A DNA stretch of 64,000 nt from Myrmaecium sp. VS I D KN 1 (lineage: Eukaryota > Ascomycota > Dothideomycetes > Valsariales > Valsariaceae): assembly GCA_019775845.1 (NCBI GenBank), contig JADQAV010000069.1, positions 49,232 through 113,231 of the forward strand. Reading direction: 5' to 3'. Position 1 is the stretch's first letter; every line of letters starts with the position of its first letter. The notes beneath the pieces were generated by a model. The model ran no database searches. It was not told the origin of the DNA and worked only from the letters and a program-made list of their open reading frames with translations. Shown here piece by piece: positions 1 through 64,000 of this stretch. A program made the translations under genes and the position numbers.

Positions 1-1848
1 AACGGAAAACACACACAGCCCAAGGATCTCGCAAAGCTAGTACCGCAGTATTCACATCTATCCTCTCTCTACTACAGCTCTCCCGCATCACCCCTATATA
101 AGCAAGTGAACAAGTACAGCCCATGAAATCACTCCCGCAGATTCCCCCACCATTCCCTACCTCCCGAGTCCCTACCTAATCAACCCTTGTCGCTCTCAAA
201 AAGTTAAAAAAAAGGGAAAAAAAAATCAAAACACTAATAAACAAGGGCAATTAATACTCGTACAGCCCCCAATCACTCGTCATACAACCCCCGATCACTC
301 GTCGTACAACCCCCCCTCCCCCGTCCAATCAGTCAGAAACATGCAGTATACTGATATCTCCTCAACCCCCACGCATCACGCCTACGAAAGGGGCCTGAGT
401 ACCGTCGAAGTACCTATCAGGGCGCTCTCCGTGGGCTCATGAGGAGGAGGAGAGGGTGAAAGGACTTAAGGGAGCGAAGCCTGCGAGGCGCCCTATACGA
501 CTCTATTGGAGCTTGCGAGGGGCCGGCCCTTGCGTGAGGGCCAACGTGATAAGGGCTGTGTGTGAGGGCCTGCGAGGGAGCCTGTAGGGATGCCTGAGGG
601 TCTGTCTGCCTGAGGGTCTGGGAGGGCCTGAGGGGGGCCGAGAAGGACTGCGAGAAGGCCGCCTGCGCGAGGTCTTCTGGCTAATCGAAATGGGGGTTGT
701 ACATCTACTATGTAGTTATCGGGGGTTTCAGGTACGCCTAGTAACTAATCGGGGGTTATACGCGCAGTAATATGGGAGGGGGTATGTACGGATATCCATT
801 CCTCCAAACAACTAACCCAAACCATCCCTCACCAACCCCAACCAACCCAGCACAGCCCAGATCAACCAGCTTCACACCCATCCCCTGACCATCCCATAAA
901 TACACACTACACGAAAGCACTGCCTCACGTTATAGGAAGCTACGATGGATGGGTGTGGCCCTTAGGGGTATATAAGTGTATGTACTTTGATAGACCTACC
1001 AACCAACCAACAAGCATCATCCTAGGTACCAACACATTGATTTTCCTATAACGTCCTGTGCTTAACCTGTCGGTACCTACTTACCTACCTAGGTACTTAG
1101 ATTTACACTCCATCTACCCGGACGTAGAACGTCGGGGCGGGTTCGTCGTACGGTCGTACCTGCCTTACCGGGGTCACCCTTGCGGACCTGGCCTGGTACG
1201 CACGCCGTACTACCTAGTTATTAGTGGGGGAGTGCGTACCTAGGTAATCGCGTCGTGGAGGGTTCGTATAGGGATGGTATGTGCTTGGTGTGTGAGAGGT
1301 GGATGTGATGGTCCTGTTATATAGCTAGCTCCTTGACCGTGATCATGGGGAGGGAAAGAGCGTTAGTTATATTAACTGATGAATGCTTTTCCGAAGAGGA
1401 AATAATATTGAATGAAATATAAATAAGTAAGTTAGGATGAGATGATATGGGATTTCTAATGTAATAAGATCAAGAAGAGAAAGTAATAGTATCTATAGAT
1501 AAACCCCTCCAGAAGACTCAGATATTACTAAGACGGAGCTATAAGATTGTTATTTATATGTATCCAGACATCCTACGACTCCCGCCGGTTCTCTCCGGTC
1601 CCAGTGGGAGGACCAAGTAGCACACAGCCTCCACGTTAGCGATCATCGTAGGATAAACACTACGAAGCCATCGTTTAGTAGAATTCAAATCGACTAAAGT
1701 ACGATGATTACTTCCGCACGCATTCACACCGTCGAACGGGGTATATAGATATCTTCCTACACACAGGTATACCTACTAAGATGGAAGACATCACTTCCCC
1801 CCCTCTCTTATCACACACAAAGTGAGTGCAACACGCAAAACCCAGCAC
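1..1848. other. Gene-free spacer with G-rich repeats
   Basis: No convincing coding region is present; the only ORF, of 61 codons at 1058-1243, has no recognisable features. Positions 257-318 carry three direct copies of a roughly 22-nt unit built on CTCGT-NN-TACAACCCCC. The same C-run motif returns in inverted orientation at 691-789 (TGGGGGTTGTAC, ATCGGGGGTTAT). Between them, 420-680 is G-rich and full of degenerate GCCTGAGGG and GCCTGCGAGG repeats. 1340-1560 is AT-rich. The arrangement could be a decayed repetitive element, but no transposase or reverse-transcriptase remnant is visible. Confidence 0.6.
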
Positions 1849-3555
1849 TCAAAGCACAAACCGGAACCCCCTCCCATAATCCTCCGTACCCACAACCCTC
1901 TCCTTCACCGGGCCCTGTTCCGCCTCCGCCGCCACATCCGCCTCCTTCTCCAACCTCTCCAAGCGGCGATTCTCCCACACCAACAACGTGCGCAAACCCA
2001 ACACCAGCGCGGTGGTGAAAAACATAAACGCGGCGCACACCCACATGCCACGGCGATAATACGGAGCATCGGCGGTAGGATACAAACGGGTGCCGAGCAG
2101 GGGGCCACACTGGCCGACGAGGTTGAGCAGGACGATGCCGGCGCCGCGGCGGGAGTCGGAGCCCTGGTTGTTGAGGACCCAGGGGAGGACGTTGGCGATG
2201 GCGGGGAAGATGCCGGCGGCGGCGAGGAAGACGCCGGCGTAGCGGGCGCCGACGGCGGCGCAGCTGGCCAGGATCACGTAGCCGATGCCGCCCGTCAGGG
2301 TGAGGGCGGTGAGGACGAGGCCCCGCTGTTGGGTGCGGTCGGCGAGCCAGGTGGAGAGGATGGTGAGGAGGAAGGAGAGGAAGAAGGGTGGGGCGGTCAG
2401 GCCTTGGGCGTGGATGGAGGAGAAGCCCATGTCTTCGAGGATGGTGGGGAGAAAGACGGGGAGCGAGGCGTAGGAGACGTTGCAGGAGAAGTACATGAGC
2501 TGTTGGTGTGGTGTGAGGTGTTAGTGGTTGGCAAGGGTACGAGGGAGAGATTGAAGGGGGAAGGAAGGAAGGACTCTTGCGTACCGCGGTAAACCAGCAC
2601 TTCGGATCGAGCAAGGCGGCCCCGAACTCGCGCCACTGCACCCCGCCGACGCGGACTTTATCCTCGCCGACCTGGGCCACCCCGCGCGCCCGCGCCACCC
2701 GCTTCTCCTCCGGGCTGAGGAAGCGGGCCTGCTCCGGGGTGTCGGGCAGGAAGCGCCAGGCGACGGCGGCCATGACGACGGTCGGCAGGCCCTCGACCAG
2801 GAAGAGCAGCCGCCACTTGGCCATCGCCGGGTGGCCGGAGGTGATGCCGTACGCCAGCGCGCCCGCAAACGTGTTGGCCAGCGGCGCGGCGGAGAGGAAG
2901 AGGCCGCAGCGGAAGCCGAGCTCGCGTCGCAGGTAGAAGAATGAGAGGAGGTAGGGGATTCCGGGCCCGAATCCGGCTTCGGTCACTCCGAGGAGGAATC
3001 GGATTGCCATCAAACCCTGCCAGTTCTGCACCGCTGCTTGGACGGTGGCGAGGAGGCCCCTGGAGGGAGAAGGAATTAGTCCTGGGCTTGTTGAAGGGCC
3101 ATGGAGGGATAGACGGTCACTCACCATCCAAACACGACAAACGCCGCCCACCGATGCGGGGGCACGACCTTCCACATGATCGCCTGGAACTCGAAGACGA
3201 TGTAGGAGATGTAGAAGATGGTGAGCAGCCAGTCGTACCGGGACCCCGTGAGGGCGAGGTCCTCGCGCATCCCCGCGATCCGCGCGTTCCCGATGTTCGA
3301 CCGGTCCAGGAAGGAGAGCAGGAAGAGCGCGGTGACGAGGGGGACGAGGTGCTTGTCGAACTTGCGCACCACCCGCTTCTGTATTGCTGGGTCGATTGCG
3401 CCGGGTGTCACGGTCGTTGCTGCGGCGGCGGCGGCGTTCTCGATGTCGATTGGGGCCCCGATCTTTTCGTCTTGGATGGTGGTCGGCTTGGGGTCGGAGA
3501 GCGGCGTCTCCGTCGCTGCGGCGGTGCTCGCCGTCTGCCTGCTGAAGAGTCCCAT
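1849..3555 (-). CDS. Dal5-family MFS permease (anion:cation symporter)
   Basis: Plasma-membrane transporter of the allantoate/nicotinate permease (ACS) family, which imports small organic anions such as allantoate, ureidosuccinate, nicotinate or pantothenate; the substrate cannot be read from sequence. Three exons are inferred: 3555-3125, 3059-2585 and 2499-1849, joined by GTGAGT..CAG and GTACGC..CAG introns, giving 518 aa, a normal length. The cytoplasmic N-terminus (about 60 residues) leads to the family signature KFDKHLVPLVTALFLLSFLDR and NIGNARIAG at the first transmembrane segment. Later segments include FLLGVTEAGFGPGIPYLLSF and WRLLFLVEGLPTVV. The middle loop contains LPDTPEQARFLSPEEK, typical of the family. 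The start at 3555 is the first in-frame ATG and gives a compact N-terminus. The second donor (GTACGC) is non-optimal but is forced by the frame. No linked catabolic gene suggests a substrate. Confidence 0.88.
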
Positions 3556-6248
3556 GGCGAGATATGAGGCGGAGGAGAGAGGTGGGGTGAAAGGGAGGGA
3601 GAAAGTGAGAGAAGAGGAGGACGGAGAGGAGGAGAAGAAGAAAGGAGGGGGATCTCAGCAGGATGATATACCGTACATACTGACATATAGTGCCCCACAC
3701 ATCGTCGGAGACTGACTGACTTGCACCACCTCACTAACATCCCTCTTACTCCTTCCATCCATCCATCCATCCATCCAATCCCATCCCCTCCTCCGCATCG
3801 CACGAACCGACGAATCGGCCCGAAGACGCTTCATCCCCGCCTCCACCTCCTCCACTCTCTCCATCCCATCCATCCCATGCACCCCGCCTTGATCGGCATG
3901 TGGGGTCACTTCCTCTGGACAGAGAGATGACGTGGTACAATCCGCGGGGGAACCCAACAGCTGCTCTTCGGCATCTGAGCTGAGGGCCGGGGATGAAACG
4001 TCGTCGCATTGCTGATTGCTGGCGGCGGATGGTTCTTACCCATCCGTGTCCAGAACATCCAGGCACTCACATCCTCACCAAGTAGGTATCCATACATCCT
4101 TTCGATACTTACCGCGGCCGTTCAACATCCCATATCCATACCGCTCCAACCGACGTGAAGAATAGTACCTAAGGAAAACCTCAACCCACCCGCTGACGAA
4201 AGAAAAAAGCGTTGCGCCCAGCTCCCTTACATAGGTCCAAGTTTCGGCGCCTCCCATCCCCGGACCGGCGCGGGGGGAAGTTGGAACCTTGGAAAGCACA
4301 AGTGCGTGCACGGACGTCAAACCCCTCCACTTTCCCACGCTTCCCAAGTATCCGATGGGATATCAACCAATCACACCGCTGCGAAAGGGAAAAGACGAGT
4401 CATGTTCGCCCGGCTCATCCGTGCGGGGGATGCGGGGGAAGATGGAGGGAGGGATGGGGGCGGAGGGAGGGATGGGGGCGGAGCGGGCGGGTTACCGGTT
4501 ATGTATGTATCGCCCTTTTTTTTTTTATACCCTTCATCCCGCCGTGATTGGACGGGTTCAAGGGGGTCGTGTTTTCCGGCATGTGGTTTCGGCATTGGCG
4601 TTGTTGGGTGAGTGGATGTACATATGTATCTACTCCGTAGGTACGGATAGGGAGAGCGAGATGAGGTTGTATGTGATAGGTGGAGTAAGCGTGGTGAGTG
4701 AGTGAGTGAGTATCGTGAGCGGGTTGCTGCCGGCGGTATTGGTAGTAAGGTACTAAGTTATCTCTTGATTTGATGCCGTCGGCTTTTGTGCTTTTTGCAT
4801 CCTGATGAGATGATGAGATGCATAGTATGACTTGATAGGAGGAGGAGAAGGATGCTGCTGGCGGCTCGGGTTGATATGGTTTCGCGGTTTGTGGAAATTT
4901 GAGTAAAATAATATATAATAGTATTGAATAACTTCAACTTCTATTTAAGATTCCTTTACCACCTCTTTCTTCCCTACTAATTCCTTCTTTCATTTCCTTC
5001 GTCCGTCCCTTCCCTCGCCATCCGCCCGTGAGACGAAACCCGTATGCCCGTACACGTAGCTTTCCACACAGCGCAATGCAATCTGATCTCGAAAGATTTC
5101 CGAGCGGACCCAACCCGACAGGGTCCCAGACCTGTCACCCAAGTAAATGGATCCCATTTCGACTCCAACCCCTCACAAGGGCCCCCAGTACTTATCCGTA
5201 CACATACACCCTTACAACGCCCATCCGCACCGCCAATGTCTTCGTCCGCACGCGGCAGAAGCATATATAAACGGACGACACGACTCCGAGTCGTGCACGG
5301 AGCGAGCCGAATGACACATCAGGTAGGTAGGTACGAATGGAAGAAGGCGGCTGCTACAGATTAGGTAAATACCTTACCTATAGTATGTAGCTAAGGCAGG
5401 AACGAGCGATCTCATACCTCGATGCTAAAAAAGGGAAGAAATACCCACACGGTTGATAGAAGAAGAAAAAAGGATACCGCGGATAAAAGAATCAAAAGAT
5501 TTAGTAGGATAATTCGCCTTTCAAGTTTCGAAAACCCTTTATATGTCCTTATATATACTAAGGGCCAGTCTTAAGAAAAAAACTTAGAGATATTAATTGT
5601 TCATATATTCTTCTGGTTGGTTTAATACTATATATATAAGAAAGCGTCAGAGCAGTGGGTTAGGTCCCAGTTTTCTTATCAACCGCTGAAGAGCATGTTA
5701 GGTTTAATTTATAAGGTACTACCGGCAGTACTACTAGGTAATGTAGGTAGGGCAGTGGTCACTGCATGCAACAGTATTAAGCAAGCGGATCACCTCCGCC
5801 CTCCGGGCTGGCACGGAATTCTGAAATCCGGGTGCCGCCGTGACACGAAGGAGGATACTACCTTATGGGAACGGCTGTAACCTAACACTGCATATGAAAA
5901 CATCCTCGTATGGCCTATTTACCTAAGATGCCCCATTATGAGGTGGTACCTTCTCATCTACGCTCGTACTCATTCGGAATATAAGCGGAAAGATCTAAGA
6001 ACGGTGAAGCTGGAGTACCTTAATGCCATAAGATAGATTGAGCTTGGACAGGTATATACCTCAGGGCATGGATACTAGAATCTTTCGAGGAGTGAACAAA
6101 GAAGAGAAGCAAAAGGACAACCACAAAGATTACTTTCCTTCTGTCTACTACAGCAATCACTGCAAATTGAAAGAACAGAAGAGAAAAAGTAAAGAGCACT
6201 CTCCGAGCCAGGCCCCCGCAGCCCAGCCCAGCTCAGCCCTAACTTTCC
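3556..6248. other. Long intergenic spacer
   Basis: No supported gene. The immediate upstream region of the permease (3556-3720) is a purine/pyrimidine-asymmetric leader. An (ATCC)n tract lies at about 3755-3778 and a GTGA tetranucleotide run at about 4692-4710. 5400-6050 is AT-rich with many TA-containing words and stop codons in all frames, resembling RIP-degraded DNA, and includes a short G+C-rich island at 5780-5850. The ORFs present (up to 138 codons at 4289) are low-complexity and overlap each other on both strands. Confidence 0.55.
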
Positions 6249-7462
6249 CTAGACCTCCCTCTCCCTCTCAATCCCCACCCGCCCAAGCAAGCCCTCCAAC
6301 TCCCGCAGCTCCTGTACCTCGCCCTGCTTCGCAATCTCAAAAACCACCGGCTCATCCTGGAGCTTAAACTTTTGCTTTCGCTGCTGCTGCTGTTGCAGCT
6401 GGCCTCCATCCAGCAAACCTTCCGAAAAGCTCGCCGAAGCCAAAGCCAAAGCCGACCCCGATGACTCCGCGGACTCAGGGCCAAGGCCAGGGCCAGGCAC
6501 AAGGACAGGGACAGGGCTAGGGCCAGGCACAGGGACAGGGCCAGGCACAGGAACCGGCAAAGCAGGCAGGGCCTTCTCCCCTGCAGCTCCAAGGTTCCCT
6601 CCCTCCTCCCTCCTCCTGCCACCCATCACCTCCCTCGCTTCTTCTTCTTCTTCCTCAGCCTTACCGACGCCAGGTATCCGCTTCCGCTCCGCCGCACAGC
6701 AGCATTGTCTGAGTACATCTCTCAGCCGCTGCAGGCCTTCCTTGCGTCGTCGCCCGCGACACATGCCGCCGCCGCGCAGCGCGAGTTCGAGACGGACCAG
6801 CGCGCGGAGGGGGACGGGTGTGTGTGTGCGTGTGTCTCCCCCGCCGATGCTGCGGTCGTGTAGGATCTCGAGGGTGGCGTGGCGGGGGGTGTGGGGATGG
6901 AAGATGGAGGAGAGTGGGTTTTCGTGTTGGTGGAAGAGGAGGATGAGGGAGGAGCGGGGGAGGGCGAAGGTGCTTGCTGCGAGCGCTGTTGGGGGGAAGA
7001 GGGGGGAGAAGTTAGCAAGGTGGCCTTTTCTTTCGCTTTTGCTATGCGTTTTTAGGTTGGGATTGTGGAGCTTTGTCTGGAGGGAGGGAGGGGAGGGGGT
7101 AGGCGTGGTTGGCTTGGACGGGGGGAAGAGAGAGAGGGAGGGAGGGATGTGGGAAGTAGGCCGAACATACTGAGAATTTCCTCTTCGATGGAATTGAAGT
7201 GAGGAAGTTGGGCCGAGGTGGCTGGCTTGGGTGCGCTGTTTGCCGGTGTGGGTTTGCATGTAATGCTGGTTTGACTGTACTGTCCGGTGGCCGTTGTCGC
7301 CGTCGTCGTCGTCGAGGGAGCAGAGTGGCTGGGGGTGCTGGAGTCGTTGTCGTCGACGGAGTTGCTCGTGACAATCGAGTGGGCGGCGTCGTCGTCGTCG
7401 CCAGGGATATCGATGTCGACGCGGCTGTCGAGACGGCCTAGGCGCCGCAGGAAAGAGCGCAT
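6249..7462 (-). CDS. Hypothetical protein with VPVPGP repeats
   Basis: Two-exon gene of unknown function, predicted 342 aa. Exon 1 is 7462-7171 and exon 2 is 6985-6249. The intron has a perfect GTATGT donor, a TTGCTAAC branch sequence and a CAACAG acceptor, and it keeps the frame. The N-terminus starts MRSFLRRLGRLDSRVDIDIP and continues into a Ser/Thr-rich linker. Residues about 90-190 are the least biased part (HFNSIEEEIL, then FALPRSSLILLFHQHENPLS, then a basic Cys-containing segment around CRGRRRKEGLQRLRDVL). It then has an EEEEEEAREV acidic run, a proline-valine repeat (VPVPGPVPVPGP and variants, encoded by G/C-rich tandem DNA at 6479-6560) and a Gln run. I recognise no catalytic domain or membrane segment. 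Confidence 0.6.
6479..6562. repeat. Coding tandem repeat, CAGGGACAGGGC-like
   Basis: Degenerate short tandem units (GGGCCAGGCACAGGGACA and shortened variants) inside the last exon of the gene on the minus strand. They encode the Val-Pro-Val-Pro-Gly-Pro stretch. The repeat preserves reading frame, which fits selection on a coding tract, and its length is likely to vary between strains. Confidence 0.75.
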
Positions 7463-8385
7463 GGTACCGGCTCCAGTGCACCTGACTTGGTCCGAATTGT
7501 GATGCTAATATCACTGTTACTGAGCTTCAGCTTGGTCCGTACGGAAGGCGTAGCGGTGACTGGATGCGAGTGGAAGGTGACAGTGTCTGGGCGAGACTGT
7601 AGGCTTGTCAATTGGACGATAACACGCGGTTTTGACTTTCCGGTGACAGGATTTGGCAGCTGTCAGGGTAGTATTTAGTACTGCTCCCTGAAAAGACGCG
7701 AAAGGTACGGCGGGAAGAGACGACAGAGACACCCCTTCTTCTATTTGTTCTTAGTCAAGGTTTCGCTTTCCTCTTGCTAGTGACTGAATGGAAGGATGCG
7801 AGTGACAATAGGAATGAGAGATAATAGAAAGTTCGACTCATCGACAGCAGATTCCCATCACTTTGCCTTCCTGTCTCTGACCCATCTCTTCCTTTCATGG
7901 CTCTACAAGCTCCCGTAGGTGACTTGTGGCGATGATGCAAGTACCAATAACATCGATGTCCGTTCACTTCGACGTCCGTATGGATGCCAGACGGGCTTTT
8001 TTACCTTTCGACCACTCAACCAACGAGTCCATTCTATTGACCGTCCCACATCTCAGTCTTTCGAAGCTGGTGTATAAAGTCGATGTGTCCCTCATCTCCT
8101 TCCTACCCATCACTTTACGAGTTCACACCTTGACTTGCAGCTCTCGCAATCCTCAAGCAACCTGCAACTCACCTCCATTCAGTCATCCAATCTCCCGTCA
8201 TTCAGTCTTTCAAGATCTTCCCAACCCACCATCCCGCGTTCGTTCTGACTTAGACGTGTCATTTCTCTGACAACCCGTAAGTGACCAACCCAACCACTTG
8301 GCATCGTCCGTCAGACTCATCTCATCTCCCACCAGACACACCTCCCGTCAAGGTCTTCCCAGCTCACCGTACCGTATTGGCAACC
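7463..8385. promoter_or_regulatory. Divergent intergenic promoter region
   Basis: Spacer between two divergently oriented unknown genes. No gene is supported here. Close to the right-hand gene, a possible 5' UTR intron runs 8277-8362 (GTAAGT donor, TTCCCAG acceptor). Its branch point is weak, so the call is tentative. Confidence 0.4.
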
Positions 8386-10615
8386 ATGCCTTTCTTCGGT
8401 CTCAAGAGCAACAACAAACGCAAGCAATCGCACATCGACTTGCCCGATACATGTGCTGAACTGGTCGACTTCATCAAGAGTAAGTCACGTCGTTCCCCAC
8501 CATCACCGTGCTCATCGACTAACGCTTGCCATAGCCCAAGCACCCTTCATGTTGCCGCTCCACTCGCAAGCGACCAACCCCCAAGGTCCCAAGACCTTAG
8601 AAGTCGTCTTCAAGAGCACGAGCGAGCAGCGCCCGCTAGCCGGGACGGAGGCCACCGTGGGCGCATATCTGGTCGAGCGCGAAGCCGACCATGTCTTCGG
8701 CAAGCCCATCCAGTTCAACGTCCTGGAGTCGGGCCGGGGCGCCAACCGTTACGAGGCCCTGGTTGCCCTGTACGGCCAACTGGAAGTCCAGACCCCGGAC
8801 TTTGACGACCTTCAGGCCCGTCACCGGGCCCTGACGGAGGCACGCCGGGGGAACTGGGCCGCCGTTCTGAACGGCCAGAACGCAGTGAACGGCGAAGGAC
8901 ACCGACTGGGCGAGAATGCCAATAAAAGGCCGAGGCTGGCAGCGACGGTGGATACGGGTGCACTTGACCGTGGAGATGTCGCCACGGGTGCTGTTCCTTA
9001 CCCGGGAACAAGTGGCCATCATGCTGTTGTCGGCGATGCTGTTGCTCACCGGAGCCCCGTCCAAGGTGTGCCTGCCCTTCAAAAAACCACCGTCGTGGCC
9101 GAGAATGCCATCACGAGGGAAGGTGCTCTCGCAGGAGTGTACACCGGTTACCATGACCTCCCCACTCTCGAGCAGTTGTCAACCTCATACTCCTCGTCAA
9201 CACTACGGTCCAACAGCCACGAAAGCGCAGCAGCAGGGCCGTGGGCGCCTAATTCTCTGTACGACGGGCACAGGGGAAGGCAGTGGACGCCTCCAGAGCG
9301 CCGTCGAGAAGGGTTCATCCCGACAAGGCCGCTCTCGGACTGTTTGCTCTGCCAGCCCTGGAATCCGGACGGTGTCATGCACCAGTCGACCAACGTGCAC
9401 GGCAATCCGTCCGGTGCGAGCCGTGGCCGGAGCATACCAGTCGGTATGCTTTGCAACCCTGCCAGCCCACACGGTGGCGAGCCCCGGTCGACCAACGTGC
9501 GCCGCCATTTCTTTGTCACGGGCCGTGACCGGTGCATGTCAGTCGAGAGGATCTGCCGCCCGAACAGAGGCGAGGCCCAGTCGAGCAATAGGACCCGAAA
9601 TTCCTATTGCCCCAGCCACACAACCAGGCTGGCTCGAAATGGGTCTCACAACTCGTTCAGCCCCAATGGTCGGGAGAGGTCGCATCTGTGGGAAGGCAGG
9701 CCAGAGCGGGCCTTCAGCCTCGACCACACCGTCCCCGTGGCATCCCACGGCTACGGTCGTGGATCCAGCTATCCAATGCCACAGTCCCATCCCTACGGTG
9801 CGAGTGGCGGCGCTCCACATGCCAGCCAGTACCAGCGACCATACGCAAGCGAGCATGGTGGTTTCGTCGACACTCCAAACGTAGACGGCTTCCACCTCCC
9901 TCGCGTGCGGGAGCCCAGAGCCCACACGCAGGGCGACGTCCGTTCGTCGCCGTGGGTGCTGCAGTCGCCCGACATGGTTGGTGCCGGATATGGCAACCAC
10001 GACGGCTACCACGCCAAGACCATGCGTCCCCCGCCGGAGGAGCAGGGTCACTGGTTTCCGCAAGGGCAGGAGCAAGTGGCCGCCGACTTCCACGGGCAGC
10101 AGGACGGTCAACATCCAGACGCGCGCCTGCTGACCCCGGCCGAAGATGGAGACTCGTGGGACTGGAGCAAGAGCCTCAGCCAGGAGGACGGCGGGACCCC
10201 GATCAAGGGCGAACCCGAGCCTGACATGATCGAAGGGCACAACTGGCTCGGCGGCAAGGAGTTGGACGGCGTCGCCCTGATGCGGAACCCCGACAAGTTG
10301 GAGAAACGGCCGCCGCACTCGGTTCAGCCGGAGCCCCTGGCCGGAGATGGGGCCGGCGCGGCGAAGACTCTTCACCCGTCTCCCGCGGCCGAACCAGCCC
10401 GTGCTGCCCCGACGGTTATCGATCTCGTCAGCGACGAGGACAGCACGGAGGGGGGCGATCAGAACAACCGCGTTCAACCCCGGAACGCAGCCGTCAGGGA
10501 GCCATCGAGGCAGCCATCCCTCATTCTCGACGACTCCTCGATTTCATCGTCGGTGGCGGAGCAGCAGGAGGAGGACGAGTGGCGCCAAGAGGCTGAATTT
10601 GTCGACCTGGCTTGA
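8386..10615 (+). CDS. Hypothetical protein with SUMO-interacting-like motif
   Basis: Unrecognised 724-aa protein. Exon 1 (8386-8479) begins MPFFGLKSNNKRKQSHIDLP; a GTAAGT..TAG intron (8480-8534) leads to exon 2 (8535-10615) in frame. The first 150 residues are the most ordered-looking part (KTLEVVFKSTSEQRPLAGTE, GAYLVEREADHVFGKPIQFN, NRYEALVALYGQLEVQ). Residues about 180-620 are rich in Ser, Gly, Pro, Arg and His with loosely repeated Cys-Asn-Pro and Ser-Thr-Asn-Val blocks, suggesting disorder. Near the C-terminus, V659-I-D-L-V-S-D-E-D667 is a hydrophobic core followed by acidic/serine residues. That is the form of a SUMO-interacting motif, and it is followed by a Ser/acidic tail. No enzyme domain is seen. 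A nuclear, SUMO-linked role is inference only. Confidence 0.7.
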
Positions 10616-11771
10616 TCCGTCGCTCTTTCCGTTCGTCTCCTTCCTCGCGGGGTGGTCGGGTTGTCCAGTGTTACGGTTGACTTTCGCGTTCGGGTTCAGA
10701 CTAGGGGACCAAGGCCTGGGTTGATATTCTTCCTTCACTCGGTCAAGAAGAGAGGAAGGGCAAAAATGAGGTGAACATCGGGGCATCAGTGTTTCCGATT
10801 TGAGACTGAAGAATGAAGAAAAATAATATAAAATCCGAAGTAGATAGGACTCGAAAAAAAGAATAAAATGGATTTGAAACGCTTCTTTTTTTTCTACTTT
10901 TGAGTTTCATCGTGAGACTTGAGACTTGACATTCAAGATTTGAGATTTGAGATATTAGATGTGAGACGTGAGATTCAGGATTTGAGATTTGAGATGCGAG
11001 ACGTGAGAAAGATATATTAATGAGATGGCGAAAACGAAACGGGTATCAGAAAAGAAGCAGAGCCCTGTAGCAGCGTCAAGATGGAAGGTTCACGGATACT
11101 CATAGCTTGGTCACTACTTAGTTTCGAGTAGTCTTTTTCGATTGGCAGCGCCTGAGAGATGCAGAGATGGGCGTAAGCTGGGAGATTATAGCTGCTTTGC
11201 GGATGGGAGTAGAGAAGCGGACGGGAAGATGGGATGAAGTCGGTCGATAAGGTCGATGAAGTCGACGATGAAAACTGAGGAGACAAAAAGGATTACACCC
11301 TATTAGACCCAAGTAGATGCAAGATGATAGATTGCATCTTCTCTTGAGCGGGGTAACGAAAAAGCTACAGTATCCGTACAGTGCAGTATTCCTCAGGCCA
11401 TGTCAGGAGCGTGGGAGTATCTCTCCCTTTTCTTGGCGCCGTCCCCCGTTCCCCCCGGCGCAGGGACAAGGATGAGGAGAACATAACATTTTTTCCATCG
11501 TTCAGTTTCTTATATTATAGAGCGCGATGTTATGGTTTAGCGAAAGAGAAGAAGTAATAATGCCTCTGTAGTACTAATACGTAGGATGTAAGTACTCCTA
11601 CCCTGATCTATGATTCAAGCAAATCCACTTTTCCCACCCGAAACATGACCGCAACCTTCATGATGATGAAAATAGATGAAAAAAAGAAAAGAAAATGGAT
11701 AAAACCATGATATAACAAAAAACACATCACAGAACGCGCCTCCACAAGATCATCACTCCTTCCATTCCCAC
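10616..11771. other. Convergent intergenic spacer with GAGATTTGA repeats
   Basis: 3' flank shared by two convergent genes. 10905-11010 contains a run of degenerate TGAGATTTGAGA/GTGAGAC units. The rest is AT-rich with no supported gene, although 11017-11312 contains short open frames on the minus strand without recognisable features. Poly(A)-signal-like AATAAA-type words occur near 10825-10870. Confidence 0.55.
10905..11010. repeat. Degenerate GAGATTTGAGA direct repeats
   Basis: Purine/T-rich direct repeats with a unit near TTGAGATTTGAGAT/GTGAGACTTGAGA, about 10-14 nt, repeated seven or more times with substitutions. They are non-coding and lie downstream of the 724-aa gene. This looks like a simple minisatellite. 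Confidence 0.65.
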
Positions 11772-13976
11772 TTAATCCCTCCAAACCTCCAACCCCCTAA
11801 GCAAACAGCCCTCCTCCGCACCCGACACGCCCTGTCGCTCAATCAACTCACCCACAACCGTGACCTCCTCACCAGCCTCCCGCAGCACCGCCGTCGCCTC
11901 CTCAACCTTGCTCTTCTCCACCACAAGCACCATACCCAGACCGGTGTTCCAAGTGCGGGCGAACTCCTCCGCGCGCACGCCGCCAGCGCGGCGCAACCAG
12001 GTGAGCACGTCCGGCACGCGCCAGGCGCCACATTCAACCGCGGCGGCGAGGTGCTTAGGCAGCATGCGGGGGATGTTGTCCGTCAGGCCGCCGCCGGTGA
12101 TGTGCGCCATGCCCTTGAGCAGATCCTTGCGCACGGCCGCCAGCAAGCTCTTGACGTAGATGCGCGTGGGCGTGAGCAGGGCCGCGCCGACCGTCTGGTC
12201 GCGCGCCCACGGCGCCGGGTCCGTGTACTTGAGCCCCTCCCGCTCGACGATCTTCCGGATGAGCGAGTAGCCGTTGGAATGCGGCCCGTTTGAGGCCAGC
12301 CCCAGCAGCACGTCGCCCGCGGCCATCGCCTCCTTGTCCGGCAACACCTTCTGCCCGCGTGCGATGGCGCCGATCGCGCACCCGCCCGCGTCGTAGTCGC
12401 CCGGCGCATACATGCCCGGCATCTCTGCAGTCTCGCCGCCCACGAGAGCGCAGCCCGCCTGTCGACAGCCCTCCGCGATGCCGGACACGAACGCGACCGT
12501 GCTCTCGAGCTCGAGCTTCGAGGTGGCGTAGTAGTCGAGGAAAGAGAGGGGCTCGGCACCCTGAACGACGAGGTCATTGACGTTCATCGCCACCAGGTCG
12601 ATGCCCACTGTGTCGTGCTTCTCCGTCGCGAAAGCAATCTTGAGCTTGGTGCCGATGCCATCGATAGCTTGGACAAGGATTGGGGGCTCCGTGTAGCCAG
12701 CGGCGGCGAGGTCGAGGGACCCGCCGAAACCGCCGATCTCTGCGTCGGCGCCAGGACGGCGGGTAGAAGCAACCAGGGGCTTGATGCGCTGGACGAGCTC
12801 GTTACCAGCATCGATGGAGACACCGGCGTCCGCGTAGGTGAGGCCGGACGAAGATGCGGCTGTCGGGGCGGAGGTGTGGGTGACGGTAGTACCGTCTTCG
12901 GCCGGGTGGAGAAGTTGCCACGTGCACTTGATGCCCTTGGCGGCGAACTGGTCGATGAGGTTGGAGGCGATGGAGTCGAAGTTGGAGGTAGCAAGGGCGA
13001 GGATGGTGGGGCCGGCGCCGGAGAGACAGATGCCCAGGAGGCCGGGATGGGTCTTGGGGGTCATGGACTGGAGAATCTCCGTGAGGCCGGGGATGAGGCC
13101 CTTACGGTAAGGCTGGTGCACCTTGTCTTGCATGGAGAGGTAGATGAACTCGGGGTCTGGCGGTGATTCACCGAGGGCGATAGGAAGGAGAGCGATTCTT
13201 TGGAGGTTGAAGACAACATCAGCCCGAGCGTATTGCTTGGGCAGAACCTCTCGCGCCTTCGCAGTGGGAACCTCGAACTGGGGGATAATGGCAATGCATT
13301 GGATTTCCGGTGCCCACTTGAACTTGTGGTAGTGACCGATGTTGAGCGGGGGCTCTGGGGGATTGTGGCCGGTATCCACACCTCCAGCTGGCTCGGGGAG
13401 AACTTCGCTGAGCGGGATCTCCAGGCGCTCGGAATCCTTGGGGTCGAGCTCGTTCAGGTATGTACCGACGAATCCACCATACAGCGCCGCAGCAACGTTA
13501 TCGGGATGTCTCTCGACCATGAGACAGTAGTCGAGCAGGCGGGCTTTGGAGAGACCGAGCTTGCCGACCTCGTTGGCAAGAGTAACACCGGCAACGACTG
13601 CGGCGCCGGAGCTTCCAAGGCCTCGGCCAAGGGGGATGGGGTTCTTGATGTGAACATGCGTTTCCACCTGCGGGTTCAATTAGGAGTGGCCGATGTGATG
13701 TTGAGCGGGGTAGCCTACGGGGAAAGCGCGCTGGTTGTGACAGCGTAGGACATAGAGAGCGACGCGTGTGATAAGGTTCGCCTGGGGATCGAGGCTGGGA
13801 AAGGGGGCCTCGCCTTCGTAGGTGACGCGGCAGTTCAATGGCAGGTCGGAGGTGGGCTTCGCGGTGATGGTGACATGGAGTTCGAGGTAGATGGAGAGGG
13901 CCAGGCCGATGACATCGAAGCCAGGGCCAATGTTGGCAGACGAACAGGGCGCCCTGATGAGAAAGGAGGAGGACAT
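11772..13976 (-). CDS. Homoserine kinase-AIR synthase fusion protein
   Basis: Predicted bifunctional 717-aa protein. Exon 1 is 13976-13719 (86 codons) and exon 2 is 13667-11772; the 51-nt intron (GTAGGC..CTAAT..GCAG) joins AFP to VETHVHIKN exactly as homoserine kinases read. Residues 1 to about 350 form a full GHMP-family homoserine kinase (ATP + homoserine to O-phosphohomoserine, threonine pathway). It shows [18 protein letters not shown] (residues 10-27), [12 protein letters not shown] (98-109), [14 protein letters not shown] and [10 protein letters not shown] near residue 300. A linker of about 15 residues rich in Thr/Ala/Ser leads to residues 361-717, a full PurM-type AIR synthase (FGAM + ATP to AIR, purine pathway). 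There I see [43 protein letters not shown] near 496, [11 protein letters not shown] and [14 protein letters not shown]. Fungal AIR synthase is normally the C-terminal half of ADE5,7 with GAR synthetase; no GAR synthetase is encoded here. The joining sequence is uninterrupted exon, so the fusion does not depend on a splice prediction. Confidence 0.92.
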
Positions 13977-14618
13977 GGCGGAGGAGCTGCCGACCGTGAA
14001 GAGTGGCAGCGGAGAGAGAGGAGGCGGTGGTGGTGCAGTCTCGTTGTCTCTGCGGGAGAGCGCGAGAGGTGACTGACTCTGACTTGACTCCCACCCTTAT
14101 TTCCCTTAATTTTTTCGAGCGCCGGCCGATTTCGCGGGGGTTGGCGGGGTCTGGCATGATCCTGGCAGCCTTGTGGCCTGGTGGCCTGATGAGCTGATCC
14201 AAGGACTGCTCTTGTTGCTCAGAGAGGTAATCGCACGTGCTTTTATGCCTGAGGCATCAGAGGTCACTGCACTGCCCTGGTAGTACTTACATCATCATCG
14301 CAAGGAGGAGTCGCGGCGAGCGCACCTGGTGAACGAACCACCTCAGTACCGACCCTCCTTACGTGATCTATTGACGACTCCGAGTATTCTTACCATCCCA
14401 CTGCCCAACGGCTTGGTTTATATCTTCCTTCATCCCCTTTCATCCACGTCCCCGGCACAACTGTATCACTAGTTATCCTCGATCTTCTATCGAACAACCC
14501 ACCCGCTCAACCGAAACTCCTCCCCTCCGTTCCAGGCAACGCATCGCCCTCGTGCATTCCGACCACCACAGGAGCCCGAGTCCGAGTCCTTGGAGACTGC
14601 GGTGGATGATATACAGCC
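13977..14618. promoter_or_regulatory. Bidirectional promoter of fusion and Mg transporter genes
   Basis: This 642-bp spacer separates the divergent fusion gene and CorA-type transporter gene. It contains no supported ORF. A 5' leader rich in C and T precedes the transporter start (14400-14530). Confidence 0.6.
14074..14090. promoter_or_regulatory. Paired TGACTC (Gcn4/CPC1-like) sites
   Basis: Two TGACTC hexamers at 14074-14079 and 14085-14090, 11 bp apart, lie about 100 bp upstream of the fusion gene start. TGACTC is the core of the TGACTCA element bound by Gcn4/CPC1/CpcA bZIP factors in the general amino acid control. Neither copy has the final A. In yeast the factor controls both amino-acid and some purine genes, which would suit a threonine/purine fusion. 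This is a motif match only. Confidence 0.35.
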
Positions 14619-17272
14619 ATGCCTCCCAAAAGCGATGAAAGGTTATCACAGCCGGAGCCGTCGCAATTCGCCAACAATACATTCGCGGGTGCTGTTGCTG
14701 GCAGCTCTCACGCAGGCTCGAGTTCCGGGGGAGCCAAGAAGAAAAGACATCGAGCGGGCAAGAAGAGACGGAACAGACGCCAGTCGTTTGCAGCACCTTC
14801 GGATACCGCAGGTGAGGAGGCTCTGCCAGAACGTCCAACTCTAGAGAATGCGCCTGGCTCGTCGTCGCGCTCTCGGTTCTACCGTCTTGGACAAGCCAAA
14901 GGAAGCAATACCAGTTTGGAAAGCGAAGCACTACTAGACCATCGGTAAGTCTGCTGAGTTCGGCCTGCCGTAGCGCCCTCTGATGAGTAAAAAGCGACCA
15001 AGCGCCTATACCGCCCCGTAGACAAAGTATCCAGCATAGTCCCAGAGTTAGCCAGTCTTTCGTGTCCAAGCACACTCCAAACCGTCCTTCAACAGCAGCT
15101 TATCCTTTCCCGGCTCTTCAACCTCGTTCAAAGTTATCACAAACAAGAAGATATTCCGATGATGATGATTCGGATAGAGTCACAGACAGAACGCCGCTTA
15201 TAAGCACCTCTCGGGAGAGTGCCACGAAGCTCTCCGGTAGCTATAGTGGCATGTCGCGCCCATCCACCGGAGGCCGCACCAGGGGCAGCAGACGGAACTC
15301 CGTCGGTTCCACCAACAGCCGAAAGAAGAGAACCGTCTATGACGCTCAACATGACTTCCCGACTCCCGACTACAATTACGACGTGAACAACCCGCCTTCG
15401 GTTCCAGGAAGTCCAATCTTGGGCCCGGACATGGGCTACGACGATGTCATGCTTACCGGAGGAGATATCACGCGCTCGCCGCCCCCTGAGGGAGGGAGAG
15501 GATCTCGGGACGCGTACATTGACATTGACGGTGACAGTAAGAATCCAAACGATGCGGAGTCGATGCCGCCCTCTCCACGAGAAAGCCCAAGCGAGGGAAG
15601 GCGGAGGGCGACCGTCGCCCATCCGGCCGAAGTCGACGTATGCTTCCCGCAGGAGGGAATGTCTGAGATCGGCCCCGACGATTTTGTGCAGCGTCAGGAA
15701 AGTGCAGAAGACCGACCGCGACGGAGGAGGGCCAGGGTATGGCCTGATTTGTCGGTACTCGAAGAGTGGGCAACAGAAGAGAAGGAGCAGCGTACAATCG
15801 AAGAGATACGTGTCAGGAAGGTCAGCGAGCCTATCATGGTGGGCGGGCGCCTGCGGCCGCAAAAGCAGGTCTGGCATCGCGAGGACGAAGACGCACCGTT
15901 CCGGTTCACCTACTTCAACGAGGAGTTCCAGAGCACCATTCACAGCAGGAGCATCTCGGATTTGGTACAGACTGGACAAACCTTCCGTGACTTGTTCATT
16001 CCAGAGCCGCCAGTCCTATCCGATAGCGAATCGGAGGACGAGGACGACGAAGATCACCATCAGCCGGGCCGAGACAGTGGCCTTGATCGCAAGAGCTCGG
16101 CAGCTCCTTCGACCAACGAGAACTCCCGCTCCGCGACTCGTCAATCATTCCACATTGCCGCGGAAGGGAAGAACCCATCTTCCGCTGAACAGACCGCTTC
16201 AACCAGCCCGACCGCAACACCTAGACCCAAGCGGTACGGGCCTCGCCCTGTCTTCTGGCTGGATGTACTCTCCCCCACCGATGCCGAGATGCGCGTGTTA
16301 TCGAAGACGTTTGGCATCCACCCGTTGACGGCCGAAGACATCATGATGCAGGAAGCTCGCGAAAAGGTCGAGCTCTTCCGCAACTACTACTTCGTCAACT
16401 ACCGCTCCTTCGAACAGGACGTCACCCGTTCCGACTACCTCGAGCCCGTCAATATGTACGTCATCGTCTTCCGAGAAGGCGTCATCTCCTTCCACTTCTC
16501 CCTCACCCCGCACCCGGCCAACGTGCGCCGCCGCATCCGCCAGCTGTCGGATTACCTTATCTTATCCTCCGATTGGATCTCTTATGCAATTATCGACGAC
16601 ATCACCGACGTCTACGCACCCCTCATTGAGCGCATCGAGGACGAGGTGGACGACATCGACGACGCCATCCTCCGCCTGCACTCCAGTGTCGAAAATACTG
16701 ATACCAAGCCACGGGAGTATGGGAAAGAGAAGGACTTGGAATACGAGAAGCGATCCGAGTCGGGCAACGACGGCACGACGGCGGAGTCGGGCGGGGACAT
16801 GCTGCGGCGGGTCGGCGAGTGCCGCAAGAAGGTCATGGGCCTGTACCGGCTGCTGGGCAACAAGGCGGACGTGATCAAGGGGTTCGCGAAGCGGTGCAAC
16901 GAGCAGTGGGAGGTGGCGCCCCGGTCGGAGATTGGGCTGTACCTCGGCGACATCCAAGACCACATCGTGACGATGACGGGCAACCTGTCGCACTACGAGA
17001 ACCTGCTCAGCCGGGCGCACAGCAACTACCTCGCCCAGATCAACATCCGCATGAACGAGCGGGCCGAGAAGACCAACGACGTGCTCGGCAAGCTCACCGT
17101 CCTCGGCACCATCGTCCTGCCCATGAACATCGTCACCGGCATGTGGGGCATGAACGTCATGGTCCCCGGCCAGGACGTCGGCAACCTCTGGTGGTTCGGC
17201 GGCATCACCAGCTTCCTCCTCATCTTCGGCATCGTCTGCTTCATCTGGGCGAAGAGATACGTTGGGTTCTAA
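14619..17272 (+). CDS. CorA-type Mg2+ transporter (Alr1/Mnr2 family)
   Basis: Two-exon gene, exons 14619-14944 and 15022-17272, joined through GTAAGT..CCGTAG, giving 858 aa. The long N-terminal cytosolic half is Ser/Arg/acidic-rich with a Lys/Arg cluster (KKKRHRAGKKRRNRR) and probable phosphorylation sites. The CorA core starts near residue 500 (PVFWLDVLSPTDAEMRVLSK, FGIHPLTAEDIMMQEAREKV). It continues through the long helices to two C-terminal membrane segments. The first ends in the diagnostic G818-M-N820 motif (GMWGMNV), and the second ends near the C-terminus (ITSFLLIFGIVCFIWAKRY). This topology matches fungal Alr1 (plasma membrane) and Mnr2 (vacuolar) magnesium channels. The long N-terminus and HPLTAEDI motif fit either, so the location is not decided. 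It shares its promoter region with the fusion gene to the left. Confidence 0.93.
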
Positions 17273-17917
17273 GGAGGGGAAAAAAGGACCACAAAAGCAA
17301 TCGCATTTCGTGTTTTGAGTGCGAAAGAAGACCATACATTTTATAACGAGGAAGCTTTTCACCTCTCTCTTGGGGGATGTCTTACGTTTCCACGCCGGGG
17401 CTCGTTCTTTTCCCATTTTTCTTCTCTATCGGCGTGCGGCGAAGAAGTACAGCAGCAATGACGGCGTTGACGGGCGCCGCATGATCACCTCTTTTTGATT
17501 GCACTCTCACTTGTTCTCCTTGCCCCTCTTTTCCCGCTTTTCAGCCCGTGTGCAGGGAATCTCGTAGCATCTAGATCCCGCGGTCTCTTCTTCCTCCCTT
17601 AGATTGTAACATACCCGTCCGCATCCCTTTTCAAAAAGGAGTACGGTGTATGAGGAGTACGGTGTATGAGGAGTACGGTGTATGAGGAGTACGGTGTATG
17701 AGGAGTACGGTGTATGAGGAGTATGGTGGTTTCCGTCCGTGTAGGAGCAGTGGCGTTTCTCATCCTCTAATATAGAACGAAGAAAAAAAATCGAAAATAT
17801 TCAAAATCTAATAACTGCGTGGCTGAAAAGCAAAATATTGAATAAGCAGACGTGCTGCCATGCAGAAATTGATGAAGGCAGGGATGTAGCGCCGGATAAA
17901 AGACAAAAAGGGAGAAC
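17273..17917. other. 3' flank of transporter gene
   Basis: Spacer between the Mg transporter and tRNA-Asn. It holds a 16-bp tandem array (listed separately) and no supported ORF. Confidence 0.6.
17638..17729. repeat. 16-bp minisatellite, five and a half copies
   Basis: Five perfect tandem copies of GGAGTACGGTGTATGA (17638-17717) are followed by a partial, diverged copy (GGAGTATGGTGG). Perfect identity between copies implies recent expansion. It lies between the transporter stop codon and the tRNA gene. Confidence 0.92.
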
Positions 17918-17990
17918 CTCTCCTACCTGGGATCGAACCAGGAATCTTCCGGTTAACAGCCGGACGCCTTAGCCATTGGGCCATAGGAGA
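17918..17990 (-). tRNA. tRNA-Asn (anticodon GTT)
   Basis: Intronless tRNA on the minus strand. The acceptor stem TCTCCTA pairs with TAGGAGA, with discriminator G. The anticodon arm is TCCGG-CTGTTAA-CCGGA with anticodon GTT. The T arm is CCTGG-TTCGATC-CCAGG with the canonical TTCGA box. The D arm contains the expected GGC..GCC pairing and the AATGGCTAA loop. All stems are fully paired, so it is probably functional. Confidence 0.96.
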
Positions 17991-18399
17991 TTTGAGACCG
18001 AGGGAGGACATCGCAATGGTGGAAGCGATGGGCAAGCAACGCACTTTACAGTTTATAACTGACAAAATTTGGCAGCCCTGGGTACCCTAGTGAGGGATGC
18101 CAGTTCTCCTCCTCTTTACTGTTGGTGGTGCTTCTTCGAGTCGGTGGGTGATGCTTGAGGGGACCGGGCCGAAGGCGGGCATTTTGGCGAGCAGTGGAGC
18201 GAGGTGGGACGAACCTGTTTGCATTCGTGTGTCCTACCTACATATGCCGTGGTATGCTGTGTTACGGCCCATAAACACCAACAAGCACTAAAGATAACAC
18301 AGGTCATCATTCTAGAACTAAACCAATCACTAGCTATAACTCAACCTTTCAAAAACAACTTCAAGAGCACCCTCCACAGTTCCCTCCGAGCAAAACCCC
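17991..18399. other. Spacer upstream of tRNA-Asn
   Basis: Short spacer between the tRNA and the 3' end of the peroxidase gene. It contains the tRNA 5' flank and the probable 3' UTR of the peroxidase. Nothing else is recognisable. Confidence 0.5.
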
Positions 18400-19407
18400 C
18401 TACATCCCCCCCAACCCCTCCAAAACCTGCCAATTCCCAACCGCATACTCCAGCACCGTCTGAATCAAGGCGTTATACCAGTTCTGCCCAGCCGACTCCC
18501 TCTGCTGTTGCACCGTAAGGAACTCCTGCATTTGCCTCTCGCCAAACAGACCGAGAGGCTGAGACGGTGACTTTTCTTGCTTCTTCCGCACATCCCCCGC
18601 CCCCGACACACCAACCACACTCACCACCCCCGTCCTCTCCGGCGTTGCGAGCGCCAGTTCCAGGACCAAGCTTCCCAGCGAGAGCACGTTGAGCTGCTGT
18701 CGCGGCGGCCGCCAACCTTCCTCATACGGAAGCCGTTCTTGCTCTGCAATGAGGGCCAGCGATCAGCACATACTTACGTATCCCCCCTACCCCCACTCAC
18801 CAAAGAACACCTTAACCCACTCCACCGGCGTCGCGCCCTCGCCATCCGCCATGGTCGCCAGATACAAGCTCGACTCCGCAAAGCTCTGGAAGACGCTATG
18901 GGCGTCCGAGGCAAAGAAGGGGTTGCGATAGCGCTCGGCGTTGTAGCGATGGTGACGGGCCGCCGCAGCCATGGGGATGGTGACGTAGGGGCCGTTGAAG
19001 AAGGCGAGGACTTGGCCGAAGAGGTCGGGACGGAAGGAGTGCGCGTCGGGACCGAGGCGGCGGTCGGCGCGGGAGAGCGAGCCGTCGTGCTCGAGGCCGT
19101 TGGGCTGGTTGAGGTCGGCGAGGGTGAGGGTGTTGCTGGTGGGAGTGCGGGAGTGGGCCAGGGCGCTGAGGGCGAGGAGGCTGGCGAGCTCCGGGCTTAG
19201 GTTGTAGATTTCGGTCAGGGCGGCGATGAGGATGGGCGCGGTGAGGTTGCGTCCGGAGTGGGGGATGAGGTTGTGGTTCGCGAGCGTGTTGAGGCCGGGA
19301 CAGGGGCTGCGGAGGTCGGTGGGGAGGGGAGGGTGCCAGGGAGGGAGCTCAGAAGCGATGGAGAGGACGGAGGAGGCCAGTGAGGCTAGGAATAGAGGAG
19401 AACGCAT
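18400..19407 (-). CDS. Secreted heme-thiolate peroxidase (chloroperoxidase family)
   Basis: Member of the fungal chloroperoxidase/unspecific peroxygenase family (Peroxidase_2), which uses H2O2 through a cysteine-ligated heme for halogenation, oxidation or oxygenation. Exons 19407-18801 and 18743-18400 (GTGAGT..TTGCAG) give 316 aa. Residues 1-19 form a signal peptide (MRSPLFLASLASSVLSIAS). The heme-ligand motif SPCPGLNTLANH has the proximal cysteine at C36. E106-H-D108 within EHDGSLSRAD is the metal/active-site motif shared with chloroperoxidase (EHDxSxSR). A downstream region, SDAHSVFQSFAESSLYLATM, is helical and conserved in type. The ATG at 19407 is chosen because it starts the signal peptide. 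An upstream in-frame ATG at 19557 would bury it. A TATAAG-like word lies about 145 bp upstream. The native substrate is unknown. Confidence 0.9.
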
Positions 19408-20299
19408 GGTAGAAGAAAAGGAGGAAGAGGACGGAGTACATGGTGAGGCTGGGAATATTCGATATGTGGGAAAGATGGCAGAGAAATGATGAAGATGAGG
19501 ATATGGTTGAGGAATGTACGACCCGGAGGTTGTGCCTTCCACAGCCTTCTTATACAAATGGGATGCCTACTGTATTGCCCGGCGAAAAGGTGCAGACATC
19601 TTTTGCCTTTCCTATAGCCAGACAAATGGCGAAGCGGTGACGATACCTTGTCATGACGTACCATTGGATGCCTCGAATAGGGCACTCACAGCTTAAGCGA
19701 CGGTGTTCTGCATGCTATTGGCGTTAATCAGCCTGCCCTGGCATGTACAACGCAGACCTTACTGGGATATATGGCCAATGGAATTATGATAGCCCTGAAC
19801 AGCAACTCCTCATGGTTCATGCGACCGGTCAGACTGCGCGTTGTCTGCGATGTTGCATACACGTTGGGTACCCCTTGTCCCGCCAGATGCTCACCGTGAG
19901 ACTAAGAGAGATGACATGCACAATATGCGCATGAACGCATGGAAGAGGCCACCGCCGTCCACAACAAGCGGTGTAACTGCTTTCATGTGAAGATATGGAG
20001 TATGAGGTTTCCTGGTCGATCGGTGGTTGTCCATCCAGCATTCGGAATCGTCTGCAGCTGAAAGAAACCCCCCATTGTTTGCGCTGCCGAATCCGGCTAG
20101 TGCCTGGATCGTTCACCTCCTGGACCTCGACCTCAAACCTCAACGTCCTTGAGATCTTACATCTCTACCTACAACTTATTGGAAGCATGAAGATGCAACA
20201 TAAGTGACATGCTGGCTCGGAGTTGCCATGGCTTACCGCTCAAAGATCAATCATTCATTCTCCCTGTCAAACCATCCCTGAGCATCCCCGGGCATTGCA
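19408..20299. promoter_or_regulatory. Divergent promoter region, peroxidase and POT transporter
   Basis: Spacer of 892 bp between divergent genes. A TATAAG word on the minus strand near 19548-19555 could serve the peroxidase. The short ORFs in the spacer lack coding character. Confidence 0.45.
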
Positions 20300-22436
20300 A
20301 TGTCCGGGACCACGCGCGGCCAGTATGCTACCGTGTCCCAAAATGACATCCCCCTGGACGTGAATGATTTCGAACCCCACGAGGTAGACGGGAGTGAAAT
20401 TAGACACACGCAGTAAGCTGAACACCTCATCACCCAACCCACGAACCCCCACGCCGATATCTGACACCCCTGAAAGCATCCCGAAACCCAGTACTTCCGC
20501 CAAAGGAGAGGTAGACATAGACGACAATGTCAGCATTCCCTCGCTGGACGAGGGGAGCAGTGGACTGTCGGCCAACCACCACCCTTCGGAGTTTGAACTG
20601 AGAACGCTGCGGAAAGTGCCCGACCGGCTGCCGTGGAGTACCTTCCTCATCGCCGTGGTCGAGCTCTGCGAGCGCTTCGCTTACTATGGCTTGATTGGGC
20701 CGTTCCAAAACTACATGGCGAATGCGTACCATGATCCCAACGGCCTTCCGGGTGCAATCGGTATGCTCAAACCCTCTGTGCCTGGTGTTGCTTACTTAGA
20801 TGTTCTCTCAGGCTTGAACCAATCCGGAGCCACTGCGCTCTCCAGCTTCTTCCAGTTCTGGTGCTATGTGACGCCTATCCTGGGTATGTACTGCGCATTC
20901 TTCTACGCAGAGTGTCTCATTCATTGTACTCTCAGGCGCCATCGTGGCAGATCAGTATCTCGGAAAGTACCTGACGATCGTGTATTTTTCCTTCGTCTAC
21001 ATGGTTGGTATCGCTATCCTCTTCGTCACGTCTCTCCCCTACGCCATTGAGCACGGCGCAGCCCTTGGCGGCCTCATCATCGCCATGATCGTCATAGGCC
21101 TGGGCACCGGCGGGATCAAAAGCAACGTCTCCCCCTTAATCGCCGAGCAGTACACGCGAAGCCAGCCTATAGTCAAGTCCCTCATGTCCGGCGAGCGCGT
21201 GATCGTCGATCCTGAAGTCACCATCCAACGAATCTACATGATCTACTATCTCTGCATCAACATCGGCTCGCTCTCAGCCGTCCTCACCACGAACCTGGAG
21301 TTGCACGTCGGCTTTTGGGCGGCGTATTTCCTGCCCCTGCTCATGTTCGCTTTTGGCTGCTGGGTCTTGATCAGGGGGAAGAGGCATTATGTGATACGGC
21401 CTCCGCAAGGGAGTATCATCACGCAGTGTTTCCGCGCGTTGTGGATCGGTGTGTCCAGCGGCGGCGATATGGATGCTGCGAAGCCCTCGCGTTACAGCCT
21501 GACTGCGCGAAGATATAGAATTACTTGGGATGATTCGTTCGTGGAAGAACTAAAGCGGGCGTTGGGGGCTTGTAAGGTGTTCCTCTTTTATCCCATATAC
21601 TGGGCTGCTTTCAATCAGATGTCCAACAATTTCGTCACGCAAGGTACGTGTTCACCGAGTCGTATCCGCACTCGAAGACCGCCTAACCTGCACCGCAGCG
21701 GGCCAGATGCAGTTACACGGCATACCCAACGACATCATGCAGAACATCGACCCCTTAAGCGTCGTCATCTTCATCCCCATCTGCGACCGCATTCTCTATC
21801 CCATGCTCCGCAGGGCCGGCTTCCCCTTCAAGCCAATCACCCGAATCTTCTGGGGCTTCCTCCTCGCCGGCTTTGGCATGCTACACGCCGCCTTCGTGCA
21901 GCACAAGATCTACACGACAGGCCCATGTTACGACCATCCAGCCGCATGCGCCGCCGCGCTGAAGCCAAACGGGCAGTACGCGCCCAACGACGTGAGTTAC
22001 CAACCCCAACGCTTTCACCCTACACCATCTCACCTAACTTTCTCAGGTCCACATCGCCCTGCAAATCCCAGCCTACCTCTTCATCGGCCTCTCCGAGATC
22101 CTCGCCTCGGTGACGGGGCTGGAGTACGCTTTCGCGCACGCCCCGCCGTCCATGAAGTCCTTCATCATGTCCATCTTCCTGCTCACCACGGCGGTCGGGT
22201 CGGCGCTGGGGCTCGTCATCTCGCCCATGGCGCGGGATCCGTATTTGACGTGGATGTACTTGGGCCTTGCAATGGCGTGCATCGTGACTGGTGGGTTGTT
22301 TTGGAGGACGTGCAGGAAGCTGGATATGTTGCGGGATGGTCGCCGTGAGATGGTGGACCCGGATGCGTTTGAGCTTGAAGGTGTGGTGGAGGAGCGCGTG
22401 TCGAGTGAGTCGTGGGATTCTGGGGCTGCGAAGTAG
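20300..22436 (+). CDS. POT/PTR2-family proton-coupled peptide transporter
   Basis: Imports di- and tripeptides with protons at the plasma membrane. Six exons are inferred: 20300-20412, 20492-20760, 20812-20883, 20936-21643, 21699-21991 and 22047-22436; all introns are GT..AG and frame-preserving, giving 614 aa. The family signature ELCERFAYYGLIGPFQNY (ExxERFxYYG) is at the first transmembrane helix. TPILGAIVADQYLGKYLTI spans the exon 3-4 joint. GTGGIKSNVSPLIAEQ and YWAAFNQMSNNFVTQ are also PTR2-typical. The C-terminal exon carries the last helices and an acidic tail. The first intron is the least certain: 20413-20476 would also keep frame, but 20413-20491 has a CAG acceptor and a CTGAC branch word at a normal distance. 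The start at 20300 is the only ATG that gives a reasonable cytosolic N-terminus. Confidence 0.9.
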
Positions 22437-22679
22437 GGTGGTGGTTTTAGAGTTAAAGAGTCAAGCCTTTATTGTACGAGCATCTCACCATTCAGTCACT
22501 TATATAGTCCTATTTAGTTGGTTTTTCAGTGGTTCAGACTACATTCACATTCGAAGAAATGTTCGTCCGCCGGATGACGTTTTGATGCCTAAGGCTATAA
22601 CGCACGTGCCACGTATCGCCGCCATTGAACCTCCGCGACCACCTCCGCGCACAGCCAACACCCTTCATCAACACCAACC
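22437..22679. other. Short spacer between transporter and Tls1-like gene
   Basis: Tandem spacer of 243 bp holding the transporter 3' end and the Tls1-like gene's promoter. No further feature is seen. Confidence 0.5.
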
Positions 22680-24046
22680 ATGTCACAAGTCGAGGAGCAC
22701 GCACCCGTCTTCCGCGCACCGAAGCGCAGGAAGTTCATCCCCAAACGTCCGCTCGACGACGATGCCGAGATCGCCACGCCACCGCCGGCCACCGCGCAGG
22801 ACGAGTCTACGGCATCAGCGCCGATCACAGCTGCAGAGCCGACTGGATCTCGCAACGACCCTTCAGACGAGCAAGACGAGCGAGGTATATCGGTAGCGGA
22901 GATCCTGCGCCAACAGCAGCTGGCGAAGAAGCGCGCGCGCCGACCGGCCAACAACGACCAGATCATCCACATCACCAATGGACCGCGAATCGGCGAACAC
23001 AGCACGTCGAGCTCAGCGCCGGCGAGGCCGGGCGAGAAGGAAGCTTCAGTCACGGAGATCGTTACAAACCGCTTCGTGACGCAGACCGGCAAGGTTCCGG
23101 ACACGGAGAACAAGCACATGTGAGTGTCACCCCGGGGTCGTAGCTGGTGGGCTTTGCCCGGGGGAAGAGAAAAGGACAGACCTAACACCTGCAGGATGGC
23201 ATATATAGAATCCAAGCTCGCTGAGATGGACCGGCGCGAGCGACGCGCCGCGCAGGAGGCTGCTGAAAAAGCCGAGGCGGAAGCCGCCGCCGCTACATCA
23301 TCTTCCCACAACGACGTACAGCCGTCATCCGACGGGCTGGCGGAACGACCAAAGGGACGCATGCCGACCAGCCTCGGTAAGCTTGAGGAGATCGACTTGG
23401 GCCCGGACACGGCTCTCCGCAACCTCGAGCGCACCGCCGAAGCTATGCGCCGGCTGGAGCAAGGCGGCAACCCGTCGGAGGCCGACCAGACGACGGGCAA
23501 GCGCAGACGGCACCACCGGCGCAAGACGTCGGCCGAGCTACGGCGGGAACAGTTGGTGGAAGAAGTTCTACGTGAAACACGACGTAAGCCTCCATCCCCT
23601 TCCCATCCTCCCCCCTTTCTCCACCCCAAACCTAACACCAAAAACCAAAACCAGTCGACCTCTACGACGACCCGACCGGGCCCCCGGGCGGCCCCGACGA
23701 CCCAACCGCCCCCACCTCCGCCGCCAACCCAGACGAAGCCGACGACGAACGCATCGCCGAGCAGTTCCGCCGCGAGTTCCTCGAGCAGATCCGCGAGCGC
23801 AACAGCCGCCGGCTCCGCCGCCCCGCCATCAACGCCCCGCCCAAGCCCCGTCCCAAACCCGGCGCGACCGGCGCCGGCGCCGCCGGCGCCGCCAGGACCG
23901 ACCGCATCTCCCGCGGCCCCAAGCTCGGGGGGAGTCGTGCGGCGCGTGCGGCGATGCATGCGAAGCAGAAGGCGGCGGCGGCGGCGGCGGGTGGTGGTGC
24001 TGCTGCTGCTACGGGGCCGTCGGGTGGGGTGAGGAGGAGGATTTGA
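22680..24046 (+). CDS. Tls1/C9orf78-like splicing factor (HCA59 domain)
   Basis: Three exons, 22680-23119, 23195-23583 and 23655-24046, with GTGAGT..GCAG and GTAAGC..CCAG introns, give 406 aa. The family is that of human C9orf78 (hepatocellular carcinoma-associated antigen 59) and fission yeast Tls1, spliceosome-associated nuclear proteins. Tls1 acts with Brr2 and affects splicing of shelterin transcripts. Diagnostic blocks are APKRRKFIPKRPLDDD at the N-terminus, SVAEILRQQQLAKKRARRP, and the strongly conserved RFVTQTGKVPDTENKHMMAY, followed by IESKLAEMDRRE. The first exon junction splits the methionine codon inside that block. The C-terminal part has a second helical segment (EQFRREFLEQIRERNSRRL) and a Gly/Ala-rich basic tail longer than I would expect of the family. 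The gene is convergent with the next one. Confidence 0.88.
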
Positions 24047-24644
24047 TTTTTTGAGGGAATTTTTGTGGTATTTTCATGCCCTTTCTCTTGCTTTTTCTTC
24101 TCTTTATCTCTCTTTCTCTCTGGGGTTTCTTTGGGGCGTTTATTTCCCTGTCTTCTGTTTCCTTTTTTTCTCCTTATCTAAGTTGTTGCAGCTCACGCAG
24201 TCTGCCGTTGGGCTGTGGGGAAGGACGAAGAGAGACCCGATGTTATCCTTCCGGGGCATATCAAGTTTTTTTTCTTCTGGCAAATTGAGTCACATGCGTT
24301 TGGTCTGCCTTTATTTTCAAGTCCTTGGTGAATAACTTGCCCCGTCTTTGTTCGGGGGAGATGAACTGCGGCCATTATGACAGCTCCAACAACAAACGAC
24401 GGGCCTTGGAGTCCCGACAACCTTTTTTTTTCTTCTTCTTCTTTTTTCTTTCTGTCGTTCCCTCCGTCGACTATCCGAACAGTGTTTCGCACCTTATCCA
24501 ACCGACCTCATCCAATCACCCCTCCTCCACACAACCTCCCTAACCCNNCCCCCCCCCCCCCCCCCCAAAGAAAGAAAGGCAAGAAAAAAAAAAAAAACAA
24601 GAAAAAGGCCAAAAACCCTCCCCCATCCCCATCCCAATCCCACC
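24047..24644. other. Convergent spacer containing an assembly gap
   Basis: Pyrimidine- and homopolymer-rich DNA between two convergent genes. A two-base N gap sits at 24547-24548 at the start of a C run of about 18, next to A runs at 24577-24597. Open frames crossing it are low-complexity and not supported. Confidence 0.6.
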
Positions 24645-25643
24645 TTAAAAAAACGTCCGATCAATCCCCCCTCCTCCTCCTCCTCCACCACCACCACCAG
24701 CCGTCGTCATCGCACCCCCACCATAACGCGGGGGTTGATAGCCCGCCTTGTACCCGCCCTTCCCCGTTCCCCTCCCCTTTCCGTCATCCACCGCAAAGAA
24801 ATCCCCGCCAAACGGCTTGTTCGGCTTTCCCTTCGCTGTCCCGTTTGCGATGGTCTTCACCGTGCCCTTCGGCGGACGCGCAGAGGGCGCGATGGGGACT
24901 TTCTTCTTTTTGCTTTCTTCAGCTGGATGGTGCAGGGTTGTGGTAGAGGAGGGTGGTTTGGTGGAAGAGGTCGTTGGGGACTGGGGGTAGGGCGCTGGGA
25001 GGCTGCGGGGGGCGGCGGTGGGTTTGATGGTTTTTGTGTGGGTTTGGGGGTTGGATGGTGGGGGGTTGGGTTTCACGGGGTTGTTGGATGCTGGGAGGAT
25101 GGGCCTGGCTTGCTTCTTTTGCTCCTTTTTCTTCTGAGATTGTGACGCTGGTAAGGAGGAGGGGGAGATGGTCGAGGGTAGGGCTTTATGTGCTGCTTGA
25201 GGAGACGGCTTCGCTGGCATAGCTTTCGTTTTCTGCGTCGTATTCGTCGTCGTCATGGCTGTCTTCTTCCTCTCCGGCCCCACCGGACGCCGAGCGCTGT
25301 TGCTTCCAGCCCCCGTAATCGCTTTACGCGGAGCAGTGGAAGTGGATGGGAGTTTCTTGGTAACCGTGCCGGTGGATGGCCGGCCGCCGGTGAGCGAGGT
25401 GGCCCAGGTGGTGGTTTTGTTCTCGATAGCTAGAGGGCATCGGGGTTAGCTATAGCTAGGTATGGGGGATGTTGTAGGGCCTCACTCACCTTGTCCGAGA
25501 CCGCTGCCGGTGCGCTCGATCGCGTCGCCGGCTTTGATGGCCAGGTCGCCGGCGTAGCCGCCGGCGGTGCGGACGCCGGCGTCGACGAAGCCGCTGACGG
25601 CGTTGGTGAGGATGCCGCCGATGTAGTTTTGGACGAGGTTCAT
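24645..25643 (-). CDS. Hypothetical Pro/Lys-rich protein with poly-Gly C-terminus
   Basis: Unrecognised two-exon gene, exons 25643-25490 and 25429-24645, with a GTGAGT..CTCTAG intron, 312 aa. The N-terminal 51 residues are Gly/Ala-rich and amphipathic (MNLVQNYIGGILTNAVSGFV, then AGGYAGDLAIKAGDAIERTG), the pattern of a membrane-associating or lipid-droplet-type helix. The rest is a Pro/Ser/Thr/Lys-rich, probably disordered chain with several basic clusters. It ends in KPFGGDFFAVDDGKGRG and a run of eleven glycines before IDRTFF. The poly-Gly run lies close to the C-run and gap region, so its length may be inaccurate. The ATG at 25643 is chosen over one 32 codons upstream because the longer start adds an unrelated hydrophobic stretch. 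Function is unknown. Confidence 0.65.
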
Positions 25644-26314
25644 GGCTTGGAGGGAGGGAAGGGTGGAGGAAGTAGAGTAGACTGAGGGTGTGATATAGAG
25701 TAGAAGCGTAGAAGAGAAGCTATAGAGGATTGTATACAACTCGGTCCATCAGGTATAACAGACCAACTCCCACCTCGGTCTGCCTCCGTAATCCGGCTTT
25801 ACTGATGGTGAGGAGCAACCCCATGCAAGTCGCCTCCCCATGACGTCGACCGTACCAACTTCAACTTCCTGGCATAATGCGACACCTCAGGCAGGCTTCC
25901 GACTCCCAATGAAACCTGGAAGTGAATGGTCTCGGATGAGTGGACGCCTCATGGCTGTGGCGCGCCCGGGTTCTCACATGCGGGCACATCAGCCGGACTG
26001 GACTGGCGGTGCAGGTGGAAGTCGCATCCCCTCCATCATCAGCCTGGCGGTGCAGATGATCTATCCAGTCCGAGGTCCGCGTATGATGCAGCACGATCTG
26101 GGCGAACATCACCTCACGCCGCTATCTAATCGCGGGCCGTTCGCAGCGGGGCATCAGGCACAGCAGTGGAGATACGCACAGGCCCGAGCAACCTCACGCG
26201 CTTTCGAGGTCGCCATTGGTAATCACTCACTTCACCTCACTCCCATCGCTTTCCCCTCATATATCGTATGCGCGCCTGGCGGAGAGGAGTCCAGTCCTCC
26301 ATACGCACGCCAAC
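25644..26314. promoter_or_regulatory. Divergent promoter region before GCL modifier gene
   Basis: Spacer of 671 bp between a minus-strand unknown gene and the plus-strand glutathione gene. An open frame at 25840-26526 runs through it into the coding region out of frame; it has no domain and is not supported. Confidence 0.45.
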
Positions 26315-27322
26315 ATGAAGCTGATCCTGTCGACCTCCAACACCATGACGGGCAGCGGGCCCGGTATCATCCGCCGCTCGCTGATCGAAAAGTCCAACAC
26401 CGAACTCACAAACTCCCTCCGCGCCAACTTCTCCGCTCACCAAGAAGCCGTGGCAGCCGCCGACTCCTCCTCCTCCTCCTCTCCTCCTCCTTACCAGACA
26501 TGGACCACCTACGATGCCGAAAGTAACACCCTTTACGTGCCCTCCCCCGACTTCGACAACGCCCTGACCGAAGAGCGCTCCTCCTACGACATCACCGTGA
26601 AGCTCTTCTATCTCCCCTCCTCCCCGGCCGCCGCCCGGCCCAGCTTCGCCGCCGAAGCCGTCCGACTCGTCCTCCGCGCGTTGAACGTACCCGACATCGA
26701 CTTACTCATCGCCTCCTTCCCCCACATCGCCTTCGACGCGGACGACGAGGAAGAAGAAGAAGAAGTAGAAAGAGGCGATGACGCGGCAGCAGCGTCAGAC
26801 GGGAGCGCCGGCGAAGGCGGCCGCAGCGACTCCTCCTCCACCCCGTCTAGCACCCTCGACCCGGCCATCCTGCCAACGTGGCGGTCACTCGAGGCCCTGC
26901 ACGCCGCCGGCTTGATCCGGCAGCTAGGCGTGTCGGAGTTCTCCTCGACGCGGCTGCAATCCCTGCTCCCGCACGCTGCCGTCCGGCCCTCGGTCGACCA
27001 GATCAACGTGCGCGACTGCTGCGTCGTGCCGAAGCCGCTGATCCTGTACGCCAAGCGCGAGCGCATCGAGCTGCTCACGCACAACGACTGCACCGACATT
27101 TTGCCCGGGGGGACGGTGCGGGAGCTGCTGGGTCGCGGCACCGGCGCCGGTGTCCTGAGTGGGAAGCGGGGTGCGGAGCCAGAGGACGAGGATGGTCCGG
27201 TGACCGGGTTGAAGGGCGATGTGACTCCGTTGTGGGTGGTCAAGTATACAGCTGTGGTGAAGGACCGAGGGGTGGTGGAAAACAAAGGCTATTTTGCTGT
27301 GGCGGAGCTGCAGGAGGAGTAA
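26315..27322 (+). CDS. Glutamate-cysteine ligase regulatory (modifier) subunit
   Basis: Single-exon 335-aa protein related to GCLM, the aldo/keto-reductase-fold subunit that binds glutamate-cysteine ligase and raises its activity in the first step of glutathione synthesis (cytosol). The N-terminus MKLILSTSNTMTGSGPGIIR, SNTELTNSLRANF, and the core PTWRSLEALHAAGLIRQLGV-SEFSSTRL are typical. So are VDQINVRDCCVVPKPLI and IELLTHNDCTDILP. A strongly acidic and Ser-rich insertion (DADDEEEEEEVE and following, about residues 145-190) interrupts the barrel between LLIASFPHIAF and the core and is probably a flexible loop. An in-frame ATG 33 codons upstream exists, but homology starts at 26315. Confidence 0.88.
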   Translation: MKLILSTSNTMTGSGPGIIRRSLIEKSNTELTNSLRANFSAHQEAVAAADSSSSSSPPPYQTWTTYDAESNTLYVPSPDFDNALTEERSSYDITVKLFYLPSSPAAARPSFAAEAVRLVLRALNVPDIDLLIASFPHIAFDADDEEEEEEVERGDDAAAASDGSAGEGGRSDSSSTPSSTLDPAILPTWRSLEALHAAGLIRQLGVSEFSSTRLQSLLPHAAVRPSVDQINVRDCCVVPKPLILYAKRERIELLTHNDCTDILPGGTVRELLGRGTGAGVLSGKRGAEPEDEDGPVTGLKGDVTPLWVVKYTAVVKDRGVVENKGYFAVAELQEE

Positions 27323-28226
27323 CGGTGGGCTGGGTAGGGGGGGTACGGGAGAGCGCGATGAGCATCAGGCGGCGTTTTCCATCCGGCAATGTATTCCGAA
27401 GCATAACTGGTTCAGCATTCTCTGGCATTAACTTTTCCCTTTCTTTTCATTCGACGAAGGTTTTTCAAGGGTTGCGTGTCCATGGCTTTTGTCGCCTGCT
27501 GAATTCCCCTTCGGTGACCCGAAGCGAACCTTGCTTCCCGTCCCGCCGTCCGCTGTGGGCAACTCGGTAAGATCCTATCCGTCGACCTTCAAGGTTCTTG
27601 CTCGTTTGCTCGACTAACAAGTATCTCTTTAGAGAACAAGGTCGTCAATACGAAAATCGTGGGCCGGGACGGTATTCACAGTTGGAGAACTGGCCTGAAG
27701 ACGATTTAACTTTCAAAATCTTTTCGATCCTCGCCAATCCGGTTCCATCGTGCAAAGCTTCAGCCGTTCAAACCTCGGCAGCGATGTGTTTGAGCGCTGA
27801 TTTTCCCGAGTTTTGCACCGTACTGGTCCGTACGTACGCGGATTTGCGTCAACCTTCGGGAAGAGATGTCTTGAGGATACCGTAGCTGGCCTGAAGCCGC
27901 TGATTTCTAGCTTTGCGTCCGCACCATTAGGTTTCATGCATGAAAAGTCTCTACCTCAAGCTCTATTGAGGAAGCAGTCGGTCACCCATTTCCCAAACTC
28001 TCTTTCTCCTTCGAAGAGGATAAATAGGGTTCCCTTCCCCCATCTCCAAAGCTCCCTCACAACACCCATCCCCACCAGTCCAGAGACCGACCTCTCTGCT
28101 GCAGTAAGTGCACTTAAGCCCATCTCATCCCACGCTCTTCCACCTCCTGCACATCACTCCTAACATCGTCTCTCCAGTCCAAGCAACACCACCAAGGTCA
28201 AGCACCATCCACCAAGGTCAACCACC
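27323..28226. promoter_or_regulatory. Promoter and leader of His-rich protein gene
   Basis: No gene. An ATAAATA TATA-like element at 28020-28026 is followed by a CT-rich start-site region. A well-formed 5' UTR intron lies at 28104-28177 (GTAAGT donor, CTCCTAAC branch sequence, CTCCAG acceptor). No ATG lies between the TATA-like element and the main start once the intron is removed, which supports the downstream gene model. Confidence 0.6.
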
Positions 28227-29432
28227 ATGATTCCCAACCCAGCACTCATCCAGTTTGCCCTCGCCCTCTTCGGCACGCCAGGGCAAGCCTTCCCCAGGGG
28301 TCCGACTGCGGCGACCGACCTGTCCGTCACCCACCATGCCCCAACCGGTCTGTGCAACCACAGCCACCATCTCAATCCCCATCACGTCCGTCCCATCCCC
28401 ACTGGGATCAGGATCTCGGATCTCACCATGCCGCACTTCATCCACTCGCCGCACTCCAGGCACCAGGACATCACCACCATCCTGGAGCCCGGCTTCCTGC
28501 ACCCCGGCTTGAACCACAAGCCCAAGAACCATACCTCGTCCCGGGACAAGGCCAAGCCCAACCATGCCTCATCCCAGGTCAAGATCAAGCCCAACCAAGA
28601 CTTATCCCAGGGCCAGCCCGAGCCCAAGTTCTACCACGGCCCGCGCCGCGCCAGCCTCCACGGCACCACCACTGGCACCACCACTGGCACCAAATCCAGC
28701 TTCCTCACCGGCGCCGTCGCCGCCGGCACCGAGAACGCCCAAGCCAATGATGCCGACGTCCAAGTCGAAGTTGACAACAAGGAGGACAACGCCCAGCGCG
28801 GCCACGGCAAACGTTCGCTGCCCCGGGAGCTCTGGCCCACCTGGCCCCGTCAGCAGCGCACCTCCCGCGGCTTGCACAACCGCACCCGCACCGCCAGCCA
28901 CCCTGCCGCTGGCCACAAACACAGCCACGGCCACAACCTCCACACCGTCGGGCAGCACCACCACCACTACCACCACCACCACCACAACAACAACAAGACC
29001 ACCCACGGCACCGCCACCCACCCCCGCATCCCGACGGAGACCCTAACCGACCCCCGCCCGGCCGTCGTCCGCTTCACTGACGTACTCCTCAAACATTTCG
29101 CCGCACCTCCGACCGCGGAAGACCCCCTGGACATCGACGAGCGGCTGGAGCGCGCGGACCGGAAATTCGCATCTCCCCACCACTCCCTGCGCACCAGCAC
29201 CACCAGCGCCGCCGGGCTCCACGGTGATGCGGATGCGGAGGCGATGACGAGAGTGAAGGGTGGGAAGCGCCGTAGCGGTGCCCACCGCCGCCCGGAGAGC
29301 CAGGGTGAGAGCCAGGGCGAAGGCCAGGAGGAGATGAAGTCGAACCGCAAGATCCTGCCCCGTGGCAAGGGCACCCGCAAGAAGTTGGGCAAGGCGGTGA
29401 AGGTGGCGAAGATGGCGGGGCTTTTCCTCTGA
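28227..29432 (+). CDS. His-rich putative secreted protein, unknown function
   Basis: Single coding exon of 401 aa, preceded by a TATA-like box and a 5' UTR intron. The N-terminus (MIPNPALIQFALALFGTPGQ then AFP) resembles a weak signal peptide. The body is low-complexity: His/Asn/Pro-rich, with imperfect KPNHASSQ / KPNQDLSQ repeats (about residues 110-130) and TTTGTTTGT. A histidine-rich tract lies near residues 245-258 (HHHHYHHHHHNNN), and several dibasic sites (HGKRSLP, GPRRAS, GGKRRSG, TRKKLG) could be Kex2-type cleavage sites. A short better-structured segment, RPAVVRFTDVLLKHFAAPPT plus DIDERLERADRKFASP, lies near residues 275-315. The tail is basic. The His tract suggests metal binding. 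I do not recognise the family. Confidence 0.6.
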   Translation: MIPNPALIQFALALFGTPGQAFPRGPTAATDLSVTHHAPTGLCNHSHHLNPHHVRPIPTGIRISDLTMPHFIHSPHSRHQDITTILEPGFLHPGLNHKPKNHTSSRDKAKPNHASSQVKIKPNQDLSQGQPEPKFYHGPRRASLHGTTTGTTTGTKSSFLTGAVAAGTENAQANDADVQVEVDNKEDNAQRGHGKRSLPRELWPTWPRQQRTSRGLHNRTRTASHPAAGHKHSHGHNLHTVGQHHHHYHHHHHNNNKTTHGTATHPRIPTETLTDPRPAVVRFTDVLLKHFAAPPTAEDPLDIDERLERADRKFASPHHSLRTSTTSAAGLHGDADAEAMTRVKGGKRRSGAHRRPESQGESQGEGQEEMKSNRKILPRGKGTRKKLGKAVKVAKMAGLFL

Positions 29433-30335
29433 GGAGGGATGGGGGTTATCTGATATCCGATATCTGATGGAGGATTGGTGGATTGAGGGGGGTAATGGGA
29501 TCATGGGATGGGAAAGGGGAGAGGTTGAGGTTGAGGTTTTGGGGGTTTTAGACTGGTTTGGCTTTTTTTTTTTTTTTTTTCCTTTGTGCTTTTTATTATC
29601 TTTTTTTCCTTTTGTTTGATTTTTCTCCTGGGGAAAAGGGAGGCAGGGAGGGAGGGGTGGATGAGAGGTCGGACGCATTGCCGTGCCCTCCTTCCTTCCT
29701 TCCTTCCTTCTGATCTTGATCCCCTGGCAAAAGAGAAAAAAATAGTTTGCGTGTGTTGTCGCTTGGAGTTCGTTGCCTACCTTTGGGTGCTTACTAGTAC
29801 CTATAGGAGGTAGGTAACTTAATGAGATAGATTATAGAGTTGAATGAAATGTTGATTGGTTTTTTCTTTTTTTTTATCTTTTTTTTTATCTGTTCCTCTT
29901 TTTTTTACTTTCTTGAGGGGGGGAGGGTTGGTTATGTTGGGCGCTGTGTTTCGACCTCGCGTTCGACTTTTACGGGTGCCTTTACCTCCTCGCTTTTACC
30001 TACTCTTCTTTCCGCTCTTGGATTGAGTAGATCGCGAGTAGACACCTTATCTAAGGTGTTTTTGTGGTTTTTAGACAAACTGTCATATGGATATCGCATG
30101 AACACCTTCAAGTTGTTAACGACCATTACTTTGACACTACAGTCTGTTAACAAGCCTTGACACGCTCTTTCTCTTCTTGCCTGTCAAGGTAGTCCAGAGG
30201 CCGGCGAAACCCCCCTAAGCTAACAGCCTAAATTATCCAGAGAACATCAACGAGTTCTTGCGACGTGTAGATGCCACCTAATCCTTCTGAATACCGCCGA
30301 AATCCCGTGATGTAGAGGTCGTAGTAGTGTACACG

Positions 30336-30421
30336 TCTCCAGTACCTACAGGTAGAAGTAGGTGGTAGGTAGTAGGTAGGAGTAGGTAGTAGTAGTACGG
30401 CAAGATGTACCTAAGTAGGTA
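30336..30421. repeat. GTAGGTA-type degenerate repeat
   Basis: Cluster of TAGGTAG/TAGTAGG/AAGTAGG units, non-coding. Similar TACCTAGGTA words occur in other spacers of the window (for example 1070-1100, 5320-5400, 29770-29815), so it is a dispersed simple-sequence motif rather than a mobile element. Confidence 0.6.
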
Positions 30422-30591
30422 TCACGTGCGAACCTCACCCCACCCCTACCTTGCCATCCCACCCATCCCACCTGCTCCCCACCCATCCTACCTCTGAGAC
30501 ACTCACGGGGAAGGGTCGATCCCATGGCTCCTCCATCGTGCATATCGGCATGAGCATGCTTTCTTTGCTCTCCCCCCTCCTTATCCGTGGC

Positions 30592-30715
30592 TTGTGCCTT
30601 GTGCCTTGGAGGCGTGCGCCTTGTGCCTTGCCTGCCATCCCACTTCCCCCGGCACTCGAGGCGTAGGGCTCATACTTCATACCTTGCGCTTCGTACCTTG
30701 TGCCTTGCATCCCCA
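30592..30715. repeat. TTGTGCCTTG degenerate direct repeats
   Basis: The words CTTGTGCCTTG, CGCCTTGTGCCTTG, CCTTGCGCTTCG and CCTTGTGCCTTG recur at about 30592-30635 and 30680-30715. The repeats are non-coding and imperfect. Confidence 0.5.
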
Positions 30716-31356
30716 TCATCACCACCATCATTCTCCCCATCAGCCTTGTGACCAGTGCCAGGGGGGAGTCAAAGAGCGTGTGATAAACGGTCCCCGTCTC
30801 GCTCGTCGCCTACTTTGCGCGTGGGGATGTCAGATGGAAAGAGGGCGTTTTGTCTCTCTTCTTTCTTTCTCTCTCTTTCTCTTTCCTTTTTTGTGTCTCT
30901 GTTGGTTTCTTAGGAAGAAGAGTTGGAGGGGTATGGGAGGATATGAGTCCCGTTTTTTGGTCGGTTGGTCATGCTTGTTATATTGCGTGCGCCTGATCGG
31001 TTTTGTAAGGTCAGGTTCGGTTTTGAGAGGTCAGGTTGAGGGGGCGGGCGGTTGTGATGTGTGAAGTGTGATAGTTTGGGGAGAAGGATGATGTGATGTC
31101 TTCTTCTTTTTCTTCGGTGATGCCCTTGCTTTTGTTTTCTTCTCCGTTTCCTTCTTCTCTTTTTTCTCTCCTTTTACTTTTCAGACCTTCTCGGTCGTCT
31201 TGCTTCGTTCCATCTCATCCGCTCGGTCAAGGAGTTACTCAAACTCCCTCGTACCCCACGGTCACATCCCACTCACCATCCAACCCCCCAAAAAGGGCAA
31301 AAACATCAGAAAGCCAAAACCCAAGCTCATAACCCACCACCACCATCTATCCCAAG

Positions 31357-31968
31357 ATGTGCTGGTTCTCCATCCTCCCCCTCCCCAACCACAACCACAG
31401 CAAACCCAAACCCTCCAACCCACCCTCCCCCCTCCTCCCCCCACCAATTCCAATCTCCATCCCCACCCCACCGCACCCACCCCGCCACAGCAGCCTCCAC
31501 ACCGCACACCCCACCCTTCTCCGCCGGGTCCCCTACCCAGCACGGGTCATCTCCATCCCTCCCCCACACCATCAACACCATAGCGAAGAACCTCACCGTC
31601 GAAACCAGGGATACACACCCCTCGCCGGCCCGGGGAAGAAACTCCACCATCACCACTGGGAGGAGCATGAGGTGCTGGAGACGCGGAACGTCTACCGCCC
31701 CCTTGTGGCGCGGCGGTGCGACCGCTTTAGCGGGAGCGGCGGGGATACACAGCATCACCACCACAGCTATCTACACCAGCAGCAGAGGAAGGAGAAGGAG
31801 GAGGAGAATTTCGCGATACGCATGGCGACGCGGCGGGCGCTGGAGAGGACGGGGGTGGGTGTGGGTGTGGGTGTAGGCGGGAGTGTGAGGGTGGGGGTTA
31901 GGGTTGTGGAGAGATGGCCGGAGGGGGAGGGGAGGGGGAGGGGGTTAAGGAGGGTGGGGAGGCTGTAG
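31357..31968 (+). CDS. Doubtful small Pro/His-rich ORF
   Basis: 203-codon ORF starting MCWFSILPLPNHNHSKPKPS. It is low-complexity (Pro, His, then Gly/Val/Arg repeats). The middle part (YTPLAGPGKKLHHHHWEEHE, VLETRNVYRPLVARRCDRF) looks more protein-like than the ends. There is no family, no catalytic motif and no clear signal peptide. A splice-acceptor-like TTTTCAG at about 31180 could indicate a leader intron. It may be a genuine hypothetical gene or chance in C-rich DNA. Confidence 0.35.
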   Translation: MCWFSILPLPNHNHSKPKPSNPPSPLLPPPIPISIPTPPHPPRHSSLHTAHPTLLRRVPYPARVISIPPPHHQHHSEEPHRRNQGYTPLAGPGKKLHHHHWEEHEVLETRNVYRPLVARRCDRFSGSGGDTQHHHHSYLHQQQRKEKEEENFAIRMATRRALERTGVGVGVGVGGSVRVGVRVVERWPEGEGRGRGLRRVGRL

Positions 31969-34606
31969 GGGGGGTTGATGGGGTGTGGAGGGGGTGAGGG
32001 AGAGGGTTTATTGGGGGAGATTGATGGTTTTATCGGTGTTTATAGGATGCCTTTTTCTTTTACTTTGTGTCTCTGTGTGGGTGTTTGTGTGTCTTTTCTA
32101 TTTTTCGTCTTTTTTTTTTTTTTATTTTATTTTCCTCCCCGTTTCTACCCTCTCTCTCTCTTTTCTGATTTCCTCCTTTTTATTTCTGTTATCTTTTTTA
32201 ATCTGTTCTCCGCGGTGCTTGAAGGATATCAACGGTTCTCTATGTCGACACCATTGCATAATCATGAAGAGAAGGTGGAACTTGGAAGACAGAGAGAAAG
32301 GAAGGAGGGAAGAAGGGACGGAGGAAAGAACGATGGAACGAAGGGAGAGTGCACTGTTCCTTCATTTGTTCATGTGTTTGCATCAGCACCGGAGTCCAGG
32401 GGTTTCAAGTCGGCTCATACAGCCATCACACAAGTAAACACCTGTCGCATTTCCATTCTCTATTCGTACATTCCTCCCAACGCTCCCATATCTCACTCGT
32501 CTCCGCTGCAAAAGCATCAGAAGTCTCCTCGGTGTTAGATCAGATGTCTAGAAAGGACAGATCCGCGGCGTCGATTATTGTAACTCTGACATTTAGGCTA
32601 CTATCGCTGCTTGTTTGATTACCAGCATCTCTGGTCAGTTCCTGATGTCAGTTTGAAGCGAAGTAGCGTTTCCTCCGGGCAGACGGATGTTTGGGGCTTG
32701 GATGAGTTAGGTATCCCATGAGGTTGTGTCTTTCTTTCTTCCTTGGTTCTTCCTTGGATTTCTTTTCTTCCAAGTAAAGCTTCATGATGTAAGCAAAGCA
32801 CCCATTTCATCTGTCTACTCCTACAGCTCCACGAGAGCTAAGAGTATCTCCATATGCAGTATGGACTTCTTGTGACCGCTTTATCCTGCTTCGATGTCGG
32901 CGGAAGGACGACCCATGCGTCTAATGGTATCTGAACTTGTAATGGGCTGACGTACTAATTGAAAAGGACGTTATGTGTCGCAATTGTCTCTGCTGGATGA
33001 AGTGTTAGCTAACTTCTGCTTCAAGCAAACTTTGAGCAGACTTCTAGCAGGCTTCTAGCAGCAGATTATTATATCAACTTTCTAGCAGTTGTTCCTCTGA
33101 CAGAAACAGACTCCAATCTGCTTATATACTGTTGAGGTTCACAGTGCAAACATGCTGTCTCTGCGCAAACTTATCAGGCGTTATGTTTATAGCACAGTCG
33201 TATGATTTCTTTAACCATTAGAGTACAGTCGTTCTTCGATGGCAACGATAAAGATTTTCCAGTGGCAACACTTCCACCGACACTTCAATTTGTGATAACC
33301 TCTAAACGAAGTAAAGTCTATTGCTTCTGCTCATCTGATGCTCTATAGCATGTACTACATGTCGAGTATAACAGAAGGTGTCTGGCAAGGCGAATAGAAC
33401 CACTTTCAAGAAGGCCACATTAGACATCAGCTATCTCATTCAAGAGACGGTGCTGTTCGGGGGATCATCCTCCCTACATCCTTAGTGGGCACTCCTTCTG
33501 CGAGTATGGAAATGAGAGGTGTTTGCAGATCGTCGCTTCCAGGGTGATGGCTCGCGGTTCTAGGGTTATAGGCTACGAGCTAGGGTTAGGGTTAGCACGA
33601 AGCCATCGGAGCGCGTTGCAGCAGTTGCGCAGAATCCTGCGAAGTAATTGTTTCTCCTATACAAGATTGGTTCTTGAGCATGAACAGGGGAAGGCAAGAT
33701 GGATTTAGACGACATCCTACCTGGTTATCATATAGTTTATATAAGTCGTAGCAGGCGCCGTCCTTCATTGAAATCAACGCTTGCAGCTACGATGGAATCA
33801 CTATAAGAGCTCACGGAGAGCAGGGGTCATTCTTATTGTATCATTCATCATCTTCTACATCAAATCAGACCTGAGATTAACATTGTTCATAAGTGTGTGC
33901 CTGAAAGATCGAGTCCATATAACGATGCCGTACTAGCTTACTAACGAATATGCTGGAAGCACTGACCTCACGCGCACCCTCCTCGGGGTTTCAACAACGC
34001 AAAAAATAGAATAACAACACGGTCAACAACTTCAAGTTTTCCTTGGAGACTGCAAAGGTTCGCATTCAGCAGCTCTATATCAGCTGTTCAGGTGTCTCGG
34101 GTGAAGGGCCCGAGTCCCTTCCGTGGCTGTGCACGTGTCCCATAACAATCCGCTGCTGCTCGGACAGCGCGAACAACTCACACACTTCACAAGCCCCGCC
34201 GATACGATGTCCTGTAACATTGCGAGATAGCTCCAGCCGTGTTAAATCCTCGAGGAGTCTCCGTTTCACGTTCACGGTTGACTAGCGTCAGCTTTTAACC
34301 GTCAACTCTCTCGGTTTATAAACATCGCCTCGACCCTCTGCTTCACGACCTTTCTACCAACAACTTCCCGGAACACCCAACCAACCTGACCCGTTAGCAG
34401 GCTTACCTTACCTAACTACTACGCCCGGAATTACTTCGACACCGAAGACGATGCGTTCTAGGACTCGATCTTCACAAACGCCGAGCAACGGCAGCACGTC
34501 TTTCCAGCACGCCACCACGGAAACCTCATCCACTAACACCACGCCTACACCCTAACTACCACTTTCCAAACCCCAAACACCACAGTCACAGAGGACACCA
34601 GCAGCC
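31969..34606. other. Long gene-poor spacer with interstitial telomere-like repeat
   Basis: 2.6 kb without a supported gene. It contains a T-rich stretch (32040-32210), a purine-rich stretch (32255-32345) and CTTCTAGCAG direct repeats at about 33038-33085. At 33580-33596 there is a short TAGGGTTAGGGTTAG tract identical to fungal telomere repeats. The last 250 bp before the chromodomain gene is C/A-rich leader sequence. Confidence 0.5.
33580..33596. repeat. Interstitial TTAGGG telomere-like repeat
   Basis: The sequence CTAGGGTTAGGGTTAGC contains about two and a half units of the TTAGGG repeat used by filamentous ascomycete telomeres; another TAGGGTTA occurs at about 33561. It is short, so chance origin is possible. 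Confidence 0.5.
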
Positions 34607-36810
34607 ATGGCACACCGCACCTCTCTTCCAAAAGCATCCGCGCGCACCTCACAGATCTTCGACGTGCACCGGATCCTCGCGGTCGAAAAGTCCTCCTCCT
34701 CCTTCCTCTACCTCGTCGAATGGGCCGGCTACTCGACGCCGACCTGGGAGCCGCTCTCCAACGTCGGCATCCGCAATCCCGCCTTGTGGGACCTCTACCT
34801 CACCCACCCGGAGCTCGAGCAGCCCAAGAGCGTGCGCGTGCCCGAGTGGTACAAGCAAGAGCACGCCCGTCGCCACGCGCGTTCCCTGGCCGACCCAGCG
34901 GAAGTAGCGATGCCGGGTGCGAAACGCAAGCGTGATGACTCGTCGTATTTTTCTGAAGAGGATGGCGGTCGCGTGAATGAGCAGAAGCCTGAGACATCAT
35001 CAGCAGCAGAAGCAGGACTCCTTCAGCCGACGCGCTGGAAACGCGTCAAACTTACTGTGCAGAAATCCGAGGACGACAAATCTGAAGCGGAGACAAAGAA
35101 GGCGCCTGCGTACAAACTGACGCAGACCAAATTGCGGTTTGCTCCTAGAACTGGTAAGTTTTCCTCTCATTCATCTAGTCTATATAAACATCGTGGGGAG
35201 GGCATTTGTTATAAGTCTCTTGAGGAGGGTTGTTTAATGCTGTATAAAGCATGATATATAAACGAGACAAGTCACTAACTATAACTTCTATAGCACCCGC
35301 ACCCGCCACGCCTCAAAAGCTGCGGCTAATCTGCACAAACTCGACAACGTCCGACGACACGCTTGCAGAGACCATGTCAGACCACGGCCTCCCAGACCAA
35401 GAGAAACAGCAGGCAACTCCTGCAACTAGCGTACCTCCAACAGATAGAAAAGCTCAGATCACTCCTACTAGAGTTACATCTACTAATAAAAGGAAATCCA
35501 CCGACATGGACGACGACTATTCTTCCGATTCATCGACGCAATCTAACATCATCGTCGTCGGTAAACAAGCATCAAACGGAGATGATGTTGGTGCTGAAAT
35601 CGAGGCCCTTCCATCAGAAACCGTGATAGTAGAGGATGACACCTCACCACTAGCAACAGAGCAGACTCCTCAGCCTGCCTCAGAACAAGAAGTGGTCTTA
35701 CCATCCTCTGACCTACCTACGGAAATAGAGGAAGAGACCCGACCAGCTAAGAGGATCAAGATCACCGTCCCTGAGGAGCCTAAGTTCAACATGACCATGA
35801 CGAGTGTGGAAGAGGATGAGGAGGTGGATAAGGAGAATTTGCCTCCTGTTCAGTCGGCCATCAAATTCGTAAAGAAGGATAGCGTGCATCGTCCTGAGGT
35901 GGCAATCGAAGATACGACTATGTCTTCTAATGACTCGATCGAAGAGGCGACCGTACTAGCAATGCCTCCTCGCGTCATTGAGATTGCGAGTCAGAGTCCT
36001 CTCTGCGAAGACAGCGGGGAAGCTTCAGAGGATACTCCCGCTCTCAAAAGCCGCGAGGGCACACCAGCCATAACCTCCACAGAGGAGTTACTCCACGACG
36101 CTACCCCGGCCGCGGATACCACCGAACCAGTGCCACCCCTGGTACCCATAGAGGCATGGAGAGGCGACCTCCACTTCTACAACGGAGACGACGCCACCGC
36201 AGTACAAGCCTGGCTCGACGCCTTCCCCGACAAAACGAGCCGACTGATCTACAATGCCGCCACAAATTCCGCAACACACCAGACCCCCCAACCCTGCCAA
36301 ATGACCCTCTACTCACACATCCTCACCAACAACAGCCGCAGCAGCATCCTGCTCCTTACAACCTTCACCTCCCCCCTCAAAACCGCCATCTCCACCATCA
36401 CCGAACACACCATCTACAACCCCTCCTCCTTCACCACGCACCTCCTCACCGTCTTCGGCCGGGGCATCTTCCTCAGCAACCCCGCCATCAACGCACGACC
36501 ACCACACAACCGCCGCACCCTCGCCGCGCGCCGCGCCGCTTATACCGCCCTGACACACCTCCACCATACTCAGGCTTCCTTCCTTCCCGCCGCAGCACAC
36601 GACCTCGACGCCCTCGGCGCGGCGCTCTTCCCCCCGCGGGGGGAGGTGTATGGGGAGCAGCGGGGCGATCGGCAGTACTGTGAGACGGAGGCGTATTTGG
36701 AGGTCTCGGCGCGGACGGTGGGGGAGCCGGCGCTGCGGGCGGAGGAGCGGGAGGCGAGGTCGTGGGGGATCCCGAGGGCGGGGTTACCGGTCGGGGGACG
36801 GCGGAGGTAG
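34607..36810 (+). CDS. Chromodomain protein with unknown C-terminal domain
   Basis: Exons 34607-35153 and 35294-36810 (GTAAGT..CTATAG) give 687 aa. An N-terminal chromodomain (about residues 15-65: QIFDVHRILAVEKS, FLYLVEWAGYSTPTWEPLSN, ALWDLYLTHPEL) keeps three aromatic positions equivalent to the methyl-lysine cage (F of IFDV, W and Y of VEWAGY). The loop before TWEP is about two residues shorter than in HP1 and lacks its acidic residues. A basic NLS-like KRKRDDSS follows, then a long acidic, Ser/Thr-rich disordered middle with a second KRIKI cluster. Residues about 475-640 form a compact-looking domain (WRGDLHFYNGDDATAVQAWL, SRLIYNAATNSATH, TTHLLTVFGRGIFLSNPAIN) that I do not recognise. This is probably a nuclear chromatin protein; binding specificity is inference. 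Confidence 0.8.
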
Positions 36811-38081
36811 GGTACGGAGTAGTGTTTGTGTTTACTTGGTGGTGCTTTGCGGCGAAGGATGTTTCTTCTGATTTTGGCCATGGGAAAGGGAAGCGTGAGG
36901 CGGGTTGTTCTTTTCTCTTTGGGGTTTTTGCTGTGGCATGGTCTATTTCTACTTTTTCTTTCCTTGTTGGCTTGCTTCATTGTTTTCCATGGTTTTACAG
37001 CAGGGGTTCCGCACAAAGCATGCCTTACGCGAACCTATCGTTCGCTTCTGCGCGCAGCGTGGATGGTCTGTAATAGCAGAAGGAGGAAGAGGGGGTGACA
37101 GGCTCGAAGTACTGTTGTACTCGTGGTATAATAACCGTTCATTATCGAGCGAGAGATGGAAGAATACAGCGTATTTAGCACCGGTTGTTAGAAGTTTTTA
37201 TCGACGGTGAAGGTATTGAATTCACTCTAAGGTTTTTAATTAGCAAAAATATATGGCTTATGACGTTCTTGCACACGATATACTAGAGTCTCGACCATAA
37301 TTTGCGTAGAAGCTGTATAAAGCGCCCGTGTGCAATGACTTCCTGAGGTTGGAAGGCTAGAGGGGACAAAAATCTAAAGGGAAAGAGAATATATTTAGTT
37401 CTAGTGATGGCCAGAGTATCTGAGGGTATATTACTAAAACTTAACTGCGAGCAGGTGTGCAGTATAGTATAAATAGAGAAGTGTATACTATGGTCCAGAT
37501 AATCCCCATCAGTTATTACAGATGCCCTAATACTGAACTCTAGGTGATACAGATAATATAGTAGGAATAGATATCTATTAGCTAGGGAGATATACGGCGA
37601 TATATAATAATAGTAATAAGTGATAGAGAAGTTATTAAAAGCGGCTTATAGTAGTAGCTAAATAAATTCATTAATAGTGCTTCAAGCTCTTAAAGTTATA
37701 GTAAATTCGATGCCTGATTATAATTACCTAGAGCCCAGTAGATAGCAGAGGATAATAAGAAGCCTATTCCTTTATATACGGGTGGATAGAGTATCTTCTC
37801 TGTACGATCCCACTATATCTTCAAGTCTAACTGACCGACTCTAAAATAATAGAAAATAATAACCCAATTCCACCACACCTACCTTCCGTGACCCTTTACT
37901 CCTGCCCCTTAACAACCCTCCTCAACTCCCATCCCTTCCTTCCCTTGGGAACCTCCGGCCGAAACCTCTCATACCATCCCCCCACGCCCTCTCCCTCAGT
38001 ACCCCTCCCTCCCCCTTCACATCGCCAACCCATCCTTCATCACCCCCCTCACCATCTCAAACCCCCCCCCCCTCTTTAAAC
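36811..38081. other. AT-rich, RIP-like spacer
   Basis: 37200-37870 is strongly AT-rich with many TA dinucleotides, stop codons in all frames and no intact ORF. This is the appearance of a repeat destroyed by repeat-induced point mutation. No terminal repeats or recognisable protein remnants were found by eye. 37870-38080 is C-rich flank of the broken gene. Confidence 0.55.
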
Positions 38082-38643
38082 CTACACCTCAACCTCTCCT
38101 CCCCACCCCCCAGCACCCCTCACAACCCCATCCTCAACCAGGATCCGGAAACCCATGATATCCAGCTCCTCCTCCTCCTCCTTCTCCCGCCCCTTCTCCC
38201 GCTCCTTCAGCACCACAACCCGCACCCCCCACCCCCTCACTCCAGCGCAAAATCCCACAACCGCGGTTCCAGCGTCCAGACAAGTGGGCCAGGAAAGCGT
38301 GGGATAAAGCGCGTGAGCCACGCAGGCGGTCCGGAGGGGCGGCGCGGAGGGGTGCGGATGACGGTGTCGTCTGCGGAGGGTCTTGCTTCTCTGCTGCGGC
38401 GGCGGGGGGAGGGGGGCGGGTGCGGGGGTGTTTGTGGTGGGTAAGGCGGAAGGAGGAGGAGGAGGGAGAGGCGGCGCGTTTGCGGGAGGTGTTGGGGGTT
38501 GTTTGTCGGGGTTTTTGGGGCGGTGGGGAGGCTGGGGGGTGGGTTGGGTTGGCTGGAGGGTTTGGATTGAGGGGGGGAGGTGTGTGATGATGATGATGCT
38601 GCTGCTGCTGCTGGGCGGCGGCTTGGCTGCGGGTTGTGACCAT
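38082..38643 (-). pseudogene. Frame-broken gene, unknown product
   Basis: The minus strand begins with a credible start (MVTTRSQAAAQ, then Gln, His and Pro runs and TSRKRAASPSSSSFRLTHHK). After about residue 85 the plausible protein sequence switches frame. A different frame over about 38405-38240 reads EARPSADDTVIRTPP and then PAWLTRFIPRFPGPLVW and TLEPRLWDFALE, ending at TGA 38237-38239. The third frame then reads WGVRVVVLKEREKGREK and EELDIMGFRILVEDG to a stop at 38082. No intron signals explain either switch. G runs (5-6 nt) lie at both places, so either real frameshifts or homopolymer sequencing errors are likely. No family is recognised. Confidence 0.5.
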
Positions 38644-39279
38644 GTTGGTTCGTGGGGTGGATGGAGGTGAGGTCGGTGTGAATAGAACGTAGGAGGGACT
38701 AGAATCTGAGGTAAATATATTTATTTATCCTTGAGACTGTTAGAATTTGCTCGTAAAAATGGGTGTCATCGAAGTCCTGTTGTACCAATCAATATCCCAT
38801 TCGAATGCGATTCACACTCTCATCATTACGTCGTCTATCAAGGCCCGGCTAGAGCTGCTCTCTCCGTCCAAACCTGCCTCGGTTACCGAATATAAGCATC
38901 AGCCACAGCTGCCATAACCCTGTGGCTCATGCCAGACAGACGCAAGGCACGGACACGCCACCCGGCTCGGCAACTCAAGCCCAACACAACTGCCGGGGTG
39001 CGGTGCGGGTGCGGGTGCACCCTAACCGTTTCGAGGCTTGCGAATAGCCTCCGAGACCGCGACGAGCCAACCCAAGCGACGGCTCCGGTTTCAGAAACCC
39101 AAAAGCAACAGAAAAAAAAAAAAAAGATGGACCCCTCCTTCTTCTTCTCCTTCTCCTTCTCCTCCCCCTCACTTTTCTAACCCCTCTTCTTCTTCTTCTT
39201 CTCCTCTTTCTCTCTCTCTCACTCTTCTCCTCACTCACACATCCCCATCTCCCTCACTCCCCACAACCCACCTCTCACC
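38644..39279. promoter_or_regulatory. Divergent promoter region, MetE-like gene
   Basis: Spacer of 636 bp. An A run at 39111-39125 and a long CT-rich leader (39128-39279) precede the MetE-like gene start; CT-rich leaders are common at fungal start sites. No gene is supported. Confidence 0.45.
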
Positions 39280-40422
39280 ATGCCTCTCCCCACCGGCATC
39301 TACCGCGCCGACCAAGTCGGCTCCTTCCTGCGGCCCCAAGCCATCAAAGAAGCCCGCGAGCAAGTCGCGCGGGGCGAGCTGACTCCCGCCGCCCTCCGCG
39401 CCGTCGAAGACCGCTGCATCAGAGAGCTCGTGAAGCAGCAAGCGGCCGCGGGCTTGCGGAGCATCACCGACGGCGAGTTCCGCCGGGCCTACTTCCACCT
39501 CGACTTCCTGCAGCACCTGGCCGGCGTCGAGGTGCAGGGCCACATCGCCTCGCCGGGGAGCAAGGACGGCTGGACGCCCCCGCGACTCGTGGTCACCGGC
39601 AAGCTCGGCCACCCGAAGCCCATCCAAGTGGAGGATTACAAGGCGCTCGCGGCGGCCATCGCCGAGGCCGACGCGGCGGGCCTCACGGCCAAGGTGTGCA
39701 TCCCCTCGCCGACGATGGTGCACTTCCGGGGCGGGCGGGCGAGCATCGACCGGGCCAGCTACCCGGAGCTGGAACCGCACTTCTTCGACGACCTGGCGCG
39801 GGCGTACCGGGCGGAGATCGCGGACCTGTACGCGGCCGGCTGCCGCTGCATCCAGCTGGACGACACCAACCTGGCCTACCTGTGCGACCCGGCGATGCGG
39901 CGGGCGGCGGCGGAGGAGCGGCAGGAGGACCTGCGCGCGCTGCCGAAGCGGTACGCGGCGCTGATCAACGCGGCGTTGGCGGAGCGCCCGAAGGACCTCA
40001 CGGTGGGGATTCATTTGTGCCGTGGCAATTATCGGTCGCAGTGGTTTGCGTCGGGCGGGTATGAACCCGTGGCGGAGGTGCTGTTCAAGGATCTGGAGGT
40101 GGACGCGTACTTCCTGGAGTACGACGACGCGCGCTCGGGCGACTTCGCGCCGCTGCGCTTCTTGCCCCCCGGTAAGGTGGTTGTGCTGGGCATCATGAGC
40201 AGCAAGAAGAATGCCCTGGATGATAAGCAGGAGATGATCAAGCGGCTGCATGAGGCGGCCAAGGTCTGCCCGAACGGCCTGGATCAGCTGTGCATCAGCC
40301 ACCAGTGTGGCTTCTCGAGCACGGCGGAGGGCAACGAGCTCACGGAGGAGGAGCAGTGGGCGAAGGTTCGGCTTGAGGTGGAGATCGCGAAGGAGGTTTG
40401 GGGTGAGGATCTCTCTCAGTAG
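39280..40422 (+). CDS. MetE-like (cobalamin-independent methionine synthase II family) protein
   Basis: Single-exon 380-aa protein matching the C-terminal, zinc-containing catalytic barrel of cobalamin-independent methionine synthase, at the size of stand-alone YxjG/YxjH-type relatives. The N-terminus has YRADQVGSFLRP and ITDGEFRRAYFHLDFL. The core has CIPSPTMVHFRGG and CIQLDDTNLAYLCD. All four zinc/thiol ligands are present: H245-x-C247 (GIHLCRGN), E280 (FLEYDDARSGDF) and C343 (ISHQCGFSS). It lacks the N-terminal half of true MetE that handles polyglutamyl folate, so methyl donor and acceptor are unknown. A thiol methyl transfer is the family expectation. It has high GC and no introns. Confidence 0.87.
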   Translation: MPLPTGIYRADQVGSFLRPQAIKEAREQVARGELTPAALRAVEDRCIRELVKQQAAAGLRSITDGEFRRAYFHLDFLQHLAGVEVQGHIASPGSKDGWTPPRLVVTGKLGHPKPIQVEDYKALAAAIAEADAAGLTAKVCIPSPTMVHFRGGRASIDRASYPELEPHFFDDLARAYRAEIADLYAAGCRCIQLDDTNLAYLCDPAMRRAAAEERQEDLRALPKRYAALINAALAERPKDLTVGIHLCRGNYRSQWFASGGYEPVAEVLFKDLEVDAYFLEYDDARSGDFAPLRFLPPGKVVVLGIMSSKKNALDDKQEMIKRLHEAAKVCPNGLDQLCISHQCGFSSTAEGNELTEEEQWAKVRLEVEIAKEVWGEDLSQ

Positions 40423-41067
40423 AGCGTTCAAACGGAAGGAAAGGAAACAAGAAAATAGAGTTTTCTCTTTTTTTCTTTGGTCATTTCTAAATCACGGCTC
40501 GAGGCGTTTTGTTTTTTTCTTTGATGAACTTTTGGCATTTTATTTTACTGTAGCTAACTCAACGATACCATGCATTGGCCGGCGATGTGAGAGATGGGGG
40601 GAAAGACGAGCGGAGAGGTGGCAGGTGGTTTACGGGGTAGATCAGCCAACTTCAACATGGCTTGGAGAGGTGGTGGAGGACAGAAGGGTGCGAGCGGGTT
40701 GTACAGATGTGTGGAAGCTCACTAGTTTACATCAGGGAAGAATTATAAATGATATAGATGATAGCATTCTCAAGCACCATAACGGGAGGTATAGTGAGTG
40801 GTTTGAATCCAGAGTCAGATGAGTGTGAAGAAGCATTTCAGCTGGGAGTGGATCAGACGGAGTGAAGTAGTAGTCACATCATCTTCATATAATAAGAAGT
40901 ATTACCAAAGACTTCAGAACTTCAGCATTAACATTACAAAATTCAACCGTATCACCGGCAGTATCTCAGCAGCCGTGAACGAAAGCACATGCATATGGTA
41001 TCTCCCACTCCCCCTCCCCGAAAAAAACCCCCCAAAAAAGCAAAGAAAACAAACACCACCACCACTA
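40423..41067. other. Convergent spacer
   Basis: 3' flanks of the MetE-like gene and the catalase gene. Moderately AT-rich; no supported gene. The plus-strand open frame that enters the catalase gene from here (40819-42189) is antisense to coding sequence. Confidence 0.5.
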
Positions 41068-43475
41068 CTACTCAACCTCCGTCGCAAACCGCTCCAAATA
41101 CTTAAACTTCTTCAACCCCGCCACCAGCTCCTGCACCACCGCCGTCACATTCCCCGTCGCGCTCTCCCCAACAAACACCCCCGGCCCATCCACACCGCCC
41201 AGGACATCCACCAACGCCGCGCGCCCCCCCGTGCCCAACGCCGCAACCGGTTTTCCCCAGCGGTACGCCTGGCTCAAAATCTCTCGGGGCCGGCCGGCGG
41301 GGTAGAGCGTCATGGTTGTCGTGGTGGCGTTGGTGGAGGAGGAGGAAGAAGAGGAGAAGAGGGAAGCGACGCCGTCGTCGACGAGCACGGCGTCAAAGGC
41401 GCTGGCGTCGGCGGCGGAGTAGGTGGTGTTGGCGCCGGCGCCGAGGCGCTCGTGGACGAGGGTGACGCTGACGCCGTGGGGGCGGAGGGCGGCGGAGAGG
41501 GCGCTGGCGGCGGTGGAGGTGTTGCTCACGCTCACGGAACTCAGCAGTCCCACCTTCAGGCCGTCGAGCCGACGGAGGCCCTCGCGGAAGACGCTGACGG
41601 AGGCGGTGGTGTTGTCGTGGTAGTAGGTGGGGTCGGGGTTGGGGGCGGTCATGCCGAGGGCGGTGGCGACGGCGACGGCGATCTCGTGACTGACGCGGTT
41701 GAGTTGGATGAGGACGTTGCGTTTGACGACGTCGCTTTGCACGTTGGCCGTCTCGAAGCGGATGGCGTTGATGAGGAATTGCTTCTCCTGGGGCAGGAGG
41801 GAGTTGTAGAAGAGGCGCGGCTGCGACCAGACGTCCGAGAAGGTGGAGGACACCGATCGGACGAGCTTGCCGGAGCCGACGCGGTTGGGCGCGGTGAAGA
41901 AGCCGCGGCCTTGGGTCCGGTTGGCTTGCGCGGGCCCCGTGCCGAAGGAGTTTGGCGTGTAGTGGTTCTCGTTGAGGGGGATGTACATCTGCGCCGCGCC
42001 GTCGCGGTTGTTGTTGTGCCAGGGGACGCGCGGCTGGTTGATGGGGAGCTGCTCGAAGTTGGGCCCGCCGTGCCGGTTGAGCTGGGTGTCGAGGTAGGAG
42101 AAGAGGCGGCCCTGCAGCAGGGGGTCCTCGGTGAAGTCGACGCCGCGGACGATGTGGCCCGGTTGGAACTGGAGGGTTCGTTAGTATGAAATTGCGCAGA
42201 TGGAAATGCTTCTTCTTCTTCGCTTGCTTACCATCACCTGCTCCGTCTCGGAGAAGTAGTTGCGGGGGTTGCGGTTGAGCGTCAGCTTGCCAAGGGGCGT
42301 GATCGGGACCAGCTCCTCGGGAACGAGTTTGGTGGGGTCAAAGAGATCGAATCCGAAGCGGAGCTGATCCTCCTCTTCCATGATCTGGACACCGAACTGC
42401 GATTTTCATCAGCATCAAGGAACATCGCGATAGGCATGCACAGCAGTCTTACCTCCCACTCAGGATAGTACCCATTCTCGATCGCCTCGAACAAATCCTG
42501 TCGATGGAAATCGATGTTCTTTCCAGCAGTGACCTGGGCCTCCTCCCAAACCAGCCCCGCCTTGCCCTGGAGCGACTTGAAGTGGAATTTGACCAGCTTC
42601 GTCGTGCCCGCCTCGGTGACCAAACGGAACGTGTGCACGCCGAACCCATCCATGTGCCGGAAGGACCGGACGATGCCGTGCTGTGCCATCGCCCAGAAGA
42701 GAGTGTGCAAGGAACTCGGTTGCTGGGAGAAGAAGTCCCAGGCGCTGTCATGCGCCGTGGCGGCCTGGGGGATCTCGCGGTCCGGCTTGGGTTTGACAGC
42801 GTGGATGAGGTCGGGGAAGAGGATGGCATCTTGGATGAAGAAGACGGGGATGTTGTTTCCGACGATATCTGGAAATCGGTTAGAAGAGGCCTTAAGTCAC
42901 GTCTAGTAGTGGTTCGAGCACTCACCAAAGTTGCCCTCATCGGTGTAGAACCTGACCGCGAAACCATGCACGTCGCGGGCGGTATCCGCAGACCCTCTGC
43001 TGCCCGCGACGGTCGAGAAGCGCATGAAGACGGGGGTCTGCTTGCCCTCCTCGGCCAGGAACGACGCGCCGGTGATGTTGGACCAATTGCCGTACGACGT
43101 GAAGACGCCGTGAGCGCCAGCACCTCGAGCATGCACGGCGCGCTCCGGCACGCGCTCGTGGTCGAAGTGCTGGATCTTCTGACGGAAGATGAAATCCTCC
43201 AGCAGCGTGGGGCCGCGGTCACCGGCGCTGAGGCTGTTCTGGTCCTCGATGGGGCCGCCGACGTCGGACGTCATGTACGTGCCGGTGTCGTTGATCTCGA
43301 ACTGGCTCAGGAACTCGTCCGTGGGCGCGTAGCCGCCATCCCGTTTGACGTGCGGGTGATCTTGGGGGAGATCGCGGGCCTCGAGCTCGCCGGTCATGTA
43401 AGGACAGGCTGCCCTCACCGCCCCGAGGGAGGCGAGAAGCAGTGCGATTGAGCGTAAGGATGGCATGGTTGACAT
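41068..43475 (-). CDS. Secreted large-subunit catalase
   Basis: Heme catalase (2 H2O2 to 2 H2O + O2) of the fungal large-subunit secreted class (CatB / Cat-3 type). Exons 43475-42926, 42868-42453, 42396-42232 and 42168-41068, all GT..AG with frame preserved, give 743 aa (740 from the second ATG). Signal peptide: [19 protein letters not shown], followed by ACPYMTGE and a Lys-Arg site (HVKRDGG) that could be a propeptide cut. The distal heme histidine is H115 in [27 protein letters not shown] is the catalase signature. The heme-ligand tyrosine is Y402 in RLFSYLDTQ. The C-terminal domain (about residues 560-740) is the flavodoxin/DJ-1-like module of large catalases, here with a Ser/Thr-rich insertion ([17 protein letters not shown]) and several N-glycosylation sequons. 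A TATA box lies 85 bp upstream. Confidence 0.95.
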
Positions 43476-43559
43476 CCAGTCCGCGCCAGACTAGGTGAGA
43501 TATTGAAGCGAAGCAGTTGAGTGAAACGAAACATCTGGAGGAAGGGGCGAAAGCAGAGC

Positions 43560-43565
43560 TTTATA
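43560..43565 (-). promoter_or_regulatory. TATA box of catalase gene
   Basis: TATAAA on the minus strand (GGCTATAAAGC), 85 bp upstream of the first ATG of the catalase gene, a normal distance for a fungal core promoter with a short leader. Confidence 0.5.
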
Positions 43566-45947
43566 GCCCCGGAAACAGCGCAATATCCACGCACAGAATC
43601 ATCCCGGAGCTTGGCGGTGCTCCATAGCTGCTGGAACCTGCAATCCCTTGTTCGCCGAGACGTGAACCCGCGGCCCGGTCCCCCAGGGTGGTGCAATCGA
43701 ACAATCGACCCATGTCGATGGACAGGACGCTGGACAGAACGGACCAGAAGGTCGGCGCCGGCGGGGAAATTGGTCGGCGGAAGCAAGGAGAGGGCGGTCT
43801 TGGTGCGGGCCGCGAGTGGGTGGCCGATGGAGCGGACTGAGGCAGGGAGGAGACGATGCGGTGGAAGAGGAGGCTGGTGGGCAGAGGCGTGGTGACTGAC
43901 TGACCGAGAGGTCGTCCAGCCAAGCTTGCCGTTATGTGCTCCCGTTCACGCTAGGGTCCACGGGCGGAGCGCTGCTCGGAGCTCGATGATTTGCTGCCAC
44001 GCCGAGGGTCCCCCGCGGTGATGAGCTCGGCGAGCGGCAGCGAGTGACAGGGAAATGGCAGGGGAGGGATTGGCAGTCTCGTCTCACTGGGCCAATTGCG
44101 AGGCAAGAGGGATCAGCGATGGGAAAGGCGGAGAGGGTGGGCCATACGACTGCAGGCATTGGGAGTGATCGTAATCGCCGCGGTGATATTGGTCGAAGAG
44201 CAACGTCATGGAAAAAAAAATGCCGAAGAGACCAGAGACGACGAGAAAAGTCAAGGAGTGCGTGGACGAACGAGCAAGGCGCAGGAAACGGTCAAAGATG
44301 AAGCCGGACGGGGGACTTGCGCCCAGCATGAACGATGGACGATGACGGGCGGTGGTCCACGACATTGTTTGGTGTAAACCAGCTTTCCCCGCCAGACTGA
44401 GGCACGCGTTTTCACGCCCCGATGGCCATCCCTACCGCCAAGGGCCGACCAACGAAGCTGTGACCAGACCGATCACCTGTCGACCTTCCGGAGGGAGCCT
44501 GTTGACCGTGTGAATCGGACCATGACCGTGGCCGCCCCCCTCAAGCGCACATGTGCCGCGTCGACTGCGCTTGGCAAACGGACGGGGAGGGGGGAAGCAA
44601 AGCGTTGCGGCAATGGGCGGCGGCATCGCAAGAACGGTGAGTTTCCCGGGCATTGCGATCGTGCGGAAGGTGTCGGGTCAGTCAGTCAGTCAGTCAGTCA
44701 TCGTGCGAGACGGGATAGGCCGGCCTCGGGGAGGATAGGCGGGCGGGGGGGGGGGGGGGGGGGGGGNNNNNNCCCCCCCCCCCCCCCCCCCCCCCCCCCC
44801 GCAACGTGATGCTGCTGCGATGCTGCTGCGATTGATGCGCGGCTGGGCGAGACGGCGATGCTTATGAGATGAAGTCGGTCTAGCCTTGGGGTCCGCCCAG
44901 CGGAACTGACTAATCCGTCCTCGCTGAGAGGGCCGGCCAAGACCGCGACCAAGACCATCACCCATCACCCATTCACCATCCATCCTACCACTCACCGTCC
45001 TCCGACCGACCCCCCCCGTCTCGCACCTGGACGAGCCGAGCAACTTGCAAGCGCCCGCCGAGCCTCGCGAGCGCACAAGTGCAAGGGAGGCGCCGTGCCG
45101 CTGCTGAAAAGGCGGAGAAAAAGGGTCTTTCTCTCTCACACCCTTCTTCTTCTTCTTCTTCATCCTCCCATCAGATCCCGGCCAGCAGCAGCCCATCCAT
45201 CCAGGAGCTGTGTGCGCATATGCAGCCGGTGGTGGAGACCGGACCAAGAATGCCCACAGGTGCAAGATGCAGATCTTGCAGCATTCGCCCCTGCTCGATG
45301 GGAAAAGATTCGGGAATATTGTACCTATGCTATGGCTTTCTCTGCGGTCGCGGAGAAATAATGCCTCTTCCTCATCGCTATTGTATGGCGCGCGATTGGT
45401 CGCCGCAGTTCAGTCCACGAAATCCTATAATCCATCACACATAAGCTAAGGAAGGAGTACATTTGTACCTCGTGTACACAGCTACAAACATCCAGCTTCC
45501 TCCTTCAGCCATCCCGCCCTTCTCTCCTGTTCCACGCCCGTGGTACCCTAACCTATCCCGTCCTTTTCCACTACGACCTGCATGCTCTTGGCGGGGATAG
45601 GTACAGTACGTGCAGGACGGCAGAATTGGCCGGTTCTAAATATGTACGGATATGTAGGTATGTATGCTCTCGGTTGCGAGGTTCTATTTCTGTCTGCCTT
45701 TGATGTGTGATTCTATTCCTGGTGTGATGGTTCGTACCTACATACATATTTACATGCATATGTACACGCACTGGAGTGCAGCCAGTGGTTAGCGTGTTCT
45801 TCAGACTGTTAGCTTGGGTATGGCTGTTTATTGGATCTCAAGCCCTCCCGTTTGGCAGACGTGAGGCGTCTGTCAACCGTCGGATGTAGGGATAAGCCGT
45901 AGAGCAAGCAGCTGGAAGACTCCTCTCCACACCCGGGAGGTTGGATA
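43566..45947. other. Long spacer with assembly gap
   Basis: Catalase upstream region followed by unannotatable sequence. A CAGT tetranucleotide run lies at about 44678-44699. At 44746-44800 a G run of about 20 meets six N and then a C run of about 28, marking a scaffold join. Short ORFs on both strands around the gap are low-complexity. Nothing coding is supported to 45947. Confidence 0.55.
44746..44800. other. Assembly gap flanked by poly-G and poly-C
   Basis: Homopolymer G, then N at 44767-44772, then homopolymer C. Two contigs ending in opposite-strand homopolymers have been joined, so true distance, and possibly linkage, between the catalase side and the eisosome-gene side is uncertain. 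Confidence 0.9.
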
Positions 45948-46319
45948 TCAGGACAGGGTATATATACAACGCCGCATGCTGTCGCGCTCCCGTGACTCCC
46001 CTCGCGTATGGAGCGGAGTGTGTTGCTCTGTACCTTTTTTTAACCGCTGATGCTTGGGGATGAAGAATGGCGGATTGTCTGCCTCTAGGAGCAGCGTGTT
46101 GTCTCCGCTTTCATTCCCCAACTGGACACTCCACTTCTCATGTACACGCTCGAGTACTGTGTCAAAAATCCCAGGGCTCTTCTGGTCCTGGTGTTCCTGA
46201 TCCCCATCCTCCTTACTCTTCTCGCTCGTCTCGGAAAGATGACGGATCAGCAGGGGAGAGAGCGGGGACCGTGGGGACAAGGTGCATTCGGTACTTTCAG
46301 TCTTCAGCATTGAGCTCAA
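45948..46319 (-). CDS. Doubtful small ORF
   Basis: 123-codon minus-strand ORF, MSSMLKTESTECTLSPRSPL onward. Composition is not extreme, and the stretch SPGIFDTVLERVHEKWSVQL then EADNPPFFIPKHQRLKKG looks protein-like. A GTACAG donor-like site after the last of these could begin an intron. There is no family match and no strong start context. It may be a fragment of a gene or chance. Confidence 0.3.
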   Translation of the reverse strand: MSSMLKTESTECTLSPRSPLSPLLIRHLSETSEKSKEDGDQEHQDQKSPGIFDTVLERVHEKWSVQLGNESGDNTLLLEADNPPFFIPKHQRLKKGTEQHTPLHTRGESRERDSMRRCIYTLS

Positions 46320-47137
46320 CTTGTCAGGTTCTTAGGTACAGTAGGCAACGTACCGCGGCGCAGCGCCTCTCTGGCGACTTTGGAAGGATTTCAATCTCTT
46401 TCCTGTTGATAATCTCTCGTCTCCGCGGTGTAAATATTAGTATCCTCACTCGCCTGTTGGATCATCTCTGCTGTGGTCGCGGCACGTTTCACCAGCGCGT
46501 TCTTCCTATTCGCGTAAAAGACGGTCGCAAGGCTGAGAGCCGTCGGCCTTGCTTGCTGGCATTCGCGTTCTACTGACCGCTGGAAACGCCCGCCCGTTTC
46601 CCCAGCGCATACTTTGACCTGAGCAGCAACTTAACATCACCAGTGAATCGGACAGGATATACAACTGCAACCGAATTCTTCAAAAGAACTCAGCGCTCAC
46701 CCCATCTTATCATGACCCACGGAGATTCCTCGGCGATAACGCTATAACCTGTCGCACGTGACACGCCGCTGATGACGACCTGCGCCATGACATCACTCCC
46801 CTCCCTCCTCCTCCTCATCAAGGTCATCCGAGGCGCTTAACAAGGAAAGCAGCAATGCCCCGTCCTTACTCCCCATCAACTTCAAACCACCGCGTCCCCA
46901 CACATCACCGTCCCCCATAGTCGCACGTTTCATCTTCGTTCGGGTTCAACTTTCATTCGGTAAGTGTGCTGCTTTTTCCGGAGTATGGCGCTTTCCTTCT
47001 CCTTCAGCCTGGTTGCGCCTGCTGGACGCTACTACGCGCGGGGAGGCTGGAGATTGTGGGTTGATGGGTTGCTGATGCTGAGGTTGGTGGTAAGGAATAG
47101 GTACTTGACGGCGCTTGAGCGCGTGTGATCTTGCGAT
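46320..47137. promoter_or_regulatory. Upstream region of eisosome gene
   Basis: Spacer and probable 5' UTR of the Pil1-like gene. A perfect GTAAGT donor at about 46961 suggests an additional 5' UTR intron whose acceptor I cannot fix. No gene is supported. Confidence 0.45.
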
Positions 47138-48521
47138 ATGTAAGTTGGATCTTTCTGCTCGTTTCGCCGTATACCTTTCACTTGGTTTCGTCTCTTTGTA
47201 TTCTTCTCATCTTGTCTACTCTCCGTCCCTCTATTCCATATGGTCATCTTCACCTACTACCCTCCCCCGCCGCGCGCGCGATCACGGTCACTCACCGTTC
47301 ACGTCACCAGGAACCGATCCCTCTCCGTGCGCTCGAAGAAGAGCGAAGCCGGCGGCGGCGGCAGCGGCGGGACCAGCTCGAGCGGGCCCAAGCACCGCTT
47401 CACCATGGCCTCGCTCCGGGGGCTCCAGCAGCCCGACCTCAGCAAGCGGCTGTACAAGCTGATCAAGGCGGAGAACCACGCGATCGGCGCGCACGAGACG
47501 GCGGGCCGGGAGCGCGCCGCCATCGCGGCCCAGCTGTCCGAGTGGGGCGAGGAGACGGGCGACGACGCCATCAGCGACATCTCGGATAAGCTTGGCGTGC
47601 TGATGGCCGAGATCGCTGAGCAGGAGGATTCGTTCGCTCAGGCGCTCGAGGATTACCGTGGTGTTCTGAAGCAGATTCGGAACACGGAGGGGAGTGTGCA
47701 GCCGAGTCGGGACCATAAGGCGAAGGTGGGTGGGGTTTCTCCAGTGGTGGATTTTGTGATTTTGTGAGAGACGCTGGCTGACGGACTCACAGGTCCAAGA
47801 TGAGATCCAGAAACTCAAGTACAAGGAACCGCAGAGCACCAAGATCGTCTCGCTCGAGCAGGAGCTCGTGCGGGCGGAGGCGCAAAGCTTGGTCGCCGAA
47901 GCGCAACTCACCAACATTGTAGGCGCACCTTATCCCTCTCCATGCCTCTGCCTTGTTCATCACTAACCCGCCGGCTCCCGCCAGACCCGCCAGAAGTTCA
48001 AAGAAGCATACGACATCCACTTCGCCGCCGTGATCGAGCGGGCGGAGAAGCAAGCGCTCCTGGCCCGGCACGCGCGCCGGCTCCTCCAGCTCGTCGACGA
48101 CACACCCATCGTGCCGGGGGACCAGCACCGACCGTTCGCGCAGGCGGAGCAGGCGCGCGAGGTGCTCACGCGCGCGGAAGAAGAGCTGCGCGCGTGGCGC
48201 CCCAGCTACGAGCCCGTGGGCAGCAACGCCGGGACGATGGGCGTCGGCGCCATGCCCGGCCTCGGCGGCGGCGCGGAGTCGATGCAGAGTCGCAGCACGA
48301 GTGGCGCGACGAGCGCGACGGTTGGGGCTGCTACGGGCGCTGGGCTGGGCAAGGAGGGCCCGGAGGCGGATACGGATACGGAGCCAGGATTGGAGGGGTA
48401 TGAGACGGCGCGGACGGAGGTGGTGATTACGCCTGGGGTGGAGGGTGGGGAGGAGCGGAGGCTCGGGGAGGAGAGGCCGGTGACGGCGGCGAGGGTTATG
48501 GGGGAGAAGGATGTGGTTTGA
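47138..48521 (+). CDS. Eisosome core component Pil1/Lsp1 family (PilB-like)
   Basis: BAR-domain protein that shapes eisosomes, furrow-like plasma-membrane domains. Exons: 47138-47139 (AT only), 47311-47725, 47793-47918 and 47985-48521, giving 359 aa. The first intron (47140-47310; GTAAGT..CACCAG) splits the start codon as AT|G, so the protein begins MNRSLSVRSKKSE, the expected N-terminus of this subfamily. If that intron is retained, an ATG at 47240 would add 34 unrelated residues. The core is highly typical: LSKRLYKLIKAENHAIGAHE, SDISDKLGVLMAEIAEQEDS, LKQIRNTEGSVQPSRDHKAK, KYKEPQSTKIVSLEQELVRA, EAQLTNITRQKFKEAYDIHF. The C-terminal tail is Gly/Ser/acidic. The later introns have GTGGGT and GTAGGC donors, and the last has a CACTAAC branch. 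Confidence 0.92.
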
Positions 48522-50670
48522 TTGGTGGTTTTCTATTGTCTTGGACGCTCTTCTTTCCGCGTGGGAGGTTTCTCACTTGTTACGATCGGTATGGTATGAT
48601 CACGGTCTTGGGTACTGTTGATGATGTCTGTCTACGGAGGAGGTGGCAGGGGCTTTCTGTCATTCTTCCTCCTGGTTTCTTGAGTGGGCGGATCGGGATG
48701 AGGGGGGAGTTTTATCGTCTTTATTTTTGGTTCTACGGTTCTCTAATGTCTATTTATCAATTTATTCCTTGATAGGTCTACAGGTCGTGATCATTATTAT
48801 CATTCTTTTCTAACCCTTTTATTCCTTTTAATATCCTTTTCTTTCCCTCGATCTGTTCTTCTCGCCCACCTTCTCCCTTCCATCCACAGTAATTCAGGTG
48901 ATTGATTCTCATGGAATCTCTTTTATACATAAATCATATCTTGGTATTAAGAAGAGAGAGGTGTGCGGATAGTATTTCTCCCATGACGTGACCACTCGCA
49001 CTCGCCCCCGCAATCACGGCGCTGAGGTCCCTTCGGGCCCCCGGTCCTTCCACCTCCCGCCCGGACTCCCGACTCCCGTGGACTCCCGCCCCCCGCCGTC
49101 TAGGTCCATTGCCCCGCCCTACCCTCGCGCCGGACGCCGCAACCTCCGAACTGGCGGGGTTCGGCGAGAGTCGTACCGATAAATTTATGTAGGTGCGTAC
49201 GACATGTTTATGTCATTATAGAGTATTTTGGTGGCTTCGTTCGCAATACCGGTAGCTGTGTGTGATGATACTGATACTTACTGCTGTTGTGCTTATGTGA
49301 TAAAGGAAGGAGAGAGGATGCTGGATTTCCTGAGTGAGACTGGCAGCTCGCTCAGCCTTGTTGGTCGAGGAAAATCCGGAGGGCAGCGGGCAGCCCCTCT
49401 AGAGCTCTAGACGGGAGCTCTGGCCAAGGAGGGAGGGGCAAACAACTGAAGGCAGGAAGCCACTTGCTACCTCGTGCCTAACTATATTCACTCCTAAGAC
49501 GCATGGAAGAGGAATGTTGCTTATACCCGTTATTTAATCATTTCTTCGATGGCCTGATCTTTTTATTCCTCCCTACTACCTGAAGTTTCTCTTTGTGGCC
49601 AAAGCACGCAGCCAGCACAATGCGCAGCAGCTCACCCCACCTTACATAACCTGCAACTCCCCCACGCCCCGCCGATGCATCCCCCGCCTACCTAATCCCT
49701 ACATAATCACTCTGTCGGTGCCGGTCTGTGCCGGTCTGTGCCGGATGCCCGGATCCTTTCGTTTCGTTCCCCCGGACTTTTTACTGGTGACGTTAAATTA
49801 CTGGTGGTCATGCTCCCTGCTTACATTTTCTCTCTTTCTTTCTTTGTTTTATTCCACTCTAATGACTAGTAGTCAGTAGCCTTGAGTCTCGCGGTCCAAT
49901 AGTAGGTTTTGTCCACGCCCTCTCCCACCTTACCTAAGTTCCCCTCGGAACCGGAACCGGACGGGGACGGCAGAGGTGAGTGAGTACCTTGGAGGAGGGG
50001 GAATTGTTTACGCAGTTACGTACGCACATGTCTTTGCGCCTATGCCTGCTTATTGAGGTCATCACTGGGTGCCAGTCGCTGTAGGCCATGATCTATCCGG
50101 TCAGGCCCGGTCAGGCCCGGCCTCCCCCCCCCCCCCGCCGGATTCACGTTGAGAGGAGATGCTTGCTACTTTGATTTACAGGCTCTTCCTCCATCATCCT
50201 CCTTCCTCCCTTCTCGGCAGCATCAGGAGAGCGAACAATCCATCCGGCCTGTCCAGACGACGAAAGCTTCGGTACCGCTGGCCTCCCAGCACGAGCCAGC
50301 AACGTGCTCGTACCCGGCCAGCTTCCCCATCCGTCCATTGCGTTGCAGCGAATCTGACAGCTGGGAGGAAGCCCACGGCGCAGGGAACGCTCCTGCTTGG
50401 ATCCTGCGAGGCCTGCAGGCTTGTCCCTCGTAGCTCCCCACCTTTATAAGCGGCTACCCCTCCCTTCTCCGACGCAGCTCCCCCAAAACCTCACCCTCCT
50501 TTCCCCTCCCAATCGACAGATCCCTTCCCATCACCACATCATTCCGTTCTGTCGGGCTGTGCTGCCACCACCCACCGCACCCGACTCTTCACTTCATCCT
50601 CGTATCCCTCCCCGTTTCCCCCTCGACCTCCCAGCCAGACGGAAAGAGAGAGACCCATACACTCCGCATC
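48522..50670. promoter_or_regulatory. Intergenic region and phosphoketolase promoter
   Basis: No supported gene in 2.1 kb. Short tandem units occur: GTGCCGGTCT three times at about 49715-49744 and CGGTCAGGCC twice at about 50098-50117, followed by a C run. The phosphoketolase core promoter has a TATAAG word at 50445-50450, followed by a long CT-rich leader to the ATG, as expected of a strongly expressed fungal gene. Confidence 0.5.
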
Positions 50671-53112
50671 ATGGCCGACGTGATCGCGAAAGAGCTCCAG
50701 GAAGTGAGCATCAAGGCCTACGGCGAGGCCCGCCACACCGTCAAGATCTCACAGCCGCCCCTCAGTGAGGAGGAGGTCGACAAGATCACCCGCTACTTCC
50801 ATGCCTCCATGTACCTCTGCTTGGGCATGATCTACCTCAAGGAGAACCCCTTGCTCCGCGAACCCCTGCGCCTCGATCACATCAAGGCCCGTCTGCTCGG
50901 CCACTGGGGCTCCGACGCCGGCCAGAGCTTCACCTACATCCACTTCAACCGCCTGATCAAGAAGTACGACATCGACGCCATCTTCATCTCCGGGCCCGGC
51001 CACGGCGCCCCCGCCGTCCTCTCCAACTCCTACCTCGAGGGCGTCTACTCCGAGGTCTACCCCGACAAGTCCGAGGACGTGGACGGCATGCGCCGCTTCT
51101 TCAAGCAGTTCTCCTTCCCCGGCGGCATCGGCAGTCACGCCACGCCCGAGACCCCCGGATCCCTGCACGAGGGCGGCGAGCTGGGTTACTCCATCTCCCA
51201 TGCCTTCGGCACCGTCTTCGACCACCCCGACCTCATCGCCCTGACCATGGTCGGCGACGGTGAGGCCGAGACGGGCCCGCTGGCCACGTCCTGGCACAGC
51301 ACCAAGTTCCTCAACCCGGTCACCGACGGCGCCGTCCTGCCCGTCCTGCACCTGAACGGGTACAAGATCAACAACCCCACCGTCCTGGCCCGGATCAGCC
51401 ACCACGAGCTCGAGAGCCTGTTCGTCGGGTACGGCTGGGAGCCTTACTTCGTCGAGGGCTCCGATCTCCCGTCCATGCATCAGGCCATGGCCGCCACCCT
51501 CGAGGAGTGCGTCACCAAGATTCGAGCCTACCAGAAGCAGGCCCGCGACTCCGGCAAGCCCTTCCGCCCCCGCTGGCCCATGATCGTCCTCCGCACCCCC
51601 AAGGGCTGGACCGCCCCGCGCACGATCGACCGCCACTTCCTCGAGGGCTTCTGGCGCGCCCACCAGGTCCCCATCCCGGACGTCGCCGCCAAGAAGGACC
51701 ACTTGAAGATCCTCGAGGACTGGCTGCGCAGCTACCAGCCCGAGAAGCTCTTCGACGAGAACGGCGCCTTGATCCCCGAGCTCAAGGCCCTGGCGCCCGA
51801 GGGCAACCGCCGGATGAGCGCGAACCCGATCACCAACGGCGGCATCCTCCGCCGCAAGCTGCACGTGCCCGACTTCCGCGAGTACGCGACCGAGGTCCGG
51901 AAGGCGGGCGTGACCAACGTCGGCAGCATGGCCCTCTTCGCCACCTTCCTCCGCGACGTCGTCCGCCAGAACCCGCACCACTTCCGCGTCTTCGGCCCGG
52001 ACGAGACCGAGTCCAACAAGCTGGCCGCCGTCTACGAGGCCGGTGAGAAGGTCTGGATGGGCGAGTACTTCGAGGAGGACGCCGACGGCGGCCACCTGAC
52101 CCCCTTCGGTCGGGTCATGGAGATGCTGTCCGAGCACACGGTCGAGGGCTGGCTGGAAGGCTACATCCTCTCCGGCCGCCACGGCTTCCTGAACAGCTAC
52201 GAGCCCTTCATCCACATCATCGACAGCATGGTCAACCAGCACTGCAAGTGGATCGAAAAGTGTCTTGAGGTCGACTGGCGGGTCAAGGTGGCCTCCCTCA
52301 ACATCCTCCTGACCGCGACCGTCTGGCGTCAGGACCACAACGGCTTCACCCATCAAGACCCGGGTTTCCTGGACGTCGTCGCCAACAAGTCGCCCGAGGT
52401 GGTGCGCATCTACCTGCCGCCCGACGCCAACTGCCTCCTCTCCGTCGCCGACCACTGTCTCCGCTCGGCCAACTACGTCAACGTGATCGTGGCGGACAAG
52501 CAGGAGCATCTCCAATACCTCAGCATGGAGGAAGCGATCGAGCACTGCACCAAGGGCGCCGGGATCTGGGACTGGGCGTCCAACGACCAGGGCTGCGAGC
52601 CCGACGTGGTCTTCGCCTCCTGCGGCGACGTGCCCACGCACGAGGCGCTCGCCGCCGTCGCCCTGCTGCGGGAGCACCTGCCGGCGCTCAAGATCCGCTT
52701 CGTCAACGTGGTCGACCTGTTCAAGCTGATCCCGGAAACGCAGCACCCGCACGGCCTGTCCGACCACGCCTACCGCACCCTCTTCACCGACGACAAGCCC
52801 GTCATCTTCAACTTCCACTCGTACCCCTGGCTCGTGCACCGGCTGACGTACAAGCGCAAGGGTCAGCACAACCTCCACGTCCGCGGCTACAAGGAGAAGG
52901 GCAACATCGACACCCCGCTCGAGCTCGCCATCCGCAACGAGACGGATCGGTTTAGCTTGGCGATCGATGCGCTCGACCGCATCCCGAACCTGCGCAACAC
53001 GGCCAGCGGCGTCCGCGAGCGGCTGCTGAACATGCAGATCGCGGCGAAGAATGCGGCGTTCCACGAGGGCATCGATCCGAAGGAGTTGCGGGATTGGAAA
53101 TGGCCGTTTTAG
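50671..53112 (+). CDS. Xylulose-5-P/fructose-6-P phosphoketolase
   Basis: Thiamine-diphosphate enzyme that cleaves xylulose 5-phosphate (or fructose 6-phosphate) with phosphate to acetyl phosphate plus glyceraldehyde 3-phosphate (or erythrose 4-phosphate), in the cytosol. It is a single uninterrupted exon of 813 aa, full family length. N-terminal TPP domain: ARLLGHWGSDAGQSFTYIHF, ISGPGHGAPA, GGELGYSISHAFGTVFD and the cofactor motif VGDGEAETGPLATSWH, then HLNGYKINNPTVLAR. The second domain holds FRVFGPDETESNKL, EGYILSGRHGFLNSYEPF and RQDHNGFTHQDPGFLD. The C-terminal domain holds NVVDLFKLIPETQHPHGL and ends DPKELRDWKWPF. Strong GC3 bias leaves a long open antisense frame, which is not a gene. 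Absence of introns fits the suggestion that fungal phosphoketolases came from bacteria, but this one sequence cannot prove it. Confidence 0.97.
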   Translation: MADVIAKELQEVSIKAYGEARHTVKISQPPLSEEEVDKITRYFHASMYLCLGMIYLKENPLLREPLRLDHIKARLLGHWGSDAGQSFTYIHFNRLIKKYDIDAIFISGPGHGAPAVLSNSYLEGVYSEVYPDKSEDVDGMRRFFKQFSFPGGIGSHATPETPGSLHEGGELGYSISHAFGTVFDHPDLIALTMVGDGEAETGPLATSWHSTKFLNPVTDGAVLPVLHLNGYKINNPTVLARISHHELESLFVGYGWEPYFVEGSDLPSMHQAMAATLEECVTKIRAYQKQARDSGKPFRPRWPMIVLRTPKGWTAPRTIDRHFLEGFWRAHQVPIPDVAAKKDHLKILEDWLRSYQPEKLFDENGALIPELKALAPEGNRRMSANPITNGGILRRKLHVPDFREYATEVRKAGVTNVGSMALFATFLRDVVRQNPHHFRVFGPDETESNKLAAVYEAGEKVWMGEYFEEDADGGHLTPFGRVMEMLSEHTVEGWLEGYILSGRHGFLNSYEPFIHIIDSMVNQHCKWIEKCLEVDWRVKVASLNILLTATVWRQDHNGFTHQDPGFLDVVANKSPEVVRIYLPPDANCLLSVADHCLRSANYVNVIVADKQEHLQYLSMEEAIEHCTKGAGIWDWASNDQGCEPDVVFASCGDVPTHEALAAVALLREHLPALKIRFVNVVDLFKLIPETQHPHGLSDHAYRTLFTDDKPVIFNFHSYPWLVHRLTYKRKGQHNLHVRGYKEKGNIDTPLELAIRNETDRFSLAIDALDRIPNLRNTASGVRERLLNMQIAAKNAAFHEGIDPKELRDWKWPF

Positions 53113-53378
53113 AGGGGAGGGGTTGTGGTGATGGATTTCTTTCTTTTCCTTCATGATTTCCTTTTCTTTTTCTCTTTTCCTATGATGAACAGGGATGGAA
53201 TTTGGGGGTTGAACGGGATATGGGTTTTTGGCACCAGGGACTTTTGTTTTCCGTATCTCTTTCTCTCTTATGATGCTTACGAGGATAGCAACGGTAGCAA
53301 CGGCGGCAAGTTGGATTTGACATGAAACCCAGCAAACCTCTCCCTCCTCTCCCTATCAAAGAAGTGACAGAAACCAAC
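53113..53378. other. Convergent 3' spacer
   Basis: Spacer of 266 bp holding the 3' ends of the convergent phosphoketolase and helicase genes; T-rich at 53140-53170. Nothing else is seen. Confidence 0.5.
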
Positions 53379-56300
53379 TCAAACCTTCTCCCCCGCCCTC
53401 CCCACGCCCCTGGGCACCTTCTTACTTCCCCCGGACCCTCCCCTTCCCCCATCCAACCGCTCGATCTCCTCCCGCTTGTGCACGTGCGGCGCCACCTCCA
53501 CCAGCCACTCCGGCCGGATCCCGAACACCGTGCGCATGTAGCTCTTGCTCGTCTCCACGAGCTCGCAGTACACCAGCCAGCGGGGGAAGGCGAGGCCGCC
53601 GCGCTCGGGCCGGGTCCGGGCGCCGCCCTCGGCTCCAGAGGCAGAGTTCGACGAACCCTGCATGAGGACGCTGGACGGGTGGACATACACATCCATGCGC
53701 GACGCCAGCACGCGATACGAGTCCCCGGAGCGATTGAGGCGGGCCGCATTCGGGAAGTAGCCCGCGGTCAACGCCTTCAGAATCGGTGTCGGATCGACGG
53801 TGAACGACTCGCGCAGTCCCAATTCGGGGTCGACTTCCACGCGGTCGCAGAGGCGGGCGAGCTGATCGCGGACGTCGCGGGCGCGGGCGAGGGCGCGGGG
53901 CTGGAGGAAGTTTTCTTTCGCCCAGATCGGGGAGCAATCCGCGTCCACCCACTGGGTCCAGATGTTGAGGAGGGTGAGGACGTCGGCGCCGGGAGCGGGG
54001 AGGGCGAAGCGGGCGCGGGCGGCGTCGGCGTGGAGGCGGCGGTCTTTCGGGCGGTGAAACAGGGAGCCGGCTTCGCCGAGGAGGGCGGCGATGGAGAGCA
54101 GCTCGTGGACGCAGTGGTGGTGGTGGGCGGCGAGGAGGGCGCGGGCGAGGAAGGGGGAGGTGGGGAATTCGGCCATTTGCCGGCCGATCTTGGTGAGGTC
54201 GCCTTTGTCGTTGAGCGCGCCGAGGGCGTAGAGGTTTTCGAGGGCGCGGATGAGGGAGTCGGCGGCGGGCGCGTCCATGAAGTCGAAGGCGATCAGGTCG
54301 TGGATGCCCATCGCTTTGAGGGTGAGGACGAGCTGGTTGAGGTTCGTGCGCTGGATCTCCGGCGCGGTGGAGGCGGGGAGCTCGTTGTAGAACGCCCATT
54401 TGGTGTAGAGGCGGAAGCATTTCCCCGGTCCCACTCGTCCTGCTCGGCCTGCCCGTTGGTTTGCCGACGCCCGCGAGCAGGGCGTCACGACGAGCGACTC
54501 CATCCCCGTCCGCGCGTTGTACACGTTCTCCTTGACGAAGCCCGGGTCGATCACGTAGACGATGCCGTCGATGGTCAGGGAGGTCTCAGCGATGTTGGTG
54601 GCCAGGACGACCTTGCGCGCCCCCGGCGGCGTCGGCTCGAAGATCTTGACCTGCATGTCCGTTGGCAGGTTCGCGTAGATGGGCGCGACGATGAGCTCGG
54701 GCGCCTTCGCGCCCAGCTTCCGCGCCGTCTCCTGCAGGTTCTGCTCCGCCGCCTCGATCTCGTCCTGGCCGGTGAGGAAGACGAGGATGTCGCCCCGGGG
54801 TTGCGACAGGTGGATCTGGAAGACCGTCGTCACCGCCGCCGCCAGGTAGTTCGCCTCCGGCTGCGGCGTGTAGTGGATGTCGACCGGGTACCGTCGCCCG
54901 GGGATGTTGAAGATGGGCGCGGGCGTGCCGCCGATGTCGAAGTACTCGGCGAACTTCTGCGCGTCCATCGTCGCGGACGAGATCAGCACCTTGAGCTCCG
55001 GCCGCGCCGTCGCCACCTCCTTCAGCAGCGCCATCAGGATGTCGGTCGCCAGGCTGCGTTCGTGCGCCTCGTCGATCATAATGGCCGAGTAGTCCGACAT
55101 CTCCGGGTCGGTCAAAAACTCCCGCAGCAGCATCCCGTCCGTCATGTACTTGATCTCCGTGTCCGGCGTCGTCTTATCCTCGAACCGGATCGAGTAGCCC
55201 ACTTTCGATCCCAGCCGTGTCCCCACCTCTTCCGCCACACGTTGGGCCACCGACATGGCCGCCACCCGCCGCGGCTGCGTGCATCCGATCTTCTTGCCGC
55301 CCTTCGTGTAGCCCGCCTCGTAGAGGTACTGCGGCAGCTGCGTCGTCTTACCCGAACCCGTCTCCCCGACCACAATCAGCACCTGATACTCCGCGACCGC
55401 CTGGAGGATCTCCTCCCGGTACTGGTACATCGGCAGGCTCTTCCGCGTCTCCTCGATGCTCTTGGCCTTCTGCTCCGCCGCGTTCAGCTGGGCCTCCATC
55501 GCCCGCTGCTCCGTGCTCATCTGCTTCCGGTCCCCCGCCAGCGTCGTGTCCGCGATGAACTTGATCGTCTGGCTCTCGTCGAACACGTACTCGTAGTCCC
55601 CCTCGTTCGTCCGCTCCTCCCGCCGCACCTGCGCCCGCGCCCGCTTCGTCTGCTCCGCCTCCCACTCCTCCTGCTCCGTCACGAACTTCTCCCGCCCCAG
55701 CTCGTCCCGCTCGACGTACCGCTTGTACAGCGCCTCCTCCTTCTTCTTCCGGTCGATCTTCCCCTTCTCCGTAAGGTAATCCTCCGGCAGCGTGTACCCC
55801 TCCAAATGATCGTCCACCCGCGCCCGCTCCTCCGCCAGTCGGAGCACCTCCCGATTCCGGGCAAAGGCAGCCTTCTCCCGCTCTGTCAAGTCCGGGTTGG
55901 TGCGCTCCTCCTCGGCCTCCTCGGCGACCTGCCGGCGCAGCAGCGCCAGCTGCTCCACCGACCGCTTCTCCAGGTAGCTGTACCGGCTCCGTTGCCGGAG
56001 GTCCTCGACCGCCTTCCGCCGCTCCGCCTCGTCCCGCGCCGCCTCCGCCGTCCGCCGCGCCGTGTCCGCCTTGTGCCGCGTCCGGTCCTCTACGATCTTC
56101 TTCGTCGCCTGCTCGTCCCGCGCCCGCAGCCGCTCCTCGAACTCCCGCCGCTCCCGCGCGTCCCGCTCTTCGGACGTCTCCCGCATGCCGCTCTGGGGCG
56201 AGCCGCTGTCGTCCGTCAGTCGGACGCGTTTGGAGGGCGGCGCCGCGGCGTCATCGTCGTCGCGCCCGGCTTCGTCTCCGCCGACCTCCTGCGCCTCGTC

Positions 56301-56402
56301 TTCTTGCTCTTCTTCGTCGGATACATCGCCCCATTTGTCCTCAAATGTCTCGTTGTCGCGCCGCCGGACGGGTTTGGCGCGAGCGTATTTGGCGGGCGGC
56401 AT
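53379..56402 (-). CDS. prp2: Pre-mRNA-splicing DEAH-box ATPase Prp2 (Cdc28-like)
   Basis: Single-exon 1007-aa DEAH-box RNA helicase. By similarity it is Prp2/DHX16, which remodels the Bact spliceosome before the first catalytic step. Residues 1 to about 310 are a charged, coiled-coil-rich N-terminus (RDNETFEDKWGDVSDEEE, long Arg/Glu stretches, EGYTLPEDYLTEKGKIDRKK). The helicase core has motif I GETGSGKTTQLPQYLYE (near 345), Ia TQPRRVAAMSVAQRVAEE, II DEAH (near 442), III SATMDAQKF, IV DILVFLTGQDEIEAAEQNL, V ATNIAETSLTIDGIVYVIDP and VI ANQRAGRAGR (near 647). The winged-helix, ratchet and OB-fold segments follow, with an Asn/Ser-rich insertion near residue 910. YEYVFDESQTIKFI just before the core is typical of Prp2 rather than Prp16, Prp22 or Prp43. 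There is no G-patch; that belongs to its partner Spp2. Confidence 0.94.
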   Translation of the reverse strand: MPPAKYARAKPVRRRDNETFEDKWGDVSDEEEQEDEAQEVGGDEAGRDDDDAAAPPSKRVRLTDDSGSPQSGMRETSEERDARERREFEERLRARDEQATKKIVEDRTRHKADTARRTAEAARDEAERRKAVEDLRQRSRYSYLEKRSVEQLALLRRQVAEEAEEERTNPDLTEREKAAFARNREVLRLAEERARVDDHLEGYTLPEDYLTEKGKIDRKKKEEALYKRYVERDELGREKFVTEQEEWEAEQTKRARAQVRREERTNEGDYEYVFDESQTIKFIADTTLAGDRKQMSTEQRAMEAQLNAAEQKAKSIEETRKSLPMYQYREEILQAVAEYQVLIVVGETGSGKTTQLPQYLYEAGYTKGGKKIGCTQPRRVAAMSVAQRVAEEVGTRLGSKVGYSIRFEDKTTPDTEIKYMTDGMLLREFLTDPEMSDYSAIMIDEAHERSLATDILMALLKEVATARPELKVLISSATMDAQKFAEYFDIGGTPAPIFNIPGRRYPVDIHYTPQPEANYLAAAVTTVFQIHLSQPRGDILVFLTGQDEIEAAEQNLQETARKLGAKAPELIVAPIYANLPTDMQVKIFEPTPPGARKVVLATNIAETSLTIDGIVYVIDPGFVKENVYNARTGMESLVVTPCSRASANQRAGRAGRVGPGKCFRLYTKWAFYNELPASTAPEIQRTNLNQLVLTLKAMGIHDLIAFDFMDAPAADSLIRALENLYALGALNDKGDLTKIGRQMAEFPTSPFLARALLAAHHHHCVHELLSIAALLGEAGSLFHRPKDRRLHADAARARFALPAPGADVLTLLNIWTQWVDADCSPIWAKENFLQPRALARARDVRDQLARLCDRVEVDPELGLRESFTVDPTPILKALTAGYFPNAARLNRSGDSYRVLASRMDVYVHPSSVLMQGSSNSASGAEGGARTRPERGGLAFPRWLVYCELVETSKSYMRTVFGIRPEWLVEVAPHVHKREEIERLDGGRGGSGGSKKVPRGVGRAGEKV

Positions 56403-57030
56403 GTTGGGTGGGTGGCTGTTTGCTTGAAGGAAGGGAAGGCGGCGAATAGGTGAGAGGTGTTGACGGGAAGGATGGAAGGAAGGACGTAAGTCGGTGGCGC
56501 TGCGTGAGGGTAAAGAGAGAAGCGTGAAGGCGGGTTAGATGTTTCGGAGGGGAGAAGGTGTATGCGCTCCCGACTGCGCCCGAGTTAGTCGTCGTTGTGG
56601 TTGTTGATGAGTGCTTACAAAAACTAACGGCTCGCGGTGGAGGTTCCCGAATGAAGCTGGGGTCGGAGCCGGAGGTGCCGAGAGTCCGACAACATCTATC
56701 TGATCTTATCGGGCTTTTGCCTTAGGCATCATATCACAACTCACATCCACGGTTCACTCCACGTTTTGACAACCGCACAATGTGCGCATACAACCGCATC
56801 GAAACTCCATGTAAAGCTGGCAAAAGGAAGAGAGGAAAAGGGCAAAAACATACAGCAGCAGGGATTCGCTAATGGTCACCCACTTAACTACTAATCTGCC
56901 GGTAGGCTGCTTAACTGTGGAAGAGCGGACGGGGTTCCGTGTTCTCGACCTCCTGTGGCCGTATGTGCTAGATACACCCAAAACCGCAGCCTATACAACG
57001 CTCTCCGAGCTCCGAAACCCCTTCACCCTC
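56403..57030. other. Spacer between helicase and trehalase genes
   Basis: Promoter side of the helicase gene and 3' flank of the trehalase gene, both on the minus strand. No supported gene. Confidence 0.5.
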
Positions 57031-59137
57031 CTACGCACCACCCATATCCTTCGCATGCCTCCTCCCCATCCCTCTCCTCTTCATCCTCCCCCCAACCTCC
57101 ACCACCTCCTCCGCCACCCCGGGCACCTTCACCCGCAGCACCTCCACCGTCGCCCCTCCACCCTCACACACCGGCTCCAGCAGCGCATCCCCAAATACAT
57201 CCGCGCCCCAGATCAACACGCCATTGCTCCACCCAAACCCCTCCACGACCTCGTACTCGCCCCCCATCCCCGCGGCCTCCACGCTATCCTGACTGTACTT
57301 CTCGAACAGCACGCCGTGCGCGCCCGGCGGCGCGTCGGGCAGCTGGTCCAGCGCCCCCGCCGTCCCGCCCGTCGCCCGCCACGTGCAGAATGCGCTGGCG
57401 AGGTAGCGCTGCATGAGACGGCGGGCGAGGGTCTGGGTGTGGGCGTAGGCGTCCCGGGCCTCCGGGCCATCCCCGGCCTCGGGCGCGGCGGTGTTGAGGA
57501 GGCCCTGGATGAGGATGTATTGCAGCGGCGGCCAGATGTTCGGCTCGTCCCATTGCTGCGTCGTGACGAGGTTGGTGGCGGCGACGGCGCCCGGGTTGGC
57601 GTTGAGGCGCGCTTCGACGCGCGCGTAGATGCGTCGCATGGCGGTGGGGGTTTGGAGGCGGGCGGGCGCGGCGCCGGTCCAGAAGGGGTAGAATTGCGCG
57701 CCGTTGAAGGCGGATTGGTAGCCGGGCGGGGCGGTGGAGGTTTCGGTGTCCGCGGCGTTTGCGTCGACGGGGACGTGGATGTTGGGTGTCATGGATGTGA
57801 GGTTGAGGTCGTAGTAGGAGAAGTGTGACTCTGACCAGAGCAGTCTCGTCATGGCGTCCTTGCGCTGCCGCGCGACCCGGGACCAGTCCGCGGCGGCGGT
57901 GAAGTTGGATCGTTCTTGATGGAAGCGTGAGATAGTCCGCTCGTTCATGTAGAGGATTGAGTTTAAGTCGACCGGGACGATCTGGGCGGTGTTCAGGGAG
58001 CGCAGGGGGAAGTAGGTATCCGAGGCAGCGTCGGTTGGCGTGCGCAGCCAGCGAGAGCTGTAGTCCCAGCCGCTCTCGGCGCCACTGGCGAGGTTCTGGT
58101 AGAGCGTGGCTCGCTCGGACTCAGACAATTGGTGCGTCTCCGGGTAGATCTTGCCCGACTCTGCGTAGAAAGACTCGTTGTGGGCGGTTTGCCAATCCTC
58201 GCGGAAAGACTCGGGCCGCGGCTGATTTGTGCGCACGGCGTAGTGGTTCAGAGTCCAGCTCTCGCTTCCAACTGCGAGGGTGATGGATCGATTCGTCATC
58301 CAGAAGTCGTGCTCCTTCTCAAGCAACGGCAATGCTCTGTCGAGGATGCCATAGTCGCCTGTGTGCTCAATGTAAATGCGCACCATCTGAGCCAGCAGAG
58401 GCGGCTGGGAGCGGTTCAGGTAGTATATCCTGGCACCATTGGGGACGAAGCCGTATCTGTCCACCATATCCAGGAAGTTCTCGATCATATTCCGCGAGAT
58501 GTCGGTGTATGACCCTTTCGTCCGCAACAGGCCCTCCATGATAAAGAACGAGTCCCAATAGTATGGTTCTCGGAAACGACCACCTGCAATGACGAACTTC
58601 CCACGCAGGGGGACGTAGGAGTTCACGCAGCCTTCGCAGTGGTCGGTGCCCACATATTTACGTGTCAAGTTCGGCCACACGTCGAGGACGCTCTCAAAGA
58701 ACCCATGCACTTCCGGGTCCGTCAGCTTGTGCAAGAACTGAGGATTCGTGATAATCTCATTTTGTGGTACGGGAGCGAGTTCTGATCCAGCCTGGCCAAA
58801 GTTCTCCCGGAGAAAGTCGTTGAGCTCCGTGTTATTCTGAATCGGTCGCTGGAGCTCATTGAACGCTTCGATGACCTTATCGAGAGGACGGAGTGTTGGC
58901 CTGGGGCATAATGAGCAAGTTGATGGCAGTTTTGCGAGGAGATACTCACATGTCGACAAACGTCTTCGAGTCCTTGAAAGGCCGTGCAAGCTCAATTTGT
59001 CGGAGAATGGATCCATGGCAATACAAGGGAGAGTCGCAAGGGGCGAGCACCGAGCCGTCCTCGTACAGAGCATTTGTGAATCCAAGGAAGCTAATCGCAA
59101 CTGTGACATACGCTTTGTGGTATGCTGAGACTCTCAT
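57031..59137 (-). CDS. Secreted GH37 trehalase
   Basis: Hydrolyses trehalose to two glucose, probably outside the cell. Exons 59137-58950 and 58900-57031; the GTGAGT..CCCCAG intron splits a Met codon, joining SKTFVDM to PTLRPLDKVIEAF. The product is 685 aa. A signal peptide covers residues 1-23 (MRVSAYHKAYVTVAISFLGF then TNA). CDSPLYCHGSILRQIELARP follows, typical of family N-termini. Trehalase signature 1 is AGGRFREPYYWDSFF (about residue 166) and signature 2 is QWDEPNIWPP (about 512). The general acid lies in ESGWDYSSRWL (Asp near 342), and the base region GGEYEVVEGFGWSNGV is present. N-glycosylation sequons are frequent, fitting secretion. The last 30 residues (RMKRRGMGRRHAKDMGG) are unusually basic. 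An in-frame ATG at 59109 lies inside the intron frame and is not used. Confidence 0.93.
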
Positions 59138-59933
59138 ATTTTCACTTCTTCACTTCACCGGGCAACGGTTGAAGAAGAACGTCGGTGTTCGCGATGGGTT
59201 GAAGGATGATATCCAGTGGGTATATGAGGACTTTATAGAACATCAGACCCAATGCACTTGACCACATGACACTCTCATCTGTATGCCGAACAGTTGGGGG
59301 TGCTGCATGTCGTCCGGGCTCGGCATACTTTAAAGCTAGCAGTCTTTCTCTCGTGAAATGATTCCAGGCGGTCCTGCGGTAAGTCCGCAACAGCATTTGA
59401 GATGAAAACAGTTCCTTGTGCTAGGAACAGTGATTTTCGCAATTTTCGTTTGAAACCCTTTATCCATGACCAAGCTGCCAGCTTTAACGTAGGAGGGGAT
59501 TGTGGGGTTTGTTAGGATACTTGGGATGGACGATGCCCAGGAGGCCGTAGCACTTGGGAGAATCTTTGCACCTCGATATTAAGCTTCTTGAATAGCCCAA
59601 CGCAGTGAGAGGTGCTCCGGTAACCTAAGCTTCCCAACGCGACGACCGTACTATGAACCCTTACGGGGGTACGAGCTTGTCAAAGGTTGAGGAGGCGATG
59701 AGAGATGATTTTCAGTGTGGTTGTAGTTGATAGGTCTACCTCTGCCAACGTGATCAGTTTCCTTGTCAAACGTATTTCCTAGTAGGCGAGCAAGTAGTCT
59801 CAGGGATTACCTAAACATTTGAGGGAAATAGGTGTACCGTTATATGCCCACTTCAGAGGCGAGCCGTAGTAAATTCATTATATAAGTATGTATTTCTTGC
59901 ACATTATTTTTGCAGTCGCCGATTCCGAAAAGA
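59138..59933. promoter_or_regulatory. Trehalase promoter region
   Basis: Tandem spacer of 796 bp upstream of the trehalase gene and downstream of the SDR gene. No supported gene. The first 200 bp contains a short minus-strand open frame (59142-59396) without features. Confidence 0.45.
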
Positions 59934-60860
59934 TCAACCCTGCGTCTCTAGACCCCCGTTGTTGTGAATCACTTCTCCAGTAACGTAGCTGGCGAGCGGG
60001 GAAGCCAAATAGACATAGGAGGTTGCGACCTCGACAGGCATGCCCGGTCGACCCAGCGGCTCTTGCCCCACGCCGAGGTTCTTCATCGCTTCCGGGGGAT
60101 TGTTCTTGGTGGCAGGCTGAAGCGGAGTCCAAATGATGCCTGGGGCAACCCCGTTGACCCTGATGCCGTTCTTTGCTTGCTGCTGCGCGAGGGCCCTGGT
60201 GAAAGTTGCGATGGCGCCCTTGGTGCTGGAGTAGTCGAGTAAACTCGGGTTACCCATGTACGCTGCGACAGAGGTGGAGTTGATAATGCTGTCGCCACGC
60301 TTCATGTGAGGAAGAGCGTACTTGCTCATGGCGAATTGACTGATGATGTTCGTTTTGAACGTCTTCTCCACAACGTCAAGATCGATGTCTTTGAGGTCCT
60401 CGCAGGCTTCCTGCATGGCACTGTTGTTGACAAGGATGTTGAGCTTGCTGAATGCTTTAACGTGCTCATCCACGGCCTTCTTGCAGTTCTCACGTTCCCT
60501 CAGATTGAGCGGGAGAAGAACGGCCTTCCGACCGGCCTTTTCAATCTGCTTCTTCGTCCATTGCGCATCCTCCTCTTCCTCTGGCAAGTAGACAAATGAG
60601 ATATCGGCTCCTTCGCGGGCAAAAAGAATCGCGACAGCACGGCCGATTCCGCTGTCACCGCCTGTTATCAGAGCGGCCTTACCCTTGAGTAAACCGCGGC
60701 CTTCGTATTCCTGGAGATACGGCTTGCCATTGTCGTCCCAAGATTCGAGCTGTGTCCAATTGGCAGGCGGATCCATCGGGGACTCCAAGCCCGGACCGCC
60801 TTCTTGATCTTGCGGCTTGATATCTATCCGGTACGCGGTGGGTGGTGCTTGATCAGACAT
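59934..60860 (-). CDS. Short-chain dehydrogenase/reductase (YghA-like)
   Basis: Single-exon 308-aa classical SDR of the group that includes bacterial YghA/YdaD-type general-stress oxidoreductases, NAD(P)-dependent with unknown substrate. An N-terminal extension of about 60 residues (PANWTQLESWDDNGKPYLQE, YEGRGLLKGKAALITGG) precedes the Rossmann motif TGGDSGIGRAVA. Further motifs are DISFVYLPEEEEDA (cofactor-specificity loop), ILVNNSAMQE (NNxA), IINSTSVAAY (catalytic Ser), LLDYSSTKGA (YxxxK, Tyr near residue 209) and RVNGVAPGIIWTPL. The extension containing W..LESWDDNGKP is characteristic of this subgroup. It ends with VIHNNGG, as usual. No signal peptide. Confidence 0.92.
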   Translation of the reverse strand: MSDQAPPTAYRIDIKPQDQEGGPGLESPMDPPANWTQLESWDDNGKPYLQEYEGRGLLKGKAALITGGDSGIGRAVAILFAREGADISFVYLPEEEEDAQWTKKQIEKAGRKAVLLPLNLRERENCKKAVDEHVKAFSKLNILVNNSAMQEACEDLKDIDLDVVEKTFKTNIISQFAMSKYALPHMKRGDSIINSTSVAAYMGNPSLLDYSSTKGAIATFTRALAQQQAKNGIRVNGVAPGIIWTPLQPATKNNPPEAMKNLGVGQEPLGRPGMPVEVATSYVYLASPLASYVTGEVIHNNGGLETQG

Positions 60861-62065
60861 GGTGGGTGTTTGGAAGATGAGTTGGGGCGTATCTGTGCAA
60901 GGACGGAAGTAAAAAAGCGGGTGTAGTCAATGTTGGATTCTGCAATGTTGTCGAAGCGTCATGAAGGCCTACGCCTTGCATATTTATGCCCTTCATCGGT
61001 TGCGGCATACTTGCTGGTGAGGTCATCCCAGATTCACGTCATAGAGATGCAAGCTGCTTCGCAGGGAGCTGTGCCGCCGCCACCAAGTAGTGACTGGAGC
61101 ATCATGGCACTTGCAAGGTCTGAGCAACGTCGACTACAAAACGAGAGATTGGAGAGACGCAACGAGGGTGCAGCAGCAGTTGTTCAGCGACGAAAGGAGA
61201 GCCGTGCGATCATCCCGGGTTGCTCCTGATGGGATGGGAGGTCTCGAAAGATCTCCGCTCTTGGCGACGGGCGGACGTCTGGCCATTGCTTCCCCGAGCA
61301 TCCCTTCACCACCGCTACTAAAGACTGCCACTGCTAGTGATTAGAGCGCGACCTCCGCGTATACCTACGCGACTGACGTTAGACGACTCTCGACTTGCCC
61401 GTGAGGCTCCACACCGAAAGCACGTTTTATATCGCTTTTATATCGTCGGCTTGAGGCGCCATACGCTCCAACACAGCTGCTTCGCACCTCCTCCCTCTCC
61501 TCTCCCCATCTGCAGTCCATCAGTGTCCATTCCCACGTCTGTTTAATATCAGATGCCTTTCTTTGAGAGAAAAGTCTTATACATCTTCTTTTCGTCAACT
61601 TCCTCGCCGCGTGCCCGCACTACCGGCAGTTGAGGCTGCGAACGTGGCGGTGATATCGCTTCGGAGGATGAGCGTTGCGTCAAAACGAAGGCGATGTCGT
61701 GATTGCCTCAACCCGGTAAAGCCAGGGACAACCCAACGCCGCACCCCATCCGACATCCCTCACCCGCCAATGATAGCCATGCCGTCCTTTTCTTTTGCGC
61801 GTCAATCTGTTCTTCATGCTCCTTGCCGTCGGCATCGCTGCACCATTACCAGCTAGAACCCCCGCTTGCAGTTGTGCTATGCGGGAGAGGGCCGTGATGG
61901 CGGCCTCGGTCTATGGCGAATCGCCATTAGTCGATCATAGTCCTGTATAGGACCGAATTCTAGACATTTTGTCTTTTTCTCATAAATAGGCTGGTTCTTT
62001 TTCTCAATGGTTCAAGTCGATCGCTGTCTCCTCATTCTCTCCCATCCTCCGCGCTGTTCCTCGCC
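60861..62065. promoter_or_regulatory. Divergent promoter region, SDR and permease genes
   Basis: Spacer of 1.2 kb between divergent genes. No supported gene: short ORFs at 61090, 61337 and 61563 lack coding character. 61960-62065 is T/C-rich leader for the permease. Confidence 0.45.
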
Positions 62066-63946
62066 ATGTCCGCTGCATTCGACCCCGAAGAGAATGAAAA
62101 GAACATCACCATCTCCGAAGCAGAGCCTGGCAGTGGCTTGAACTCCGTCTCCTCCCTGGTGGACGACAACTATGCCACATACAAGCAGCATGAGGGTGCG
62201 CAGATCGACGCGGATGAGGCCAAAAAGGTTCTGAGGAAGATCGATTTGCGCATTGTGCCTCTGCTCTTTTTCGGCTACCTCATACAGTATTTGGATAAGA
62301 ACGGCCTGAACTATGCGAGTGTATATGGACTACAGAGTGGAACACACCTGCATGGGCAACAATATTCCTGGCTCAGTATGTGTAGAGTTGTGTGCCAGCA
62401 ACGACCACGGCTAATGATCCACAGGTTCCATCTTCTACTTCGGATACCTCGTCGCGCAGTACCCTTCCGGCTACCTCTTGCAAAGACTACCAATTGCCAA
62501 ATTTCTCGGAGCAACGACAATAGGTCAGTGCGATCCCATCGAGAATGGAGGAATAACAGCTAAAGTATTCGAAAAGGATGGGGCATTCTCCTCATGACCA
62601 CTCCTGCCTGCAAAAACTTCGCTGGAATCGCCACCAACAGATTTCTCCTGGGAGTCTTGGAGGCGGCCGTCAACCCGGGCTACGTGCTGATGATGGGCAT
62701 GTGGTACACTTCTGCCGAGCAGCCCCTCCGCCTCGAAGCATACTATTGCACCAACGGCGTCGCTACCATGTTCGGCGGGTGAGTCAAGCAACCCCTGGCC
62801 CTCCTATCATGAAAACTAAGTCTCTTCTCCCCAGCCTGATTGGTTATGCCGTCGGCCACATCACCACCGGCCTCCCCAAATGGATGTACGTCTTCCTCAT
62901 CTTCGGCGCCTGCAGCATCGCCATCGGCATCGCCACCATCCTCTTCCTCCCCGACCTGCCCTCGACCGCCAGCTTCCTCAGCCCGCGCGAGCGCGGCGTC
63001 GCCGTCCACCGCGTCGCCGGCAACCGCCAGGGCATCAAGAACCACCACTTCAAAAAGGACCAGGCGTGGCAAACGGCCAAGGACCCCAAGACCTGGATCC
63101 TCTTCGTCATGGCGGTCGGCGCGCAGGTGCCAAACTCGGCCCTGACGAGCGTAAGTCGCAAGACCCCACGGCAGCCACCCCCCCAGCACGTTGCTAACGT
63201 CCGTCGTCCACCTACCTAGTTCACCTCCCTCATCGTCAAATCCTTCGGCTTCTCCACCCTGGGCACGCAATACCTGCAGATCCCCGGCGGGGCCGTGCAA
63301 TTCCTCGCCCTCCTCGGCGGCGGGCTCGTCTGCACGCGCTGGCCCAACAGCCGCTGCCTCACCATGACGGTCGCCAACCTGATCTGCATCGTCGGCGCGG
63401 CGCTGCTGGTCGGGCTGCCGGAGTCCAACCGATGGGGCCGCCTGGTCGCGCTCTGGCTCTGCTTCTTCCAGGGCCTCGGCTTCAGCATGAGCCTCACCAT
63501 GATCAGCACCAACGTCGCCGGCTGGACGAAGAAGCAGCTCACCGCCGCCGTCGTCTTCACCGGGTACTGCGTCGGCAACATCATCGGCCCGCAGACGTTC
63601 CGGAGCGCCGAGGCCGCGACGGGGTATCGGAGTGCTTATGTGGCGTATGTGTTCTTACTTCCCCCTCCCCCCTTGCTACCCTCAACATAAACATAAGAAG
63701 CTGGTCGCTGACGGATTTTTCCTTCTTAGCATGTTGGTCGGCTATTCCGTCAAGCTGACGATGGTCCTACTACTGTACGCGTACATGTATCGGGAGAACC
63801 GGCGACGGGATCGGGCCGCGGCGGCGCAGGCGGCAGGCACCGAGGGCTGGCCGACGACCAGGGAAGAGGAGGAACGGCGAGCGGTGGAGATGGGCATGCG
63901 GGATCTGACGGAGTTGGAGAACCCGGGGTTTCGGTATATTTTGTGA
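62066..63946 (+). CDS. Dal5/Tna1-family MFS permease
   Basis: Second ACS-family (allantoate/nicotinate type) plasma-membrane symporter in the window; substrate unknown. Six exons: 62066-62375, 62425-62523, 62577-62778, 62835-63150, 63220-63644 and 63730-63946, all GT..AG with frame kept, giving 522 aa. KIDLRIVPLLFFGYLIQYLD and LNYASVYGL form the first membrane segment and family signature. IFYFGYLVAQYPSGYLLQRL spans TM2, RFLLGVLEAAVNPGYVLMM TM4, and FLPDLPSTASFLSPRERGVA the central loop. WILFVMAVGAQVPNSALTSF starts the C-terminal bundle. The last exon ends in an Arg/Glu/Ala-rich cytosolic tail, ENPGFRYIL, a common end in this family. It shares little sequence with the permease at the left end beyond family motifs, so it is not a recent duplicate. 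Confidence 0.9.
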
Positions 63947-63968
63947 TCGTTTTTTTTTTTTTTATTCT

Positions 63969-63969
<1 letters not shown>

Positions 63970-64000
<31 letters not shown>
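63970..64000. repeat. (GA)n microsatellite at window edge
   Basis: At least fifteen GA units, continuing past the end of the window, about 25 bp after the permease stop codon and a T run. Confidence 0.9.

What the first reader, a model, noticed from the sequence alone, without database searches (positions are those of the whole stretch)
11772..13976. Homoserine kinase fused in frame to AIR synthase
The sequence shows one open exon carrying the end of a complete homoserine kinase, a linker of about 15 residues, and a complete PurM-type AIR synthase; all signature motifs of both enzymes are present. Known fungal organisation is homoserine kinase alone (Thr1) and AIR synthase as the C-terminal half of ADE5,7 with GAR synthetase. 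I know of no described threonine-purine fusion. Inference: the AIR synthase half could have separated from, or been copied from, an ADE5,7 gene. The fusion could couple threonine and purine flux, or simply share expression. If the genome also has an intact ADE5,7, the fused domain is a second AIR synthase; if not, the purine pathway has been rewired.
Basis: partly seen in the sequence, partly recalled or inferred. Interest (0 to 1): 0.9.

Follow-up and report, generated by a model that had tools for sequence, protein, structure and literature searches.

The report
Threonine enzyme fused to purine enzyme
In this fungus, and in a large group of related moulds, one gene makes a single protein that joins an enzyme of threonine synthesis to an enzyme of purine synthesis, because the usual two-part fungal purine gene was split and one half was attached to a new partner.

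Summary
A two-exon gene at 11772-13976 (-) encodes 717 residues: complete homoserine kinase (HK), a 13-residue linker, complete AIR synthase (AIRS). The 120 listed best database hits all share the architecture; all 8 named taxa whose lineage I looked up are Dothideomycetes. This assembly has no ADE5,7: the fused AIRS and HK are the only copies found, and GAR synthetase is a free gene that stops where the GARS-AIRS linker of ADE5,7 begins. The AIRS half nests inside fungal ADE5,7 AIRS and is not bacterial, so ADE5,7 was split and AIRS joined to THR1. Two further points: free THR1 and ADE5,7 share a contig in 5 of 10 comparable taxa (four Leotiomycetes, one geoglossomycete; consecutive locus tags in one), hinting at an origin from neighbours; and the HK half of this genome groups with free HKs while its AIRS half groups with fusions, so the halves have conflicting histories. 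Ten searches of an open-access library found no description. Function was not tested and structure prediction never ran. Most likely a working bifunctional enzyme, kept because each half is the sole copy; flux coupling is unproven.

The parts
13719..13976 (-). exon 1: first 86 residues of the homoserine kinase half (ATG at 13976)
   Evidence: aligns with the N-termini of homologs
13668..13718 (-). intron, 51 nt, GT-AG, with an in-frame TAA
   Evidence: six-frame searches report 1 TAA inside the HK match
12882..13667 (-). exon 2, first part: rest of homoserine kinase (GHMP kinase, thrB/THR1)
   Evidence: (TIGR00191, 322.1 bits, cut-off 168.25)
12843..12881 (-). linker, residues 349-361
   Evidence: free HKs end here and the AIRS homology starts directly after it
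11772..12842 (-). exon 2, second part: AIR synthase (PurM-type), stop TAA at 11772-11774
   Evidence: the same half of the homolog P0001 matches solved AIR synthases such as 5vk4, 7lvp, 1cli and 2v9y
14074..14090 (+). two TGACTC hexamers 98 and 109 nt upstream of the ATG, possible Gcn4/CpcA- or Bas1-like sites (site names recalled)
   Evidence: 0.17 expected in 643 nt from the window average; weak, no comparable pattern in the other pathway loci looked at

Best explanation
A bifunctional enzyme, HK-AIRS. Shown by sequence: the fungal ADE5,7 (GARS-AIRS) organisation is split at its inter-domain linker; GARS is a free gene, and AIRS is joined in frame to the C-terminus of homoserine kinase; each half is the only copy of its enzyme found in this assembly. 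Inferred: both active sites work, HK making O-phosphohomoserine for threonine and AIRS making AIR for purines, with no channelling because the reactions are not neighbours in a pathway. Inferred origin: THR1 and ADE5,7 were chromosomal neighbours in an ancestor; after ADE5,7 was duplicated, one copy kept GARS only and the copy beside THR1 lost its GARS part along with the THR1 stop. Once each half was the sole copy, both pathways depended on the joined gene and purifying selection kept it. Shared expression of threonine and purine synthesis is a plausible by-product.
For: One frame, four domain hits. 120 of 120 listed relatives share the architecture; ten of eleven core motifs are intact in 117-121 of 121 fusions, the N-terminal one in 103. 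Own genome: one AIRS N-domain; AIRS_C elsewhere only twice in one 1475-aa frame, read as FGAM synthase; one thrB match over cut-off; GARS only at C7, ending ...RKDIAHRALRK-stop, where ADE5,7 reads RKDIAHRAF + linker; no AIRS relic within the 10 kb fetched around it (best E 2.1). purF, purH, thrC and aspartate kinase are present over cut-off; the other steps were not checked. AIRS halves of 33 fusions form one clade (97/83) inside fungal ADE5,7 AIRS, with alphaproteobacterial PurM outside (100/100). The two residues before the AIRS domain are most often 'EA' in both fusions (59 of 121) and ADE5,7 (75 of 119).
Against: No RNA, protein or enzyme data. HK halves are not one clade (AU p 0.0024; 0% of 200 bootstrap trees), so a single fusion followed by simple descent does not explain the HK half. 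Linkage of THR1 and ADE5,7 was not seen in 5 of 10 taxa, two of them (Xylona, Sarea) in the HK clade nearest the window; order, orientation and distance could not be read, as no fungal DNA outside this genome was available. Free GARS was shown only in this genome, not in other Dothideomycetes.
Confidence: 0.8

Rival explanations
1. The fusion is functional coupling: joining HK to AIRS balances threonine against purine synthesis, for instance because threonine is a source of glycine (threonine aldolase) and glycine is consumed by GARS; the fusion was selected for this.
For: Wide conservation in Dothideomycetes with full-length halves. The glycine link and general amino-acid control of both pathways are recalled, not tested. 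Two TGACTC hexamers near the ATG.
Against: Conservation is equally expected when each half is a sole essential copy. The joined purine step is AIRS, not the glycine-using GARS, which is a separate gene. The TGACTC pattern is not shared closely by the other pathway loci looked at.
Confidence: 0.12
2. Modular history: the fused gene arose once, but its HK half was later exchanged for a free-type HK in the window's lineage and in Aulographum (gene conversion or recombination with a free HK, by a paralog since lost or by transfer). This adds to the best explanation rather than replacing it.
For: Window HK is 82% identical to free HK of Sarea, at most 80% to the 120 listed fusion HKs, while its AIRS is nearest to fusions. 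The HK tree places window and Aulographum with free HKs of Sarea, Xylona and Pseudogymnoascus (100/96). All fusions as one HK clade: p 0.0024; without Aulographum p 0.009, without the window p 0.015, without both p 0.276. The AIRS tree rejects the HK-like placement (p 7e-5) and the HK tree the AIRS-like one (p 0.0175). Eight window residues are free-HK-like and none fusion-like by the cut-offs.
Against: Groups were chosen after seeing the first trees; one gene of 347 columns with weak deep branches, in which the remaining fusions also do not form one branch; free-type residues may be ancestral states retained.
Confidence: 0.35
3. Several independent HK-AIRS fusions: ADE5,7 was split once, leaving free AIRS beside THR1, and the two were joined more than once.
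For: AIRS halves are one clade, HK halves are not.
Against: The junction is much alike: spacing from SGAGPT to the AIRS start is 50-70 residues, median 54, in the 113 of 121 where both patterns were found. No free fungal AIRS was seen, but none was searched for directly.
Confidence: 0.1
4. Annotation or assembly artefact: two genes read as one.
For: No transcript evidence at hand.
Against: The joint lies inside one uninterrupted exon and the same joint occurs in 120 of 120 listed proteins from many contigs and sources.
Confidence: 0.01

Closest known systems
Fungal ADE5,7 (S. pombe ade1, names recalled), GARS-AIRS bifunctional enzyme
   Same: The AIRS half descends from it; the residues before the AIRS start are often kept
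   Different: GARS is absent from the protein and is a free gene in this genome; HK stands in its place
Fungal homoserine kinase THR1 (thrB, TIGR00191)
   Same: Full-length HK at up to 82% identity to free HKs
   Different: Carries a C-terminal AIRS domain; the listed free HKs are 341-510 aa long and show no AIRS domain (the search excluded proteins over 609 aa)
Bacterial PurM and the AIRS domain of vertebrate GART
   Same: Sequence and motifs of AIR synthase
   Different: Bacterial PurM is free and GART is GARS-AIRS plus a transformylase (recalled; P0121 is a named example); neither has HK

Membership tests
Homoserine kinase (thrB/THR1) | match to the curated thrB model | tested here: met
   TIGR00191 322.1 bits, cut-off 168.25
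Homoserine kinase (thrB/THR1) | GHMP ATP-binding motif and C-terminal motif | tested here: met
   PLGRGLGSS and SGAGPT present; aligns to solved homoserine kinases
Homoserine kinase (thrB/THR1) | phosphorylates homoserine | not testable with these tools
   needs an assay
AIR synthase (PurM) | AIRS and AIRS_C domains, full length | tested here: met
   81 and 119 bits over cut-offs 24 and 23.1 in the genome searches;
AIR synthase (PurM) | conserved motifs DGxGTK, VNDLxVQGA, GGETAEM, HITGGG (chosen from the alignment, not from a published list) | tested here: met
   121 of 121 fusions each, window included
AIR synthase (PurM) | converts FGAM to AIR | not testable with these tools
   needs an assay
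ADE5,7 (GARS-AIRS) | GARS domain in the same polypeptide | tested here: not met
   no GARS Pfam hit in exon 2 or in the exon 1 frame; GARS is on another contig

The most novel reading that the evidence does not exclude
A Dothideomycete-wide rewiring in which two unrelated, essential biosynthetic pathways hang on one polypeptide, born from neighbouring THR1 and ADE5,7, with the HK module later swapped in some lineages while the AIRS module stayed; the fusion serves as an enzyme-level link that sets purine synthesis by threonine (glycine-precursor) supply.
Probability: 0.12. Interest if true: 0.85.

Novelty: new variant of a known kind. Interest (0 to 1): 0.6.

Why it matters
A purine gene organisation taken as standard for fungi (ADE5,7) is broken in a class that holds many crop pathogens, and databases hide it under the name of one half. 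The fusion is a candidate shared derived character for the class, a natural case of gene fission plus fusion between pathways that share no step, and a single gene whose removal should cause two auxotrophies at once. The conflict between the two halves makes exchange of a module within a fused essential gene directly testable.

Tried and rejected
Bacterial origin of AIRS: rejected; alphaproteobacterial PurM reaches 62% identity (80 loci kept of a capped list) but falls outside all fungal AIRS. A quick tree with the stickleback sequence (33 fusions, 31 ADE5,7, 16 bacteria, 1 fish) put that long branch among the bacteria; it was dropped with nine bacterial rows and three near-duplicate ADE5,7 rows. 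The trees used 32 of 120 listed fusions plus the window (AIRS), 25 of 120 plus the window (HK), 31 then 28 of 119 ADE5,7 rows, and 25 of 120 free HKs; a quick HK tree with 63 rows agreed on the place of the window.

Intact ADE5,7 elsewhere in the genome: not found. AIRS relic beside free GARS: none. Second HK: the only other thrB match is 22.4 bits, below cut-off; the other four GHMP kinase matches were not identified further.

Promoter link: two TGACTC hexamers, not convincing when other loci of both pathways were looked at by position only.

Relatives in viral contigs: none. Structure prediction: never started, the machine was busy at each of seven calls (45, 49, 58, 70, 73, 75, 82).

Naming the organism: not achieved; that it is a Dothideomycete or a close ally is inferred from the AIRS tree alone and is disputed by the HK half.

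Full report
OBSERVATION. The minus strand of 11772-13679 is one open frame of 635 codons. Pfam finds GHMP_kinases_N, GHMP_kinases_C, AIRS and AIRS_C in it, in that order. Upstream, an exon from the ATG at 13976 to 13719 joins it after a 51-nt GT-AG intron (13668-13718), giving 717 residues. The finding's coordinates are right; the gene has two exons, and the HK-AIRS joint lies inside the second. Linker residues 349-361 lie at 12843-12881.

DISTRIBUTION. A search of 5.8 billion proteins with exon 2 lists 120 best hits; all 120 carry the GHMP_N, AIRS and AIRS_C domains, at 69-76% identity over 98-100% of the query. 8000 candidates reached the threshold but only 120 are listed, so the full range is not known. 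55 rows bear an organism name by my hand count (list typed). I looked up eight of these taxa (Aulographum, Saccharata, Coniosporium, Microthyrium, Rhizodiscina, Oleoguttula, Neophaeotheca, Elasticomyces): eight of eight are Dothideomycetes, from Pleosporomycetidae, Dothideomycetidae and groups of uncertain place. The others, such as Parastagonospora, Venturia, Elsinoe, Phyllosticta and Pseudocercospora, are Dothideomycetes by recall.

THE REST OF THE GENOME. The assembly (25.66 Mb, 66 contigs; completeness not given) has one AIRS N-domain, the fused one. AIRS_C occurs otherwise only twice in one 1475-aa frame, which I read as FGAM synthase. GARS_A is found in one gene, on contig C7, split by an intron; the gene ends in ...RKDIAHRALRK and a stop, just where ADE5,7 proteins pass into the linker before AIRS. 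thrB matches over its cut-off only in the window. purF, purH, thrC and aspartate kinase are present over cut-off; the remaining steps were not checked. So, as far as this assembly goes, purine synthesis depends on the fused AIRS and threonine synthesis on the fused HK.

DO RELATIVES STILL HAVE ADE5,7 OR FREE HK? A query made of this genome's own GARS and AIRS listed 120 proteins: 119 with GARS and AIRS domains and lengths near 780-815, and one fish trifunctional protein. By my count 53 rows bear an organism name (52 fungi and the fish) and 67 do not; no named row is a Dothideomycete (names read; classes looked up for Xylona, Watsoniomyces, Phlyctema, Venustampulla, Glutinoglossum, Xylogone, Sarea and Diplocarpon coronariae; the rest by recall). 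A Dothideomycete ADE5,7 would be expected near the top of this list, so this is strong but, with 67 unnamed rows, not complete. In the AIRS tree the unnamed ADE5,7 rows that I included sat with Leotiomycetes. In the free-HK list (proteins up to 609 aa) no named row of 120 is a Dothideomycete either; about 25 rows there have no name.

ORIGIN OF THE AIRS HALF. Window AIRS is 64-72% identical to fusion AIRS, 60-66% to ADE5,7 AIRS, 53-62% to alphaproteobacterial PurM (the best of a capped list). In a careful tree of 68 rows all 33 fusion AIRS halves form one clade (97/83), inside fungal ADE5,7 AIRS, bacteria outside (100/100). The row next to them there, Pyronema, is a long branch and its place is not to be trusted. 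The two residues before the AIRS domain are most often EA in fusions (59 of 121) and in ADE5,7 (75 of 119). Thus the AIRS half is a piece of fungal ADE5,7.

A POSSIBLE ROUTE. Ten taxa are named in both lists. For Glutinoglossum that contig is only 27,399 bases; in Diplocarpon the tags are PZA11_002542 and PZA11_002543. Four of the five shared contigs, Diplocarpon's included, are megabases long, and there sharing alone says little. In the other five (Xylona, Sarea, Coniochaeta ligniaria, Mycothermus, Xylaria palmicola) the contigs differ; the two Sarea entries may come from different assemblies. Neighbouring THR1 and ADE5,7 would make the fusion easy: duplication of ADE5,7, then loss of AIRS from one copy and of GARS plus the THR1 stop from the copy beside THR1. 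Order and orientation were not visible.

CONFLICT BETWEEN THE HALVES. Window HK is 82% identical to the free HK of Sarea, but 80% at most to the listed fusion HKs. In the careful HK tree (51 rows) the window and Aulographum sit with free HKs of Sarea, Xylona and Pseudogymnoascus (100/96), away from the other fusions; one fusion clade is rejected (p 0.0024). Leaving out both rows removes the rejection (p 0.276), leaving out either alone does not (0.009 and 0.015). Holding the window with the other fusions in the HK tree: p 0.0175; holding the window AIRS with Xylona and Sarea: p 7e-5. The free-type signal runs over most of the half. The groups were picked after seeing the trees, the deep branches are weak, and ancestral states kept in two lineages are not excluded. 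Exchange of the HK module is the simplest reading I have; repeated fusion is another.

FUNCTION. Both halves keep their motifs and align to solved enzymes: the HK half to homoserine kinases and the AIRS half of homolog P0001 to AIR synthases including 1cli (E. coli PurM) and 2v9y (human GART), organisms recalled. I infer two working active sites on a tether of about 13 residues. HK and AIRS share no pathway substrate except ATP and are not successive, so channelling is not expected. Why it is kept is best explained by dependence: each is the sole copy found. Coupling through glycine is possible but untested. Two TGACTC hexamers stand 98 and 109 nt before the ATG; other loci of the two pathways gave no clear pattern.

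LITERATURE. Ten full-text searches of PMC open-access papers listed no paper that appears, from title and start of abstract, to describe such a fusion; I saw search listings only and read no paper. Searches returned three papers holding the terms, on S. aureus, Rhodococcus and maize. Searches listed only part of what matched. Subscription journals are mostly not held, so a description there is possible.

VERDICT. Real, conserved, and a rewiring of a textbook gene organisation; made of known enzymes, hence a new variant of a known kind.

Noticed in passing
G000 contig C57:59124-60512 and 62185-63438 (L097, L098, L102, L103): Threonine synthase and aspartate kinase, two more threonine-pathway genes, have matches about 1.7 kb apart on the same strand.
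   Followed up: partly
P0242, P0260, P0280, P0292, P0300, P0329, P0336, P0349, P0351, P0359: Several free homoserine kinases are named 'Trihydroxynaphthalene reductase' in public records, apparently a spreading misannotation.
   Followed up: no
P0001-P0120: Public names of the fusion are inconsistent (Homoserine kinase, phosphoribosylformylglycinamidine cyclo-ligase-like, ADE1, hypothetical), so annotation pipelines hide one or other enzyme.
   Followed up: partly
window 14987-17272 (+): A long ORF upstream of the fusion gene, on the opposite strand and pointing away from it, ends in a GMN-type motif recalled from CorA-like magnesium transporters; not searched.
   Followed up: no
P0245, P0247: Free homoserine kinase of Pseudogymnoascus (Leotiomycetes) groups with Sarea and Xylona rather than with the other Leotiomycetes in the tree, hinting at transfer or old paralogs among free HKs.
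   Followed up: no
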